In this document: piece after piece, positions 1 through 48,150 of the stretch
How the letters are laid out: every line of letters begins with the position of its first letter
Position numbering within the stretch: position 1 is the stretch's first letter
DNA from: Alphaproteobacteria bacterium
GTDB taxonomy: Bacteria > Pseudomonadota > Alphaproteobacteria > Rs-D84
DNA length: 48,150 nt
NCBI GenBank assembly: GCA_017960855.1
Contig: JAGCYJ010000013.1
Location: 1 to 48,150 of the forward strand
Direction of reading: 5' to 3'
Position numbers and translations under genes: made by a program
The notes under the pieces: generated by a model
Seen by the model: only the letters and a program-made list of their open reading frames with translations
Database searches by the model: none
Told to the model about the DNA's origin: nothing

Positions 1-304
1 TAACGAAATCAATTTTCCCCGTCGTTTTTGTTTTTTGCAGAAATCCGGCTTTTGGCGGTTTTCTGGGCTTTTTGAAGTTTCCTTCCTTGTCTATACATCA
101 ATCATAGAACAAAAACGAATCGCTCGTCAAGTATAAAATTTAATTATTTTCATTTTATTTAAGAATATTTGTCTTTTACTTATAAAACCATAAAATCCCA
201 TAAAATAATTATAAATTGTCATTGACAACCAGAATATCGTGTGCTAGGTTTTTTAATGAAGTCCGATTGACGCGGCGCAAACCCATGAAAAAACAAGGAT
301 AGAA
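1..304. other. Gene-free stretch upstream of mraZ
   Basis: I see no convincing coding frame or RNA gene here. It is very AT-rich from about 120 to 220. Two direct copies of CCATAAAAT lie 10 bp apart (188-196 and 198-206). Read on the minus strand they give TGGGATTTTATGG, which resembles the 10-bp-spaced TGGGN boxes bound by MraZ in other bacteria, although only one copy has the full TGGG. A candidate mraZ promoter follows at 223-250. The left edge may hold the end or promoter of a gene outside the window. Confidence 0.4.
223..250 (+). promoter_or_regulatory. Candidate mraZ promoter
   Basis: A perfect -35 TTGACA at 223-228 is followed after 16 bases by TAGGTT at 245-250, a weak -10 preceded by TG. 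It lies 55 bp upstream of the mraZ start and just downstream of the possible MraZ boxes at 188-206. This is inferred from consensus only. Confidence 0.4.
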
Positions 305-751
305 ATGTCATTGTTTCTCTCATCTTATGAAAATCGTTTGGATACCAAGGGACGTATTTCTGTGCCGGCGACTTTTCGGGCTTCGCTGTCTTCTGAAAAA
401 TTCGCGGGCGTGGTTTTATACCGTTCTTTCACCAATAATTGTATAGAAGGGTTATCCATGTCGCGCATGGAACAATTGGCATCTGCAACCGATAAAATGG
501 GTGTTTTTGACGGCACTTTGGACGATTTATCGGCCATGCTGTTTGCAGATGCACGCCCATTATCATTTGACGTGACGGGCCGCATTATGATTCCGGCCGA
601 CTTATTAGCACATGCGGGAATAACGGACCGCGCCATATTTGTTGGTCGTGGAAACAGTTTTCAAATCTGGAATCCAGATGCATTTGCTCGTATGCAAGCG
701 GATGCCCTGTCGCGTCTGCGCACTGCGCGCCCTGATTTCAAGATTTCTTAA
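305..751 (+). CDS. mraZ: Transcriptional regulator MraZ
   Basis: MraZ is a ring-forming AbrB-like DNA-binding protein that normally autoregulates the division and cell-wall (dcw) cluster. The 148-residue protein is of normal family length and has two MraZ half-domains, each with the DxxGR signature: DTKGRISVP near residue 13 and DVTGRIMIP near residue 89. The start ATG has an AAGGAT ribosome site six bases upstream. The gene is odd in context: it usually heads mraZ-rsmH-ftsL-ftsI, but here it is followed at once by a strong terminator and an opposing gene, so it stands alone. The family call is secure; its regulatory target here is unknown. Confidence 0.95.
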   Translation: MSLFLSSYENRLDTKGRISVPATFRASLSSEKFAGVVLYRSFTNNCIEGLSMSRMEQLASATDKMGVFDGTLDDLSAMLFADARPLSFDVTGRIMIPADLLAHAGITDRAIFVGRGNSFQIWNPDAFARMQADALSRLRTARPDFKIS

Positions 752-777
752 GTTTTCGTTGTTTGTTTGTGTCCATG

Positions 778-806
778 AAAAAACCGCCCAATCGGGCGGT
801 TTTTTA
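778..806. terminator. Bidirectional terminator between mraZ and the large secreted-protein gene
   Basis: A GC stem CCGCCC-AATC-GGGCGG is flanked by A-runs on the left and T-runs on the right, so it can end both mraZ (plus strand) and the opposing large gene (minus strand). Confidence 0.85.
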
Positions 807-823
807 TTATTCGCTTGGGACAC

Positions 824-3800
824 TTATTCCCAATGAGCATACCAGGTTTCGTTTTGGTTTCGATCTACGACTTCAAGTCCATCCGTTAAACATCCCGTAG
901 CATCAACATATTCAACACCACCATTCTGCTGACTGAAATACCCCTTGAACACTTTACCACTTTGCGTTGGCACATCAATCGGTCCATTACCACATCCTGG
1001 CATTACCTCAACATCAAGATCTGCATCAAAATAAACTGCTGAACCATGTACGACATACAATGTTGTTGCGCCACCCGTACCGCCATTCTTATTTAATGTG
1101 ACGGTAAAATCATAGGCAGGCCCTGATTGTGCCCACTGCGCATTACATGTTATATTACCACTTGGTGCAAACGTCGAATTGGCTGGATATGTCTGGGTAC
1201 CGCATTTCCAACCATTAAACGTCTGGCTGCTGCTTGGGGCATTACATGCGGTTGCCGGCAAAGTTGTGACAATCGCACCTGCATTAACCGTCCTTTTGCT
1301 TTCAAATGTGCTTGTTTGGGTACCGCCATTGCAACTGAATGTTACATCATACGTCGTTGTTGCTTGGGTTTCCCAACGCGCATACCATGTTTCGTTTTGG
1401 TGTCTGTCTATAACATCATAACCTTCCATTGTCAAACAACCACCATTATCTATATACTCGGTACCGCCACTCTGTTGGCTATAATACCCAACAAAAGTAC
1501 TATTGTTTTTGGTCGGAACGACAAAATCACCACTTGAACAACTATGATTATATAATTCATTTAGATTACTATCAAGATAAGTACCATCACCAGATTTGAC
1601 GTATAGTGTGCTTGTACCACCTGTACCACCATTCTTATTTAATGTGATGGTGTAATCATAGGAGTTTGTTGGCTGCCCCCATTGTGCTGTAAATGTCTTG
1701 TTGCCTTCGCATAGATATGTGGTTGCGCCGTTATCCCAACCTGTTGCATTACTACCGTTTTTCTGACCACAAACAGATACATTTTTAAGTGTTACTGTTG
1801 TCCCGTATTTGCAAGTGTCAGCTTCTATGCTATAACTGCCGTTATCACATTCATATGAGACTGTATGAGTCTGGAAAAGACATGCCGGTTTTTGATACCC
1901 ACCAACGCTACCAATATAGCTGCTGTATGACTCCGAACAACGACAATATTTTGCCACGCACCCATTATCCGTTCCATAAGGGGAAACGGAGGTACAACTG
2001 GCATCTACGTTGGCAAAACCAAAAGTCGTGTCAACATCAGCACACGGTGATCTGCATGTTCCATTATACACATAATATACTGTTTCGCATTTGCGACCAG
2101 CGGCCACACAACCACCATAAGTATTATTTGAACTTGCACTTGTACAACTTGAATCTGCCACTGAATTTGCAATATTTGCTGCAGAAGCCACGCAAGCACC
2201 GTTTGACACTTCATAACCACTGTTACAATTATATGTCCAGTCGCCGTTTGTCGGTGTGCATGAACCACCCGCCACACTGCTGTATGTCACAGGACGCGTC
2301 TTGGTACCATTGGTTATGTTTTCTGTTTCTGTCTTATTATATGTAGAACACGCCTTACATGTTGTGCCGTCTAACTCATAGTTAGCATTACAATTATATG
2401 TCCAGTTGCCATATGTTGCTGTGCATGAACCACCCGCTGTACTGCTGTATGTCACAGGACGCGTCCTGGTACCGCCAGTTATACTCTGAGTTTCCGATGT
2501 ATTCAACCCAGAACAAGGTTTGCACTGTTCACCATCTACTGCATAACCTGCATTACAATTATATGTCCAGTTGCCATATGTTGCTGTACATGAACCACCC
2601 GCAACACTGCTGTATGTCACAGGACGCGTCTTGGTACCACCCGTTATATTTTGGGTTTCCGATGTATTCAATCTTGAACACAGTTGACATGCACCATTTA
2701 CGTATTCATAGTTTGCATTACAATTGTTCGAACTGGAACCCGAGCCAGAACTGGAACCTGAGCCAGAACTGGAACCCGAACCGGAACTAGAACCTGAGCC
2801 AGAACTGGAACCCGAGCCAGAACTGGAACCCGAGCCAGAACTACCCGTATTTGCATCAGATGACGCGCTGATAAGTCCATTATATACATCATCTGCCCAA
2901 CTAAGCATCTGCGCCGGTGTAGGCGTCGTGTTAACATTGCCATTGACCGACATACATGTTGTAATTACCGCCTTACACGCATTGACCGGTATATTCTTGT
3001 TGCTGGCACTATCATAACCATTGGAACTTAAACAAGAAGACACGTCGGATATACAAGTTTCGGCATATTCAGACAATATTGCATCCTGTGATGCTTTGAT
3101 CTGAATCATCGTACGATACAAGTATTCTGAAATGACATTGTTATTTGGTTTATAATTACCCTTCTTGTCATACGAATAATTCTGACACTTGTTCAAGACC
3201 GACATACACATACCAAAGTTTCTGCCAGAATTCTGAGTATTTTTACTACTGTCATGATACCCGATCTTAAACTGCAAGAACTTTGACATATTTGTGCTGG
3301 TCTTTTCAGGATATGTACTACTATATAGTGTATCATTTATGTAATCCGCCAAGTCGCCAGTTGTATGACCATCATAGTCCCATGCAAACTTGGTACAATT
3401 TTCATCCGTACACCATGTTTGGTACAAACTGGACTTGAACAAACCCGCATGCTCAGCAGAGTATCCCAAGGATTTACCTGGCAATGAACCAACAACAATC
3501 GCGCCGTTCACGATATATTTGCCGGTCGGGTCTAAACAGTTTTCATAATCAGGTCCGCATACATAATCGTCTTGCATACAAGAATCCAATGCGCTGACAC
3601 AGCCACGCAAATCGTATTGATTCTTTTGTTGTGAAACCATTAAACGCGCTTTTTGCAAAACGGTCTTGGCATTACGTACGGTTGCTGTCATCTGATCATT
3701 TGAATCAGACAAACTGCGTTCATATGCGATACACTGTTTATCTATTTCCAAATCATACGAATTAGTAATAACGGATGCATCAACGCCCTGGGCGGTGCAA

Positions 3801-4981
3801 CTGTTCAAAACACTGGCCTTGCAACGCGATACAGCCGTCTTATATAATGTTTCGCCACGTTGATTGTTAATAGAGGAAGTATTGGTTGATGTTCCAAACA
3901 ACGCAGACAAATCAAATCCTGTACTGGAAATCGTGAAATCTAACAAATTAGACAAATCAAACGACAGAGAAGTATCAGACACACCTGACGATGTTCCAGT
4001 TCTGACATCAACAATCATGTCTCTGATTTTATCCAAATTGGTCTTAATTTGACTATTATCCGTTTTGTTACGCATTGTTTCTTCGGCTTCGGTTTCACTA
4101 AACAATGTCGTAATTTCATCAGCCGTCAAACCAATATATTGAATCTTTTGCGCAACATCTTGCAATTCTTCGGTTGCCGCCTTTAATGCCTGTTCTGTCT
4201 TTTCATAGTTAACAAGATTTTTACTGCAAGAACAACGCCCTTGGTTATCGTCCAAGATATTGCAGAAATTATCCATACATGCGGTATATTGCGCCTTGCA
4301 ATAATCGGTCAATTCAGCCAAGTTGTCCAGTTCAGATGTCGTTTCTGCAACCGATGCATTTGAAACAGAAGATTGATTGACCTTCATCGTTGCAGACGCA
4401 ACACGAATTGTCGGAACACGGGAATTGGCAGAAGAACGAATACCCACACGACCACTGTACAAATTGTTATCTTCAAATACGGCTTCTGTCTTGCCGGATG
4501 CCGTCTGCACCGTCACCGTACCAGTAGTTGCACGTGCAACATTAGCGGCATTACCACTTGTCGCACGACGCGTAGAAACATTACGACCCGATGTGTTATT
4601 TGCAGCAGCACGAGATACCGTTCCACGTGTCGCAGTAGCACGAACAGGCGTAGTCGATGTTGTACGTGATGTTGTTGTACGTGCCGCAACCACACGGGAA
4701 TTGGCGGCATCTGCACGTCTTGTGCTGACATTTGTTGCTGATGTACCAGCGGCACGCGAACCATTTCGCGTTGCTGTAATACGCGGGCTTATTTTTGTAG
4801 AAGCAACTGGTTTCTGTGCCACAACCTCTTCTTCGGCCACAATTTCGTCGGCATAATCGTCCGCATCCGCAATGTAATCCATATCGGAATACTCAAATGC
4901 GTCATCATAGAAATACGGCGAAACCTCCACAAAAGCAGGCAACGCCAGCAATCCGCCCAACACAACAACTAATCTTTTCAT
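824..4981 (-). CDS. Large secreted cysteine-rich protein with tandem modules and InlB B-type repeats
   Basis: This 1385-residue protein has an N-terminal signal peptide (MKRLVVVLGGLLALPAF), then a low-complexity Ala/Thr/Arg-rich stretch (about 60-160). Next is a cysteine-containing, mostly helical region with motifs such as CKAQYTACMDNFC (about 230-600). A GSGSSS repeat linker follows near residue 720-760, then three 55-residue Cys-rich modules ending in NWTYNC, and finally about four beta-rich units ending in ARW/AQW/AHW, which resemble the Listeria-Bacteroides InlB B-repeat. No C-terminal anchor or autotransporter barrel is visible. The likely role is a surface or exported adhesion-type protein; that is inference. 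The start has AGGGAAGG upstream and a candidate promoter. I do not recognise the N-terminal half as a named family. Confidence 0.8.
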   Translation of the reverse strand: MKRLVVVLGGLLALPAFVEVSPYFYDDAFEYSDMDYIADADDYADEIVAEEEVVAQKPVASTKISPRITATRNGSRAAGTSATNVSTRRADAANSRVVAARTTTSRTTSTTPVRATATRGTVSRAAANNTSGRNVSTRRATSGNAANVARATTGTVTVQTASGKTEAVFEDNNLYSGRVGIRSSANSRVPTIRVASATMKVNQSSVSNASVAETTSELDNLAELTDYCKAQYTACMDNFCNILDDNQGRCSCSKNLVNYEKTEQALKAATEELQDVAQKIQYIGLTADEITTLFSETEAEETMRNKTDNSQIKTNLDKIRDMIVDVRTGTSSGVSDTSLSFDLSNLLDFTISSTGFDLSALFGTSTNTSSINNQRGETLYKTAVSRCKASVLNSCTAQGVDASVITNSYDLEIDKQCIAYERSLSDSNDQMTATVRNAKTVLQKARLMVSQQKNQYDLRGCVSALDSCMQDDYVCGPDYENCLDPTGKYIVNGAIVVGSLPGKSLGYSAEHAGLFKSSLYQTWCTDENCTKFAWDYDGHTTGDLADYINDTLYSSTYPEKTSTNMSKFLQFKIGYHDSSKNTQNSGRNFGMCMSVLNKCQNYSYDKKGNYKPNNNVISEYLYRTMIQIKASQDAILSEYAETCISDVSSCLSSNGYDSASNKNIPVNACKAVITTCMSVNGNVNTTPTPAQMLSWADDVYNGLISASSDANTGSSGSGSSSGSGSSSGSGSSSGSGSSSGSGSSSGSGSSSNNCNANYEYVNGACQLCSRLNTSETQNITGGTKTRPVTYSSVAGGSCTATYGNWTYNCNAGYAVDGEQCKPCSGLNTSETQSITGGTRTRPVTYSSTAGGSCTATYGNWTYNCNANYELDGTTCKACSTYNKTETENITNGTKTRPVTYSSVAGGSCTPTNGDWTYNCNSGYEVSNGACVASAANIANSVADSSCTSASSNNTYGGCVAAGRKCETVYYVYNGTCRSPCADVDTTFGFANVDASCTSVSPYGTDNGCVAKYCRCSESYSSYIGSVGGYQKPACLFQTHTVSYECDNGSYSIEADTCKYGTTVTLKNVSVCGQKNGSNATGWDNGATTYLCEGNKTFTAQWGQPTNSYDYTITLNKNGGTGGTSTLYVKSGDGTYLDSNLNELYNHSCSSGDFVVPTKNNSTFVGYYSQQSGGTEYIDNGGCLTMEGYDVIDRHQNETWYARWETQATTTYDVTFSCNGGTQTSTFESKRTVNAGAIVTTLPATACNAPSSSQTFNGWKCGTQTYPANSTFAPSGNITCNAQWAQSGPAYDFTVTLNKNGGTGGATTLYVVHGSAVYFDADLDVEVMPGCGNGPIDVPTQSGKVFKGYFSQQNGGVEYVDATGCLTDGLEVVDRNQNETWYAHWE
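2223..2717 (-). repeat. Three tandem 165-bp repeats inside the large secreted-protein gene
   Basis: The string TTACAATTATATG recurs at 2223, 2388 and 2553, and TTACAATT again at 2718, giving an exact 165-bp period. The units share long near-identical tracts (for example TGTATGTCACAGGACGCGTC). Each encodes a 55-residue Cys-rich module. The next partial unit runs directly into the GSGSSS linker. Confidence 0.9.
2730..2842 (-). repeat. 18-bp tandem repeat coding the GSGSSS linker
   Basis: Six full copies of GAACTGGAACCCGAGCCA (with a few substitutions) plus five bases of a seventh. On the coding strand each unit adds a Gly/Ser hexapeptide, forming a flexible linker between the helical and Cys-rich halves of the protein. 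The unit is a multiple of three, so copy-number change keeps the frame. Confidence 0.95.
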
Positions 4982-5008
4982 TGTGAAACCTTCCCTCTAT
5001 TATGTTAT

Positions 5009-5037
5009 ATTTTATCATACCACAGCCCATCAGACAA
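5009..5037 (-). promoter_or_regulatory. Candidate promoter of the large secreted-protein gene
   Basis: On the minus strand TTGTCT and TAAAAT are separated by 17 bases and sit about 30 bp upstream of the start codon. Consensus-based inference. Confidence 0.4.
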
Positions 5038-5109
5038 GCGAAAAAAGGACACAATAAGTAAACCCAAAAGAACATATTCCCAAATCGTTAAACACCGCAC
5101 CAAAAAATC

Positions 5110-5138
5110 TTGTATTGTTGTCCAAACCCGTTTATAAT
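5110..5138 (+). promoter_or_regulatory. Candidate promoter of the PLD-family lipoprotein gene
   Basis: TTGTAT, 17 bases, then a perfect TATAAT at 5133-5138. The predicted transcript starts near 5145, downstream of a possible TTG start at 5115, which supports the GTG start at 5163 for the gene that follows. Confidence 0.6.
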
Positions 5139-5162
5139 TCAGCACACAAAAAGGGCTATTCT

Positions 5163-6752
5163 GTGCTGTTATCAACGAAACTTTACTGGTGTTTGTTGGC
5201 GTTGCCATTGATTGGATGCGCGACGGTACCAACCACAGCCCAAGATGACCGATTAAATGGCTACACCCCAAAAATCACCGCGTCTGATTTTAACTATGAC
5301 CCAATGAAGACCCCGATTGCCCAATGCTATACCGCTGAACTTTCCAATGGCAAGGATATCAGTGGTGCAACCTTGATTGACGATGGCATATCTGCATTTG
5401 TTGTCCGTTCCGCGTTTGCACGTATGGCAACCAAGACCATTGACCTGCAAACATACATTTACAGCAATGATTTGATGTCCAAGGTGTTGATTGGCGAACT
5501 TAAAAACGCGGCTGACCGTGGGGTAAAGGTTCGTATTTTACTGGATGATTATGGCACCAAATCAGATGTCGCGGATGTTATGTTACTAAATCAACACCCA
5601 AACATAGAAATCAAGGTATTCAACACAGTCCGTCGTCGTTCAAAAATGCTGTTTCTGCCCCAGTTATTCATGGACTTTAATCGCCTGAATTCACGCATGC
5701 ATAACAAATTGTTCATTGTAGACAATATTGCGTACATTACCGGCGGTCGCAATATCGGCAGTAATTATTTCATGCCGGAAACATCTGCGAACTTTTCTGA
5801 CACCGACGTTTTGTTTATTGGTCCAATGACAAAGTCCGCGACAAAATCGTTTGATGAATATTGGAATCATAAACTGTCTATTCCTGCATCTGTATTTCCA
5901 AAGGCGAAGTCAAAACACGCCATCAAGAAACTAGAGGAAAAGTTTGCCGAAATAGAAAACAAAAGTGCCGAAGATGCGCGCCTTTACAACACCGCGATTT
6001 TGATGACTCAACGTGCATTTAAACAAAAAAGAATGGATTTTAGTTGGGGGCATGGCACGTTCTTGGCTGACCCACCGTCCAAGGTGGAAATGACTATGGC
6101 CGAAAAAGAGGCCTATCGCGGTGAAATCGTCAAAAAATTGCAAGACCTGTGGACAAAAACGCGTAAATCGGTTTATGTTTCGGCGGCATATTTTGTGCCG
6201 GGTGCCGGCGGTTTGGAATATATGTTGCACGAAGAAAACACCGGTACGCACGTCACGGTTGTGACAAATTCCCTGTCATCTACCAATTCACCCGCTGTTT
6301 ACAGCAAGTGGGAAAAGTACCGCAAAAAGTTGTTGGAATCTGGCGCAGATGTCTATGAGTTTATGTTGTCGGCGGAAAATTTGCGCGCGAAAAAATACGG
6401 GCGCGCACGTCAGGCACCTGTATTCTCGGTTCTGCACAGTAAATCCATTGTGTTTGATGACCGTATTTCATGGATAGGCAGTTTCAACCTTGATCCACGC
6501 AGTGCATATTTCAACACAGAAAATGTTGCGATTTTTGAAAGTGCCGACTTTGCGAAGAAATTGCGCGACATGATTTTGGAAGACACTAAAACATCGTGGC
6601 GTTTGACACTGGACGAAGATGGCGCCATTCAATGGACCGGCCAAAGATTATTGGATACCAAGGAACATACTTATTCGCACAGCCCGGATACCACTATATT
6701 CCGCCGTATATGGAAAAATATTTGCAGATTGATGCCTGAAAAGTTTGTGTAA
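5163..6752 (+). CDS. Phospholipase D / cardiolipin synthase-like lipoprotein
   Basis: The 529-residue protein has two HKD (PLD) active-site motifs: HNKLFIVDNIAYITGGRNIG about one third in, and HSKSIVFDDRISWIGSFN near residue 425. This is the arrangement of bacterial PLD enzymes that transfer or hydrolyse phosphatidyl groups, such as ClsC-type cardiolipin synthases. The N-terminus (LLALPLIGC) is a lipoprotein signal with a lipobox, so the enzyme is probably membrane-anchored outside the cytoplasm. I chose the GTG at 5163 because AAGGG lies seven bases upstream and the promoter sits just before it; an upstream TTG start would precede the transcript. It ends tail-to-tail, with no gap, against the next gene. 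The substrate is not decided by sequence. Confidence 0.85.
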   Translation: MLLSTKLYWCLLALPLIGCATVPTTAQDDRLNGYTPKITASDFNYDPMKTPIAQCYTAELSNGKDISGATLIDDGISAFVVRSAFARMATKTIDLQTYIYSNDLMSKVLIGELKNAADRGVKVRILLDDYGTKSDVADVMLLNQHPNIEIKVFNTVRRRSKMLFLPQLFMDFNRLNSRMHNKLFIVDNIAYITGGRNIGSNYFMPETSANFSDTDVLFIGPMTKSATKSFDEYWNHKLSIPASVFPKAKSKHAIKKLEEKFAEIENKSAEDARLYNTAILMTQRAFKQKRMDFSWGHGTFLADPPSKVEMTMAEKEAYRGEIVKKLQDLWTKTRKSVYVSAAYFVPGAGGLEYMLHEENTGTHVTVVTNSLSSTNSPAVYSKWEKYRKKLLESGADVYEFMLSAENLRAKKYGRARQAPVFSVLHSKSIVFDDRISWIGSFNLDPRSAYFNTENVAIFESADFAKKLRDMILEDTKTSWRLTLDEDGAIQWTGQRLLDTKEHTYSHSPDTTIFRRIWKNICRLMPEKFV

Positions 6753-7082
6753 TTAGTGATGCGCAATCATATGCAACACCACACTAACAACGAACAAAAT
6801 AGTTACGCACGCCAAAACAATCTTTGATAAATTATGACTGTGCGCCCCGTGACAATGGTCGCATTCGCATTTACATTCACGCACAACCATTACCCACGAC
6901 AGCCCTAACATACCAGCCGAGAAAACAAATAACCAAGGTTCCAACCATTCTGGCATAAGATGCCCGTGCGCGAACTCTGGCGCGAACAAACCGACCACAG
7001 ATAATACTATCGGCAAAACGCAACAAAACAAATGCGGCAAAATTGACGCAATAATTCCGAAACGAACGGCTTTTGATGGCAT
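6753..7082 (-). CDS. Small membrane protein, MerT/MerC-like metal transporter (tentative)
   Basis: This 109-residue protein has about three membrane segments. The first contains a Cys-Cys pair in LPHLFCCVLPIVLSVVGL, recalling the CC motif of mercury and other heavy-metal transporters. A Cys/His-rich loop (ECKCECDHCHGAHSH) follows the second segment and could bind metal. The start is the ATG preceded by AAAGGAG; a longer reading frame would run into the upstream tRNA. It lies 21 bp downstream of tRNA-Arg on the same strand and may share its transcript. The metal-transport role is inferred from motifs, not from full-length family similarity. Confidence 0.55.
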   Translation of the reverse strand: MPSKAVRFGIIASILPHLFCCVLPIVLSVVGLFAPEFAHGHLMPEWLEPWLFVFSAGMLGLSWVMVVRECKCECDHCHGAHSHNLSKIVLACVTILFVVSVVLHMIAHH

Positions 7083-7103
7083 AATATGCTCCTTTGGGTA
7101 CCT

Positions 7104-7179
7104 TGGTATCCCCAGCGGGAATCGAACCCACATCAAGGGTTTAGGAAACCCCTATTCTATCCGGTTGAACTATGGGGAC
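7104..7179 (-). tRNA. tRNA-Arg (anticodon CCU)
   Basis: The minus strand folds as a complete cloverleaf: acceptor GTCCCCA/TGGGGAT, D stem GTTC/GAAT, anticodon stem GGGGT/ACCCT with loop TTCCTAA, and T stem GTGGG/CCCGC. Anticodon CCU reads the AGG arginine codon. The CCA end is encoded. Only 21 bp separate it from the downstream small membrane-protein gene. Confidence 0.95.
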
Positions 7180-7211
7180 ACGTTTTTATATTCTATTCCC
7201 CGATTTTAATA

Positions 7212-7240
7212 TTGCAAGTTATAATCACAGGGGTTATAAT
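7212..7240 (+). promoter_or_regulatory. Promoter of ihfA
   Basis: TTGCAA and a perfect TATAAT are separated by 17 bases. The predicted start is about 35 bp upstream of the ihfA start codon. One of the best promoter matches in the window. Confidence 0.7.
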
Positions 7241-7283
7241 AACCACACGAAGTTGGTTTAAAAAAAACAAGGATGGAAAAGAT

Positions 7284-7577
7284 ATGGCAACAATAACCAG
7301 AATTGATTTTGCAAACAGATTACGCGAACGCTTTGGTTTAACAACCGCGGACGCCGGAAAACTTGTAGATGTTGTTTTTGATGAAATACGCGAAGCACTG
7401 ATCAACGGCGAAGATGTTAAATTCGCTGGATTTGGTACTTTCAAAATTTTAACAAAATCTGCGCGTATGGGTCGTAATCCAAAGACAGGCGCACCAGCGG
7501 TTATCTCCGCGCGCAGGGTTGCAACCTTTCGCCCCAGCAACGAATTTCGTATTCGTGTGGCACAGGGAAAAAAATAA
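7284..7577 (+). CDS. ihfA: Integration host factor alpha-type DNA-bending protein
   Basis: A 97-residue HU/IHF-family protein. The DNA-binding arm signature GRNPKTGAPAVISARRV matches IhfA more closely than HU, and the N-terminal helices (ITRIDFANRLRERFGL) fit the same subfamily. IHF bends DNA in recombination, replication and transcription, acting as an alpha/beta heterodimer; the beta subunit is not in this window. The start is the ATG at 7284, with AAGGAT and GGAAAAG upstream and the promoter behind it. In many alphaproteobacteria ihfA follows plsX-fabH; here it faces plsX across a shared terminator and fabH is absent. HU rather than IhfA is the alternative. Confidence 0.85.
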   Translation: MATITRIDFANRLRERFGLTTADAGKLVDVVFDEIREALINGEDVKFAGFGTFKILTKSARMGRNPKTGAPAVISARRVATFRPSNEFRIRVAQGKK

Positions 7578-7581
7578 AAAA

Positions 7582-7601
7582 ATGCCGGCAAATGCCGGTA
7601 T
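7582..7601. terminator. Bidirectional terminator between ihfA and plsX (shared-core type)
   Basis: ATGCCGGC-AAAT-GCCGGTAT stem-loop with A-run on the left and T-run on the right. It belongs to the set of terminators sharing the CCGGCAAATGCCGG core. Confidence 0.85.
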
Positions 7602-7621
7602 TTTTATTTAATTAAAAACCA

Positions 7622-8689
7622 TTATTCTGTTGGCTGTAAAGACGCACGAATATCAGCAATATTTGATGCACGTTCAGCAATCAAACTGTTCAAGTTTGCA
7701 TGTGTCAAATCGGCGGCATATTTAATCGCATTTGCGAACGCCAGCGCATCACTATTACCATGTGTCTTGAATGAAAAACCATTTAATCCCAAAAATGTCG
7801 CACCCGCATATGAACGCGGATCAATTTTGTGTTTCAATCTTTTGAAAACGTGAACCAAGAAAAACGCACCAATCATCGCCAAGATAGATTTTCTAAAGTT
7901 TTCAACGATAACGCGTTTAATAAGTTTTGCGGTTCCTTCTACTGTTTTCAAAACAACATTACCAGTAAACCCATCCGTCACAACAACCTGAACAATACCA
8001 GTAGAAATATCATTTGCTTCAACAAAACCGATATATTCATATGGCAACTTATCTTTGTTTTCCATTAAAACATGATTTAAATGTTGCAATGTTTCGTTGC
8101 CCTTGGTTTCTTCTTCACCAATATTCAAAACACCTAATTTAGGTTTTGGCATATGACCGATAACCTCGGCATAAACACTGCCCAATGTTGCAAAGTCAAA
8201 CAGGTTTTCTGCAGTACATTGAACATTTGCACCCAAATCCAACATAACAACACGTTCATCACCCGCACCCGACGGCAACATTGTTGTAATTGCCGGACGC
8301 GAAATACCATCAATCGTTTTCAATGCAAGTTTCGACAGCGACATCAACACGCCTGTATTTCCAGCACTGATAATTGCGGCGCTGTTTCCTTCGCGCACAT
8401 CTTTGATTGCCATATACATAGATGTGTTTTGTGCGCTACGCAAAATCTCGCGAATTTTATCAGTACCACGAATAACATCGGGCGCATCAATAATTTCACA
8501 ATTACGGGCAACACGCGGATATTTTGCAATCAGTTTACGCAAGACGCGTTTATCACCAAACACGCGAAAGAAAATATGTTCTTCGCCATTTTGATACAGG
8601 TATTGGTTCATACCACCAAAGACCGCGCGCGGACCTTTGTCCCCGCTCATTGCATCAATTGCTATAATTTTCTTTTCGTTTTCTTGCAT
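7622..8689 (-). CDS. plsX: Phosphate acyltransferase PlsX
   Basis: PlsX makes acyl-phosphate from acyl-ACP, feeding PlsY for lysophosphatidic acid synthesis in phospholipid formation. The 355-residue protein is of family length and shows the hallmarks IAIDAMSGDKGP at the N-terminus, ISAGNTGVLMS near residue 105, NIGEEETKGNE and VVTDGFTGNVVLK. It follows rpmF by 71 bp in the conserved rpmF-plsX order and probably shares its promoter. The usual downstream fabH is missing at this locus. The ribosome site before the chosen ATG is weak. Confidence 0.95.
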   Translation of the reverse strand: MQENEKKIIAIDAMSGDKGPRAVFGGMNQYLYQNGEEHIFFRVFGDKRVLRKLIAKYPRVARNCEIIDAPDVIRGTDKIREILRSAQNTSMYMAIKDVREGNSAAIISAGNTGVLMSLSKLALKTIDGISRPAITTMLPSGAGDERVVMLDLGANVQCTAENLFDFATLGSVYAEVIGHMPKPKLGVLNIGEEETKGNETLQHLNHVLMENKDKLPYEYIGFVEANDISTGIVQVVVTDGFTGNVVLKTVEGTAKLIKRVIVENFRKSILAMIGAFFLVHVFKRLKHKIDPRSYAGATFLGLNGFSFKTHGNSDALAFANAIKYAADLTHANLNSLIAERASNIADIRASLQPTE

Positions 8690-8760
8690 AATTGCTTACA
8701 TAAAAAAACGGCAGAACGGCACAACATGCGCGCCCATTCTGCCATAATTATGGGGTTATA

Positions 8761-8910
8761 TTATTTTGCACCGCATGCTGGGCAAACATGGTGTGGACGT
8801 TTCTTTTCGCCACATTTTTTGCAAACACCGCATGGCATAACAGACAATGCGTCATGGCTGCGACGTTGTGCACTGCGTGCTTTACTTGTTTTACTTTTTG
8901 GCGTTGCCAT
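8761..8910 (-). CDS. rpmF: 50S ribosomal protein L32
   Basis: A 49-residue basic protein beginning MATPKSKTSKARSAQRRSHD, the typical bacterial L32 N-terminus. It carries a four-cysteine zinc-ribbon pattern (CGVCKKCG...CPACG). The start ATG has AAAGGATAGTAAA upstream. It heads the rpmF-plsX unit, an arrangement found across many bacteria that couples translation and lipid synthesis genes. Confidence 0.95.
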   Translation of the reverse strand: MATPKSKTSKARSAQRRSHDALSVMPCGVCKKCGEKKRPHHVCPACGAK

Positions 8911-8937
8911 TTTACTATCCTTTTTTTACTGTGTTGT

Positions 8938-8965
8938 ATTTTATAAAAATATTCTTGTTTTGCAA
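8938..8965 (-). promoter_or_regulatory. Candidate rpmF-plsX promoter
   Basis: On the minus strand TTGCAA, 16 bases, then TAAAAT, about 27 bp upstream of rpmF. It sits in the 63-bp gap after the HAD gene, whose stop codon is at 8974. Confidence 0.45.
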
Positions 8966-8973
8966 GAAAAAGT

Positions 8974-9372
8974 TTATGCCGATATTACTTGGGCAACGAA
9001 CATACCATGATTGTGCAACAATCCCACAACCGGTGTAAAATCGTCAAAACCCAAATAAAACTTAAAACCTTCGGATTCCAGTTTTTTTACGGTTTCCAAT
9101 TTATAATCTGCGGTGGTTCCAGGGTAAGTATGTGGTTTACAGAAAACACGTTTCTTGATGTTTGGCAGCAATCCATCTATAAACTTTTCCACTTTATCCT
9201 GACCCATTGCCCAACGCCCTGTGATAAATACAATGGTAAAATCACGACCCAGTGTTTCCACAACACGCACCATATTCGTGTTTGGTTCACCGAAACGATC
9301 ATAATCTGCGATTGCCCATTTTTTAGCAAGCACACCATCAATATCACAAAAAATTGCAGGTATTTCCTTCAT
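8974..9372 (-). CDS. Small HAD-superfamily phosphatase (polynucleotide-kinase 3'-phosphatase-like)
   Basis: A 132-residue HAD protein with motif I CDIDGVLA near the N-terminus, motif II VFITGR near residue 60, and a late acidic motif GFDDF. The compact, capless size and PHTYP-type region recall the phosphatase domain of T4-type polynucleotide kinases and related HAD enzymes. The substrate is unknown. The chosen ATG (MKEIPAIF) has GAGAAAG upstream; a longer frame would run through the rpoC terminator. It lies directly downstream of rpoC on the same strand but behind that terminator, so it may be expressed by read-through or its own weak promoter. Confidence 0.7.
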   Translation of the reverse strand: MKEIPAIFCDIDGVLAKKWAIADYDRFGEPNTNMVRVVETLGRDFTIVFITGRWAMGQDKVEKFIDGLLPNIKKRVFCKPHTYPGTTADYKLETVKKLESEGFKFYLGFDDFTPVVGLLHNHGMFVAQVISA

Positions 9373-9388
9373 CTTTCTCTCACAAAAT

Positions 9389-9413
9389 ATGCCCGACCGA
9401 CAACGGTCGGGCA
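9389..9413. terminator. rpoC terminator
   Basis: A strong 11-bp stem ATGCCCGACCG-ACAA-CGGTCGGGCAT lies 18 bp beyond the rpoC stop. The T-tract on the minus strand is short and broken (ATATTTTG), so some read-through to the HAD gene is possible. Confidence 0.8.
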
Positions 9414-9431
9414 TTTGTTATTTTTATTGGC

Positions 9432-12400
9432 CTAGATGTCCAACAACTGTTGTTGTTCGCCACCTTCGCGTGCCAATTTCTCTGCCTTTTCTTCGTCTTT
9501 TGCAATTTGACGAACACGACGGACATAGGCACCCGTTCCAATTGGAATCAAACGACCAACAATCAAGTTCTCGTTGATACCAACCAATTTATCGGTTGAA
9601 CCCGAAATAGCGGCATCCACCAAAACCTTGGTTGTCTGTTGGAACGATGCGTTCGAAATAAATGAACGAGATGTCAATGATGCACGTGTCAAACCGACCA
9701 ACACTTGTGAAGCTTCGGCCACTTTGCCACCATCACGTGCAACGCGTGCATTTTCTTCTTCAAAATCAACACGATCAACAACCTGACCCATCAAGAATCC
9801 TGTATCACCTGGGTTCGTGATTTCAACACGACGTGTCATTTCGCGGATCAGAATTTCAATGTGTTTGTCGTTGATGGACACGCCCTGCAAGCGATAAACT
9901 TGCTGAACCTGTTCAACCATAAACTGTGCCAATTCTTTCTGACCAAGGATACGCAAAATATCCTGTGGAACTGGATCACCATCAACCAACTTTTCGGCCT
10001 TGCGCACTGTATCGCCACTGCGCACCAACAAGTTTGTTCCCTTTGGCACCGCATATTCAACTGGCGCGGAACCATCAGTTGGTTCAATACGGATGATAAT
10101 CTTGGACTTTGAATCTTCCAATTCAACCGTACCATCAACCTCTGCCAACAACGCTGGGTTAGATGGACGACGAACTTCCAACAATTCTTCAACACGTGGC
10201 AGACCGCCCGTAATATCGCTTGTACGTTTCGTTTGAACTGGAATACGTGCCAAAACATCACCGGCCACAACTTTGTCGCCATTGGACACATTCAACACAG
10301 AATATGTTGGCAACATGTATTCGGCAATCTTTTTACCGCCCAAGGACACCACATTACCCTTTTCGTCAACCAAAGTGATTGCTGGGCTTAATGGTTTCTT
10401 GGTATTTGTTTTCCAGTTGATAACCTTGCGTGAAACGATACCGGTCATAGAATCAACTTCTTCTTGGAACGATACGTTTTCAATCAAGTCCTTGAATTGT
10501 GCGATACCGTCTTTTTCGGCGATGATTGTATTGGAATAAGGATCCCATTCAGCAACCTTTTCGCCTTTTTCAACTTTGTCGCCATCATTCTTGATCAACA
10601 TAGATGCGTATGGCAATGCGCAACTAAACAATTCCTTGCCCTTGTTGTCAACAACCGCGACTTCACCATTACGGCTAAGCACGACAACACGACCCGCAGA
10701 ATTGGTAATTGTGTTCACGCCCGACAATTTCAAAGTTCCAGCGACCGGCATTTCAATAAAGTGACTTTCGGCACCACCAGATGCAATACCACCAATGTGG
10801 AAGGTACGCAACGTCAACTGCGTTCCTGGTTCACCAATGGATTGACCGGCGATAACACCAACCGCTTCACCAACATGGACCAGCGCATTACGCGACAAAT
10901 CCATACCATAGCATTTTGCACACAAGCCATCACTGTGGCACGTCAAAACAGAACGCACATCCACAGATGGCAAACCAGATTCATTGATTTGGCGCGCTGC
11001 AGATTTTGTAATCAGTTCACCCGCAGGAACGATAACTTCTTTGGTAATTGGATGAACAATATCATGTGCTGCGGTACGACCCAAAACAACATCACCCAAT
11101 GCCACAGACAAAGTAGAACCCTGGTACACTGGCTTTGCGGTAATGAAATCAGATGTTCCACAATCGTGTTCAGTGATAACGGTGTTCTGTGCCAATTCAA
11201 CTAAACGACGTGTCAAATAACCTGCTTCAGCCGTTTTCAACGCGGTGTCCGACATACCTTTACGTGCACCGTGTGTTGAAGTGAAGTATTCCGCCATTGT
11301 CAAACCTTCTTTAAAGTTTGAAATAATTGGAACTTCAATAATAGAACCGTCTGGCTTCTGCATCATACCACGCATACCTGCGACCTGCTGAATCTGCCCC
11401 TTGGAACCACGGGCCTTGGACACAGCCATCATATAAATACTGTTCCAATTTTCGCCTTCGGTCTTACCCAATGCTTCATATGCTTTATCACCAAGTTCGT
11501 CGGTTGTTTTCTGCCACAAGTCAATCAACTTGTTATGACGTTCACCACCAGACAACAAACCGTTTTGATATTGCTTTTCAATTTCAGCCGCCGCTTTGTT
11601 TGCGTTTGCGATCATTTCTGTCTTTTCTTTTGGAATAACAATATCGTCAAATCCAATAGAAATACCAGAACGTGCAGCTTGTTCAAAACCTGTGTTCTTT
11701 AATGCGTCTGCCAACATAATCATTGCTTTGTCGCCACAACGTTCGTATGTAATGGCCAACAATTTTTTGATTTCGCCAGATGGCATAACCTTGTTCACTA
11801 AATCAAATGGCATATTGTCAGATTTCGGCAACAATTCGCCCAAAATCATACGACCAGCCGTTGTTTCATAACGTTTGCCATTGATACGCGCAACAATTGG
11901 TGTGTGTAATGTAATCGCTTTGTTTTCCAAAGCCATTTTAACTTCGTCCATATTAGCAAAACGTGGCGATTTTTCATTCACAGTACCATTCATCAACGAG
12001 ATGTAATACACACCCAAAACCATGTCTTGTGATGGCACAATCATAGGTTCACCATTTGCCGGCGACAAAACGTTATTAGATGACAACATCAATGTGCGCG
12101 CTTCCAATTGTGCTTCTAATGAAATTGGAACGTGAACAGACATCTGGTCACCGTCGAAGTCAGCATTAAATCCTTTACACACCAATGGATGCAAACGAAT
12201 TGCCTTACCTTCAATCAAAACTGGTTCAAATGCCAACAATGACAATCTGTGAAGTGTCGGCGCACGGTTTAACAACACTGGATGTTCGTAAATAACCTTT
12301 TCCAAGATTTCCCAAACGATATCTTCACCGTTTTCAACCATCTTGCGTGCGGTCTTTAATGTGTTTGCATAATCACCGGCAAGCAAACGTGCGAAAACAA

Positions 12401-13541
12401 ATGGCTTAAACAATTCCAACGCCATCTGTTTTGGCAAACCAACCTGGTGCAATTTCAATGATGGTCCCGACACAATAACGGAACGACCTGAATAGTCAAC
12501 ACGTTTACCCAACATGTTCATACGGAAACGACCCGACTTACCACGCAATGAATCAGACAGTGATTTAAGAGGTCTGCGGTTTTGTGAAACCATTGGACGT
12601 GCTTTGTGTCCGTTATCAAACAATGAATCAACCGCTTCTTGCAACATACGTTTTTCGTTGCGGATAATGATTTCAGGTGCATGCATTTCTTGGAATCGTT
12701 TCAAACGATTGTTACGAATAATTACACGACGATACAAATCATTCAAATCAGATGCCGCGACATGACCCGCATCCAATGTGACCAATGGACGCATATCTGG
12801 TGGAATAACCGGCAAAACATCCGGCAACATCCACGCTGGATCTGTCTTGGAATCCAAGAACGCTTCAACCAATTTCAATTGTTTGATGATAGATTTACGT
12901 TTTGCTTCGGACTTTGTTTCCGCCAATTCTGCGCGCAGACGTGTGCGTTCATCACCCATATCCAAATTCGCGATAATGGAACGAACACCTTCGGCACCAA
13001 TACCGACATGGAACGCATCCGCACCAAATTCTTCAACGGCGGCCTGGTATTCATCTTCGCTGATAACATCATATTGTTTAAGGTTGGTTAAACCTGGTTC
13101 AATAACAATGTATGCATCATAAGAAATAACCTGTTCCAATTTTTTCTGTGGCAGATTATTCAACAAAGTTGCAATCTTACCTTCACGCAAAAACCATGTG
13201 TGCGCCACAGGCATTGCCAATTTAATGTGTCCCATGCGTTCACGACGAACCGAAGAAGGTCCGACTTCAACCCCGCAACGTTCGCAGACAACACCGCGGA
13301 ACTTGATTCTTTTATATTTACCGCATGCACATTCGTAATCCTTGACTGGACCGAAAATCTGTTGGCAGAACAACCCTTCGGATTCCGGTTTTAACGAATG
13401 ATAGTTGATTGTTTCCGGCTTTTTCACTTCGCCATGTGACCATGACAAGATTTCTTCGGGTGATGCAATCGTAATGCGCAATGCATCAAATTGTTCCTTG
13501 GTTTCAATTTGTCCAAATATCTTCTGCAACATATTTGTCAT
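9432..13541 (-). CDS. rpoC: RNA polymerase beta' subunit
   Basis: The 1369-residue catalytic subunit of RNA polymerase. Visible landmarks are the N-terminal zinc-binding cysteines (ECACGKYKRIKFRGVVCERC), the active-site NADFDGDQM that binds catalytic magnesium, the second zinc site (CHSDGLCAKCYG), and the trigger-loop region around GEPGTQLTLRTFHIGG. The length is slightly below the E. coli value. The ATG has AAGGAGC upstream. It is the last gene of the ribosomal/rpo operon and ends at a strong hairpin. Confidence 0.98.
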   Translation of the reverse strand: MTNMLQKIFGQIETKEQFDALRITIASPEEILSWSHGEVKKPETINYHSLKPESEGLFCQQIFGPVKDYECACGKYKRIKFRGVVCERCGVEVGPSSVRRERMGHIKLAMPVAHTWFLREGKIATLLNNLPQKKLEQVISYDAYIVIEPGLTNLKQYDVISEDEYQAAVEEFGADAFHVGIGAEGVRSIIANLDMGDERTRLRAELAETKSEAKRKSIIKQLKLVEAFLDSKTDPAWMLPDVLPVIPPDMRPLVTLDAGHVAASDLNDLYRRVIIRNNRLKRFQEMHAPEIIIRNEKRMLQEAVDSLFDNGHKARPMVSQNRRPLKSLSDSLRGKSGRFRMNMLGKRVDYSGRSVIVSGPSLKLHQVGLPKQMALELFKPFVFARLLAGDYANTLKTARKMVENGEDIVWEILEKVIYEHPVLLNRAPTLHRLSLLAFEPVLIEGKAIRLHPLVCKGFNADFDGDQMSVHVPISLEAQLEARTLMLSSNNVLSPANGEPMIVPSQDMVLGVYYISLMNGTVNEKSPRFANMDEVKMALENKAITLHTPIVARINGKRYETTAGRMILGELLPKSDNMPFDLVNKVMPSGEIKKLLAITYERCGDKAMIMLADALKNTGFEQAARSGISIGFDDIVIPKEKTEMIANANKAAAEIEKQYQNGLLSGGERHNKLIDLWQKTTDELGDKAYEALGKTEGENWNSIYMMAVSKARGSKGQIQQVAGMRGMMQKPDGSIIEVPIISNFKEGLTMAEYFTSTHGARKGMSDTALKTAEAGYLTRRLVELAQNTVITEHDCGTSDFITAKPVYQGSTLSVALGDVVLGRTAAHDIVHPITKEVIVPAGELITKSAARQINESGLPSVDVRSVLTCHSDGLCAKCYGMDLSRNALVHVGEAVGVIAGQSIGEPGTQLTLRTFHIGGIASGGAESHFIEMPVAGTLKLSGVNTITNSAGRVVVLSRNGEVAVVDNKGKELFSCALPYASMLIKNDGDKVEKGEKVAEWDPYSNTIIAEKDGIAQFKDLIENVSFQEEVDSMTGIVSRKVINWKTNTKKPLSPAITLVDEKGNVVSLGGKKIAEYMLPTYSVLNVSNGDKVVAGDVLARIPVQTKRTSDITGGLPRVEELLEVRRPSNPALLAEVDGTVELEDSKSKIIIRIEPTDGSAPVEYAVPKGTNLLVRSGDTVRKAEKLVDGDPVPQDILRILGQKELAQFMVEQVQQVYRLQGVSINDKHIEILIREMTRRVEITNPGDTGFLMGQVVDRVDFEEENARVARDGGKVAEASQVLVGLTRASLTSRSFISNASFQQTTKVLVDAAISGSTDKLVGINENLIVGRLIPIGTGAYVRRVRQIAKDEEKAEKLAREGGEQQQLLDI

Positions 13542-13582
13542 ATTATTTAGCTCCTTTTCGTCGCTTTTTTGTTGTTAGTCGA

Positions 13583-13614
13583 TAGTTGTTAGTTGTTAGC
13601 AAACCTAACAACTA
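13583..13614 (-). other. Heptamer repeat and hairpin between rpoB and rpoC
   Basis: The 76-bp rpoB-rpoC gap contains overlapping copies of TAGTTGTTAG (13583-13592 and 13590-13599) and its inverse CTAACAACTA (13605-13614). Either left copy can pair with the right arm, giving two mutually exclusive 10-bp hairpins in the mRNA. No T-run follows, so it is not a classical terminator; a processing, stability or translation-tuning element is possible. Confidence 0.6.
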
Positions 13615-13617
13615 TAA

Positions 13618-16600
13618 CTAATCAATTTTTTTCGGTGTCATCGCCAAACCTAAACCACGCAATTCACGCACAAACACGTTAAATGCTTCTGGGGTTCCTG
13701 TTTGGATATCGGTTGAACCAGAAATGATGGATTCATACATCTTGTTACGTCCGACGATATCGTCAGATTTCACAGTCAGCATTTCGCGCAACAAGTGCGC
13801 CGCACCGTGTGCTTCCAATGCCCACACTTCCATTTCACCAAGACGCTGACCACCCATGTGTGCCTTACCGGACAATGGCTGTTGTGTGACCAACGAATAG
13901 TTGCCGATGGAACGTGCGTGAATCTTTTCATCAACAAAGTGATGCAACTTCATCATGTACATAACACCAACGGTCACTGGACGTGCAAACTTTTCACCAG
14001 TCATACCGTCATACAATGTGAACTGACCGCTTTCTGGTAATTTTGCCAACTTCAACATATTGTGAATATCGTCTGATGTAGCACCATCAAATGTTGGTGT
14101 TGCCATTGGAACACCATCACGCAACAATGCCGCTTCGGCGCGAACATCTGTGTCGGTCATCTTTTCCAATTTTTCAGCAATTTCTTTACCATAGATTTTG
14201 CCCATAAGCGTGCGCAAATCATCGGTGACTGCACGTTTGGCCTTTACTTCGTCCAAAACTGCGCCAATTTGTTGACCCAATGTACGTGCTGCCATACCAA
14301 GATGGGTTTCCAAAATCTGACCAATGTTCATACGGCTTGGCACACCTAACGGATTCAGAACGATATCGACTGGGGTTCCATCTTCCATATATGGCATATT
14401 TTCAATTGGAACGACCGTTGAAACGATACCCTTGTTTCCGTGACGACCCGCCATCTTATCACCCGGCTGCAATTTCATCTTATGTGCGATATAGACCTTG
14501 ACTTCTTTCAACACACCGGCATTCAAAGAGTTGCTTTCGGTCGCTTTGGCGATTTCTGCATCGGCACGATCATTCAATTCTTTCAATTTAATGATGTGTT
14601 GTTCACGCAGTTCGTCAATCTTCGCTTGATGTTCTTTGCTCTTCACAGACAACTTTTTAATATCAGATGGTTTGATACCTTCGAACACTTCGGCAGTCAG
14701 TTTCTTGCCGATAAACGGTTTCAAAGATCCTGTGCCACCATCAATGACATCGTTTTCTGCAATTTGGAAAACCTGATCAGCAAAGCCCTTTTCGATAATA
14801 GAAGTTTCTTCTTCGCGGTCTTTGTTAATCTTTTCAATTTTCTGCAATTCAATCATCTGGGTGCGTTCATCTTTCTTGACCCCATGACGAGTAAGAACAT
14901 TTACACCGATAACTGTTCCTTCTTCGTTTGGACCAACACGCAAAGATGTATCTTTAACATTCAATGCCTTTTCACCAAAGATGTTGCGCAATAACGCTTC
15001 TTCTGGGGTCAACAATGTTTCAGATTTTGGTGAAACACGACCGACCAAAATGTCGCCTTGTTTAACGCGCGCGCCAACATAGATGATACCAGATTCGTCC
15101 AGATTCTTTAACGCTTCTTCGCCAACATTTGGAATGTCGCGTGTGAAACTTTCTGGTCCAAGTTGGGTATCACGCACTTTGAATTCTTTTTCAACAATCT
15201 TGATAGATGTGAATGCATCATCACGTGAAATACGTTCTGAAATCACAATAGCGTCTTCATAGTTGTATCCGCGCCATGGCAGAAAAGCAACCAACACATT
15301 GCGACCCAACGCCAATTCACCATAGTTCATAGATGAACCGTCGGCAATGATGTCGCCCGCGGCAATACGGTCGCCAACTTTGACCAATGGTTTTTGGTGA
15401 ATCAGTGTTTCACTGTTGCTGCGTTCAAACTTTTCAAGGTTGTAAATATCAACACCCGTCACAACATTGCGGCTGTTCATACATTTAACAACGATACGAT
15501 TTGCATCAACGGATTCAACAACACCTGCATGCTTTGCAACTTTACCTGTGCGGGAATCACGTGCAACTTCGCGTTCAATACCAGTTCCGACTAATGGTGC
15601 CTGGACACGCATCAAAGGAACGCCCTGACGTTGCATGTTTGAACCCATCAACGCACGGTTAGCGTCGTCGTTTTCAACAAACGGAATCAAACCGGTTGCG
15701 ATGGACACCACCTGACGTGGTGCAACGTCAATAAGGTCAATTTCTTCTTTTGGAACCATGGTAAATTCGCCGTCAACACGCGCCGTCACCATTGCATCAG
15801 CCAAAACGCCTTTGTCTGTGGTCGGTGTGTTTCCTTGGGCGATTTTGTGTCCCAATTCTTCATCCGCAGTCAGATAAACCATCTTGTCTGTGACGCGGCT
15901 GTTTTCTACAACATAGTACGGTGTTTCAATAAATCCATATGGATTAACACGTGCATATGTTGCCATGTGTGAAATCAGACCAATGTTTGCACCTTCGGGT
16001 GTATGAATCGGGCATAAACGACCATAGTGTGTTGGGTGAACGTCACGCACGTCAATGCCGGCGCGTTCACGATTTAACCCACCCGGACCCAAAGCGGAAA
16101 TCAAACGTTTGTGTTCCAATTCAGACAATGGGTTATATGCATCCATAAACTGGGACAACTGTGATGTTCCAAGGAATTCTGAAATCAAACTCATCAACGG
16201 TTTAACATTGATAACATCTTGTGGTTGCATATTCGCAATATTCGGGCTGGACAACGCTTCACGAACCAAGCGTTCAATACGCAACATACCGGTACGGAAG
16301 TTTTGTTCCAACAATTCACCAACCGCGCGAACACGACGATTTGATAAGTTATCAATATCATCAATTGTATCTTTGTGATCAATGATGTTTGTCAATGTCT
16401 TTAACACCGCCAAGAAATCTGCCTTGGTCAACAATCTGTCGTCTTCTGGACGTTTGCCTGAATCAATCTTCAAACGTTTGTTCATCTTGAAACGACCAAC
16501 CGGCGACAAATCATAATATGCCGGATCAAAACCTTGACGTTGGAACAGATTGATTGCCGCTTCAACCGTCGGACGTTCACCCGGACGGATGATGTTATAG

Positions 16601-17754
16601 ATTTCAATCAACGCTTCTTCGCGGTTTGTTGTCTTATCAGCCAACAATGTATTGCGCATATGTGCAGTAATTGTTGTGTTATCAATTGAAATCAACGATA
16701 TTTCTTTGACACCCAATTTGTCCAAATCAGACAAGATTTCATCTGTGATTTCTGTACCTGCTTGATACAAAACTTCATCACCATTCATAATCGGATCAAA
16801 CAAATATTCACCAATCAAAGATTCAGGCAAAATGCCAAATGTCTTGGATGTAGTTGTGATTTTTGACAAACGTTTTGCGGTTAATCTGTCGCCCTTGGAC
16901 GCCATTGTCTTTTTATCTTTTGGATTAATCAAATCGTAATTCAAACGATATTTTTCCAAACCTTCGAATGCGTTTGTATCGCCAACCCACATTTTGCCGT
17001 CAAACTTTAACGCGATGCGTTTATAGAAAGCCGACAACATTTCTGTATCAGACATGCCACGAATATTTTGTTTACGTGGATCCGCCGCCCATTTCTTTTC
17101 ATCTTCGGCCGCCGGCAGACAACGCAACAACACCGTCGCAGGAATCTTGCGACGACGATCAATACGGACATAAATAACACCCTTGGCTTCCTCGAAATCA
17201 ATCCAAGAACCGTGTTCTGGAATGATACGCGCCGTGTATGTTATTGGGTTGCCCGCAACCTTGGCTTCTTTGGTGGTTGCAAAGACAACACCTTGGGCAC
17301 GATGCATCTGGGAAACGATAACACGTTCCACACCGGATGCGATAAAACTGCCGCGTTCTGTCATCAACGGCACTTCGCCCATAAATATCTCTTGTTCTTT
17401 GATATCGCGCAAAGATCTTTTACCATCTTCGGCAATGTCCCAAAGAATTAATCTTAATTTTAATTTCAATTTGCTGGAATAAGTCATATTCCGCAACATG
17501 CATTCCTTGACGTTATACACTGGTTTATCCAATGTGTATTCAACGAATTCAAGGTCAGCAATTCCCGCATAATCTTTGATTGGGAACATGGACGAAAACA
17601 CGTTCTGAAGTCCCATATTTTTACGATTTTGCGGTTCTACATCCGCCTGTAAGAAATCCTTATAAGAGTCATATTGAATCTCGACTAAATCAGGAAGCGG
17701 AGTTTGCAAAAAACTTTTACCAAAAGATTTTCTAAATTTTTGGATAACGGCCAT
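13618..17754 (-). CDS. rpoB: RNA polymerase beta subunit
   Basis: The 1378-residue beta subunit begins MAVIQKFRKSFGK. The start is the ATG preceded by AAAGGATTGATACCC; a TTG three codons upstream abuts the ribosome site. The rifampicin-pocket cluster is clear: SQLSQFMDAYNPLSELEHKR followed by LISALGPGGL. Relative to E. coli, the residue equivalent to Arg529 is Leu and Asn518 is Tyr; Asp516, His526 and Ser531 are kept. The C-terminal MGGQRLGEMEVWALEAHGA segment, which contacts beta', is intact. It is part of the operon running from tRNA-Trp to rpoC. Confidence 0.98.
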   Translation of the reverse strand: MAVIQKFRKSFGKSFLQTPLPDLVEIQYDSYKDFLQADVEPQNRKNMGLQNVFSSMFPIKDYAGIADLEFVEYTLDKPVYNVKECMLRNMTYSSKLKLKLRLILWDIAEDGKRSLRDIKEQEIFMGEVPLMTERGSFIASGVERVIVSQMHRAQGVVFATTKEAKVAGNPITYTARIIPEHGSWIDFEEAKGVIYVRIDRRRKIPATVLLRCLPAAEDEKKWAADPRKQNIRGMSDTEMLSAFYKRIALKFDGKMWVGDTNAFEGLEKYRLNYDLINPKDKKTMASKGDRLTAKRLSKITTTSKTFGILPESLIGEYLFDPIMNGDEVLYQAGTEITDEILSDLDKLGVKEISLISIDNTTITAHMRNTLLADKTTNREEALIEIYNIIRPGERPTVEAAINLFQRQGFDPAYYDLSPVGRFKMNKRLKIDSGKRPEDDRLLTKADFLAVLKTLTNIIDHKDTIDDIDNLSNRRVRAVGELLEQNFRTGMLRIERLVREALSSPNIANMQPQDVINVKPLMSLISEFLGTSQLSQFMDAYNPLSELEHKRLISALGPGGLNRERAGIDVRDVHPTHYGRLCPIHTPEGANIGLISHMATYARVNPYGFIETPYYVVENSRVTDKMVYLTADEELGHKIAQGNTPTTDKGVLADAMVTARVDGEFTMVPKEEIDLIDVAPRQVVSIATGLIPFVENDDANRALMGSNMQRQGVPLMRVQAPLVGTGIEREVARDSRTGKVAKHAGVVESVDANRIVVKCMNSRNVVTGVDIYNLEKFERSNSETLIHQKPLVKVGDRIAAGDIIADGSSMNYGELALGRNVLVAFLPWRGYNYEDAIVISERISRDDAFTSIKIVEKEFKVRDTQLGPESFTRDIPNVGEEALKNLDESGIIYVGARVKQGDILVGRVSPKSETLLTPEEALLRNIFGEKALNVKDTSLRVGPNEEGTVIGVNVLTRHGVKKDERTQMIELQKIEKINKDREEETSIIEKGFADQVFQIAENDVIDGGTGSLKPFIGKKLTAEVFEGIKPSDIKKLSVKSKEHQAKIDELREQHIIKLKELNDRADAEIAKATESNSLNAGVLKEVKVYIAHKMKLQPGDKMAGRHGNKGIVSTVVPIENMPYMEDGTPVDIVLNPLGVPSRMNIGQILETHLGMAARTLGQQIGAVLDEVKAKRAVTDDLRTLMGKIYGKEIAEKLEKMTDTDVRAEAALLRDGVPMATPTFDGATSDDIHNMLKLAKLPESGQFTLYDGMTGEKFARPVTVGVMYMMKLHHFVDEKIHARSIGNYSLVTQQPLSGKAHMGGQRLGEMEVWALEAHGAAHLLREMLTVKSDDIVGRNKMYESIISGSTDIQTGTPEAFNVFVRELRGLGLAMTPKKID

Positions 17755-17821
17755 GGGTATCAATCCTTTTTATTTTTGCGTTTTGCAAACGAAACATAGT
17801 TTGTCTTTTTTACGCCTTTTC

Positions 17822-17881
17822 GCCCACCACAAGATTTTATAATCCAGGGTGGGCTTATGACGACCTGTGCGATTGCACAGG
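17822..17881. other. Two hairpins in the rplL-rpoB gap
   Basis: Two stem-loops lie between rplL and rpoB: CCTGTGC-GATT-GCACAGG (17864-17881) and a longer one GCCCACC...GGTGGGC (17822-17854). On the minus strand, neither is followed by a T-run. On the plus strand the first is followed by ATTTTTTTA, the shape of a terminator for antisense transcription. In other bacteria this gap holds an attenuator or processing site setting the rplL to rpoB ratio; that role here is inferred. Confidence 0.55.
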
Positions 17882-17896
17882 ATTTTTTTATTTGAA

Positions 17897-18265
17897 TTAT
17901 TTCAATTCAACTTTGGCACCAGCTGCTTCTAATGTTGCTTTCATCTTGTCAGCTTCATCTTTTGCAACTGCTTCTTTGATTGCCTTTGGTGCGGATTCAA
18001 CCAAAGCTTTGGCTTCACCCAGACCCAAACCTGTGATGTCTTTCACAGCTTTGATAACAGCCAATTTGTTTGCGCCGACATCTGCCAACACAACATCAAA
18101 TTCTGTCTTTTCTTCAGCGGCTGCACCAGCGACCGGACCAGCTGCAACTGCAACTGCGGCGGCGGCGCTAACACCCCAAGTTTCTTCCAGCGCTTTGGAC
18201 AATTCAACAGCTTCCATAACGCTCAATTTTGACAATTCTTCAACCAATTTTTGAATGTCTGCCAT
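17897..18265 (-). CDS. rplL: 50S ribosomal protein L7/L12
   Basis: The 122-residue stalk protein has an N-terminal dimerisation helix ([25 protein letters not shown], shown in part), an Ala-rich hinge, and a conserved C-terminal domain with [20 protein letters not shown], which recruits translation factors to the ribosome. The ATG has GGAGTACT upstream. It lies 39 bp after rplJ, in the standard order. Confidence 0.97.
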
Positions 18266-18304
18266 TTTAGTACTCCTTTAATCAGAATGTTCCCATTCCG
18301 GTTT

Positions 18305-18784
18305 TTATTGATTCTTTTTTCCATACTCTGCTGAAACGCGGGCCAAGCGTGATGCTGGTTCAACCAAGATACGCGCGATAGTACCACGAATTTCCAACAG
18401 GGAAGGAAGCTTGGATAATTGCACAATGCCGTCTTTATCAAGGACATCTGCATCCATTTTACCGCCGATAATGTTCAAGTTCGCATGATCTTCGGCAAAC
18501 TTGGCCAAAACCTTGGTGACCGCCAACGCGTCTGTTGCAACTGCAACAGCTGTTGGACGTTTCATCATATCGGATACAGCTTCGAAATTGGTATCTTTCA
18601 ATGCCCTTTTCATCAAACGGTTTTTGACAACTTTGAAAACTGAAACCAATGGGCGTAATTCATTACGCAGGGCTTCAAATTCTTTCACTGTCAAACCATT
18701 GTTTTCTACAACGAAAACACCGTTTGCATCTTGAAGTGACGACTGCAACGCTGAAATCAAATCTGATTTTTCTTCGCGTCTCAT
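18305..18784 (-). CDS. rplJ: 50S ribosomal protein L10
   Basis: The 159-residue L10 anchors L7/L12 dimers to the ribosomal stalk. Typical features are the N-terminal EKSDLISALQSSLQDANGVF region, KVVKNRLMKRAL near residue 55, and a C-terminal helix for L12 binding. The start ATG is preceded by AAGGGTATAAG. The 189-bp gap before the gene holds a structured leader with the L10-binding elements, so autoregulation by the L10-L12 complex is expected. Confidence 0.96.
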   Translation of the reverse strand: MRREEKSDLISALQSSLQDANGVFVVENNGLTVKEFEALRNELRPLVSVFKVVKNRLMKRALKDTNFEAVSDMMKRPTAVAVATDALAVTKVLAKFAEDHANLNIIGGKMDADVLDKDGIVQLSKLPSLLEIRGTIARILVEPASRLARVSAEYGKKNQ

Positions 18785-18935
18785 CTTATACCCTTACTTC
18801 TTCGTTTTGTTTAACTTTCCACCGGACTTGCGTCCAAATGGGGCCTGTACTTCCTGCCCCAAAGAATTTTTTCTTTGTCTATGATGGCAATTAAGCTGCA
18901 TTTTTGGTGCAACACCATCAGTCTTGGACAGAAAT
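18785..18935 (-). ncRNA. L10 (rplJ) autoregulatory mRNA leader
   Basis: On the minus strand the leader carries TCCAAGACTGATGGTG and, downstream, TTAATTGCCATCATAGACAA. They pair (GATGG with CCATC) and hold the CCAAGAC/TAGAC internal-loop residues seen in the bacterial L10-leader family (E. coli CCAAGAC...GTAGAC). Two further hairpins lie between this core and rplJ: GGGGC...GCCCC, and GGAC-GCAA-GTCC. The known mechanism is binding of L10(L12)4 to repress rplJL translation. Confidence 0.8.
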
Positions 18936-18943
18936 CTCGTTTC

Positions 18944-18968
18944 CGCCCAGTGTTCTTCGCACTGGGCG
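18944..18968 (-). other. Hairpin after rplA
   Basis: CGCCCAGTG-TTCTTCG-CACTGGGCG, a perfect 9-bp stem just beyond the rplA stop. On the minus strand it is followed by GAAACGAG, not a T-run, so it may stabilise or delimit the rplKA mRNA rather than terminate it. Confidence 0.6.
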
Positions 18969-18973
18969 AATTA

Positions 18974-19648
18974 TTATTTCACATCAATCTTCAAGCCCGG
19001 ACCTTGGGTTGTGGCAACAGATGCCCCCAAGATGTACTGGCCCTTGGATGATGCCGGTTTAACCTTTTTCAATTGATCAATCAATGCAGTTGCATTTTCA
19101 ACCAATTTATCCGTTGTGAATGACATTTTACCGATACCGGCGTGAATAATGCCCTTCTTTTCGGCACGGTATTCAATTTGTCCTGCCTTGGCAATTTTAA
19201 CAGCTTCGGCAACATTGTTTGTGACTGTTCCCAATTTTGGATTCGGCATCAAACCTTTTGGACCCAAAACACGTGCGACTTTGGACATTTTCGGCATCAT
19301 ATCCGGTGTTGCGATAACGCGATCAAAGTTGATTTGACCACCGGCCACGGCTTCAATCAATTCTTCGCCACCAACAACATCAGCACCCGCCTTTTTGGCT
19401 TCGTCCTGAGAATTGATGGTAAATACGGCGACGCGGACCTTTTTGCCTGTGCCATTTGGCAAAGACAACATTCCACGAATGTTTTGATCTGCCTTGGTAA
19501 TATCAATACCTAAACGGATTGCGATTTCCAAACTTTCATCAAACTTCTTGGATGCAAATGGGCGCAATGCTTCAATTGCGTCGGCAATGGAATAAACTTT
19601 TGTTCTGTCCAAATTTGCCCAAGATTGCTGTCTTTTCGTAAGTTTCAT
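18974..19648 (-). CDS. rplA: 50S ribosomal protein L1
   Basis: The 224-residue L1 begins MKLTKRQQSWANLDRTKVYS and carries the family signature region RVLGPKGLMPNPKLGTVT. L1 binds 23S rRNA at the mobile L1 stalk and often represses its own rplKA mRNA. Its ribosome site (GGAGGAATAAGAC) spans the rplK stop codon, which lies only three bases before the rplA start, so translation is likely coupled. Confidence 0.97.
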   Translation of the reverse strand: MKLTKRQQSWANLDRTKVYSIADAIEALRPFASKKFDESLEIAIRLGIDITKADQNIRGMLSLPNGTGKKVRVAVFTINSQDEAKKAGADVVGGEELIEAVAGGQINFDRVIATPDMMPKMSKVARVLGPKGLMPNPKLGTVTNNVAEAVKIAKAGQIEYRAEKKGIIHAGIGKMSFTTDKLVENATALIDQLKKVKPASSKGQYILGASVATTQGPGLKIDVK

Positions 19649-19651
19649 GTC

Positions 19652-20083
19652 TTATTCCTCCACCTTTACGCCCATAGAACGACATTGACCCGCAACGATA
19701 TTCATAGCGGATTCAACGGTAGAGCAATTAAGATCCGGCATTTTTGCCTCAGCAATTTGCTTGATTTGATCTTTTGTGATTGTTCCAACAAAATCGCGAC
19801 CCGGTTTGTGTGAACCGATTTTCAATTTCAGTGCCTTCTTAATATAATAAGACACAGGTGGCAATTTCATAATAAATTCGAAACTGCGGTCTGTATAAAC
19901 CGTAATAATGCACGGAATCGGCATACCCGGTTCTTTGTCAGCGGTTTTGTCATTAAATTGTTTGCAGAATTCGGCGATATTAACGCCTGCGGCACCCAAT
20001 GCCGGTCCAATCGGAGGCGCTGGATTCGCTTGTTTAGCAGGGACGACCAACTTGACCAATCCCTTAACTTCTTTCTTTGCCAT
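19652..20083 (-). CDS. rplK: 50S ribosomal protein L11
   Basis: A 143-residue L11 starting [20 protein letters not shown], with the N-terminal [18 protein letters not shown] motif that contacts elongation factors and thiostrepton-type drugs. It binds the GTPase-associated region of 23S rRNA. The chosen ATG has GGAGTG upstream; a longer frame exists but reads into the nusG-rplK gap. Order nusG-rplK-rplA is standard. Confidence 0.97.
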
Positions 20084-20177
20084 TTTTTCACTCCATTTTT
20101 GTTTGTTGTGTTGTGGTGCGATGTGGCGCATCTACCACAGTGTGCGATTTTACTAAATCGCGAAAACTTTTTGACTT

Positions 20178-20711
20178 TTACACCCGTTCAACTTGTGTAA
20201 AGTCCAATTCCACGCTTGTTTCACGACCGAACACCAAAATTGTGACGGTCATTTTTTGTTTCAGATTATCCGCTTCGGAAATAACACCGTTAAACCCTGC
20301 AAACGGACCATCAACAACATGAACTTCTTGGCCAACTTCATATGTGACATCGTCAACGGCGATTGCGCCCTCTTCTACTTGCTTCATCAAGCGGCGGGCT
20401 TCTTCTTCGCTGACCGCGATTGGCTTTTGTTTTGCACCAAGGAACATAACCACCTGGGGCATCAATTTCACCAACGAGAAAGTTTCATTGTTCATAACCA
20501 TTTGAACAACGATATAACCTGGGAAAAACTTCTTTTCTGATTTGACGCGTTTGCCCGCTTTGATTTCAACAACTTCGCGTGTTGGAACCAAGATTTCACC
20601 AAAAAACGCATTCAGGCGACGTTTGTCAATCTGTTCGCGCAAGCCACGTGCGACCTTGTCTTCACAGCCCGTATGAACATTTACAACAAACCATTGCATT
20701 TTGTCTTCCAT
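20178..20711 (-). CDS. nusG: Transcription antitermination factor NusG
   Basis: NusG links RNA polymerase to Rho and to the leading ribosome. The protein (177 residues) has an NGN domain starting MQWFVVNVHTGCEDKVARGL and a C-terminal KOW domain (EVGQEVHVVDGPFAGFNGVI). The ATG at 20711 has GAAGGAAG five bases upstream; a GTG two codons before it overlaps that site and is less likely, and another in-frame ATG lies four codons further in (MQWF). It is separated from secE by a 24-bp gap. Confidence 0.96.
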   Translation of the reverse strand: MEDKMQWFVVNVHTGCEDKVARGLREQIDKRRLNAFFGEILVPTREVVEIKAGKRVKSEKKFFPGYIVVQMVMNNETFSLVKLMPQVVMFLGAKQKPIAVSEEEARRLMKQVEEGAIAVDDVTYEVGQEVHVVDGPFAGFNGVISEADNLKQKMTVTILVFGRETSVELDFTQVERV

Positions 20712-20735
20712 GTACACTTCCTTCGCTAGTATTCT

Positions 20736-20915
20736 TTAGAAAATCCAACCAACAATTGCGTTCAGCGCGCTGTCCACCAAGAACAAGAACAGTGTCGCCA
20801 ACGCTGAAAACACCAAAATCATTATTGTTGCACGCACAACATCATCACGTGATGGCCATACGATTTTAAACCATTCAGCGCGCACAGATTTAATAAATTC
20901 CAGTATTTTTTTCAT
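20736..20915 (-). CDS. secE: Preprotein translocase subunit SecE
   Basis: A 59-residue single-span SecE: an amphipathic N-terminal helix (MKKILEFIKSVRAEWFKIVW), the conserved WPSRDD turn, then one membrane helix (IMILVFSALATLFLFLV). It stabilises SecY in the protein-export channel. It is the short form common in most bacteria. It lies between tRNA-Trp and nusG, a widely conserved order. Confidence 0.95.
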   Translation of the reverse strand: MKKILEFIKSVRAEWFKIVWPSRDDVVRATIMILVFSALATLFLFLVDSALNAIVGWIF

Positions 20916-20968
20916 AAAATTCGCCCAATTTTCACCAATGTTATGACCATTGTTTTGCTCAAACTCTT

Positions 20969-21042
20969 TGGCAGGGGCAGAAGGAATCGAACCCTCATCC
21001 GCGGTTTTGGAGACCGATATTCTACCGTTGAACTATGCCCCT
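20969..21042 (-). tRNA. tRNA-Trp (anticodon CCA)
   Basis: Acceptor AGGGGCA pairs with TGCCCCT, discriminator G, encoded CCA. The anticodon loop CTCCAAA gives anticodon CCA, reading UGG. It is the first element of the tRNA-Trp-secE-nusG-ribosomal-rpo unit; the conserved linkage supports the call. Confidence 0.96.
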
Positions 21043-21095
21043 ATACATATAAATATCGCCCGATTTTTGCCGCAATACCCCCAATGATCCGTGCC

Positions 21096-21123
21096 AAGAT
21101 ACCACAGCTATATAAAAAATCAA
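21096..21123 (-). promoter_or_regulatory. Candidate promoter of the tRNA-Trp-secE-nusG operon
   Basis: On the minus strand TTGATT, 16 bases, then TATCTT. It lies about 54 bp upstream of the tRNA. It is back-to-back with the virB8 promoter region. Confidence 0.5.
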
Positions 21124-21211
21124 GTGGAAATATTATATTTATTTAATTATTTTTGCGCAAGCGAAAATTAAACTACTCTTTTGAAAAATCTTTAAATCAT
21201 GTAATTTTTAC

Positions 21212-21241
21212 TTGCACCACCACCGCCATTTTTTCTACAAT
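21212..21241 (+). promoter_or_regulatory. Candidate virB8-virB9-virB10 promoter
   Basis: TTGCAC, 18 bases, then TACAAT. The implied transcript start, near 21248, leaves a short leader carrying the GGGGGAG ribosome site of virB8. Confidence 0.5.
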
Positions 21242-21266
21242 CACCATATCACAGGGGGAGAAAATC

Positions 21267-21959
21267 GTGCAAAACCGCATAGAACCGCCAATTTTGCTAT
21301 CCAGATTATTGACGCTGGTGTTCGCGGCGACACTGGTTGTGTCGGTTGTTTTGGCTGTCACGTTGTACAATATGTTCCCTCTTGATCGGCCAGAGGTGTT
21401 TTTCCTGCGCACCGCCAACCCAACAAATACCGAAATCACAATGACCCAGGTATTACCGGTTGGTGCCGATTTGGACCAGTATAAACGCGCGTTTATTGCC
21501 GAATACATCAAAACTCGCAATGAAATCAGGCCATCTGTATACACCATGAAAAAGAATTGGGATATGCAGACCGGCGTACTTAAAACTATGTCCAGTGATG
21601 AAGTTTTTGCGAATTTTGTGAATACGGCAATGTATCAAGAATTCTTGCTAAACAGCGGAAAAAACAACGACACAGGACTTGGTTTTTCCTGTTCTGTTGA
21701 ATTTCCACGTGGCAGCGTATCACCATATCGTGATGATGGTGCGACATACCTTGTCGTGTTCCGTTGGTTCTGTACAAATAATTATGGACAGACCGACAGA
21801 AAAGATTATAAGATAAAAGTGAAAGTATCAACAGATGACACCCAAAAAATGAAATGGGCGGATCATATGGAAAACCCGCTGGGGTTAAAGATTACCGAAT
21901 ATTCGGTTGAATCCGGCGACAGTGATCCATTAGATGCGTTTGTTGTCAGACGGGGATAA
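21267..21959 (+). CDS. virB8: VirB8-like type IV secretion inner-membrane protein
   Basis: VirB8 is a bitopic inner-membrane scaffold of P-type T4SS. The 230-residue protein has one membrane span near residues 11-33 (LSRLLTLVFAATLVVSVVLA) and a periplasmic domain. That domain has the VirB8-type helical pattern AFIAEYIKTRNEI followed by MSSDEVFANFV and a beta-rich C-terminal half, consistent with the NTF2-like fold. I chose the GTG at 21267 because GGGGGAG lies six bases upstream; a longer frame starts before the promoter. It is followed at 18 bp by virB9. Sequence similarity is family-level, so the assignment also rests on the neighbours. No ATPase (VirB4/B11/D4) gene is in the window. Confidence 0.75.
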   Translation: MQNRIEPPILLSRLLTLVFAATLVVSVVLAVTLYNMFPLDRPEVFFLRTANPTNTEITMTQVLPVGADLDQYKRAFIAEYIKTRNEIRPSVYTMKKNWDMQTGVLKTMSSDEVFANFVNTAMYQEFLLNSGKNNDTGLGFSCSVEFPRGSVSPYRDDGATYLVVFRWFCTNNYGQTDRKDYKIKVKVSTDDTQKMKWADHMENPLGLKITEYSVESGDSDPLDAFVVRRG

Positions 21960-21977
21960 TTGAAAGGGAAGAAAGGC

Positions 21978-23516
21978 ATGACTTTTTTAAATACAATTAA
22001 ATTGAATATATCTGTATTGTGCTTGGCATGTGTTTGTGCTGTGCCGATGTCGGCGATTGGTGCACAAACCGCATGGAACAACCCAAATGCCAACATGGCA
22101 ATGGGCAGCACAAAGCCCGGTTATGCCCAAATGTCTTGGTCCAAGGGCACCGTTTTGCCAATCAAATTGCGCAGCGGTATGGTGACGATGATTTCTTTAC
22201 CCGCAGGCGAACAAATTGAAGATGCCATGATTGGAAATGAATCAATGTTCAACATTGATGCGACCCAGGGAACAAACGTTATGTACATTACCCCAATGAC
22301 AACGACCCAGGGTGGCGATACAAATATGATTGTAAGTGGCAAAACGGGTAATCAGTATATTTTCTATCTTCGTGCAGAACCGACAAATTCGCCTGAAATC
22401 ACATATTCCCAGGTTGAAATTGTCATGGATGGCAACGCACCATTACCGACCATCAACGGTGTTGCGACGACCCCCAGTGGCAGTATGGGTTCAATATTCA
22501 AGAAAAACAAAAAATCATCCAGCAGCACAATCGGTGTTGATGGCGAAGATTATGGTTGGATAAAGTCAATGAAGATTGACCCGTCTGAATTCCGTTTTGA
22601 CTTGGATATATTCGTTCCAAATCCGGATGATTATGTAATTGCACCTGAACGCGTATGGCGCGACCGTATATTTACATACATTGACTTTGGGGACAAGGTT
22701 ATTGCCATGACCCAACGTCCGGTGGTATCCTTGTTGGTCGAAGGTGGCGAATCCCCTGTTGGTTTCCGTACCGATGGCCAAGATGGACGTTTATTGATAG
22801 TAGAGGCCGTTGGCGATATGGTTCTGCGCAGTGGTCAAAGAATTGTTTGTATCAAGAAACGTGAAAAACCGTTCTTGATTGCCGACACCAACAGTGTTAT
22901 GGCATTGGCTGAGGCAAACGTCGCACAATCTATGATGTCTGGCCAATCATTGAATACAATGACATATGGATATGATGTGACCGCGATAAACAGCGCGGGT
23001 GTAAATTACACTGGTACCCCGGTTATGATTGGCAATACCGCCAATACTAACACAACTGGCTATTATGTGCCATCTGGCTTTGTCGCGGGTATGGCATATC
23101 AACAACCGGTATCTATGGGTGCTTCATCGGGTGCCGTCACAATGATGCCTACCGAACGTGTAACCGCGGGTTCATACTTACCACAATCTAATATTCCAAT
23201 TATTTCCAGCAATCAATCTGGTGTTGCGGTTGAATTGAAATCTGATACTTCCGTAAAGGCACTGGATGATTATTGGGTTAGTTTATTGGCTAAATTCAGT
23301 GGTGAAAACGGTCAAGGTTTGCTTACACCGTATAAAGACAAAGTGTTCTTTGCGGTTGATGAACAAGGGGTTGGCGAACTGGGCTCGGGTGCCACAACAG
23401 CGCGTCTGTATCGTTTGCGCATTGGTCCAATGGCAGACATTGATGCAGCCCAAAAATTGTGCGATCAATTGTTAAAGTTCAGTGGTGCAAGTTGCAACGT
23501 GGTTAGAATACAGTAA
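21978..23516 (+). CDS. virB9: VirB9-like T4SS outer-membrane core protein with a C-terminal SPOR domain
   Basis: The 512-residue protein begins with a signal peptide (cleavage likely after SAIGA). The VirB9/TrbG core is visible: an N-terminal beta domain (about 45-150) and a C-terminal domain with APERVWRDRIFTYIDFGDK near residue 222 and GDMVLRSGQRIVCI near 279. Typical VirB9 is under 300 residues; here a Met/Thr/Ser-rich linker (about 310-430) leads to a final 80 residues (DDYWVSLLAKFSG...LYRLRIGPM...AQKLCDQL) that look like a SPOR peptidoglycan-binding domain. The start ATG has GGGAAG upstream. The SPOR tail is the odd feature: it could tether the secretion pore to denuded glycan at division sites. 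The VirB9 call is firm; the SPOR call is good but not certain. Confidence 0.85.
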   Translation: MTFLNTIKLNISVLCLACVCAVPMSAIGAQTAWNNPNANMAMGSTKPGYAQMSWSKGTVLPIKLRSGMVTMISLPAGEQIEDAMIGNESMFNIDATQGTNVMYITPMTTTQGGDTNMIVSGKTGNQYIFYLRAEPTNSPEITYSQVEIVMDGNAPLPTINGVATTPSGSMGSIFKKNKKSSSSTIGVDGEDYGWIKSMKIDPSEFRFDLDIFVPNPDDYVIAPERVWRDRIFTYIDFGDKVIAMTQRPVVSLLVEGGESPVGFRTDGQDGRLLIVEAVGDMVLRSGQRIVCIKKREKPFLIADTNSVMALAEANVAQSMMSGQSLNTMTYGYDVTAINSAGVNYTGTPVMIGNTANTNTTGYYVPSGFVAGMAYQQPVSMGASSGAVTMMPTERVTAGSYLPQSNIPIISSNQSGVAVELKSDTSVKALDDYWVSLLAKFSGENGQGLLTPYKDKVFFAVDEQGVGELGSGATTARLYRLRIGPMADIDAAQKLCDQLLKFSGASCNVVRIQ

Positions 23517-23540
23517 TTGTTTTGGGTGCGGACAAGGAAT

Positions 23541-25880
23541 ATGAGCAAAATTAAACTGCAATTTTCGGAACTGCGTAAATCCACGCCAAAGTATGTCCAG
23601 TGGTTATTGTTGATTGCCGCTTTCATTGTCGTGCTGATTTTGTTAACTTTGGTAATAACTGGTTCAAAAGATAAAAAACCAAAACAGAAATTCAGCGAAG
23701 TACCATTAAAACTTACATTATCCGAAGATTCAGTTGATTGGGTAAATGTTGCAGTTGGTACCAGAAAAGAAAAAACAATTTCCGTAAATGCGTCCGCCCC
23801 TGCCAAGGTATCTATGTCGCAAAACAAAAATATTGACGGTTTCAGCGCAACGACTACTTGCACCGCCGCCGTCATAAACGACAAGATTTCGTGCCGTATA
23901 TTCTTAACATATGAACCGACTTTGGCAATGGCACCAACAACTGTGACGTTGTCTGTATATTATCACGGTGAAAACGAACCAGAAGAGATGAAAACAGCGG
24001 ACAAAATCACCGTTGTTTTGGGCGCAACAGCACCAGAAATTGTGATGCCATATGTTGAACCGGAACCTGTCATTGAACCGGAATATGACGATTTTGATGA
24101 ACTTGACGAACCAGAACCAACAATCCGTGAAGAAATAGAGGCAATTGCCCCGGACGATCCGTTTGTTGGCGCTGAACCATTACCGACACCATCACTTGAC
24201 TTTGATTTACCAAAGATTGAACGTCCTAGTGAATCTTGCTCTGATTTCGCATTTCCTGGTTATGGTCCAAACGGCAATCAAATTGGTTGGATAAAGCCAG
24301 AACGTGGCGCATATTATTTCTATCCATTTTCTGATAAAGATTGTAAAAATCCAACGGGTATATATAACCCATCCAGCGGTATCATTACCGACATAAACGG
24401 CGGTGGTAATCGTATTGGTACCGATGCCGAACATATTGGATATGCCGGTACAGCCAGCGGTGTTCTGCCATCATTATCTGATGCGCCAAATTCACGCAAG
24501 GCATCAAATCGTGTCACAGAAGTAGCAGAAGTACCAACCGGTGGAATGGGACGCGTTGCTTTGAAACCAGCCCCCCAGCAAGAGGTTGAATTTGCGTCCA
24601 GTGGCGAAGTTATAACCAATACTGTTGCTTATGACCGTACATTTATTTTGCGCCAGTATAAGCCAATTCCAGCGACAATTGTTTCAGATGTTCGTGCCGA
24701 TCCATCGTTGTACAAAGATGGTAATACCTTGCCCGTACGCGCAACGGTTGACAGAAACGTATATTCTGATAATGGTCGTACAGTTATCATTCCAACTGGT
24801 ACATTATTATTGGGTTATTTAACAGGGACGATGCCTGGACCATATACTGCGATTGGTCGTATGGAAATAAAGTGGTATCAGTTTGTCTTGCCAAATGGTG
24901 TTGAATTTAATTTCCAAGGTGGCAACGATCCATTTTCTGGTGATGCCCAGGGTCGTGTTGGTGTCCCAGGCCGTGGCAGCACCGATTATTTGGAACAATT
25001 TGTTATGCCAATGCTGACGGCAATTGTACCTGCGGCGGTAAATATGATTGCACCTGTTGCCGATAAATTCGTCAATCAAATTGATTTGGACAACAATACC
25101 GTTGTACAAAGTGGAACCATGCGTTCATCGGAACTCGCAAAAAATGAAATTATTACGGCATGGAATCAAGTCGCACAGAAATTGCTGGTTGATATGATGG
25201 ATAATACCGTTCCACCATTTTCAATTCCGGCTGGGACACGTATCACCGTATATTCGCCGTCTGATTTACAGGTGACATGTGGCGCCCCAGGCACCAGCAG
25301 CAAAAAATGTGCGGTCGCTGCATACAGCCCCAACAGACGTGTGACACAACCAAGTACAGCACAACCAAATTATGGCGATGGTTCTTGGGTTGGCCAGGCA
25401 CGTTCGTTTGATTTACAACGTTTTTGTGAACAGGATGCTAATAAAGTGTGGAGTGCAAAGAAAGGTTTAACCGCATTAGATACCTTGGATTCTGGATATT
25501 CATATTCCACTATTTTGGGTTATTGCCAATCGCTTAATTACCAAGCAATAAATAATGCGCGTCAAGAGGCGATATATCAAAATCAACAAGATCCAAACAA
25601 TAAAAATAGTGTTGCCAGCACTGGTGGCAAAGGAACCCAAGCATATAATGAACAAGTGTTAGGATTGAAATATAACGAAGATGGTTCTATCAAGGATCCA
25701 TACGTATCGGAAAAGAAATCCGCCACAGAAGAACCAGCAGCGAATGTCATAACCTGTCAAGATGGTTTAGCACCAGATGCAAATGGTTGTTGTACCGGTG
25801 AAATATATACCGATATGGGTGAACAAGGATTTAATTGTTGCCCAGAATCTGGTGGCGATTGTTTCCCACCAATTATATAA
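23541..25880 (+). CDS. virB10: VirB10/TrbI-like T4SS core protein with long N- and C-terminal additions
   Basis: A 779-residue protein with one membrane span at 21-41 and an acidic, Pro/Glu-rich periplasmic stretch (PEPVIEPEYDDFDELDEPEP near 180). The VirB10 beta-barrel domain runs from about 363 to 580. Family marks are LPVRATVDRNVYSDNGRTVI, IPTGTLLLGYLTG, the hydrophobic antenna region around FVMPMLTAIVPAAVNMIAPV, and FSIPAGTRITVYSPSDL at the end. VirB10 spans both membranes and gates the pore. This one is about twice the usual length: residues 60-360 add an extra region, and about 200 residues follow the barrel, ending in a Cys-rich tail (CCTGE...NCCPESGGDCF). ATG start has AAGGA just upstream. 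Confidence 0.85.
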   Translation: MSKIKLQFSELRKSTPKYVQWLLLIAAFIVVLILLTLVITGSKDKKPKQKFSEVPLKLTLSEDSVDWVNVAVGTRKEKTISVNASAPAKVSMSQNKNIDGFSATTTCTAAVINDKISCRIFLTYEPTLAMAPTTVTLSVYYHGENEPEEMKTADKITVVLGATAPEIVMPYVEPEPVIEPEYDDFDELDEPEPTIREEIEAIAPDDPFVGAEPLPTPSLDFDLPKIERPSESCSDFAFPGYGPNGNQIGWIKPERGAYYFYPFSDKDCKNPTGIYNPSSGIITDINGGGNRIGTDAEHIGYAGTASGVLPSLSDAPNSRKASNRVTEVAEVPTGGMGRVALKPAPQQEVEFASSGEVITNTVAYDRTFILRQYKPIPATIVSDVRADPSLYKDGNTLPVRATVDRNVYSDNGRTVIIPTGTLLLGYLTGTMPGPYTAIGRMEIKWYQFVLPNGVEFNFQGGNDPFSGDAQGRVGVPGRGSTDYLEQFVMPMLTAIVPAAVNMIAPVADKFVNQIDLDNNTVVQSGTMRSSELAKNEIITAWNQVAQKLLVDMMDNTVPPFSIPAGTRITVYSPSDLQVTCGAPGTSSKKCAVAAYSPNRRVTQPSTAQPNYGDGSWVGQARSFDLQRFCEQDANKVWSAKKGLTALDTLDSGYSYSTILGYCQSLNYQAINNARQEAIYQNQQDPNNKNSVASTGGKGTQAYNEQVLGLKYNEDGSIKDPYVSEKKSATEEPAANVITCQDGLAPDANGCCTGEIYTDMGEQGFNCCPESGGDCFPPII

Positions 25881-25908
25881 TAATTGTGGAAACAATGATA
25901 AACAATAG

Positions 25909-25933
25909 ACCCGCATTATGCGGGTTATTTTTT
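25909..25933 (+). terminator. virB operon terminator
   Basis: ACCCGCA-TTA-TGCGGGT followed by TATTTTTTT, 28 bp beyond the virB10 stop. Confidence 0.85.
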
Positions 25934-25994
25934 TGTCATGGGGGTATAATTATGAACACATCTTGAACACATATTACAAAGCGATATAAAAAAT

Positions 25995-26021
25995 CGTGCA
26001 TTTATCATGCGCGTTTTTTTT
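25995..26021 (+). terminator. Second terminator-like hairpin after virB10
   Basis: CGTGCAT-TTATC-ATGCGCG followed by eight T. No gene lies between it and the first terminator 70 bp upstream, so it is either a fail-safe terminator or the end of a very short transcript. Confidence 0.6.
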
Positions 26022-26064
26022 ATCAAAAAACACGATTCGAAAACAGAAATAAAAAATCTATATA

Positions 26065-26084
26065 CGAATCGGTTTTCCGATTCG
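26065..26084. repeat. Perfect palindrome upstream of the unknown gene pair
   Basis: CGAATCGG-TTTT-CCGATTCG, 8-bp arms. A further CGATTCG occurs at 26034-26040. It lies about 88 bp before the next gene and has no T-run after it, so a protein-binding operator is as likely as an RNA hairpin. Confidence 0.5.
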
Positions 26085-26171
26085 CACTTCAACCGACAGT
26101 TGTAGTATTTAATTTTATTCTAATTCAATTCTATAAAGGTATTACAACAAACTTACCAAGGGAGAAAATAA

Positions 26172-26516
26172 ATGACACAAACCCAACCCGCTTATGCACC
26201 CGAAAAGTTTCAAAACGCTGAACAGTTATGGTTTTGGTTTTTATATTCAAAATCTGTTCAAAATGATTTTAAGAATACCCACCACAACGCCACACGCCGC
26301 CCATGTGAATTATTAGACGTAGAAACACTGATAACAAAACTATACCTGTGTGGAAAATTAACAGACGAGCAATTGGCTGTTATGAAAAAGTTCGGCGATC
26401 GTCGGCGTGCCCCACATCAGTATATCTGGGCAGAAAATCGTGCCGCTGATTTATGGCGACGCGCCATGGAAACAATAGAAATTGCTGCCACTGCACGCGG
26501 TTGGATTAACAAATAA
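26172..26516 (+). CDS. Hypothetical protein, small and helical
   Basis: I do not recognise this 114-residue protein. It is rich in aromatic and charged residues (AEQLWFWFLYSK; AENRAADLWRRAMETIE) with no signal peptide or membrane span, so it is probably cytoplasmic and mostly helical. The central KLTDEQLAVMKKFGDRRRAP and the closing helix have a helix-turn-helix feel, but no specific family can be named. The start ATG has a good AGGGAGAAAA site. It is 16 bp upstream of a second unknown gene with its own strong ribosome site; the two look like an operon preceded by a palindrome. Confidence 0.75.
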   Translation: MTQTQPAYAPEKFQNAEQLWFWFLYSKSVQNDFKNTHHNATRRPCELLDVETLITKLYLCGKLTDEQLAVMKKFGDRRRAPHQYIWAENRAADLWRRAMETIEIAATARGWINK

Positions 26517-26532
26517 TAAAATGGGGGAATAA

Positions 26533-26871
26533 ATGATTATTATTGCTTTTTCACATCAAACGTCCAAGATTTTACCACGCGTATTCTGCCGACGTTTTCG
26601 CCACTGTGCGCCTATTCTGCGCGATGGGAAAAAACTGATTATGTATCAATTTACCAGCATACATAACATCACAAAGATAGAATTACAAAATCGTGATATT
26701 TCAATATTACGTGCGCATGGTTGGCGATTCGTATATCTGCCATATGACATACAAAACGACTTTTCAGAACACGCATATTCTTGCGTTGATTTATCAAAGC
26801 GCGCACTAGGGATACACAACCGATTTATTCAAACACCAAACGCGTTATACAAATACATTGCCCCCGAATAA
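26533..26871 (+). CDS. Hypothetical protein, second gene of the unknown pair
   Basis: A 112-residue basic protein with no recognised domain, membrane span or signal peptide. Segments such as RVFCRRFRHCAPI, AHGWRFVYLPYD and IHNRFIQTPNALYKYI suggest a compact alpha/beta fold. The start ATG has GGGGGAAT six bases before it. It ends at a terminator shared with the opposing yidC. The good ribosome sites and tight spacing support both genes being real, despite unknown function. A phage- or plasmid-derived origin is possible but not shown. Confidence 0.75.
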   Translation: MIIIAFSHQTSKILPRVFCRRFRHCAPILRDGKKLIMYQFTSIHNITKIELQNRDISILRAHGWRFVYLPYDIQNDFSEHAYSCVDLSKRALGIHNRFIQTPNALYKYIAPE

Positions 26872-26896
26872 AAAATGCCCGTTGGGGCATTTTTTA
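26871..26896. terminator. Bidirectional terminator between the unknown pair and yidC
   Basis: ATGCCC-GTTG-GGGCAT flanked by A-run and T-run; it overlaps the yidC stop codon region. Confidence 0.75.
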
Positions 26897-28465
26897 TTTG
26901 CTTATTTTGCGTTTAATTATATACATCTGTAATATTCCAAACAGATTTGATACCGTCCAATACAAAACCAATCCAGCCGGCATCCACGCAAACATAACCG
27001 TAAAGATAATTGGCATCCAACGCATTGCGCGTTGTGTCTGGGCGGCAACATCATTTTTATCTGCTGACTTTTTAACATTTGATTGTAAACGTTGCTGAAC
27101 CCACATAGATAATCCCATCAATATCGGCAAAATAAAGTACGGATCCATTACCGCCAAATCAGATATCCACAAGAAGTGTGCATTACGCATTTGAACCGAA
27201 ATCAATAATGCTTTATACAATGCAAAGAAAATCGGAATCTGAATCAGCATTGGCAAACATCCCGACATAGGTGATGTCTTGTGTGTCTGGTACAGTTTCA
27301 TCATTTCCATTTGCATACGCTGTTTATCATTTGCGTACAGTTTTTGAATGCGTTGCATTTCAGGTTGCATTTTTTGCATTGCTGCCATTGAAGTGTATGA
27401 TTTGCGTGTCAACGGCCACATCAACAAACGCAACAAAATGGTCATAATAATAATCGCAACACCGTAATTCATAACAATCGCATTGATTGCATTTATCAAC
27501 CACAACATTGGCATCGCCAAGAACCAGAACCAACCATAATCTATCGTTTTATCAATACCAGAAATATGCTGTTCCGCACCACGCAAAGCCGAACTATCAC
27601 GCGGTCCAGCATACATATATGTTTGGACATCAACGCTTTCACCCGCTGCAACATTTACCGCACGCGCACTAACATCTGATTGATAAATATCACCATATTT
27701 TTGTGCGCGAATCGTTTGGTCTGGCACATCAATATCAACAACCGTTTCCCAATATTGATCTGCGAATCCCATAAAACCATTTACAGTTGTGTATGCGCGT
27801 GGCTTCTTGGCCAAAGCACGCCAATCGTCATGTTCAATGTCTTTGTTGGCATATACAACCAAGCCCGTATAAACACCGGCGGACGAAGTATTATCTTTTT
27901 CACGTTGAATCCGTGCATATGGTGTAAACGAAAAATCTTTTTTCGAATCGTTCTTGATTTCGTCATTAATGATTATCACATAATCATCAACGGCAACCGT
28001 CCGATTAAACACAACACCGTCGGTATTGCGCCAAGTATAAGTTTCGCCGTTTACCGTCCACGCCGTATCAGCGGTTGGTGCAGTTGTTCCAACGCCCACA
28101 ACGCCAATTTCAGCATAGGCATTTTCACCGGCCAACAATTTTACGGTTTCGTCACTTTTCGCACTTTCTTGAAAATCTTTCAAACTGACGTTTGATATAC
28201 GCAAACCCTGAACATTTGCAGTAATTTTATCAGACGCGATTTCCTGTACTGGAACATTTGACACATCAACGACAGCCACCGTTGTATCATTTGCCGGTAC
28301 CGTATCGGTCTTTTTACCGAACATCAAGCCCATTGCGTACCATGCCGCCATAAATATAACAAACCACCACAAGAAACCGCCCAGTTTACCCTTTTTCGCG
28401 GTATTATTTCTGTTCGCGTTCCACGCGGCGAATCCGGAATTATTATTATCTAAATATTGAACCAT
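26894..28465 (-). CDS. yidC: Membrane protein insertase YidC
   Basis: The 523-residue protein has the Gram-negative YidC layout: an N-terminal membrane anchor (LWWFVIFMAAWYAMGLMF), a large periplasmic beta domain (about 70-320), and the conserved C-terminal insertase core starting YGWFWFLAMPMLWLINAI. The core has the polar motif-bearing segments YGVAIIIMTILLRLLMWPLT and PMSGCLPMLIQIPIFFALY. The conserved arginine in the first core helix (LLRLLMWP) is present. It inserts and folds inner-membrane proteins with or without SecYEG. It lies 9 bp downstream of lspA and shares its promoter. Confidence 0.97.
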   Translation of the reverse strand: MVQYLDNNNSGFAAWNANRNNTAKKGKLGGFLWWFVIFMAAWYAMGLMFGKKTDTVPANDTTVAVVDVSNVPVQEIASDKITANVQGLRISNVSLKDFQESAKSDETVKLLAGENAYAEIGVVGVGTTAPTADTAWTVNGETYTWRNTDGVVFNRTVAVDDYVIIINDEIKNDSKKDFSFTPYARIQREKDNTSSAGVYTGLVVYANKDIEHDDWRALAKKPRAYTTVNGFMGFADQYWETVVDIDVPDQTIRAQKYGDIYQSDVSARAVNVAAGESVDVQTYMYAGPRDSSALRGAEQHISGIDKTIDYGWFWFLAMPMLWLINAINAIVMNYGVAIIIMTILLRLLMWPLTRKSYTSMAAMQKMQPEMQRIQKLYANDKQRMQMEMMKLYQTHKTSPMSGCLPMLIQIPIFFALYKALLISVQMRNAHFLWISDLAVMDPYFILPILMGLSMWVQQRLQSNVKKSADKNDVAAQTQRAMRWMPIIFTVMFAWMPAGLVLYWTVSNLFGILQMYIIKRKISK

Positions 28466-28474
28466 TTTATCATC

Positions 28475-29005
28475 CTATTGTTTATTCGCACGCATGCAAC
28501 GACGACGCGCCAAGAACCAATTTAAAATATACAAACCAACACCCAAACAAATAAATACATCTGCGACATTAAATGCCGGCCAATGCGCCCCGCCGATATG
28601 AAAGTCCAAGAAATCAACCACCGCACCAAAACGTACGCGATCAATCAGGTTGCCCAACGCACCACCGGCGATAAATGCCAACGGCAAACGTTCATATTCG
28701 GCTGCCCGACGGAACAAATAATACAAAATAAACCCAATTACAAACGCGGTTATAAATATAATTATAATTGGTGCTGATTCCCCCAATGCCCGAAACAACG
28801 AAAAAGATGTTCCCGGATTCCAAGTAAACACAACATTAAAGAAATCAGTCACATGCGCCATTAAATACGGCACAGGTATCAATTCCCACGCAGGTGCAAA
28901 TGCCGGCACACGCCCCGTAATAAGATTTATCAAAATACCCTTGGTAAATTGGTCCAGCAATATAATCGCCAGAATAATAATCAAGTATTTGAATATTTTT
29001 TTCAT
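28475..29005 (-). CDS. lspA: Lipoprotein signal peptidase (SPase II)
   Basis: LspA cleaves prolipoprotein signal peptides in the inner membrane, before the lipid-modified cysteine. The 176-residue protein has four membrane spans. It keeps both catalytic aspartate regions: GNLIDRVRFGAVVDFLDF and FNVADVFICLG. The start ATG has AAAGGA upstream and a strong promoter further up; a longer frame would begin upstream of that promoter. It pairs with yidC in one envelope-biogenesis operon. Likely clients here include the PLD-family lipoprotein of this window. Confidence 0.95.
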   Translation of the reverse strand: MKKIFKYLIIILAIILLDQFTKGILINLITGRVPAFAPAWELIPVPYLMAHVTDFFNVVFTWNPGTSFSLFRALGESAPIIIIFITAFVIGFILYYLFRRAAEYERLPLAFIAGGALGNLIDRVRFGAVVDFLDFHIGGAHWPAFNVADVFICLGVGLYILNWFLARRRCMRANKQ

Positions 29006-29033
29006 ATTCGTCCTTTTCCACATAACGATTTGT

Positions 29034-29062
29034 AATATAGCAATCTGGGGAATCAAAATCAA
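29034..29062 (-). promoter_or_regulatory. Promoter of lspA-yidC
   Basis: On the minus strand TTGATT, 17 bases, then TATATT, ending 28 bp upstream of the lspA start. It falls between the antiporter terminator and lspA. Confidence 0.65.
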
Positions 29063-29066
29063 ATAA

Positions 29067-29090
29067 AATGTCCCAAATTCATGGGACATT
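29067..29090 (-). terminator. Terminator after the CPA2 antiporter gene
   Basis: AATGTCCCA-TGAATT-TGGGACATT on the minus strand, followed by TTATTTGATTTT, seven bases beyond the antiporter stop. It separates that operon from lspA-yidC. Confidence 0.75.
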
Positions 29091-29096
29091 TATTTG

Positions 29097-30803
29097 TTAT
29101 TCAGAAATCGGCACCGAATGATCAAGCGGTGCATAATTATCAGTTCGCAACGCCTGTAATGCGCTGTTTATCTTTGTCTCGGAAACCTTCATATATTCTA
29201 ACACACCGGTTCCCAACGAAAAAGCTGTTTCAATTGTTTCTGGCAACGCACTATATGCGCCATATTTACGCAAAACTTTACAATCAGCCAAATTACGCGC
29301 ACGGGCAAAAATCTTGACACGTGGGGCAATCGCCTTGACCGTTTGGACTGCATCCTTGGCGGTTTCTGCATTATCCAACGCAACAATAACAGCATTCGTT
29401 TTGCGTGGGTGCAGACCAAAATTGCGCAACACTTCGGCATTTTTGCAATTACCGAACACTACATTGTATCCATTTTCACGACCGCGAACGATGGCATTTA
29501 CATCCATATCAATCGCGACATATGAAACATTATTCTTTTCCATTAACTTTGCAACAATCTGACCAACACGACCAAAGCCCAAAATTATAACTTCTGGATT
29601 CGTTTCCAAACCCGACCGATCCAAACTGCGCGGACGATATTCAGCAAAAATCCATCCACGACGACGCAGAAAATCGTATATCGCCAATATAATTGGCGTT
29701 GTCATAATCGACAATATAATCATAGCAGTTAAAACTTCGGAACTGGTCATAGGAATCGCGTTTATGCCAGCACTTTTCATGGTTTGCAACATCAACAAAC
29801 CGAATTCGCCACCTTGGGATAAAATCAATGCCATAAATGTTGCATCCGGCAAAATCATACCACGCACACGCGACACCATGAACAATGCAAAAAACTTTAT
29901 GAATACCAATCCAACAAGACCGACCAAAATATATTGCCACTTTTCCATCAACAGCGGAACATTCAACCCCATACCCAATGCGATAAAGAAGAACGCCAAG
30001 AACAACATTGCGTACGGGCTTATTTCCGCGCTGATTTGATGACGATAAATTGTTTCAGACATCAACATACCCGCCAAGAACGCGCCCAATCCCACCGGCA
30101 ACCCCATCATATCCAATACAGTTGCCCAAATAACAATGTTCAACATAACGGTCAACAATAATGCTTCGCGACTTTTAAGTTTTACAACACGTTTTAACAA
30201 TGGATTCAAAATAAACCGACCAACGAACACGACCGATATAACCAACAGCAATGATAATACCGCAACATCAATCGCCGTCGCCCCCAGGTTAAATGAACGC
30301 CCCGCAAATACCGGCAACATTGCTAAAATAGGAATCGACAATAAATCTTGGAACAACAAAATAGAAAAAGTTTGATTTCCGACATTTGTATTCAGTTCAT
30401 TTCTGTCTGACAACAACTGCAGGTCTTCGGACGTACTGGACATCGCCAAAATAAGCGAAACCATAATGCACCCCAACACCGACCAACGCGTAATACCGAA
30501 CAATACAGGGAACAACATAACCGCAACGGTTAACACCTGTGATGCGCCAAGTCCAAATATATTTTTACGCATAGACCACAGACGGCTCATATTAATTTCC
30601 AAACCGATACTAAACCACAAGAACAAGATACCCATATCCCCCAGCAACTGCCACGTCTGGTTCATTTCAAACAAGTTCAATCCATATGGTCCCGACAACA
30701 TACCCGCCGCCAAAAACGCAACCAACGCACCAATTCGTGCAGCGCGCAAAAAGCAAACCAATACGAACAAAATCCCAAAAAATATTAAAAATGATAAAGG
30801 CAT
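29097..30803 (-). CDS. Monovalent cation:proton antiporter (CPA2, KefB/KefC-like)
   Basis: The 568-residue protein has about twelve membrane segments in its first 380 residues (Na+/H+ exchanger fold; GDMGILFLWFSIGLEI is typical of the Kef family). A cytoplasmic TrkA-N/RCK nucleotide-binding domain follows, with the Rossmann motif GFGRVGQIVAKLMEK near residue 405. Such proteins exchange K+ or Na+ for H+ and control pH or electrophile responses. No TrkA-C domain follows, as usual for KefB/C. It is 26 bp after rsmA and ends its operon. Which ion it carries cannot be read from the sequence. Confidence 0.9.
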   Translation of the reverse strand: MPLSFLIFFGILFVLVCFLRAARIGALVAFLAAGMLSGPYGLNLFEMNQTWQLLGDMGILFLWFSIGLEINMSRLWSMRKNIFGLGASQVLTVAVMLFPVLFGITRWSVLGCIMVSLILAMSSTSEDLQLLSDRNELNTNVGNQTFSILLFQDLLSIPILAMLPVFAGRSFNLGATAIDVAVLSLLLVISVVFVGRFILNPLLKRVVKLKSREALLLTVMLNIVIWATVLDMMGLPVGLGAFLAGMLMSETIYRHQISAEISPYAMLFLAFFFIALGMGLNVPLLMEKWQYILVGLVGLVFIKFFALFMVSRVRGMILPDATFMALILSQGGEFGLLMLQTMKSAGINAIPMTSSEVLTAMIILSIMTTPIILAIYDFLRRRGWIFAEYRPRSLDRSGLETNPEVIILGFGRVGQIVAKLMEKNNVSYVAIDMDVNAIVRGRENGYNVVFGNCKNAEVLRNFGLHPRKTNAVIVALDNAETAKDAVQTVKAIAPRVKIFARARNLADCKVLRKYGAYSALPETIETAFSLGTGVLEYMKVSETKINSALQALRTDNYAPLDHSVPISE

Positions 30804-30829
30804 CTCTCTCTCTCCGTCTTTATTTTTTA

Positions 30830-31654
30830 TTATACCACAACCGACGCAATTTTTACAAATGTTTCAGGTGGTAATTCCTCGGCGCGTTCGGTCCCGTTCA
30901 GACCAAATTGCGCCCAATCTACATTCGGCAATATTCCGCGTATCATCTTGCGACGATTACCAAAAAGTTTCGCTGTAATATTTTCAACTTTGCTTAAATC
31001 GCCAATCGCTTTTATCTTTTTTGCATTCGGTATAATCTGCACAACTGCGCTTTCAACCTTGGGTCGCGGCACAAAAGCAGTACTTGGCACACCAAACAAA
31101 ATCTTTGCATCCGCAATAAGTGATGTCAGTATGGACAGACGCCCATATTGCGCGTCACCGCATTTCGCGACGATACGTTGGGCAACCTCTCGCTGGAACA
31201 TCAAGGTCATTGATTTTATCGCCGCTCCGCCCGCCATTTTATGCAACCAACCAATTAACAATTCTGTTCCCACATTGTATGGCAAGTTTGCGCAAATCGC
31301 ATATTCACGCACGCCCAGTTTACTAAAATCAACTTTCAATGCATCATCATAAATAACAGTTAAACGATTATCGGACGCATCCGCAACGCGTGACAAGATT
31401 GGTTCGGTCGTTTTATCTTTTTCAATTGCAATTACACGTTTTGCGCCCGCCATCAACAGTGCGCGTGTAAGACCCGCCGGCCCTGGTCCAACCTCAACCA
31501 CCGGCAGTTTTTCAATATCGGGAACACTGCGCGCGATACGCCCCGTCAGGTTTAAATCAAACAGAAAGTTCTGCCCGAATTGCTTTTTCGGTTCCAACCC
31601 GCAATCGCGCATCATTTCCGACACTGGTGGCAAAGATTCTAAATTATTTTTCAT
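30830..31654 (-). CDS. rsmA: 16S rRNA dimethyladenosine transferase
   Basis: RsmA (KsgA) dimethylates two adjacent adenosines in helix 45 of 16S rRNA during small-subunit assembly. The 274-residue protein carries KKQFGQNFLFD, the SAM-binding VEVGPGPAGLTRALL, and the catalytic NLPYNVGTEL. The start overlaps the recR stop by 4 bp (ATGA), which implies translational coupling. Confidence 0.96.
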   Translation of the reverse strand: MKNNLESLPPVSEMMRDCGLEPKKQFGQNFLFDLNLTGRIARSVPDIEKLPVVEVGPGPAGLTRALLMAGAKRVIAIEKDKTTEPILSRVADASDNRLTVIYDDALKVDFSKLGVREYAICANLPYNVGTELLIGWLHKMAGGAAIKSMTLMFQREVAQRIVAKCGDAQYGRLSILTSLIADAKILFGVPSTAFVPRPKVESAVVQIIPNAKKIKAIGDLSKVENITAKLFGNRRKMIRGILPNVDWAQFGLNGTERAEELPPETFVKIASVVV

Positions 31655-32247
31655 AATTCGCGTCGCCCCCCAAATGCCAAAGACAATGTTCCATCATCAA
31701 TATAGTCCAAATCGCCACCCAACGGCACACCGGACGCTAATTCAGAAAACCGCACACCTGCATCGCCAACCACCGACATAATGTAATGCTGTGTCGTTTT
31801 ACCCTCTACTGTATTTGGTAATGCGAAAATGATTTCAGTAATCTTTTCGTTTTTAATGCGCGTGCTTAGTGTCGCAATATTCAAATCGTCCGGCATAATG
31901 CCACTTGCCCCCGACAGCAATCCACCAATAATATGATATCGCCCATGAAAGACCATTGACTTTTCCAACACCCAAACATCACCCATATCACGCACTATAC
32001 ACAGTTGCCCATTTGCCCGCGCGGAATCACGACAAAACTCACATGCACCCGCTGCTTTGTCCGTCAGGCACCCACACACCGCACATGGCACAACATTTTC
32101 AGTTGCATCCAACAAGGCGGACGCCAAGTTTTCTGCACGACCATCACGCGTCTGCAACAGTGCCAATACAATGCGTTGCGCCGCGCGATTTCCCACGCGC
32201 GGCAGTTTTGCGAATTGTTTAATCAACTTTTCTATTTTTGAATTCAT
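31651..32247 (-). CDS. recR: Recombination protein RecR
   Basis: RecR works with RecF/RecO to load RecA on gapped DNA. The 198-residue protein has an N-terminal helix-hairpin-helix region (LIKQFAKLPRVGNRAAQRI), a Cys4 zinc motif (CAVCGCLTDKAAGACEFC) and a Toprim domain beginning CIVRDMGDVWVLE. The ATG at 32247 begins MNSKIEKLIKQFAKLP, the normal family N-terminus; an earlier start would overlap dacA. It is 11 bp after dacA and overlaps rsmA. Confidence 0.95.
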   Translation of the reverse strand: MNSKIEKLIKQFAKLPRVGNRAAQRIVLALLQTRDGRAENLASALLDATENVVPCAVCGCLTDKAAGACEFCRDSARANGQLCIVRDMGDVWVLEKSMVFHGRYHIIGGLLSGASGIMPDDLNIATLSTRIKNEKITEIIFALPNTVEGKTTQHYIMSVVGDAGVRFSELASGVPLGGDLDYIDDGTLSLAFGGRREL

Positions 32248-32258
32248 TGCATAACCCA

Positions 32259-33431
32259 TCAATGAAACACATAGCAATCTATACCCTTGGCTGATGCGGT
32301 GTTTTTAAGTGATTGCGCCGCCGCTTCACTCAACCCATATGCGCGTACGCGGAACAGGCCATTTGGCGCAGTTTCAATTATCGGTGTTGCCCCTGTTGCG
32401 CGCTGAACCGTTGCAATCATATTTGATGCCGCATCACGTGTTGAAAATGCACCGAATTGTACCCCCGGCCCACCATGCGATGCCGCTGGCATAGTATTTG
32501 TCGCCGCATGATATGCACCCGCAAAAGTATTCACAGATTGCGTATTATCATATTGTGGTTGTGGCGTGTATTGTGGCTGTCTGCTTTCCACAGGCGTCGC
32601 GACCGGCGTTTCCTTCACAATCATTGCCGGCGCATTACTTGCCCCCAGCATTGCGAACCCCTTGTCCAGCAAACGCACAGATTCCGCCGCACGCACATCC
32701 TTGTTTTCCGCGCCCAACACAACCGCCATCAAATGATGATCGCCACGACGCGCGGTCGCAACCAGCGAATATTTCGACTTGTTCGTGTATCCAGTTTTCA
32801 TACCGTCGCACCCCGGATAAGACCCCAGCAGACGATTTCCATTTGTGTATGTTTTGCCGGCATATGTCCACGTTTTAATTCCAAAATATTTCCAGTATTG
32901 CGGGAAATGCTTATACACCGCCATTGACATCAACGCAATATCACGCGCAGTGGACAAATGGTCATCATCCGGCAGACCCGAACTGTTTTCAAAATTCGTG
33001 CGCGACAAGCCGATTTCCTTTGCCACACGCGTCATCAGCGACGCAAAATTACCCTCTTTACCACCCTTCAGGTTTTCCGCCAACACACGTGCGACATCAT
33101 TTGCGCTGTGCACCGCAACGGCCTTTATTGCGTCTTCTACCGTTATCTTGGAACCCGCGGGCAGCCCCAGTTTTACCGGTTCCGCATTTGCCGCCGCATT
33201 GGACACGATTAAATAGTCGTCCAAGTGCAGACGCCCATGTTCCAGCGCATCAAACGTCAAATACAACGTCATAATTTTTGTTAAACTTGCCGGATAGTTC
33301 AAATCAGTTGCGTTTTCCGAATACAGAACCCGCCCTGAATCCATATCGGCGACCATTGCCGCGCGGTAATTCGCCGCATTGGCAATTGATGCAATAAACA
33401 GCATCGGCAAAATAAGAAATCTTCCCTTCAT
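32259..33431 (-). CDS. dacA: D-alanyl-D-alanine carboxypeptidase with C-terminal SPOR domain
   Basis: A low-molecular-mass PBP that trims the terminal D-Ala from peptidoglycan stem peptides in the periplasm. The 390-residue protein has a signal peptide (cleavage after NA in SIANAANY). All three serine-peptidase motifs are present: SLTK (in YPASLTKIMT), SAN (VHSANDVARV) and KTG (DGMKTGYTN). Instead of the usual PBP5 C-terminal amphipathic anchor, it ends in a SPOR domain (VQFGAFSTRDAASNMIATVQ...LFRVRAYGLSEAAAQSL) after a Gln/Pro-rich linker, which should target it to septal glycan. It heads the dacA-recR-rsmA-antiporter operon. Confidence 0.93.
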   Translation of the reverse strand: MKGRFLILPMLFIASIANAANYRAAMVADMDSGRVLYSENATDLNYPASLTKIMTLYLTFDALEHGRLHLDDYLIVSNAAANAEPVKLGLPAGSKITVEDAIKAVAVHSANDVARVLAENLKGGKEGNFASLMTRVAKEIGLSRTNFENSSGLPDDDHLSTARDIALMSMAVYKHFPQYWKYFGIKTWTYAGKTYTNGNRLLGSYPGCDGMKTGYTNKSKYSLVATARRGDHHLMAVVLGAENKDVRAAESVRLLDKGFAMLGASNAPAMIVKETPVATPVESRQPQYTPQPQYDNTQSVNTFAGAYHAATNTMPAASHGGPGVQFGAFSTRDAASNMIATVQRATGATPIIETAPNGLFRVRAYGLSEAAAQSLKNTASAKGIDCYVFH

Positions 33432-33542
33432 AGCAATTTAAAGTTTAGTAAAATTTGTCGGCGCGGGTCAACACATAAAAAACACATTGAAACCATAAAT
33501 GTTTTTGAATAGAATCCTATTGACAGACCTACGGGGATAAGT

Positions 33543-34538
33543 ATGGCACCGGAAAAGATAGATTTAGTTTATTTATGGGTTGATGGTAACGACAAGGAAT
33601 GGCTAAAAGCCAAAAATTATTGGCTGAAAGAAATTAAAAACGAGGCCACAATTCCCACAGAATCCACTGTATCTGCGCGGTGGCGTGATAATGATGAATT
33701 AAAATATTCCCTGCGAAGTGCGGAAATGTTTGCCCCATGGATAAATCATATTTACATAATTACTGGATTTGACCAGGTTCCAAAGTGGTTAAACACCAAA
33801 AACAAAAAAATAACAATTGTCCCACACGAACAAATTATGCCTGCGGATGCACTGCCCACATTTAATTCAAGTTCAATCGAAATGTGTTTAACAAACATTC
33901 CGAACTTGTCGGAACATTTTTTACTGGCTAATGACGATATGTTCTTTGGTACGCCTGTAACCCCTGATTATTTTTATGATAAACAGGGTCGCGCAATCGT
34001 GTGGTATAGCAAGGTAAAGAAAAACAAAAACATTGGGTTTGCACTGGAAAACGCGAAAACCGATTTCAGAAAGAAAGTACTTGTTTCAATAAACAAAATC
34101 TATCAAATGTTCGGCAAAGATTATTCCGACTTATTTCCGGGACACAACATTGATCCATATATAAAATCGGCAATGATTGCGGCGCGCAGTCACCCACTAA
34201 TCACCCACGAAATGGATGTCCAGGTACGAAATAAATTCAGAATGGCATGGGAATATTCACGTTGGTTTTTCAATTTATATAATCTTGCACACGGATATGC
34301 AAAATTTAAACGGATCAGACGTTTTAAAAAGCCAAAACATTTTATTTACAATTTAATTCATCGTCGGGATTGTAAAGATTCCCCGATATATTGTGAAAAT
34401 GCAGAGAACCGTTTATCACATGTTTCGCCACCGTTATTCTGTATAAATGACACACCAAAAGTATACGACGAACTGCGCAAACACAATCACCAATTTCTTG
34501 AGAAGAAATTCCCAAACAAATCCAGTTTTGAAAAATAA
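33543..34538 (+). CDS. Stealth-family sugar-phosphate transferase, first copy
   Basis: Stealth proteins are cytoplasmic hexose-1-phosphoryltransferases that build phosphodiester-linked capsule or surface polysaccharide. The 331-residue protein has the four conserved regions: CR1 KIDLVYLWVDGND, CR2 ARWRDNDELKYSLRSAEMFA with WINHIYIITG, CR3 HNIDPYIKSAMIAARSHPL, and a short CR4-like CINDTP near the end. The start ATG has CGGGGAT upstream. It is followed at 9 bp by a close paralogue. The acceptor and sugar are unknown, and no other capsule gene lies nearby. Confidence 0.88.
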   Translation: MAPEKIDLVYLWVDGNDKEWLKAKNYWLKEIKNEATIPTESTVSARWRDNDELKYSLRSAEMFAPWINHIYIITGFDQVPKWLNTKNKKITIVPHEQIMPADALPTFNSSSIEMCLTNIPNLSEHFLLANDDMFFGTPVTPDYFYDKQGRAIVWYSKVKKNKNIGFALENAKTDFRKKVLVSINKIYQMFGKDYSDLFPGHNIDPYIKSAMIAARSHPLITHEMDVQVRNKFRMAWEYSRWFFNLYNLAHGYAKFKRIRRFKKPKHFIYNLIHRRDCKDSPIYCENAENRLSHVSPPLFCINDTPKVYDELRKHNHQFLEKKFPNKSSFEK

Positions 34539-34547
34539 GGATACAAT

Positions 34548-35552
34548 ATGACAACACCAAAAATTGATTTAGTTTATATGTGGGTTGATGGCGATGACAA
34601 AGAATGGCTGGAAACAAAAAATTATTGGTTAAAAAAAATCAAAAACGAAGCACCAGTTCGCCATGATTCTGCTGTATCTGCACGTTGGCGCGATAACGAT
34701 GAATTAAAATATTCCCTGCGCAGCGCAGAAAAGTTTGCCCCATGGATAAATCATATTTATTTGGTCACTGGATTTGGTCAGGTTCCAAAATGGTTAAATA
34801 CAAAAAACAAAAAAATAACGGTTATCTCGCACGAACAAATTATGCCCGCCGATGCATTACCAACATTTAATTCCGTTGCCATAGAAATGTGTTTAATGAA
34901 TATTCCAAATCTGTCGGAACATTTCTTGCTGGCTAATGACGATATGTTTTTCAACAAACCTGTTTCACCGGAATACTTTTATGACAAACATGATCGTGCG
35001 ATTATTTGGTATTCTAAAAATCGTAATTTTCCTGCGATTGGCTATGGCATGGAAATGGTATGTTCTGATTATAAACAGACAATTCTTGTGGCTGCGAATA
35101 AAATCGTATCTATTTTCGGTAAAAAGTATCGCAAATATGTCACATACGCCCCGGCACACAATATTGACCCATATTTCAAATCAACAATGTTGAACACCCG
35201 CAACCATCCACTGCTTTCACACGATATTGATATACAAATTCGCAACAAATTCAGAACCAATTGGGAATTGCAACGTTGGATATTTAATTTATATGATATT
35301 GTTCATGGCAAGGCCGTATTTAAACGCGCCAGACATTTTAAGAAAAGTAAGCACTTCATATACAACCTGGTTCATTATTACGAATGTAAAAACGCTCCAA
35401 CATATTGCGAAGATGCCGAGAATCGTTTGTTACATGTTTCACCACCGTTATTCTGTATAAACGATACAGACAGAACAAGTGACGAAACGCGCAAGAAGAA
35501 CCACCGGTTTCTTGAAGAAAAGTTTCCTAACAAATCTTCGTTTGAAATATAA
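34548..35552 (+). CDS. Stealth-family sugar-phosphate transferase, second copy
   Basis: A 334-residue paralogue of the preceding gene, nearly identical across CR1, CR2 and the LPTFNS...IEMCL segment, and more diverged between about residues 150 and 200 (the part after YFYDK). All four Stealth regions remain intact, so it should be active. The start has AAGGATACAAT upstream and the pair is surely one transcript, ended by the shared-core terminator. The divergence pattern suggests tandem duplication followed by change in a substrate-specifying loop; that reading is inference. Confidence 0.88.
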   Translation: MTTPKIDLVYMWVDGDDKEWLETKNYWLKKIKNEAPVRHDSAVSARWRDNDELKYSLRSAEKFAPWINHIYLVTGFGQVPKWLNTKNKKITVISHEQIMPADALPTFNSVAIEMCLMNIPNLSEHFLLANDDMFFNKPVSPEYFYDKHDRAIIWYSKNRNFPAIGYGMEMVCSDYKQTILVAANKIVSIFGKKYRKYVTYAPAHNIDPYFKSTMLNTRNHPLLSHDIDIQIRNKFRTNWELQRWIFNLYDIVHGKAVFKRARHFKKSKHFIYNLVHYYECKNAPTYCEDAENRLLHVSPPLFCINDTDRTSDETRKKNHRFLEEKFPNKSSFEI

Positions 35553-35556
35553 AAAA

Positions 35557-35580
35557 CACCGGCATTTGCCGGTGTTTTTT
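35557..35580. terminator. Bidirectional terminator, Stealth pair / pyk (shared-core type)
   Basis: CACCGGC-ATTT-GCCGGTG flanked by A6 and T7. It sits between convergent genes. The loop is the reverse complement of the AAAT loop in other copies. Confidence 0.88.
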
Positions 35581-35587
35581 TATATTT

Positions 35588-36958
35588 TTAATCTAATGTT
35601 CGCAAACTGATTTTTTCATCATCAACAATTACCAGTTTGCCGGTGTGAATACCGAATCGGCGGGCGGTATTAAACCCGTCGCGCATACCAAATAATTGCT
35701 CGTCATAAATTGATGATACACCACGCAATAAACACAATTGGTTTGCAACAATTGAATCATTACAGACCGCGATAATTGGAATATCGGGCTTACGGCAAGA
35801 AATCTGGGCAACCGCATCCGCATCACGCGCAAAAACGACAATCGCAACCGCATGATTCAGATATGCCATAGACGACACGGACCGCGACCAATCATTTTCC
35901 GGCACATTATCAACGCGTGACCAATCGTATGGATTTGCGACCGTATCTTTATCCGAATAAGACAAAATCCGCGCCATTTTTTCAACGGTATTTACCGGAT
36001 TTATGCCGACAGTGGTTTCTTCGCTGGTCATGGCGGAATCCGCACGCAGATATGCCGTATTCGCGACATCTGATATTTCGGCACGGGTTGGAAATTCACT
36101 GTCCACCATAGATGCCAACATTTGTGTCGCAATAATTACCGGCCGATTCATCATACGACAAGTACGAATAATATGGCGCGTTATTGCGGGGACTTCTTCG
36201 TATGGCACCTCTACTGCTAAATCACCACGCGCAATCATAATGCCGTCCGCAGCGCGTGCGATTTCATCAATCCGTTCAACCGCGTTTGGTCGTTCAATTT
36301 TCGCAATTATCTTTATCGGATACGCACTGCGTCGCGCAATAAAATCACGAACATAGGCGATATCGGCACCCCGCTGCACAAAAGACACCGCAACATAATC
36401 GGGACGCTTGGTAATCGCATATTCCAAATCGTGTCTATCCTTCGCCGTTAATGGTGATGTCGCAACCTCGGTATCCGGCAAATTAAATCCGCGCCGCGAC
36501 CAGATTTCAGTTCCACGAACAACGGTCGCAATAACCTTGTGCTTGGTCACCGATTCCACACGCATTTCAATTTTACCATCATTCAGCAAAATACGGTCAT
36601 CAACCTTTAACGATTGCAACACATCCTTATCAGGCAGGTTTACACGTTTTGAATTGCCCGGTGCAGGATCATCATCAAATGTGAACTTTCCACCAACTTT
36701 TAACGGATAGTGTTCTTCGGTTTCAAAATCACCGATGCGGTGTTTGGGCCCCTGCAAGTCAACAATAACCCCAACCGGCTTGCCCAGTTCGGCGGCAACA
36801 TCACGAATCAAATCAATCTTGCGCCCTTGGACTGCGCCGGTATCATGGCTAAAATTTATACGAAACAAATCGGCACCCGCCACCACCATATCGCGTATGG
36901 TTTTGCGTGTGTCGCTTTTGGGTCCAATGGATGCAACGATTTTCGTAAAATTGTACAT
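35588..36958 (-). CDS. pyk: Pyruvate kinase
   Basis: Converts phosphoenolpyruvate and ADP to pyruvate and ATP, the last step of glycolysis. The 456-residue protein has the N-terminal TKIVASIGPKSDTRKTI, the active-site KIERPNAVERI with its catalytic Lys, MIARGDLAVEVPYEEVP, and RPVIIATQMLASM. The ATG at 36958 has GGAGAGGG upstream. The C-terminal allosteric domain is present but short. Its 5' region is divergent from gapR. Confidence 0.96.
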   Translation of the reverse strand: MYNFTKIVASIGPKSDTRKTIRDMVVAGADLFRINFSHDTGAVQGRKIDLIRDVAAELGKPVGVIVDLQGPKHRIGDFETEEHYPLKVGGKFTFDDDPAPGNSKRVNLPDKDVLQSLKVDDRILLNDGKIEMRVESVTKHKVIATVVRGTEIWSRRGFNLPDTEVATSPLTAKDRHDLEYAITKRPDYVAVSFVQRGADIAYVRDFIARRSAYPIKIIAKIERPNAVERIDEIARAADGIMIARGDLAVEVPYEEVPAITRHIIRTCRMMNRPVIIATQMLASMVDSEFPTRAEISDVANTAYLRADSAMTSEETTVGINPVNTVEKMARILSYSDKDTVANPYDWSRVDNVPENDWSRSVSSMAYLNHAVAIVVFARDADAVAQISCRKPDIPIIAVCNDSIVANQLCLLRGVSSIYDEQLFGMRDGFNTARRFGIHTGKLVIVDDEKISLRTLD

Positions 36959-36988
36959 GCCCTCTCCGCCCATGCAATTTTGTTTGTC

Positions 36989-37016
36989 TTGATTTTTATA
37001 ATTTATGGTATATCAT
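36989..37016 (+). promoter_or_regulatory. Candidate gapR promoter
   Basis: TTGATT, 16 bases, then TATCAT, ending 31 bp before the gapR start codon. Confidence 0.5.
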
Positions 37017-37047
37017 AATTGCCATTGCATAACAAGGGGAAAAATAC

Positions 37048-37296
37048 ATGAAAAACGCAAACCATGGCGCAATTGACAATGCTCAATTGCTTAGCATTAT
37101 CGAAAGAATTGAAAAATTAAACGAAGAAACCGCTGCAATCGCTGCTGATATCAAAGAGGTGTATTCAGAGGCAAAATCAGCCGGATTCGATCCGAAATAT
37201 ATTCGCCAAATGATACGTTTGCGTAAAATGGATCCAGATGAATTGGACGAAGCAGACGAATTGACACAAATGTATCGTTCTGCATTGGGGCTGTAA
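37048..37296 (+). CDS. gapR: GapR-family (DUF2312) nucleoid-associated protein
   Basis: GapR is an alphaproteobacterial DNA-binding protein that clamps overtwisted DNA ahead of replication forks and RNA polymerase and assists topoisomerases. The 82-residue protein matches the DUF2312 layout: an N-terminal coiled-coil (LLSIIERIEKLNEETAAIAA) then DIKEVYSEAKSAGFDPKYIR and a basic/acidic C-terminal helix (QMIRLRKMDPDELDEADEL). Its start has AAGGGGAAA upstream. The stop and the next start overlap by one base (TAATG), coupling it to the RNHCP gene. Confidence 0.92.
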   Translation: MKNANHGAIDNAQLLSIIERIEKLNEETAAIAADIKEVYSEAKSAGFDPKYIRQMIRLRKMDPDELDEADELTQMYRSALGL

Positions 37297-37610
37297 TGAA
37301 AAGATTTACAAAAACAGTTGAAGATTTTACCTGCGCCCACTGTGGCGCACACGTTTCGGGCAATGGATATACAAACCATTGCCCGCATTGTTTGTATTCG
37401 CGTCATGTTGATAATAATCCGGGCGACCGCGAATCAAAATGCGGTGGCATGATGAAACCCATATCGGTTGAAAAAGCCGGCGAAGATTTTATCATTACCC
37501 ACAAATGCGAAAAATGTGGCAAAACAATCCGCCAACACACCACCCCCGACGACGACATAGATATGATTATTGCACTTTCCGTTATCGATCCGTTTATTTT
37601 CGGGATATAA
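37296..37610 (+). CDS. RNHCP-domain zinc-ribbon protein
   Basis: A 104-residue protein with two Cys-pair clusters: FTCAHCGAHVSG...YTNHCPHCLYSRHVD at the N-terminus and HKCEKCGKTIR further on, the layout of the RNHCP domain. Family function is not established; a zinc-bound nucleic-acid or ribosome-related role is plausible. It overlaps gapR by one base and ends at a shared-core terminator. Confidence 0.85.
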   Translation: MKRFTKTVEDFTCAHCGAHVSGNGYTNHCPHCLYSRHVDNNPGDRESKCGGMMKPISVEKAGEDFIITHKCEKCGKTIRQHTTPDDDIDMIIALSVIDPFIFGI

Positions 37611-37613
37611 AAA

Positions 37614-37637
37614 CACCGGCATTTGCCGGTGTTTTTT
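37614..37637. terminator. Bidirectional terminator after gapR-RNHCP (shared-core type)
   Basis: CACCGGC-ATTT-GCCGGTG, the same 18-base core as the terminator at 35557, with A- and T-runs on either side. It also serves the opposing unknown gene. Confidence 0.88.
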
Positions 37638-38460
37638 ATCGTTGTTTTGAATCGCCGTTCATTGCTTTTGTTTTGCTTGTGATATTGGCGAGCCCCTGTC
37701 TTAATCCTGCTGTCTTTTTTGTCCTTTGTTCCGTTTTCGATTTTGTGTTTTCTTTTTCCAGTTTAGCAATGCGAATACGCATTTTAAGTGCTGGTCCAGT
37801 ATATTCTATCAGTTTCTCTAGATCGTCCATGTGTATATGAGGATTCTCTACGATATACTCCAACACCATATTGGACGCGTATTCCAATTCAGAAAAATCC
37901 GGTCTGCTCTTTTTTACTTCTTGTTCAAAAATTTGATCAAACAGTTTGAATCCTCGTTTAAACATCGGTGATTGCGGGGATTCTTCGTTCAATGTACAAA
38001 ATACAAACACATCGTATGGGGTTGCATATGGGCTTAATGCACGTAATTCGAACATCTTGTCTGTCGTTTTGCCGTACTCGTTCTCACTTGCTATGCTCAT
38101 GAAACACCCCATAATATCGTATTGAAGTTTTTTATCTGACAATTCGTTTAATAAATTATCCCAATTTTTACTTCTGGTCTTTTCTGTGCAAGACATATCG
38201 AATGCCTTAGCAAGCATATATAAATCATTCATAAGTTGTGTCGCTTCGGATGAGTGATTAAGCAGAGCATCACTGGCATCAGAAACAATTGCTCTGGCCG
38301 CTGTATCATTTATCCCTGATAATGCGACAATAAAATGATCCAACGAACCATCTAAGTATTTACTGTCACATTTTTCAATTACAGCTTCAGAATCTTTTGA
38401 CTGTTTGTGTGTTAACATATAAACTATACTCTCTAATGATGTATTTTTGTTTTTCGGCAT
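37636..38460 (-). CDS. Hypothetical helical protein
   Basis: I do not recognise this 274-residue protein. It is soluble, mostly helical, and ends in a charged coiled-coil-like and Lys/Arg-rich tail (MRIRIAKLEKENTKSKTEQR). There is no signal peptide. The ATG at 38460 has AAAGGAG upstream, which rules out a longer frame. It lies alone between the gapR terminator and the palindrome/GIY-YIG unit. Its base composition is similar to its neighbours. It could be an accessory gene, but nothing visible assigns it a function. Confidence 0.75.
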   Translation of the reverse strand: MPKNKNTSLESIVYMLTHKQSKDSEAVIEKCDSKYLDGSLDHFIVALSGINDTAARAIVSDASDALLNHSSEATQLMNDLYMLAKAFDMSCTEKTRSKNWDNLLNELSDKKLQYDIMGCFMSIASENEYGKTTDKMFELRALSPYATPYDVFVFCTLNEESPQSPMFKRGFKLFDQIFEQEVKKSRPDFSELEYASNMVLEYIVENPHIHMDDLEKLIEYTGPALKMRIRIAKLEKENTKSKTEQRTKKTAGLRQGLANITSKTKAMNGDSKQR

Positions 38461-38525
38461 ATTGTAATCTCCTTTGTTATTACTGAAAATTATTATATCA
38501 TGTTCTGGTATTAATGACAATAAAA

Positions 38526-38545
38526 AACGCCGGCAAATACCGGTA
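38526..38545 (-). terminator. Terminator-like hairpin of the shared-core type, degenerate
   Basis: ACGCCGGC-AAAT-ACCGGTAT. One G-to-A change breaks the innermost stem pair of the usual CCGGCAAATGCCGG core and an outer pair is mismatched. On the minus strand it is followed by GTTTTTTATTG, so it would end transcripts from the GIY-YIG gene. Confidence 0.6.
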
Positions 38546-38569
38546 TAATTTGTCATTCCCGCGTTTTCT

Positions 38570-38598
38570 GTCATCCCGGGCTTGACCCGGGATCCAGG
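38570..38598. repeat. Left 29-bp REP-like palindromic repeat
   Basis: Contains the internal palindrome ATCCCGGG-CTTGA-CCCGGGAT. It is repeated exactly, in inverted orientation, at 38969-38997 on the other side of the GIY-YIG gene. A half-related GTCATTCCCGCG lies at 38552-38563, and a small hairpin GCGCC-AAC-GGCGC at 38609-38621. It resembles dispersed alphaproteobacterial repeats with a CCCGGG...CCCGGG core. Confidence 0.9.
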
Positions 38599-38627
38599 TC
38601 TTTTACTCGCGCCAACGGCGCACTTTA

Positions 38628-38930
38628 TTATTCCATAAGTGTATCAAACAAATCACGCCATTCCGGATTATTTTTTTCTATTAAATCTTTTTTCCAATTG
38701 CGCGCATATCGTTTCAATCGTTTTTCCTGCGCTATTGCATCTTTTATATCAGCAAAGCATTCATAATAAACCAACTTATCTACATTATATTTTTTGGTAA
38801 AACCGGGTACAGAATGTGTTTTATGCTCATATGCGCGACGCGCAATATCATTAGTCACACCAACATACAGTGTGCCATTGCGACCACTGGCCATTATATA
38901 AACATAGTAAGATTTTTGTTCGTATGACAT
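38628..38930 (-). CDS. GIY-YIG nuclease-domain protein
   Basis: A 100-residue single-domain protein of the GIY-YIG superfamily (small YhbQ/UPF0213-like group). The order YYVYIMASGRNGTLYVGVTN supplies the motif pair (YVYI and YVGV), RRAYEH supplies the catalytic-region Arg, and the later KLVYYECFADIKDAIAQEKR carries the conserved Glu/Lys. Small members of this group cleave or bind DNA, though many are uncharacterised. It is framed by an exact 29-bp inverted repeat, each copy itself palindromic. The nuclease and repeats may form one mobile or mobilised unit; that is inference. Confidence 0.9.
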   Translation of the reverse strand: MSYEQKSYYVYIMASGRNGTLYVGVTNDIARRAYEHKTHSVPGFTKKYNVDKLVYYECFADIKDAIAQEKRLKRYARNWKKDLIEKNNPEWRDLFDTLME

Positions 38931-38968
38931 TTTAATTGGTGTTTGCTTTCACAAACAAGTTTAATATA

Positions 38969-38997
38969 CCTGGATCCCGGGTCAAGCCCGGGATGAC
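38969..38997. repeat. Right 29-bp REP-like palindromic repeat
   Basis: Exact reverse complement of 38570-38598. It lies 39 bp upstream of the GIY-YIG start and 51 bp beyond the pyrG stop. A further small hairpin CACCGC-TT-GCGGTG follows at 39024-39037. No target-site duplication is evident outside the two copies. Confidence 0.9.
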
Positions 38998-39048
38998 ACT
39001 AACCACTAACACCGATGTCTCGGCACCGCTTGCGGTGACGGATACCCA

Positions 39049-40623
39049 CTAATGATGAAACTTTTTCGCAGCGGCGATAAAGGCGTTAAACATCGGGTGG
39101 CCGGTGTATGGACTGCTTTGAAATTCTGGATGGAATTGACCCGCGATAAAGAACGGATGATTTTTTAACTCCACAATTTCCGGCAAGCGACCGTCGGGAC
39201 TGCGCCCCGATATTATCATGCCCGCATCTGCGAATTGCTTTTCAAAACTTATGTCCATTTCGTATCTGTGGCGATGGCGTTCCGAAATATGTTCCGCACC
39301 CCAAATACTGTGTGCCAATGTCCCCGGTGTAATGTCGCATGGATACGCGCCCAGTCGTAATGTTCCCCCCATATTTTCCGCGTTATGATCCGCCATAATG
39401 TCAATAACCGGTGTGCAATTCTTGCTGAACTCGGTTGAATCCGCATCTGTGATTCCAAGCACATTTCGTGCAAAGTCAATTACCGCAACCTGCATCCCCA
39501 AACAGATTCCCATATACGGCACATTATTTTCGCGCGCGAATCCCGCCGCCGCAATTTTGCCTGCGACACCACGCGTTCCAAAACCACCCGGCACCAATAT
39601 TCCATCAACGTCGGCGCATGCGTCCGGTGTAAACTCTTCGGCATTTATCTTTTTTATCTTTACATGCACATTGTTTTGAATACCGGCATGGAATAATGCC
39701 TCGTTCAACGATTTATATGCGTCTGGCACATGGAAATATTTCCCCACCATACCGATTGTGACGGTTGGCAAATCTGCATCCAGATAATGTTCAATCCGTT
39801 TGAACTTATCCATATTCCCCGCTGCAGACGGCAACCCAAAATGTTCGGCAATTATGTCAAAAACATGCTGCGCATCATATGCCAATGGAATCTTGTAAAT
39901 ATTATCAACATCAATTCCACTGATAACATTTTGCGCCGATATATTACAGAACATACCAATTTTTGCGCGCTCGTCCGCCTCCAGCATTCGTGGTGTCCGT
40001 ACAATCAGCATGTCCGCCTGGATTCCGTTTTCCAGCAAGTGTCGCACAGACATCTGGGTCGGTTTTGTTTTTAATTCGCCACTTTTTTCCAAATACGGCG
40101 CCAATGTTAAATGAATAAACATAACATTACGGCGACCAACATCATTTGCAAACTGACGCGCAGATTCCAAAAATATCTTCCCCTCGATATCCCCCACCGT
40201 TCCGCCGATTTCACAGACAACAAAGTCCGTATCGGTCGGTGCCGCGATATATTCTTTTATCTTATTGCTAACATGCGGAATCATTTGCACCGTTGCGCCC
40301 AGATAGTCACCATGGCGTTCAGCATTCAAAACATCCCAATATATACGACCACCGGAAACCGAATCAGACCGCGACAATTTTGCACCCAAGAATCGTTCGT
40401 AGTACCCCAAATCCAAGTCCGTTTCAAAACCATCATTTGTGACATAAACTTCGCCATGCTGGAACGGCGACATTGTGCCGGGGTCAATATTCAAATAAGG
40501 GTCAAATTTCCGCGCATGAACGGTATAGCCACGCGATTGTAAAAGGGCGCCACAACTTGCCGCCGCGACGCCCTTGCCTAAACTGGAAACAACACCACCC
40601 GTAATAAAGATATATCTTGTCAT
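39049..40623 (-). CDS. pyrG: CTP synthase
   Basis: Makes CTP from UTP, ATP and glutamine. The 524-residue protein has the N-terminal synthase domain starting RYIFITGGVVSSLGKGVAAA (ATP-binding P-loop-like GVVSSLGKG) and a C-terminal class I glutamine amidotransferase with GICLGMQ (nucleophile Cys) and the final HPEFQSSP (catalytic His-Glu). The length is slightly below the usual 540 or so. It has its own promoter, which overlaps that of comEC. Confidence 0.97.
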   Translation of the reverse strand: MTRYIFITGGVVSSLGKGVAAASCGALLQSRGYTVHARKFDPYLNIDPGTMSPFQHGEVYVTNDGFETDLDLGYYERFLGAKLSRSDSVSGGRIYWDVLNAERHGDYLGATVQMIPHVSNKIKEYIAAPTDTDFVVCEIGGTVGDIEGKIFLESARQFANDVGRRNVMFIHLTLAPYLEKSGELKTKPTQMSVRHLLENGIQADMLIVRTPRMLEADERAKIGMFCNISAQNVISGIDVDNIYKIPLAYDAQHVFDIIAEHFGLPSAAGNMDKFKRIEHYLDADLPTVTIGMVGKYFHVPDAYKSLNEALFHAGIQNNVHVKIKKINAEEFTPDACADVDGILVPGGFGTRGVAGKIAAAGFARENNVPYMGICLGMQVAVIDFARNVLGITDADSTEFSKNCTPVIDIMADHNAENMGGTLRLGAYPCDITPGTLAHSIWGAEHISERHRHRYEMDISFEKQFADAGMIISGRSPDGRLPEIVELKNHPFFIAGQFHPEFQSSPYTGHPMFNAFIAAAKKFHH

Positions 40624-40649
40624 GTTAAAACCTTTCCTTACGGGCTTTT

Positions 40650-40678
40650 ATCATAGGAAAAATATCGTTGCGATGCAA
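40650..40678 (-). promoter_or_regulatory. pyrG promoter
   Basis: On the minus strand TTGCAT, 17 bases, then TATGAT, ending 27 bp upstream of pyrG. Its -35 overlaps the comEC -35 on the other strand. Confidence 0.6.
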
Positions 40679-40697
40679 TCAAATAAAATCCTATACT
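40668..40697 (+). promoter_or_regulatory. comEC promoter
   Basis: TTGCGA, 18 bases, then TATACT at 40692-40697. The expected transcript start falls on or beside the comEC ATG at 40704, so the mRNA may be leaderless. Confidence 0.45.
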
Positions 40698-40703
40698 GGA
40701 ACT

Positions 40704-42641
40704 ATGAAGGAAATACTGGAAAATCAGCGCGATAACATATTTTTATATGTGCCATTTGTTATGGCATTTGGTGCCGCATTGTATTTTTCATATGGCGCGG
40801 AGCCGAATCTGCTGTTTTGTTGTGTGGTGGCGGTCATTTCCTTTTTATGCGCGGTGCTTTTGCGCGCCCCGATTATAGTTCGTGGAATATTGCTTTTTAT
40901 ATTCGGGTTCTGTTATGCGTGTGCTTATACCAATATACTAAATACATCGGTGATGCCCCGCAATATAACAAACAAAAAGGTCGTTGGTCGGGTTGTCGCA
41001 CTGGATCACACCGCCGACAAACACCGGATTTTTATACGATTAAAAAACTCTGATTTGAACATTAAATCTGACGGCGCCGCCGTTGTTCGTGTCTCGATTG
41101 ATTCGGACACACTGCCCGATTTAGGCGACAAGATATCAACCCGCGCAACATTGTTTAAACCGAACCCACCCGATATCTATGGCGGTTTTGACTTTGCGCG
41201 TTGGGCGTATTTCAGCGGACTTACCGCAACCGGCTATATCGACGATTTTACAATAATTAAACACAGCACCCGTACCACCATGAACGGCATTCGTGATTGG
41301 TTGCATAATAAATCAGATTCTATGTTGGTTGATGGATTGGTGCTGGGCTACAAAAACACTTTGCCGGCAACAGAACGCGCTACATGGATGTCCGCTGGTG
41401 TTGGACACATTTGGTCAATCAGCGGTTTTCACATGACACTTATCGGCGGATGGCTGTTTGCGATTTTCTATTTTCTGTTTCGTTGTATTCCACCCATTGT
41501 TCGACGCACACCCGCGCGCCATATTGCACTGTCGCTGTCGTGGATTGGCATATTGGGATATTTATGTATATCGGGCATGGGCGTTGCAACAATTCGCGCC
41601 GTATTTATGATGACACTGCTGCTGGTTGCTGCCATTATGGGACGAAGTGCATTTTCATTGCGTAATGTGTGTTTAGCATTTTGTGCAATATTCCTGATAA
41701 ACCCATACTATGTAATGACCGCTGGATTTCAATTATCATTCAGTGCAATTTTTGGCCTTGTATGGTTCTGGACGGTTGTGAACCCAAAGATGCCCGAAAA
41801 CAAAATATTACGAATAATTCTCTCCGCAATATTGACCGCCGTAGTCGCATCACTTTTCACCGCGCCGTTTGTCGCCCTGCACTTTTATTCGGTGCCGTTA
41901 TACAGTATTTTGGGTAATCTGATTTTATTACCGATATTTTCATTTTTAATAATGCCATTGGTAATGATTGGAACTGTTTTCGCCATATTTAATATTCACA
42001 CACCATTATATATCGCAGACATAATTTATAATTGGGCATTGGGTATCGCAAACAGTATCGCAAACTTACCATTTGCCAAAATAACACCAGCGTACATTTC
42101 AAACAATGCGATTTGTTTAATCATACTGGGGATGATGTGTTTAATTTTAATTCGTCCAATAAAAATAAGAATAAATTATATTTTGTGTGCGGTATTTGTT
42201 TTAGTTGGCACAACAGTTGTTGCGACATCTTCACGCCCTGTATTTTTCGCAACCCCCGATCATGAATTGGTCGGCGTTGTTCAAAATGGCGACGTATTGT
42301 TTAATAAATCAAGTGCATCAAATCATTACTTTGCATTTGATACATGGAAACATTTAACCGCGAGCAGCCTGGACACACCAAACAGTCGCGCCAAACACGA
42401 CCACGGTTTATATATCTTTGAAACACCAAAACATAAAATCGCATACACCCAAAAGTTTTTACCACTGCAAAAGAATATCGCCATGTTATGCGACAACGAC
42501 GACATTGACTTTATTGTTTCATATTTGGATATCAAGGGTGAACGTTGCGCAAACAAAATCTTGCGCGGCGGATTTACACTTTATGAATCTGGGAAAGTAA
42601 TTTATGTACCAACTAATCGTCGTTGGAATAATCCGCGCTAA
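40704..42641 (+). CDS. comEC: ComEC/Rec2-family competence channel protein
   Basis: ComEC forms the inner-membrane channel through which transforming DNA enters the cytoplasm. The 645-residue protein has N-terminal membrane helices, an OB-fold-type domain (VVGRVVALDHTADKHRIFIR) as in DUF4131, and the polytopic competence domain with HIWSISGFHMTLIGG and the GMGVATIRAVFMMT helix. Its C-terminal 140 residues lack the HxHxDH motif of the metallo-beta-lactamase domain found in many ComEC proteins. It overlaps the opposing truA by 29 bp. No other competence genes are in the window. Confidence 0.9.
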   Translation: MKEILENQRDNIFLYVPFVMAFGAALYFSYGAEPNLLFCCVVAVISFLCAVLLRAPIIVRGILLFIFGFCYACAYTNILNTSVMPRNITNKKVVGRVVALDHTADKHRIFIRLKNSDLNIKSDGAAVVRVSIDSDTLPDLGDKISTRATLFKPNPPDIYGGFDFARWAYFSGLTATGYIDDFTIIKHSTRTTMNGIRDWLHNKSDSMLVDGLVLGYKNTLPATERATWMSAGVGHIWSISGFHMTLIGGWLFAIFYFLFRCIPPIVRRTPARHIALSLSWIGILGYLCISGMGVATIRAVFMMTLLLVAAIMGRSAFSLRNVCLAFCAIFLINPYYVMTAGFQLSFSAIFGLVWFWTVVNPKMPENKILRIILSAILTAVVASLFTAPFVALHFYSVPLYSILGNLILLPIFSFLIMPLVMIGTVFAIFNIHTPLYIADIIYNWALGIANSIANLPFAKITPAYISNNAICLIILGMMCLILIRPIKIRINYILCAVFVLVGTTVVATSSRPVFFATPDHELVGVVQNGDVLFNKSSASNHYFAFDTWKHLTASSLDTPNSRAKHDHGLYIFETPKHKIAYTQKFLPLQKNIAMLCDNDDIDFIVSYLDIKGERCANKILRGGFTLYESGKVIYVPTNRRWNNPR

Positions 42642-43356
42642 CGAAATAGAGGCCCGTTGCCGGTGCGGTTGGACCCGCAGCGCTGCGATTCTTTGCCTTT
42701 AATATTTTTTCAATATCGTATGGTTTGCCAATTCCGATTTCAACCAAAGTGCCAACCATATTTCGCACCTGATGATGCAGGAAAGATCGCGCAGAAAATT
42801 CGAAAATAATTTCATCACCGCGTTTTGTAATTCTGCATTCGTCTAATGTTTTTATCGGGCTTTTTGCCTGACATTCAGATGCACGAAAACTGGTAAAATC
42901 ATGTTTGCCAACCAATAATGCGCCCGCGCGTTTCATGGCGGCAACATTTAATTTACGTGGCACCCACCAAACACGATTTTTATCTAAAACTGGTGCAGAC
43001 GTCCGATTTAAAACAATGTAAATATAGTGGCGCGCGACACAATCAAAACGCGCGTTAAAATTACTCGCGACAATTTCGCAATCTAACACTGAAACAGGTT
43101 TGTTCACCAAATAAAAGTTCAGTGCACGCATAACGGTTTCGGCATCTGTTTTACCCGACAAATCAAAGTGTGCAACCATGCCAATCGCATGAACACCGGC
43201 ATCCGTCCGACCTGCGCCAACAATGTCTGGACGTGCGCCACAGAACGCAAAAATTGCATCTGATAATATTGACTGCACAGACGGGCCTTGGCGGTTTTCT
43301 TGCCACCCTATTAAATCTGTGCCATCATATTCAAGAACAACTTTGTATCGTGTCAT
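42613..43356 (-). CDS. truA: tRNA pseudouridine synthase A
   Basis: TruA makes pseudouridine at positions 38-40 of the tRNA anticodon arm. The 247-residue protein has the N-terminal YKVVLEYDGTDLIGWQ and the catalytic-Asp motif GAGRTDAGVHAIGMVAHFD. It is the last gene of the def-fmt-orf-orf-truA unit and overlaps the preceding gene by one base (TAATG). Its 3' end runs 29 bp into comEC on the other strand. Confidence 0.96.
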   Translation of the reverse strand: MTRYKVVLEYDGTDLIGWQENRQGPSVQSILSDAIFAFCGARPDIVGAGRTDAGVHAIGMVAHFDLSGKTDAETVMRALNFYLVNKPVSVLDCEIVASNFNARFDCVARHYIYIVLNRTSAPVLDKNRVWWVPRKLNVAAMKRAGALLVGKHDFTSFRASECQAKSPIKTLDECRITKRGDEIIFEFSARSFLHHQVRNMVGTLVEIGIGKPYDIEKILKAKNRSAAGPTAPATGLYFVSADYSNDD

Positions 43357-43577
43357 TATCTTCCGTTATAGTGTTTGCACTTGCTGCATCTAATCCGTTG
43401 CAGATGTTGCAATTCAATTTGCAATTCCGCAGACATTTGCACCGTATCACAGGACGATGGTTTAAATCCGAAACAATTTAAACACGGGCATCTGACCCCA
43501 TTTGCACCATTTACCGCTTCACCATAATCTGCAATTGTTGCATTACAAAATTGCAAGCAATTTAATTCATTTGCCAT
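43356..43577 (-). CDS. Small cysteine-rich protein within the def-truA operon
   Basis: A 73-residue protein with eight cysteines (NCLQFC, RCPCLNC, SSC, RCSKC), suggesting a zinc- or metal-bound fold. No named family is recognised. The start has AAAGGGTAT upstream. The final RIRCSKCKHYNGR resembles the end of the preceding gene product (SRCSRCMRQYKMNG), so the two may be diverged paralogues. Coupled to truA by a one-base overlap. Confidence 0.75.
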   Translation of the reverse strand: MANELNCLQFCNATIADYGEAVNGANGVRCPCLNCFGFKPSSCDTVQMSAELQIELQHLQRIRCSKCKHYNGR

Positions 43578-43595
43578 TTTAATACCCTTTTAGCA

Positions 43596-43961
43596 TTATC
43601 TTAATTTACCATTCATTTTATATTGCCGCATACAACGACTGCATCTGCTTTCAAGATCTTTAAGATCAGTTGACGACCCAACAAAATTACCATGCGCATC
43701 AAATGCATTTGCATGTTTTTGACACTTTAAACGCTGTTCTTCACTCAGTTTTCTTACCTGATCACACAAATGCCACTGACATGACCTTTTATCTGTTGCC
43801 GGACACGTCAAACATTCACACGCCCCCAATGATGCCGCCATATACGGCGTTCCGTTTTTGGGTTCGTGGTAATAGCCAGATTCAGCACCATTAAATTCAG
43901 ATTCGGCAACCCATCTGCCTTGATAAGCACACCAAAAATCACGTCCGATATTCAAACACAT
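43596..43961 (-). CDS. Cysteine-rich protein within the def-truA operon
   Basis: A 121-residue protein with ten cysteines arranged in pairs (CECLTC, SCQWHLC, KC, RCSRC), no signal peptide and no membrane span, so a cytoplasmic zinc- or iron-sulfur-binding role is plausible. I know no family for it. Its ribosome site GGAGAA lies inside the last codons of fmt, two bases upstream of which the fmt frame ends; translation is probably coupled. Placement between fmt and truA is unusual, because these genes are normally adjacent. Confidence 0.75.
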   Translation of the reverse strand: MCLNIGRDFWCAYQGRWVAESEFNGAESGYYHEPKNGTPYMAASLGACECLTCPATDKRSCQWHLCDQVRKLSEEQRLKCQKHANAFDAHGNFVGSSTDLKDLESRCSRCMRQYKMNGKLR

Positions 43962-43963
43962 AA

Positions 43964-44770
43964 CTATTCTCCTAATCTAATTTCAGAACCACGTAGACCG
44001 TTAAGGAAACTTTTCCAATCCATTGGCTTTTTGCCCGCTGGTTGAATCCGCACAATATTTAACTTATCATTTTCCATACGGGTTTCTAGAATCTTGACTT
44101 CTATACCATTTATTTTTGTGCGTCCGCACCCCAGCGCACGAATCTGATTGTGAATTTCACGCACTGGTTTTGTCCAATCAATTATTTCATCATCACCGGT
44201 AAACTTGCGCGTAAATGTTGGTTCACCACTTTGCGCCACCGGTTTATACTTTTCCGGTGAATTCAAATATTCAACCAACATATCGCTACCTATTTGCGAC
44301 ACACGTTTTTCAATAATTTCATTGGTATCGTTTTCACCAATTTCAAACGGTGTGCGCATAAAGATTGGACCAGCATCCATTTCCGCAACCAGTTGCATAA
44401 GGCAGACCGCGCTTGTCGTATCGCCGTTAAAGATTGCAGTTCTAATCGGTGATGGTCCACGATATTTTGGCAAATCACTTGGGTGAATATTGATAATCGG
44501 TGCCGAATTTAAAACATTTTCACGCAAGATTACACCATACGACACAACAACCACCATGTCGGGTGTATAGTTATATTCTTTTATGTTTGTGTGCACCGTC
44601 AAATTATGTTCATTTGCCCAAACATGTACCGGCGACGGTGTTAAAACCTGTTTGCGACCAACTGGCTTTGGTGCACGCGTAAAGACCGCGACAATTTCAT
44701 GTCCCGCATTTCGCACCGCTTCAAAGATTGGGACAACAAAATCATTTGTTCCCATTAAAACCAGTTTCAT
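43964..44770 (-). CDS. fmt: Methionyl-tRNA formyltransferase (short form)
   Basis: Formylates initiator Met-tRNA. The protein keeps the catalytic core: NIHPSDLPKYRGPSPIRTAI (the Asn-His pair) and EMDAGPIF (the Asp). At 268 residues it is shorter than the usual 310 or so; the C-terminal tRNA-binding domain is reduced but ends in recognisable KINGIEVKIL sequence. It overlaps def by 4 bp (ATGA), so the deformylase and formyltransferase are coupled, a very common arrangement. Confidence 0.95.
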   Translation of the reverse strand: MKLVLMGTNDFVVPIFEAVRNAGHEIVAVFTRAPKPVGRKQVLTPSPVHVWANEHNLTVHTNIKEYNYTPDMVVVVSYGVILRENVLNSAPIINIHPSDLPKYRGPSPIRTAIFNGDTTSAVCLMQLVAEMDAGPIFMRTPFEIGENDTNEIIEKRVSQIGSDMLVEYLNSPEKYKPVAQSGEPTFTRKFTGDDEIIDWTKPVREIHNQIRALGCGRTKINGIEVKILETRMENDKLNIVRIQPAGKKPMDWKSFLNGLRGSEIRLGE

Positions 44771-45270
44771 TTTTTATGCTTCCGTACCTTACGCATAACC
44801 ATTTCGCGTTTGACCGGCGACAAATAGTCAATGAATAAAATCCCATCCAAATGATCCGTTTCGTGTTGCACAATGCGTGCCGGCAACCCAGACATATGCG
44901 CCGCCAAAACCTCGCCCCGTTCGTTCATCCATTCAACATCAACCGATTCCGGACGCGAAACATTGGCAAACACCGGTAAATCATCCGGCCCCAGCACCGA
45001 CAGGCACCCCTCTTCCAATACAACACTCTTTTCACTTTTTGCGGTGATTTTTGGATTTATCATTTTGAACACTTCTTCGGTATCTGGATTCATCATAACC
45101 AAGAAGCGTTTTGTAATGTTCACCTGGGGTGCAGCAAGGCCACAACCATTCTGATCGCGCATCATTTGCACCATCTCGTCCAGGGTACGCAAAATATCGG
45201 GGGTAATTTCACCCACGGGCGCGCATTTTTCGCGCAATACCAAATCGCCACAAAGTTTCATTTGCAACAT
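44767..45270 (-). CDS. def: Peptide deformylase
   Basis: Removes the N-formyl group from nascent proteins; a metal-dependent hydrolase. The 167-residue protein has all three motifs: GCGLAAPQVN, EEGCLSV (metal Cys) and QHETDHLDG (metal His pair and catalytic Glu). The first ATG has AGG eight bases upstream and begins MLQMKLCGDLVLRE; the second Met (MKLCGD) is an alternative. Confidence 0.97.
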   Translation of the reverse strand: MLQMKLCGDLVLREKCAPVGEITPDILRTLDEMVQMMRDQNGCGLAAPQVNITKRFLVMMNPDTEEVFKMINPKITAKSEKSVVLEEGCLSVLGPDDLPVFANVSRPESVDVEWMNERGEVLAAHMSGLPARIVQHETDHLDGILFIDYLSPVKREMVMRKVRKHKK

Positions 45271-45291
45271 TTACAAAACCTCTTATAATGT
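45264..45291 (+). promoter_or_regulatory. rmuC promoter
   Basis: TTGCAA, 16 bases, then a perfect TATAAT at 45286-45291. It overlaps the def start codon on the opposite strand, so rmuC and def compete for the same short region. Confidence 0.6.
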
Positions 45292-45312
45292 ATGATAGCA
45301 AAGGAAACTCAA

Positions 45313-46182
45313 ATGACAACTTATATTTTAATTCTGCTGATTTTAATTGCTTTTATGCTTTTGGTGCTGCTTTTCCGCCGTCCGACCGTTGATATTTCGG
45401 CATTACGTGAAGATAATGCACGACTGCGCGAACGGCTGTCCGAACGCCTGGGGGCACTGTCGCAAAACGCGATTGAATTAAAAAATATCAGTGCCGATAT
45501 TGCGAACTTTAAAAACATACTTATGGGCAACAAACAGGCACGCGGAACATTTGGGGAAAGGCAACTGGAAGATATCGTTGCCGATATAATGCCACCCGAA
45601 ACATACGATTTCCAATATGTGCTGAAAACGGGCGTGCGCCCCGATTGCATAATCCGCCTGCCATACCCGCCGGGCGACATGATTATTGACAGCAAGTTTC
45701 CACTGGAATCATTCAACCGCATGGTTGGTGGTGATGATGGTGCAAAAAAGCAATTTGAATTGGATGTGCGCAAACACATTGATGCCATTGCGGAAAAGTA
45801 TGTTATCCCCGGCACAACCGCAGAATCAGCAATGATGTTTATCGCATCTGAATCTATATTTGAAACATTGCACCGCGAATTTCCGGCGACCATAGATTAT
45901 GCAGCCCGCCGCAAAGTGTTTATTGTTTCGCCATCAACATTGTGGGCGGCATTGAATACAATTCGCGCGGTACTGTCCGACATAAAAATCAAACGCGTCG
46001 CAACCAAAATCAAAAAAGAATTAGCAATGTTGCTGGACGATTTGGGACGGTTAAGCAAACGCGCTGGTAATGTTCAACAACACTTCACCCAAACAGAAGA
46101 TGATTTACGGGAATTGCAAACATCAATTTCAAAAATCACACCACGTGCCGAAAAGATTCGCGACCTTGATTTTGGGGAATAA
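45313..46182 (+). CDS. rmuC: RmuC-family DNA recombination protein
   Basis: RmuC limits DNA inversions by an unknown mechanism and has a nuclease-like domain. The 289-residue protein has a membrane span (ILILLILIAFMLLVLLF), a short coiled-coil stretch (DISALREDNARLRERLSERL), and the conserved catalytic-like core GTFGERQLEDIVADIMPPE followed by DMIIDSKFPLESFNRMV. It is shorter than the E. coli protein, whose coiled-coil is longer. The ATG at 45313 has AAAGGAAAC upstream; an ATG seven codons earlier is too close to the promoter. Confidence 0.9.
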   Translation: MTTYILILLILIAFMLLVLLFRRPTVDISALREDNARLRERLSERLGALSQNAIELKNISADIANFKNILMGNKQARGTFGERQLEDIVADIMPPETYDFQYVLKTGVRPDCIIRLPYPPGDMIIDSKFPLESFNRMVGGDDGAKKQFELDVRKHIDAIAEKYVIPGTTAESAMMFIASESIFETLHREFPATIDYAARRKVFIVSPSTLWAALNTIRAVLSDIKIKRVATKIKKELAMLLDDLGRLSKRAGNVQQHFTQTEDDLRELQTSISKITPRAEKIRDLDFGE

Positions 46183-46196
46183 AAAAACATAAAAAA

Positions 46197-46220
46197 GACC
46201 GGCAATTGCCGGTCTTTTTA
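46197..46220 (+). terminator. rmuC terminator (shared-core type)
   Basis: GACCGGC-AATT-GCCGGTC flanked by A6 and T5, with the core CCGGCAATTGCCGG. The remaining 46221-46319 gap has no recognisable feature. Confidence 0.88.
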
Positions 46221-46319
46221 TTAAATAAATTAGAATGGTATAGATGCACAGTCGTTGACAAGTGAAGTGTACAAAGGCTACACGAACGCGACAACGTCAA
46301 GCAGATATGCCATTATAAT

Positions 46320-46931
46320 TTATTTTGAAATTCGGCCACCTGTCTTGCGGTCAATCCATACCTGCTCGGCTGCCAATTCCATTATCGGCAGATCAGATTT
46401 GCTGTCGGAATAGGCACGCACAACGCGTGGGGCAATCTTGTTCTTTTTCGCCCATTTATTAAATGCAACGACCTTGTTTTTGTTATAGCACAGGAAGTGA
46501 TATTTCCATGGTTTATCGGCATACATTTCCGAACAAATAACATCGTCAAAATCCATATCCGCCACCAATGGTCGCAACAGGTAATTCGGCGATGCAGAAA
46601 TCAGAATCACGACATTACCCGCCGCACGTTCCGCCGCCACGCGTTCGGCAGCCCAACCAAAGCGATTTAATTTATGCTGGGCAATAAAACCAGGTGATAA
46701 TCTTTTAACCATCTTTGCGTTTATAAAACGCCGGCCAATTTGTCGCCACCATTTTGCATTGGGTGCCACATAGCGAAAAGACATACCGAATGCGGTTATT
46801 GGTAAAAACAACCACGGCCGCAACGAATGCCGAAAGCAGTATTTCCCAAATTCATAATTCGCATCGTGCGCCGACAGCGTCCCATCAAAATCAAAAATAA
46901 CGACTTTTACTTTCTTTGCTTTCTTTTGCAT
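46320..46931 (-). CDS. HAD-IB family phosphatase
   Basis: The 203-residue protein has HAD motif I VIFDFDGTLSAHD, motif II VILISASPNYLL and motif IV AYSDSKSDLPIMELA. It has a helical cap, with no strong membrane span, between motifs I and II. This subfamily includes PgpC-type phosphatidylglycerophosphatases and SerB-like phosphatases; the exact substrate is unclear. The start has GGGAA upstream. It lies 12 bp after the nucleoside-phosphorylase-like gene and is probably cotranscribed with it. Confidence 0.85.
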   Translation of the reverse strand: MQKKAKKVKVVIFDFDGTLSAHDANYEFGKYCFRHSLRPWLFLPITAFGMSFRYVAPNAKWWRQIGRRFINAKMVKRLSPGFIAQHKLNRFGWAAERVAAERAAGNVVILISASPNYLLRPLVADMDFDDVICSEMYADKPWKYHFLCYNKNKVVAFNKWAKKNKIAPRVVRAYSDSKSDLPIMELAAEQVWIDRKTGGRISK

Positions 46932-46943
46932 TTCGTGTTCCCT

Positions 46944-47714
46944 TTATATATTTAACAAAATCGTGCCTACTTGTTTCCTGCTATTATGATATTTTTCTTT
47001 GTTTTTCTCTGATCGGCCAATCAAATGCTCGCCCGTTGCGGAATTATCAGATACAACCAATATAGCGGCCGCGTTCTTGTTTATAAGTTTCATACAGGCA
47101 AAGAAAGTTGCCGTTTCCATTTCTATTGCTTTTACGCCCATTGCCCTGAATTCATCCAAGTGCAAGTATTCCGCCAACACACTGTCCACAGAAATAACCG
47201 GCGCATTTAAAGTTTTGATTTTTTGTTTTTTATAGATACTTACAATGCGTTTATTCAATTTTGGTGTAGAATGAATATGTTCAAACATATTCTTAGGGCT
47301 CAACTTTTCATGTAAATATAATGTTGCCCCATTACCAGAAATTGCATAATCCGGGACAATAATATCGCCAATTTTTATATCCGGCACCAGCGCACCCACA
47401 GAACCAAGAAATACAAAATTATCACATTTCGTTTTATAACACATCAGGCAGAAATCAATTATGTTGGGCGCCCCTATAAATAATGTGACAAGCAGATACT
47501 TTTTATTACCATTATGTATCCTGAACGTATTGGCAAATCGGCCAGAAAAAATTTGTTCTACCTTTATTTTGTCTGTATCAAATACTTTTTCTGGTGTCCA
47601 TGACGGCGCAACAAAGATGCAGTCGAAATGTTCCCGGGTGGAAACACCATAAAGATCCTTTAACGTATCGTTCTTTAATGAATTATTTTCCAGGGCCTTT
47701 ATAAGCTTATTCAT
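46944..47714 (-). CDS. Nucleoside phosphorylase-like protein (PNP/UDP family)
   Basis: A 256-residue protein with the hallmarks of the PNP_UDP_1 fold: FLGSVGALVPDIKIGDIIVP, a ribose-binding IEMETATFFACM and VVSDNSA near the end. Such enzymes cleave purine nucleosides, uridine, or methylthioadenosine and S-adenosylhomocysteine. The N-terminal third (residues 1-70) is atypical, so the substrate cannot be assigned. The start has GAGG nearby. It shares a transcript with the HAD-IB phosphatase, suggesting a nucleotide-related function. Confidence 0.85.
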   Translation of the reverse strand: MNKLIKALENNSLKNDTLKDLYGVSTREHFDCIFVAPSWTPEKVFDTDKIKVEQIFSGRFANTFRIHNGNKKYLLVTLFIGAPNIIDFCLMCYKTKCDNFVFLGSVGALVPDIKIGDIIVPDYAISGNGATLYLHEKLSPKNMFEHIHSTPKLNKRIVSIYKKQKIKTLNAPVISVDSVLAEYLHLDEFRAMGVKAIEMETATFFACMKLINKNAAAILVVSDNSATGEHLIGRSEKNKEKYHNSRKQVGTILLNI

Positions 47715-47741
47715 ACGCTACCTCTTTGACATTATTATATC

Positions 47742-47772
47742 AAAAAATACCGGCAAATGCCGGTATTTTTTT
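47742..47772. terminator. Terminator of the NADAR gene (shared-core type)
   Basis: ATACCGGC-AAAT-GCCGGTAT with A-run on the left and T-run on the right. On the minus strand the run of T after the stem ends the NADAR gene. Confidence 0.88.
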
Positions 47773-48150
47773 ATTTTTGTAATTCACGGCGGATGGCCAT
47801 CAGGGTTTTTCCGATTCTGTTTTCGCCACTGCCGATACCAAACCCGCACTTATAGCAAACAGGGCATGCTTTTATCAAAATTGCATCGCCGGTGCCGGTT
47901 AACAATTTTGCCGCATCCACATTTTGTTGAAACTTTGCCCGCAGCCCCATTTCCATTATCTTGAACTTGTTTTTATCAAAATCCGCACGACGATTTATTT
48001 TATATTCCGGTGTTTTTGTTATCAAGCGGGCGTCATCGGCATTTTTCATATTCAAAATCACATTAAAACGCGGGTCCGATGCGTAAAACTTCATCGCCTG
48101 GTAATAATGTTCCGCGGACGGAAACATAAAATCGCGTCCATCAACATTCA
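47771..48150 (-). CDS. NADAR-family protein, 5' end cut by the window edge
   Basis: The frame stays open to the window edge, and its last visible upstream residues (NVDGRDFMFPSAEHYYQAMK) match the core of NADAR/YbiA proteins. Any Met inside this motif, such as the one in DFMFPS, is therefore unlikely to be the start. NADAR proteins are N-glycosidases; YbiA acts on early riboflavin-pathway intermediates. The visible part has the conserved EHYYQA motif, the KNADDARLI stretch and the terminal GENRIGKTLMAIRRELQ. A Cys pair (CPVCYKCG) is unusual. The full-length gene needs sequence beyond the window. Confidence 0.85.
   Translation of the reverse strand, partial: NVDGRDFMFPSAEHYYQAMKFYASDPRFNVILNMKNADDARLITKTPEYKINRRADFDKNKFKIMEMGLRAKFQQNVDAAKLLTGTGDAILIKACPVCYKCGFGIGSGENRIGKTLMAIRRELQK

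Follow-up and report, generated by a model that had tools for sequence, protein, structure and literature searches.

An Exported Cysteine-Rich Protein of an Order-Specific Alphaproteobacterial Family with a Candidate Adhesive InlB-Type Tail

The window analyzed here, a 48,150-nucleotide stretch of an alphaproteobacterial genome, contains a gene for a 1385-residue protein, P0001, which raises the question of what this protein is and how its dissimilar halves came to be joined. The original prediction treated it as one giant protein. P0001 instead consists of two parts with separate histories: residues 1–711, a discrete protein of ~700 residues, are this genome's Group 1 orthologue within an uncharacterized, order-specific family of exported Cys-rich helical proteins, and the rest is a later, lineage-specific tail that accounts for the giant size. 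The differing histories of the two halves had been missed in the earlier prediction. In our preferred reading, which we give a probability of roughly 0.55, P0001 would be a scaffold in the envelope or at the surface, locked by disulphides and presenting an adhesive tail in this lineage, a proposal in which we infer both the surface location and the adhesion.

Domain Architecture

The gene, its parts and its two neighbors occupy the following positions in the window.

824–4981, minus strand: whole P0001 gene, 1385-residue exported protein (ATG start, ORF call)
4928–4981, minus strand: signal peptide-like segment, residues 1–18, LPAFV (read from the sequence)
4325–4906, minus strand: Arg/Thr/Ala/Ser-rich, Cys-free segment, residues 26–219 (composition)
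2954–4318, minus strand: Cys-rich helical core, residues 222–676, with repeated CX6C pairs, order-specific family (profile, AF2, dN/dS)
2882–3628, minus strand: well-predicted helical disulphide domain, residues 452–700 (AF2 pLDDT 89.8, pTM 0.86)
2849–2953, minus strand: ancestral C-terminal end, residues 677–711 (closest orthologue, L039, stops there)
2726–2848, minus strand: Gly-Ser linker, residues 712–752, 18-bp tandem array (repeat finding, sequence)
2195–2689, minus strand: three 55-residue Cys modules, residues 765–819, 820–874 and 875–929 (TRF, Cys spacing)
1877–2185, minus strand: further Cys-rich stretch, residues 933–1035 (read from the sequence)
827–1870, minus strand: four InlB-type (Flg_new/List-Bact) units, residues ~1038–1101, 1108–1202, 1209–1285 and 1290–1385 (PF09479; limits by eye)
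305–751, plus strand: mraZ, convergent neighbor (same place in closest orthologous loci)
5115–6752, plus strand: phospholipase-D/cardiolipin-synthase-like gene (PLD), divergent neighbor (same place in closest orthologous loci)

The reading frame is uninterrupted across 824–4981, and a purine-rich GAGGGAAGG lies a few bases 5′ of the ATG. The N-terminus (MKRLVVVLGGLLALPAF) resembles a signal peptide, in keeping with the exported, modular protein originally described. The segment reads LPAFV in P0001 and LPAFA in its three closest orthologues; the valine at position −1, in place of alanine, counts against the preferred reading. The low-complexity Arg/Thr/Ala region of the original prediction corresponds to residues 26–219, where R, T, A, S, N, V, K and G make up 78% (Arg 10%, Thr 15%, Ala 17%). 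Its composition is kept across the core family and its sequence is not (identity 16–60%), and its dN/dS is ~0.27–0.30.

The N-terminal half had been said to be Cys-rich, helical and a member of no known family, and the searches agree. Twenty cysteines fall within residues 228–676, and the AF2 model of the region is mainly helix. The core has no convincing Pfam match in P0001 or eight core members, no NCBIfam match in those eight, and no sequence match in the PDB, where nearly all whole-protein matches lie in or near the Gly-Ser linker, the top ones being engineered fusions. No clear match to the domain at residues 452–700 was found among solved structures with Foldseek against the PDB (best E 2.5) or VIA (best Z 2.9, rmsd 4.2, 87 aligned), and the best E in BFVD was 1.2. 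With the whole core, VIA returned a designed three-helix bundle (best Z 6.4, rmsd 7.2, 138 aligned) and spectrin repeats (Z 5.8), both unconvincing; NSP2-B_epitope (E 0.0009), Laminin_II (E 0.006, under its cut-off) and phrog_17106 (0.0027) each match one of the eight core members. The core appears to be under strong purifying selection, judging from a dN/dS of ~0.05–0.07 against three close orthologues.

The tail begins with the predicted GSGSSS linker, which comprises 6.3 copies of an 18-bp repeat at 2730–2842. The three 55-residue modules that had been placed at exactly 165 bp were recovered by TRF (period 165, 3.0 copies, score 577), with Cys at 765, 820, 875 and 930, exactly 55 residues apart; their dN/dS of ~0.2–0.35 is as expected of repeats that are translated and under selection. 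The CNxGY...C endings of the modules recall EGF/CCP-like repeats, although neither EGF nor CCP models score above their Pfam cut-offs (EGF_3, 10.5 of 28.5 bits; cEGF, 9.6 of 26.6). A resemblance to TSP1 (GGTKTRPV...GG.C...W..C) was discarded, with no TSP family in Pfam at E≤10 and no TSP chain in a profile search of the PDB, and Bacteroid_pep (6.8e-5) and PT-VENN (8.4e-4), both under their cut-offs, were taken as chance. The "about four" InlB repeats of the original prediction are four PF09479 stretches, which score 45.7 bits (E 7.2e-12) on residues 970–1385 alone, over the 27-bit Pfam gathering cut-off, and 23.8 bits, under it, on the whole protein. As regards the beta-grasp fold of the internalin B repeat, the PDB gave only a weak sequence match of the tail to InlB (2y5p, E 0.13). 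P0001 terminates within the last InlB-type unit.

The Core Family

The core family shares one build, namely a signal peptide, a Thr/Arg/Ala-rich tether and the Cys-rich helical core. A profile (A2) built from eight sequences including P0001, which it matches on the CX6C-MD...RCxCS...CX6C core, was used to search genomes not represented in it. Matches were found in all 142 genomes of the family and in 189 of the 190 sampled for the order; across the class, 4 of 289 sampled genomes matched, all four belonging to the same order. Genomes of the lineage carry ~12 core paralogues, one per orthologue group: nine members were found in the source genome (60% complete), 12 in G036 (a single contig) and 13 in G072. 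Eleven orthologue groups each have support of 0.999–1.0. At 12 genes of roughly 0.4–1.2 thousand residues each, we estimate that the core family takes up ~3% of a 1-Mb genome. The original prediction would have been overturned had homologues pointed to a common structural protein of known function; homologues are indeed common within the order, but those of the N-terminal half are all without assigned function, and that outcome did not arise. Among the literature matches listed for RF32, Enterousia, Rs-D84 and InlB/Flg_new, no description of the core family was found. Relatives of the source lineage come from the guts of ruminants and other animals, which fits an earlier remark about host association.

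Disulphide bonding in the core is likely because the Cys count is even in all 23 full-length orthologues. A DsbA-type protein occurs in 19 of 21 genomes. Across the core family, counts are even in 27 of 34 members, and Group 3 is the only group with an odd count in all three genomes compared. The odd counts (7/34) weigh against the preferred reading, as does the result for DsbB and VKOR, each found in 0/21 genomes, which casts doubt on the path by which the disulphides would form.

Cysteine-rich outer-membrane proteins of the OmcB type are known in the chlamydiae, and by analogy the core family could be a cross-linked envelope skeleton to which the tail is incidental. The likeness lies in exported Cys-rich envelope proteins of a reduced-genome, partner-dependent bacterium, and the paralogues would suit such a role, being a fixed, single-copy set of ~12 that is universal in the family genomes and Cys-rich throughout, for the most part with even counts. 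We consider it unlikely. Even counts favor intramolecular closure over cross-links, Group 3 excepted, and P0001 differs from the OmcB type in its largely paired cysteines and predicted helical fold; the chlamydial Cys-rich outer-membrane Pfam family was not detected in P0001 or the eight core members. Moreover, a substitute wall would be unneeded, since the lineage is reported to retain MreB/RodA/MrdA (PMC12306168).

Alternatively, the paralogues could belong to a machine for secretion or cell contact, for instance as subunits around the VirB8/9/10-type system at 21153–25880 of the window, where VirB8, CagX/VirB9 and TrbI/VirB10 domains are found. Many paralogues conserved one per genome would be compatible with this, as would the position of Group 12, which in G036 and G072 lies close to pilin-like ORFs (judged by eye). 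However, in the loci listed no core member adjoins VirB-type genes (by eye), and the core has no Pfam or PDB match to secretion components, making this decidedly improbable.

Origin of the Tail

The sequence following the last core cysteine (C676) is 26–142 residues long in 27 other orthologues and 709 in P0001, the only one of 28 Group 1 sequences with an InlB tail. Among the 26 loci examined, the order PLD–gene–mraZ is the same in L039, L040, L041 and L045, and it is also present in G072. Because the flanking genes are unchanged, the tail was gained in place: the last ~670 residues extend the gene at its 3′ end, in the space between the former stop and mraZ. A possible source lies in the same genome: the module and linker region of P0001 has a 50% match to P0002, a protein of 3200 residues with four Flg_new stretches (76.7 bits). 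P0002 shares the 55-residue module and the InlB repeats and, unlike P0001, lacks both the Thr/Arg tether and the core (by eye). Group 2 carries the same kind of fusion in the source genome and one other. Its member is 1233 residues long in the source genome, as against 800 and 807, and that of G068 has 1714 residues with a Gly-Ser linker and InlB repeats.

An assembly chimera, in which a tail from another gene was joined at the Gly-Ser repeat, deserves mention given that the source assembly is a MAG and the join lies inside an 18-bp tandem array, a structure error-prone for assemblers. We regard it as very unlikely: no stop interrupts the frame, Group 2 has the same architecture in two genomes, and two joins would be required, since both flanking genes are ordered as in the closest relatives.

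Possible Function

In the preferred reading, that of a scaffold with an adhesive tail, the core would fold in an oxidizing compartment into a disulphide-locked helical unit, and the ~12 paralogues would be built into the cell envelope or surface as fixed structural parts, with C-termini that may serve as exchangeable, outward-facing ends. The Group 1 end may then have recombined, through repeats coding for Gly-Ser, with one of the giant InlB-repeat genes of its own genome, such that P0001 would present three EGF/CCP-like Cys modules and four InlB-type repeats. The likeliest binding partners of these parts are other cells, mucus or glycans, a step from scaffold to adhesion that we infer from the likeness to InlB-repeat proteins (PF09479). 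Such proteins in gut archaea, a comparable host-associated setting, are proposed adhesins (PMC9723798, PMC7883539). P0001 departs from them in that its repeats carry extra Cys and sit on an unrelated helical disulphide core and, as compared with Listeria internalins, in having no leucine-rich repeats (a whole-protein search at E≤1 gave no LRR family). It also has no recognized anchor, whether lipobox, LPXTG, beta-barrel or other C-terminal type, and the same whole-protein Pfam search at E≤1 gave no autotransporter C-terminal beta-barrel family. This weighs against surface display, and P0001 could stay periplasmic or be released. Since InlB tails are known in only two of ~12 groups, and in one of 28 Group 1 sequences, adhesion is not a general function of the core family. 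That P0001 is a secreted effector or toxin for a partner cell is very unlikely: it is exported, and the lineage is reported to be partner-dependent (PMC12306168), but no catalytic family exceeds its cut-off and the core, unlike effectors drawn from a variable pool, is conserved as a fixed set with strong purifying selection acting on it.

More tentatively, the whole order of reduced-genome gut alphaproteobacteria might possess a fixed set of ~12 disulphide-locked helical paralogues, of a fold unseen elsewhere, which would form a new envelope or cell-contact structure and could act as sockets for exchangeable adhesive tails drawn from the organisms' own giant repeat proteins. These uncultured bacteria are believed to live at the expense of partner cells, and the core family, found in almost all genomes of the order, is an obvious candidate for the surface at which contact is made. 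It supplies named targets for imaging and for binding assays, and P0001 offers a clear case in which a conserved exported scaffold gained an adhesin-type tail in place.

The P0001 gene and its repeats

824-4981 (-): P0001 gene, encoding a 1385-aa protein
4928-4981 (-): signal-peptide-like segment of P0001

P0001 has a conserved core, an added tail, InlB-type repeats and, judged by sequence, an export signal. Re-measurement of the ORF, its composition and its repeats gave a single minus-strand frame, open over 1385 codons, and bore out the 165-bp triplicate (three 55-residue modules) and the GSGSSS linker of the original prediction, the linker being an 18-bp array. Of the InlB-type units, about four of which it proposed, four were recovered, with PF09479 scoring 45.7 bits in a scan of residues 970-1385; on whole P0001 the score was 23.8 bits, below the cut-off. 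Between the modules, synonymous change (dS 0.60-0.95) exceeds replacement change (dN 0.13-0.28), a pattern that translated, selected repeats would be expected to give. The signal peptide ends AFV/EV, compared with AFA/EV in the three closest orthologues; with V at -1, cleavage could be hindered, unless the residue is a consensus error of the MAG.

The core family

With P0001 as query, several more proteins of its own genome (645,761 bases searched, 60% complete) matched its N-terminal half, residues 1-711. In an alignment of full-frame members, C..C-M-D..C and C.CS are invariant and the core cysteines occur throughout in pairs spaced CX6C. A profile built from eight own-genome core members found matches in all 142 genomes of the taxonomic family, at 6-17 stretches per genome, and in 189/190 genomes of the order, the single miss being G147; matches in families f2-f6 of the order were weaker (E ~1e-8 to 1e-35). 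In a sample of the class, 4/289 genomes matched, all four from the same order. Searches of the eight members against Pfam, NCBIfam and PHROGs gave no convincing match, and a 31-sequence core profile found no PDB chain at E<=1.

The model of residues 215-705 is mostly helical (pLDDT 76.4, pTM 0.55), and residues 452-700 modelled alone reached pLDDT 89.8 and pTM 0.86. Neither model gave a Foldseek match to the PDB at E<=0.001, nor did domain 452-700 against a viral structure library; the best VIA-align scores were Z 6.4 for the whole core and Z 2.9 for the domain. For these predicted structures, finding no clear match in the PDB, by VIA-align or in the viral library is not proof that the fold is new.

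Three genomes, the own one, G036 (a single 1.0-Mb contig) and G072, together supplied 34 core-family members. A tree of 32 of them, excluding the L127/L139 pair (E ~1.5e-4), resolved 11 orthologue groups with support of 0.999-1.0. Because these groups nearly always hold a single gene per genome (one group of G072 has a duplicate), the paralogues look like an old fixed set rather than a recent expansion. Three of the 12 groups are missing from the own genome, an absence that can be put down to its incompleteness. In each of the three genomes, the Group 5 paralogue (L017, L124, L133) adjoins, by eye, the same trio of genes for exported proteins; beside the own-genome copy, one exported protein ends, by eye, in a terminal F like an outer-membrane barrel.

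Tether and cysteines

In most members the signal peptide is followed by a tether, a nearly Cys-free segment rich in Thr/Arg/Ala/Ser and poor in acidic residues. The tether is conserved in composition but not in sequence: Group 1 (the P0001 orthologue group) shows 16-60% identity here against 52-83% in the core, and dN/dS is ~0.27-0.30 against 0.05-0.07. By eye, a like tether also opens a pair of exported proteins from another family (P0003 and that of L015:4268-5998 (+)), so the Thr/Arg-rich tether probably characterises this secretome as a whole. P0003 (2356 aa, L022:1078-8145 (+)) has many IPxGLFSGI...MFxxTFxxC repeats and no Pfam match; both proteins share, by eye, a KMYV...KKYVELS-like stretch.

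Cysteine counts are even in all 23 full-length Group 1 orthologues (18-32 each; truncated L056, L058 and L064 dropped) and, past residue 35, in 27 of the 34 family members. Among the members with odd counts are those of Group 3 from each of the three genomes and the Group 1 member of G072, whose frame was called too long and takes in an upstream Cys. The Group 3 paralogue (L019:5028-7733 (-), L125, L132) has 39, 29 and 39 Cys, and its odd cysteine is possibly a free thiol for cross-linking. A DsbA-type protein occurs in 19 of 21 relatives of the own genome. Given the even counts and the DsbA-type protein, disulphide bonding in the core family is likely. The secretome of these 21 relatives is very Cys-rich, yet DsbB and VKOR were each detected in 0/21.

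Gain of the tail

Within a collection of 40 loci, L039-L064 hold Group 1-type orthologues, from uncultured Alphaproteobacteria or proteobacteria and, wherever the record title names a source, from animal guts. With L064 (cut by a contig end) dropped and G036 and G072 added, 27 orthologues have 26-142 residues past the last core cysteine, against 709 in P0001. The cores of L039 and L040 are 81% and 83% identical to that of P0001, and L039 ends where the P0001 Gly-Ser linker starts. The flanking arrangement, a divergent phospholipase-D/cardiolipin-synthase-like gene and a convergent mraZ, is kept in four of the 26 loci (L039, L040, L041, L045) and in G072; in the remaining loci just one of the two neighbours keeps its position, the region is rearranged or the sequence ends too soon, and mraZ lies elsewhere in L044 and L064. 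Short tails beside unchanged neighbours indicate that the P0001 tail arose by an in-place insertion of ~2 kb that lengthened an old gene at its 3' end. We hold the existence of the core family and this gain as facts with very little doubt.

P0002, a 3200-aa own-genome repeat protein, has the P0001 module (50% over tail query residues 2-135) and four Flg_new stretches, features that make a donor within the same genome likely. It is exported (L018:1065-10664 (-), contig C6), with Cys-rich and InlB repeats and a weak TNF-receptor-like match; its many CPAG..C..G units look, by eye, like Cys-rich surface repeats of protists. Tail matches occur in 15/115 genus genomes. Among 12 fetched tail-matching loci, with flanks of 1.5 kb per side that may miss further fusions, the core is also present only in the own locus and G068. 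In G068 the fusion protein, 1714 aa long, belongs to Group 2 and carries InlB-type repeats as well as a Gly-Ser linker (group and repeats called by eye plus tail-search matches). Group 2 measures 1233 aa in the own genome against 800 in G036 and 807 in G072. Tail capture has therefore affected two orthologue groups, Group 1 and Group 2.

Lineage setting and proposed function

21153-25880 (+): consecutive VirB8-, CagX/VirB9- and TrbI/VirB10-type genes
33543-35552 (+): a tandem pair of Stealth-type sugar-phosphotransferase genes (Stealth_CR1/CR2), apparently a duplication

A gut origin and membership of an order with several families and reduced genomes agree with the description of the order Rs-D84 (candidate genus Enterousia) in PMC12306168, to which this bacterium would belong. 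The VirB-type row sits in the genome of a bacterium thought to be partner-dependent and gut-dwelling; its CagX/VirB9-type protein has a SPOR domain barely above cut-off, and its VirB10-like protein a Cys-rich C-terminal tail.

In gut archaea, an adhesin role for Flg_new proteins has been proposed rather than proven (PMC9723798, PMC7883539), and by likeness to them the P0001 tail may be adhesive. The core would fold oxidatively outside the cytoplasm, P0001 would lie at the envelope or surface, and the tail would be directed outward and adhere. P0001 may then be a scaffold that displays an adhesive tail, a reading to which we give a probability of roughly 0.55.
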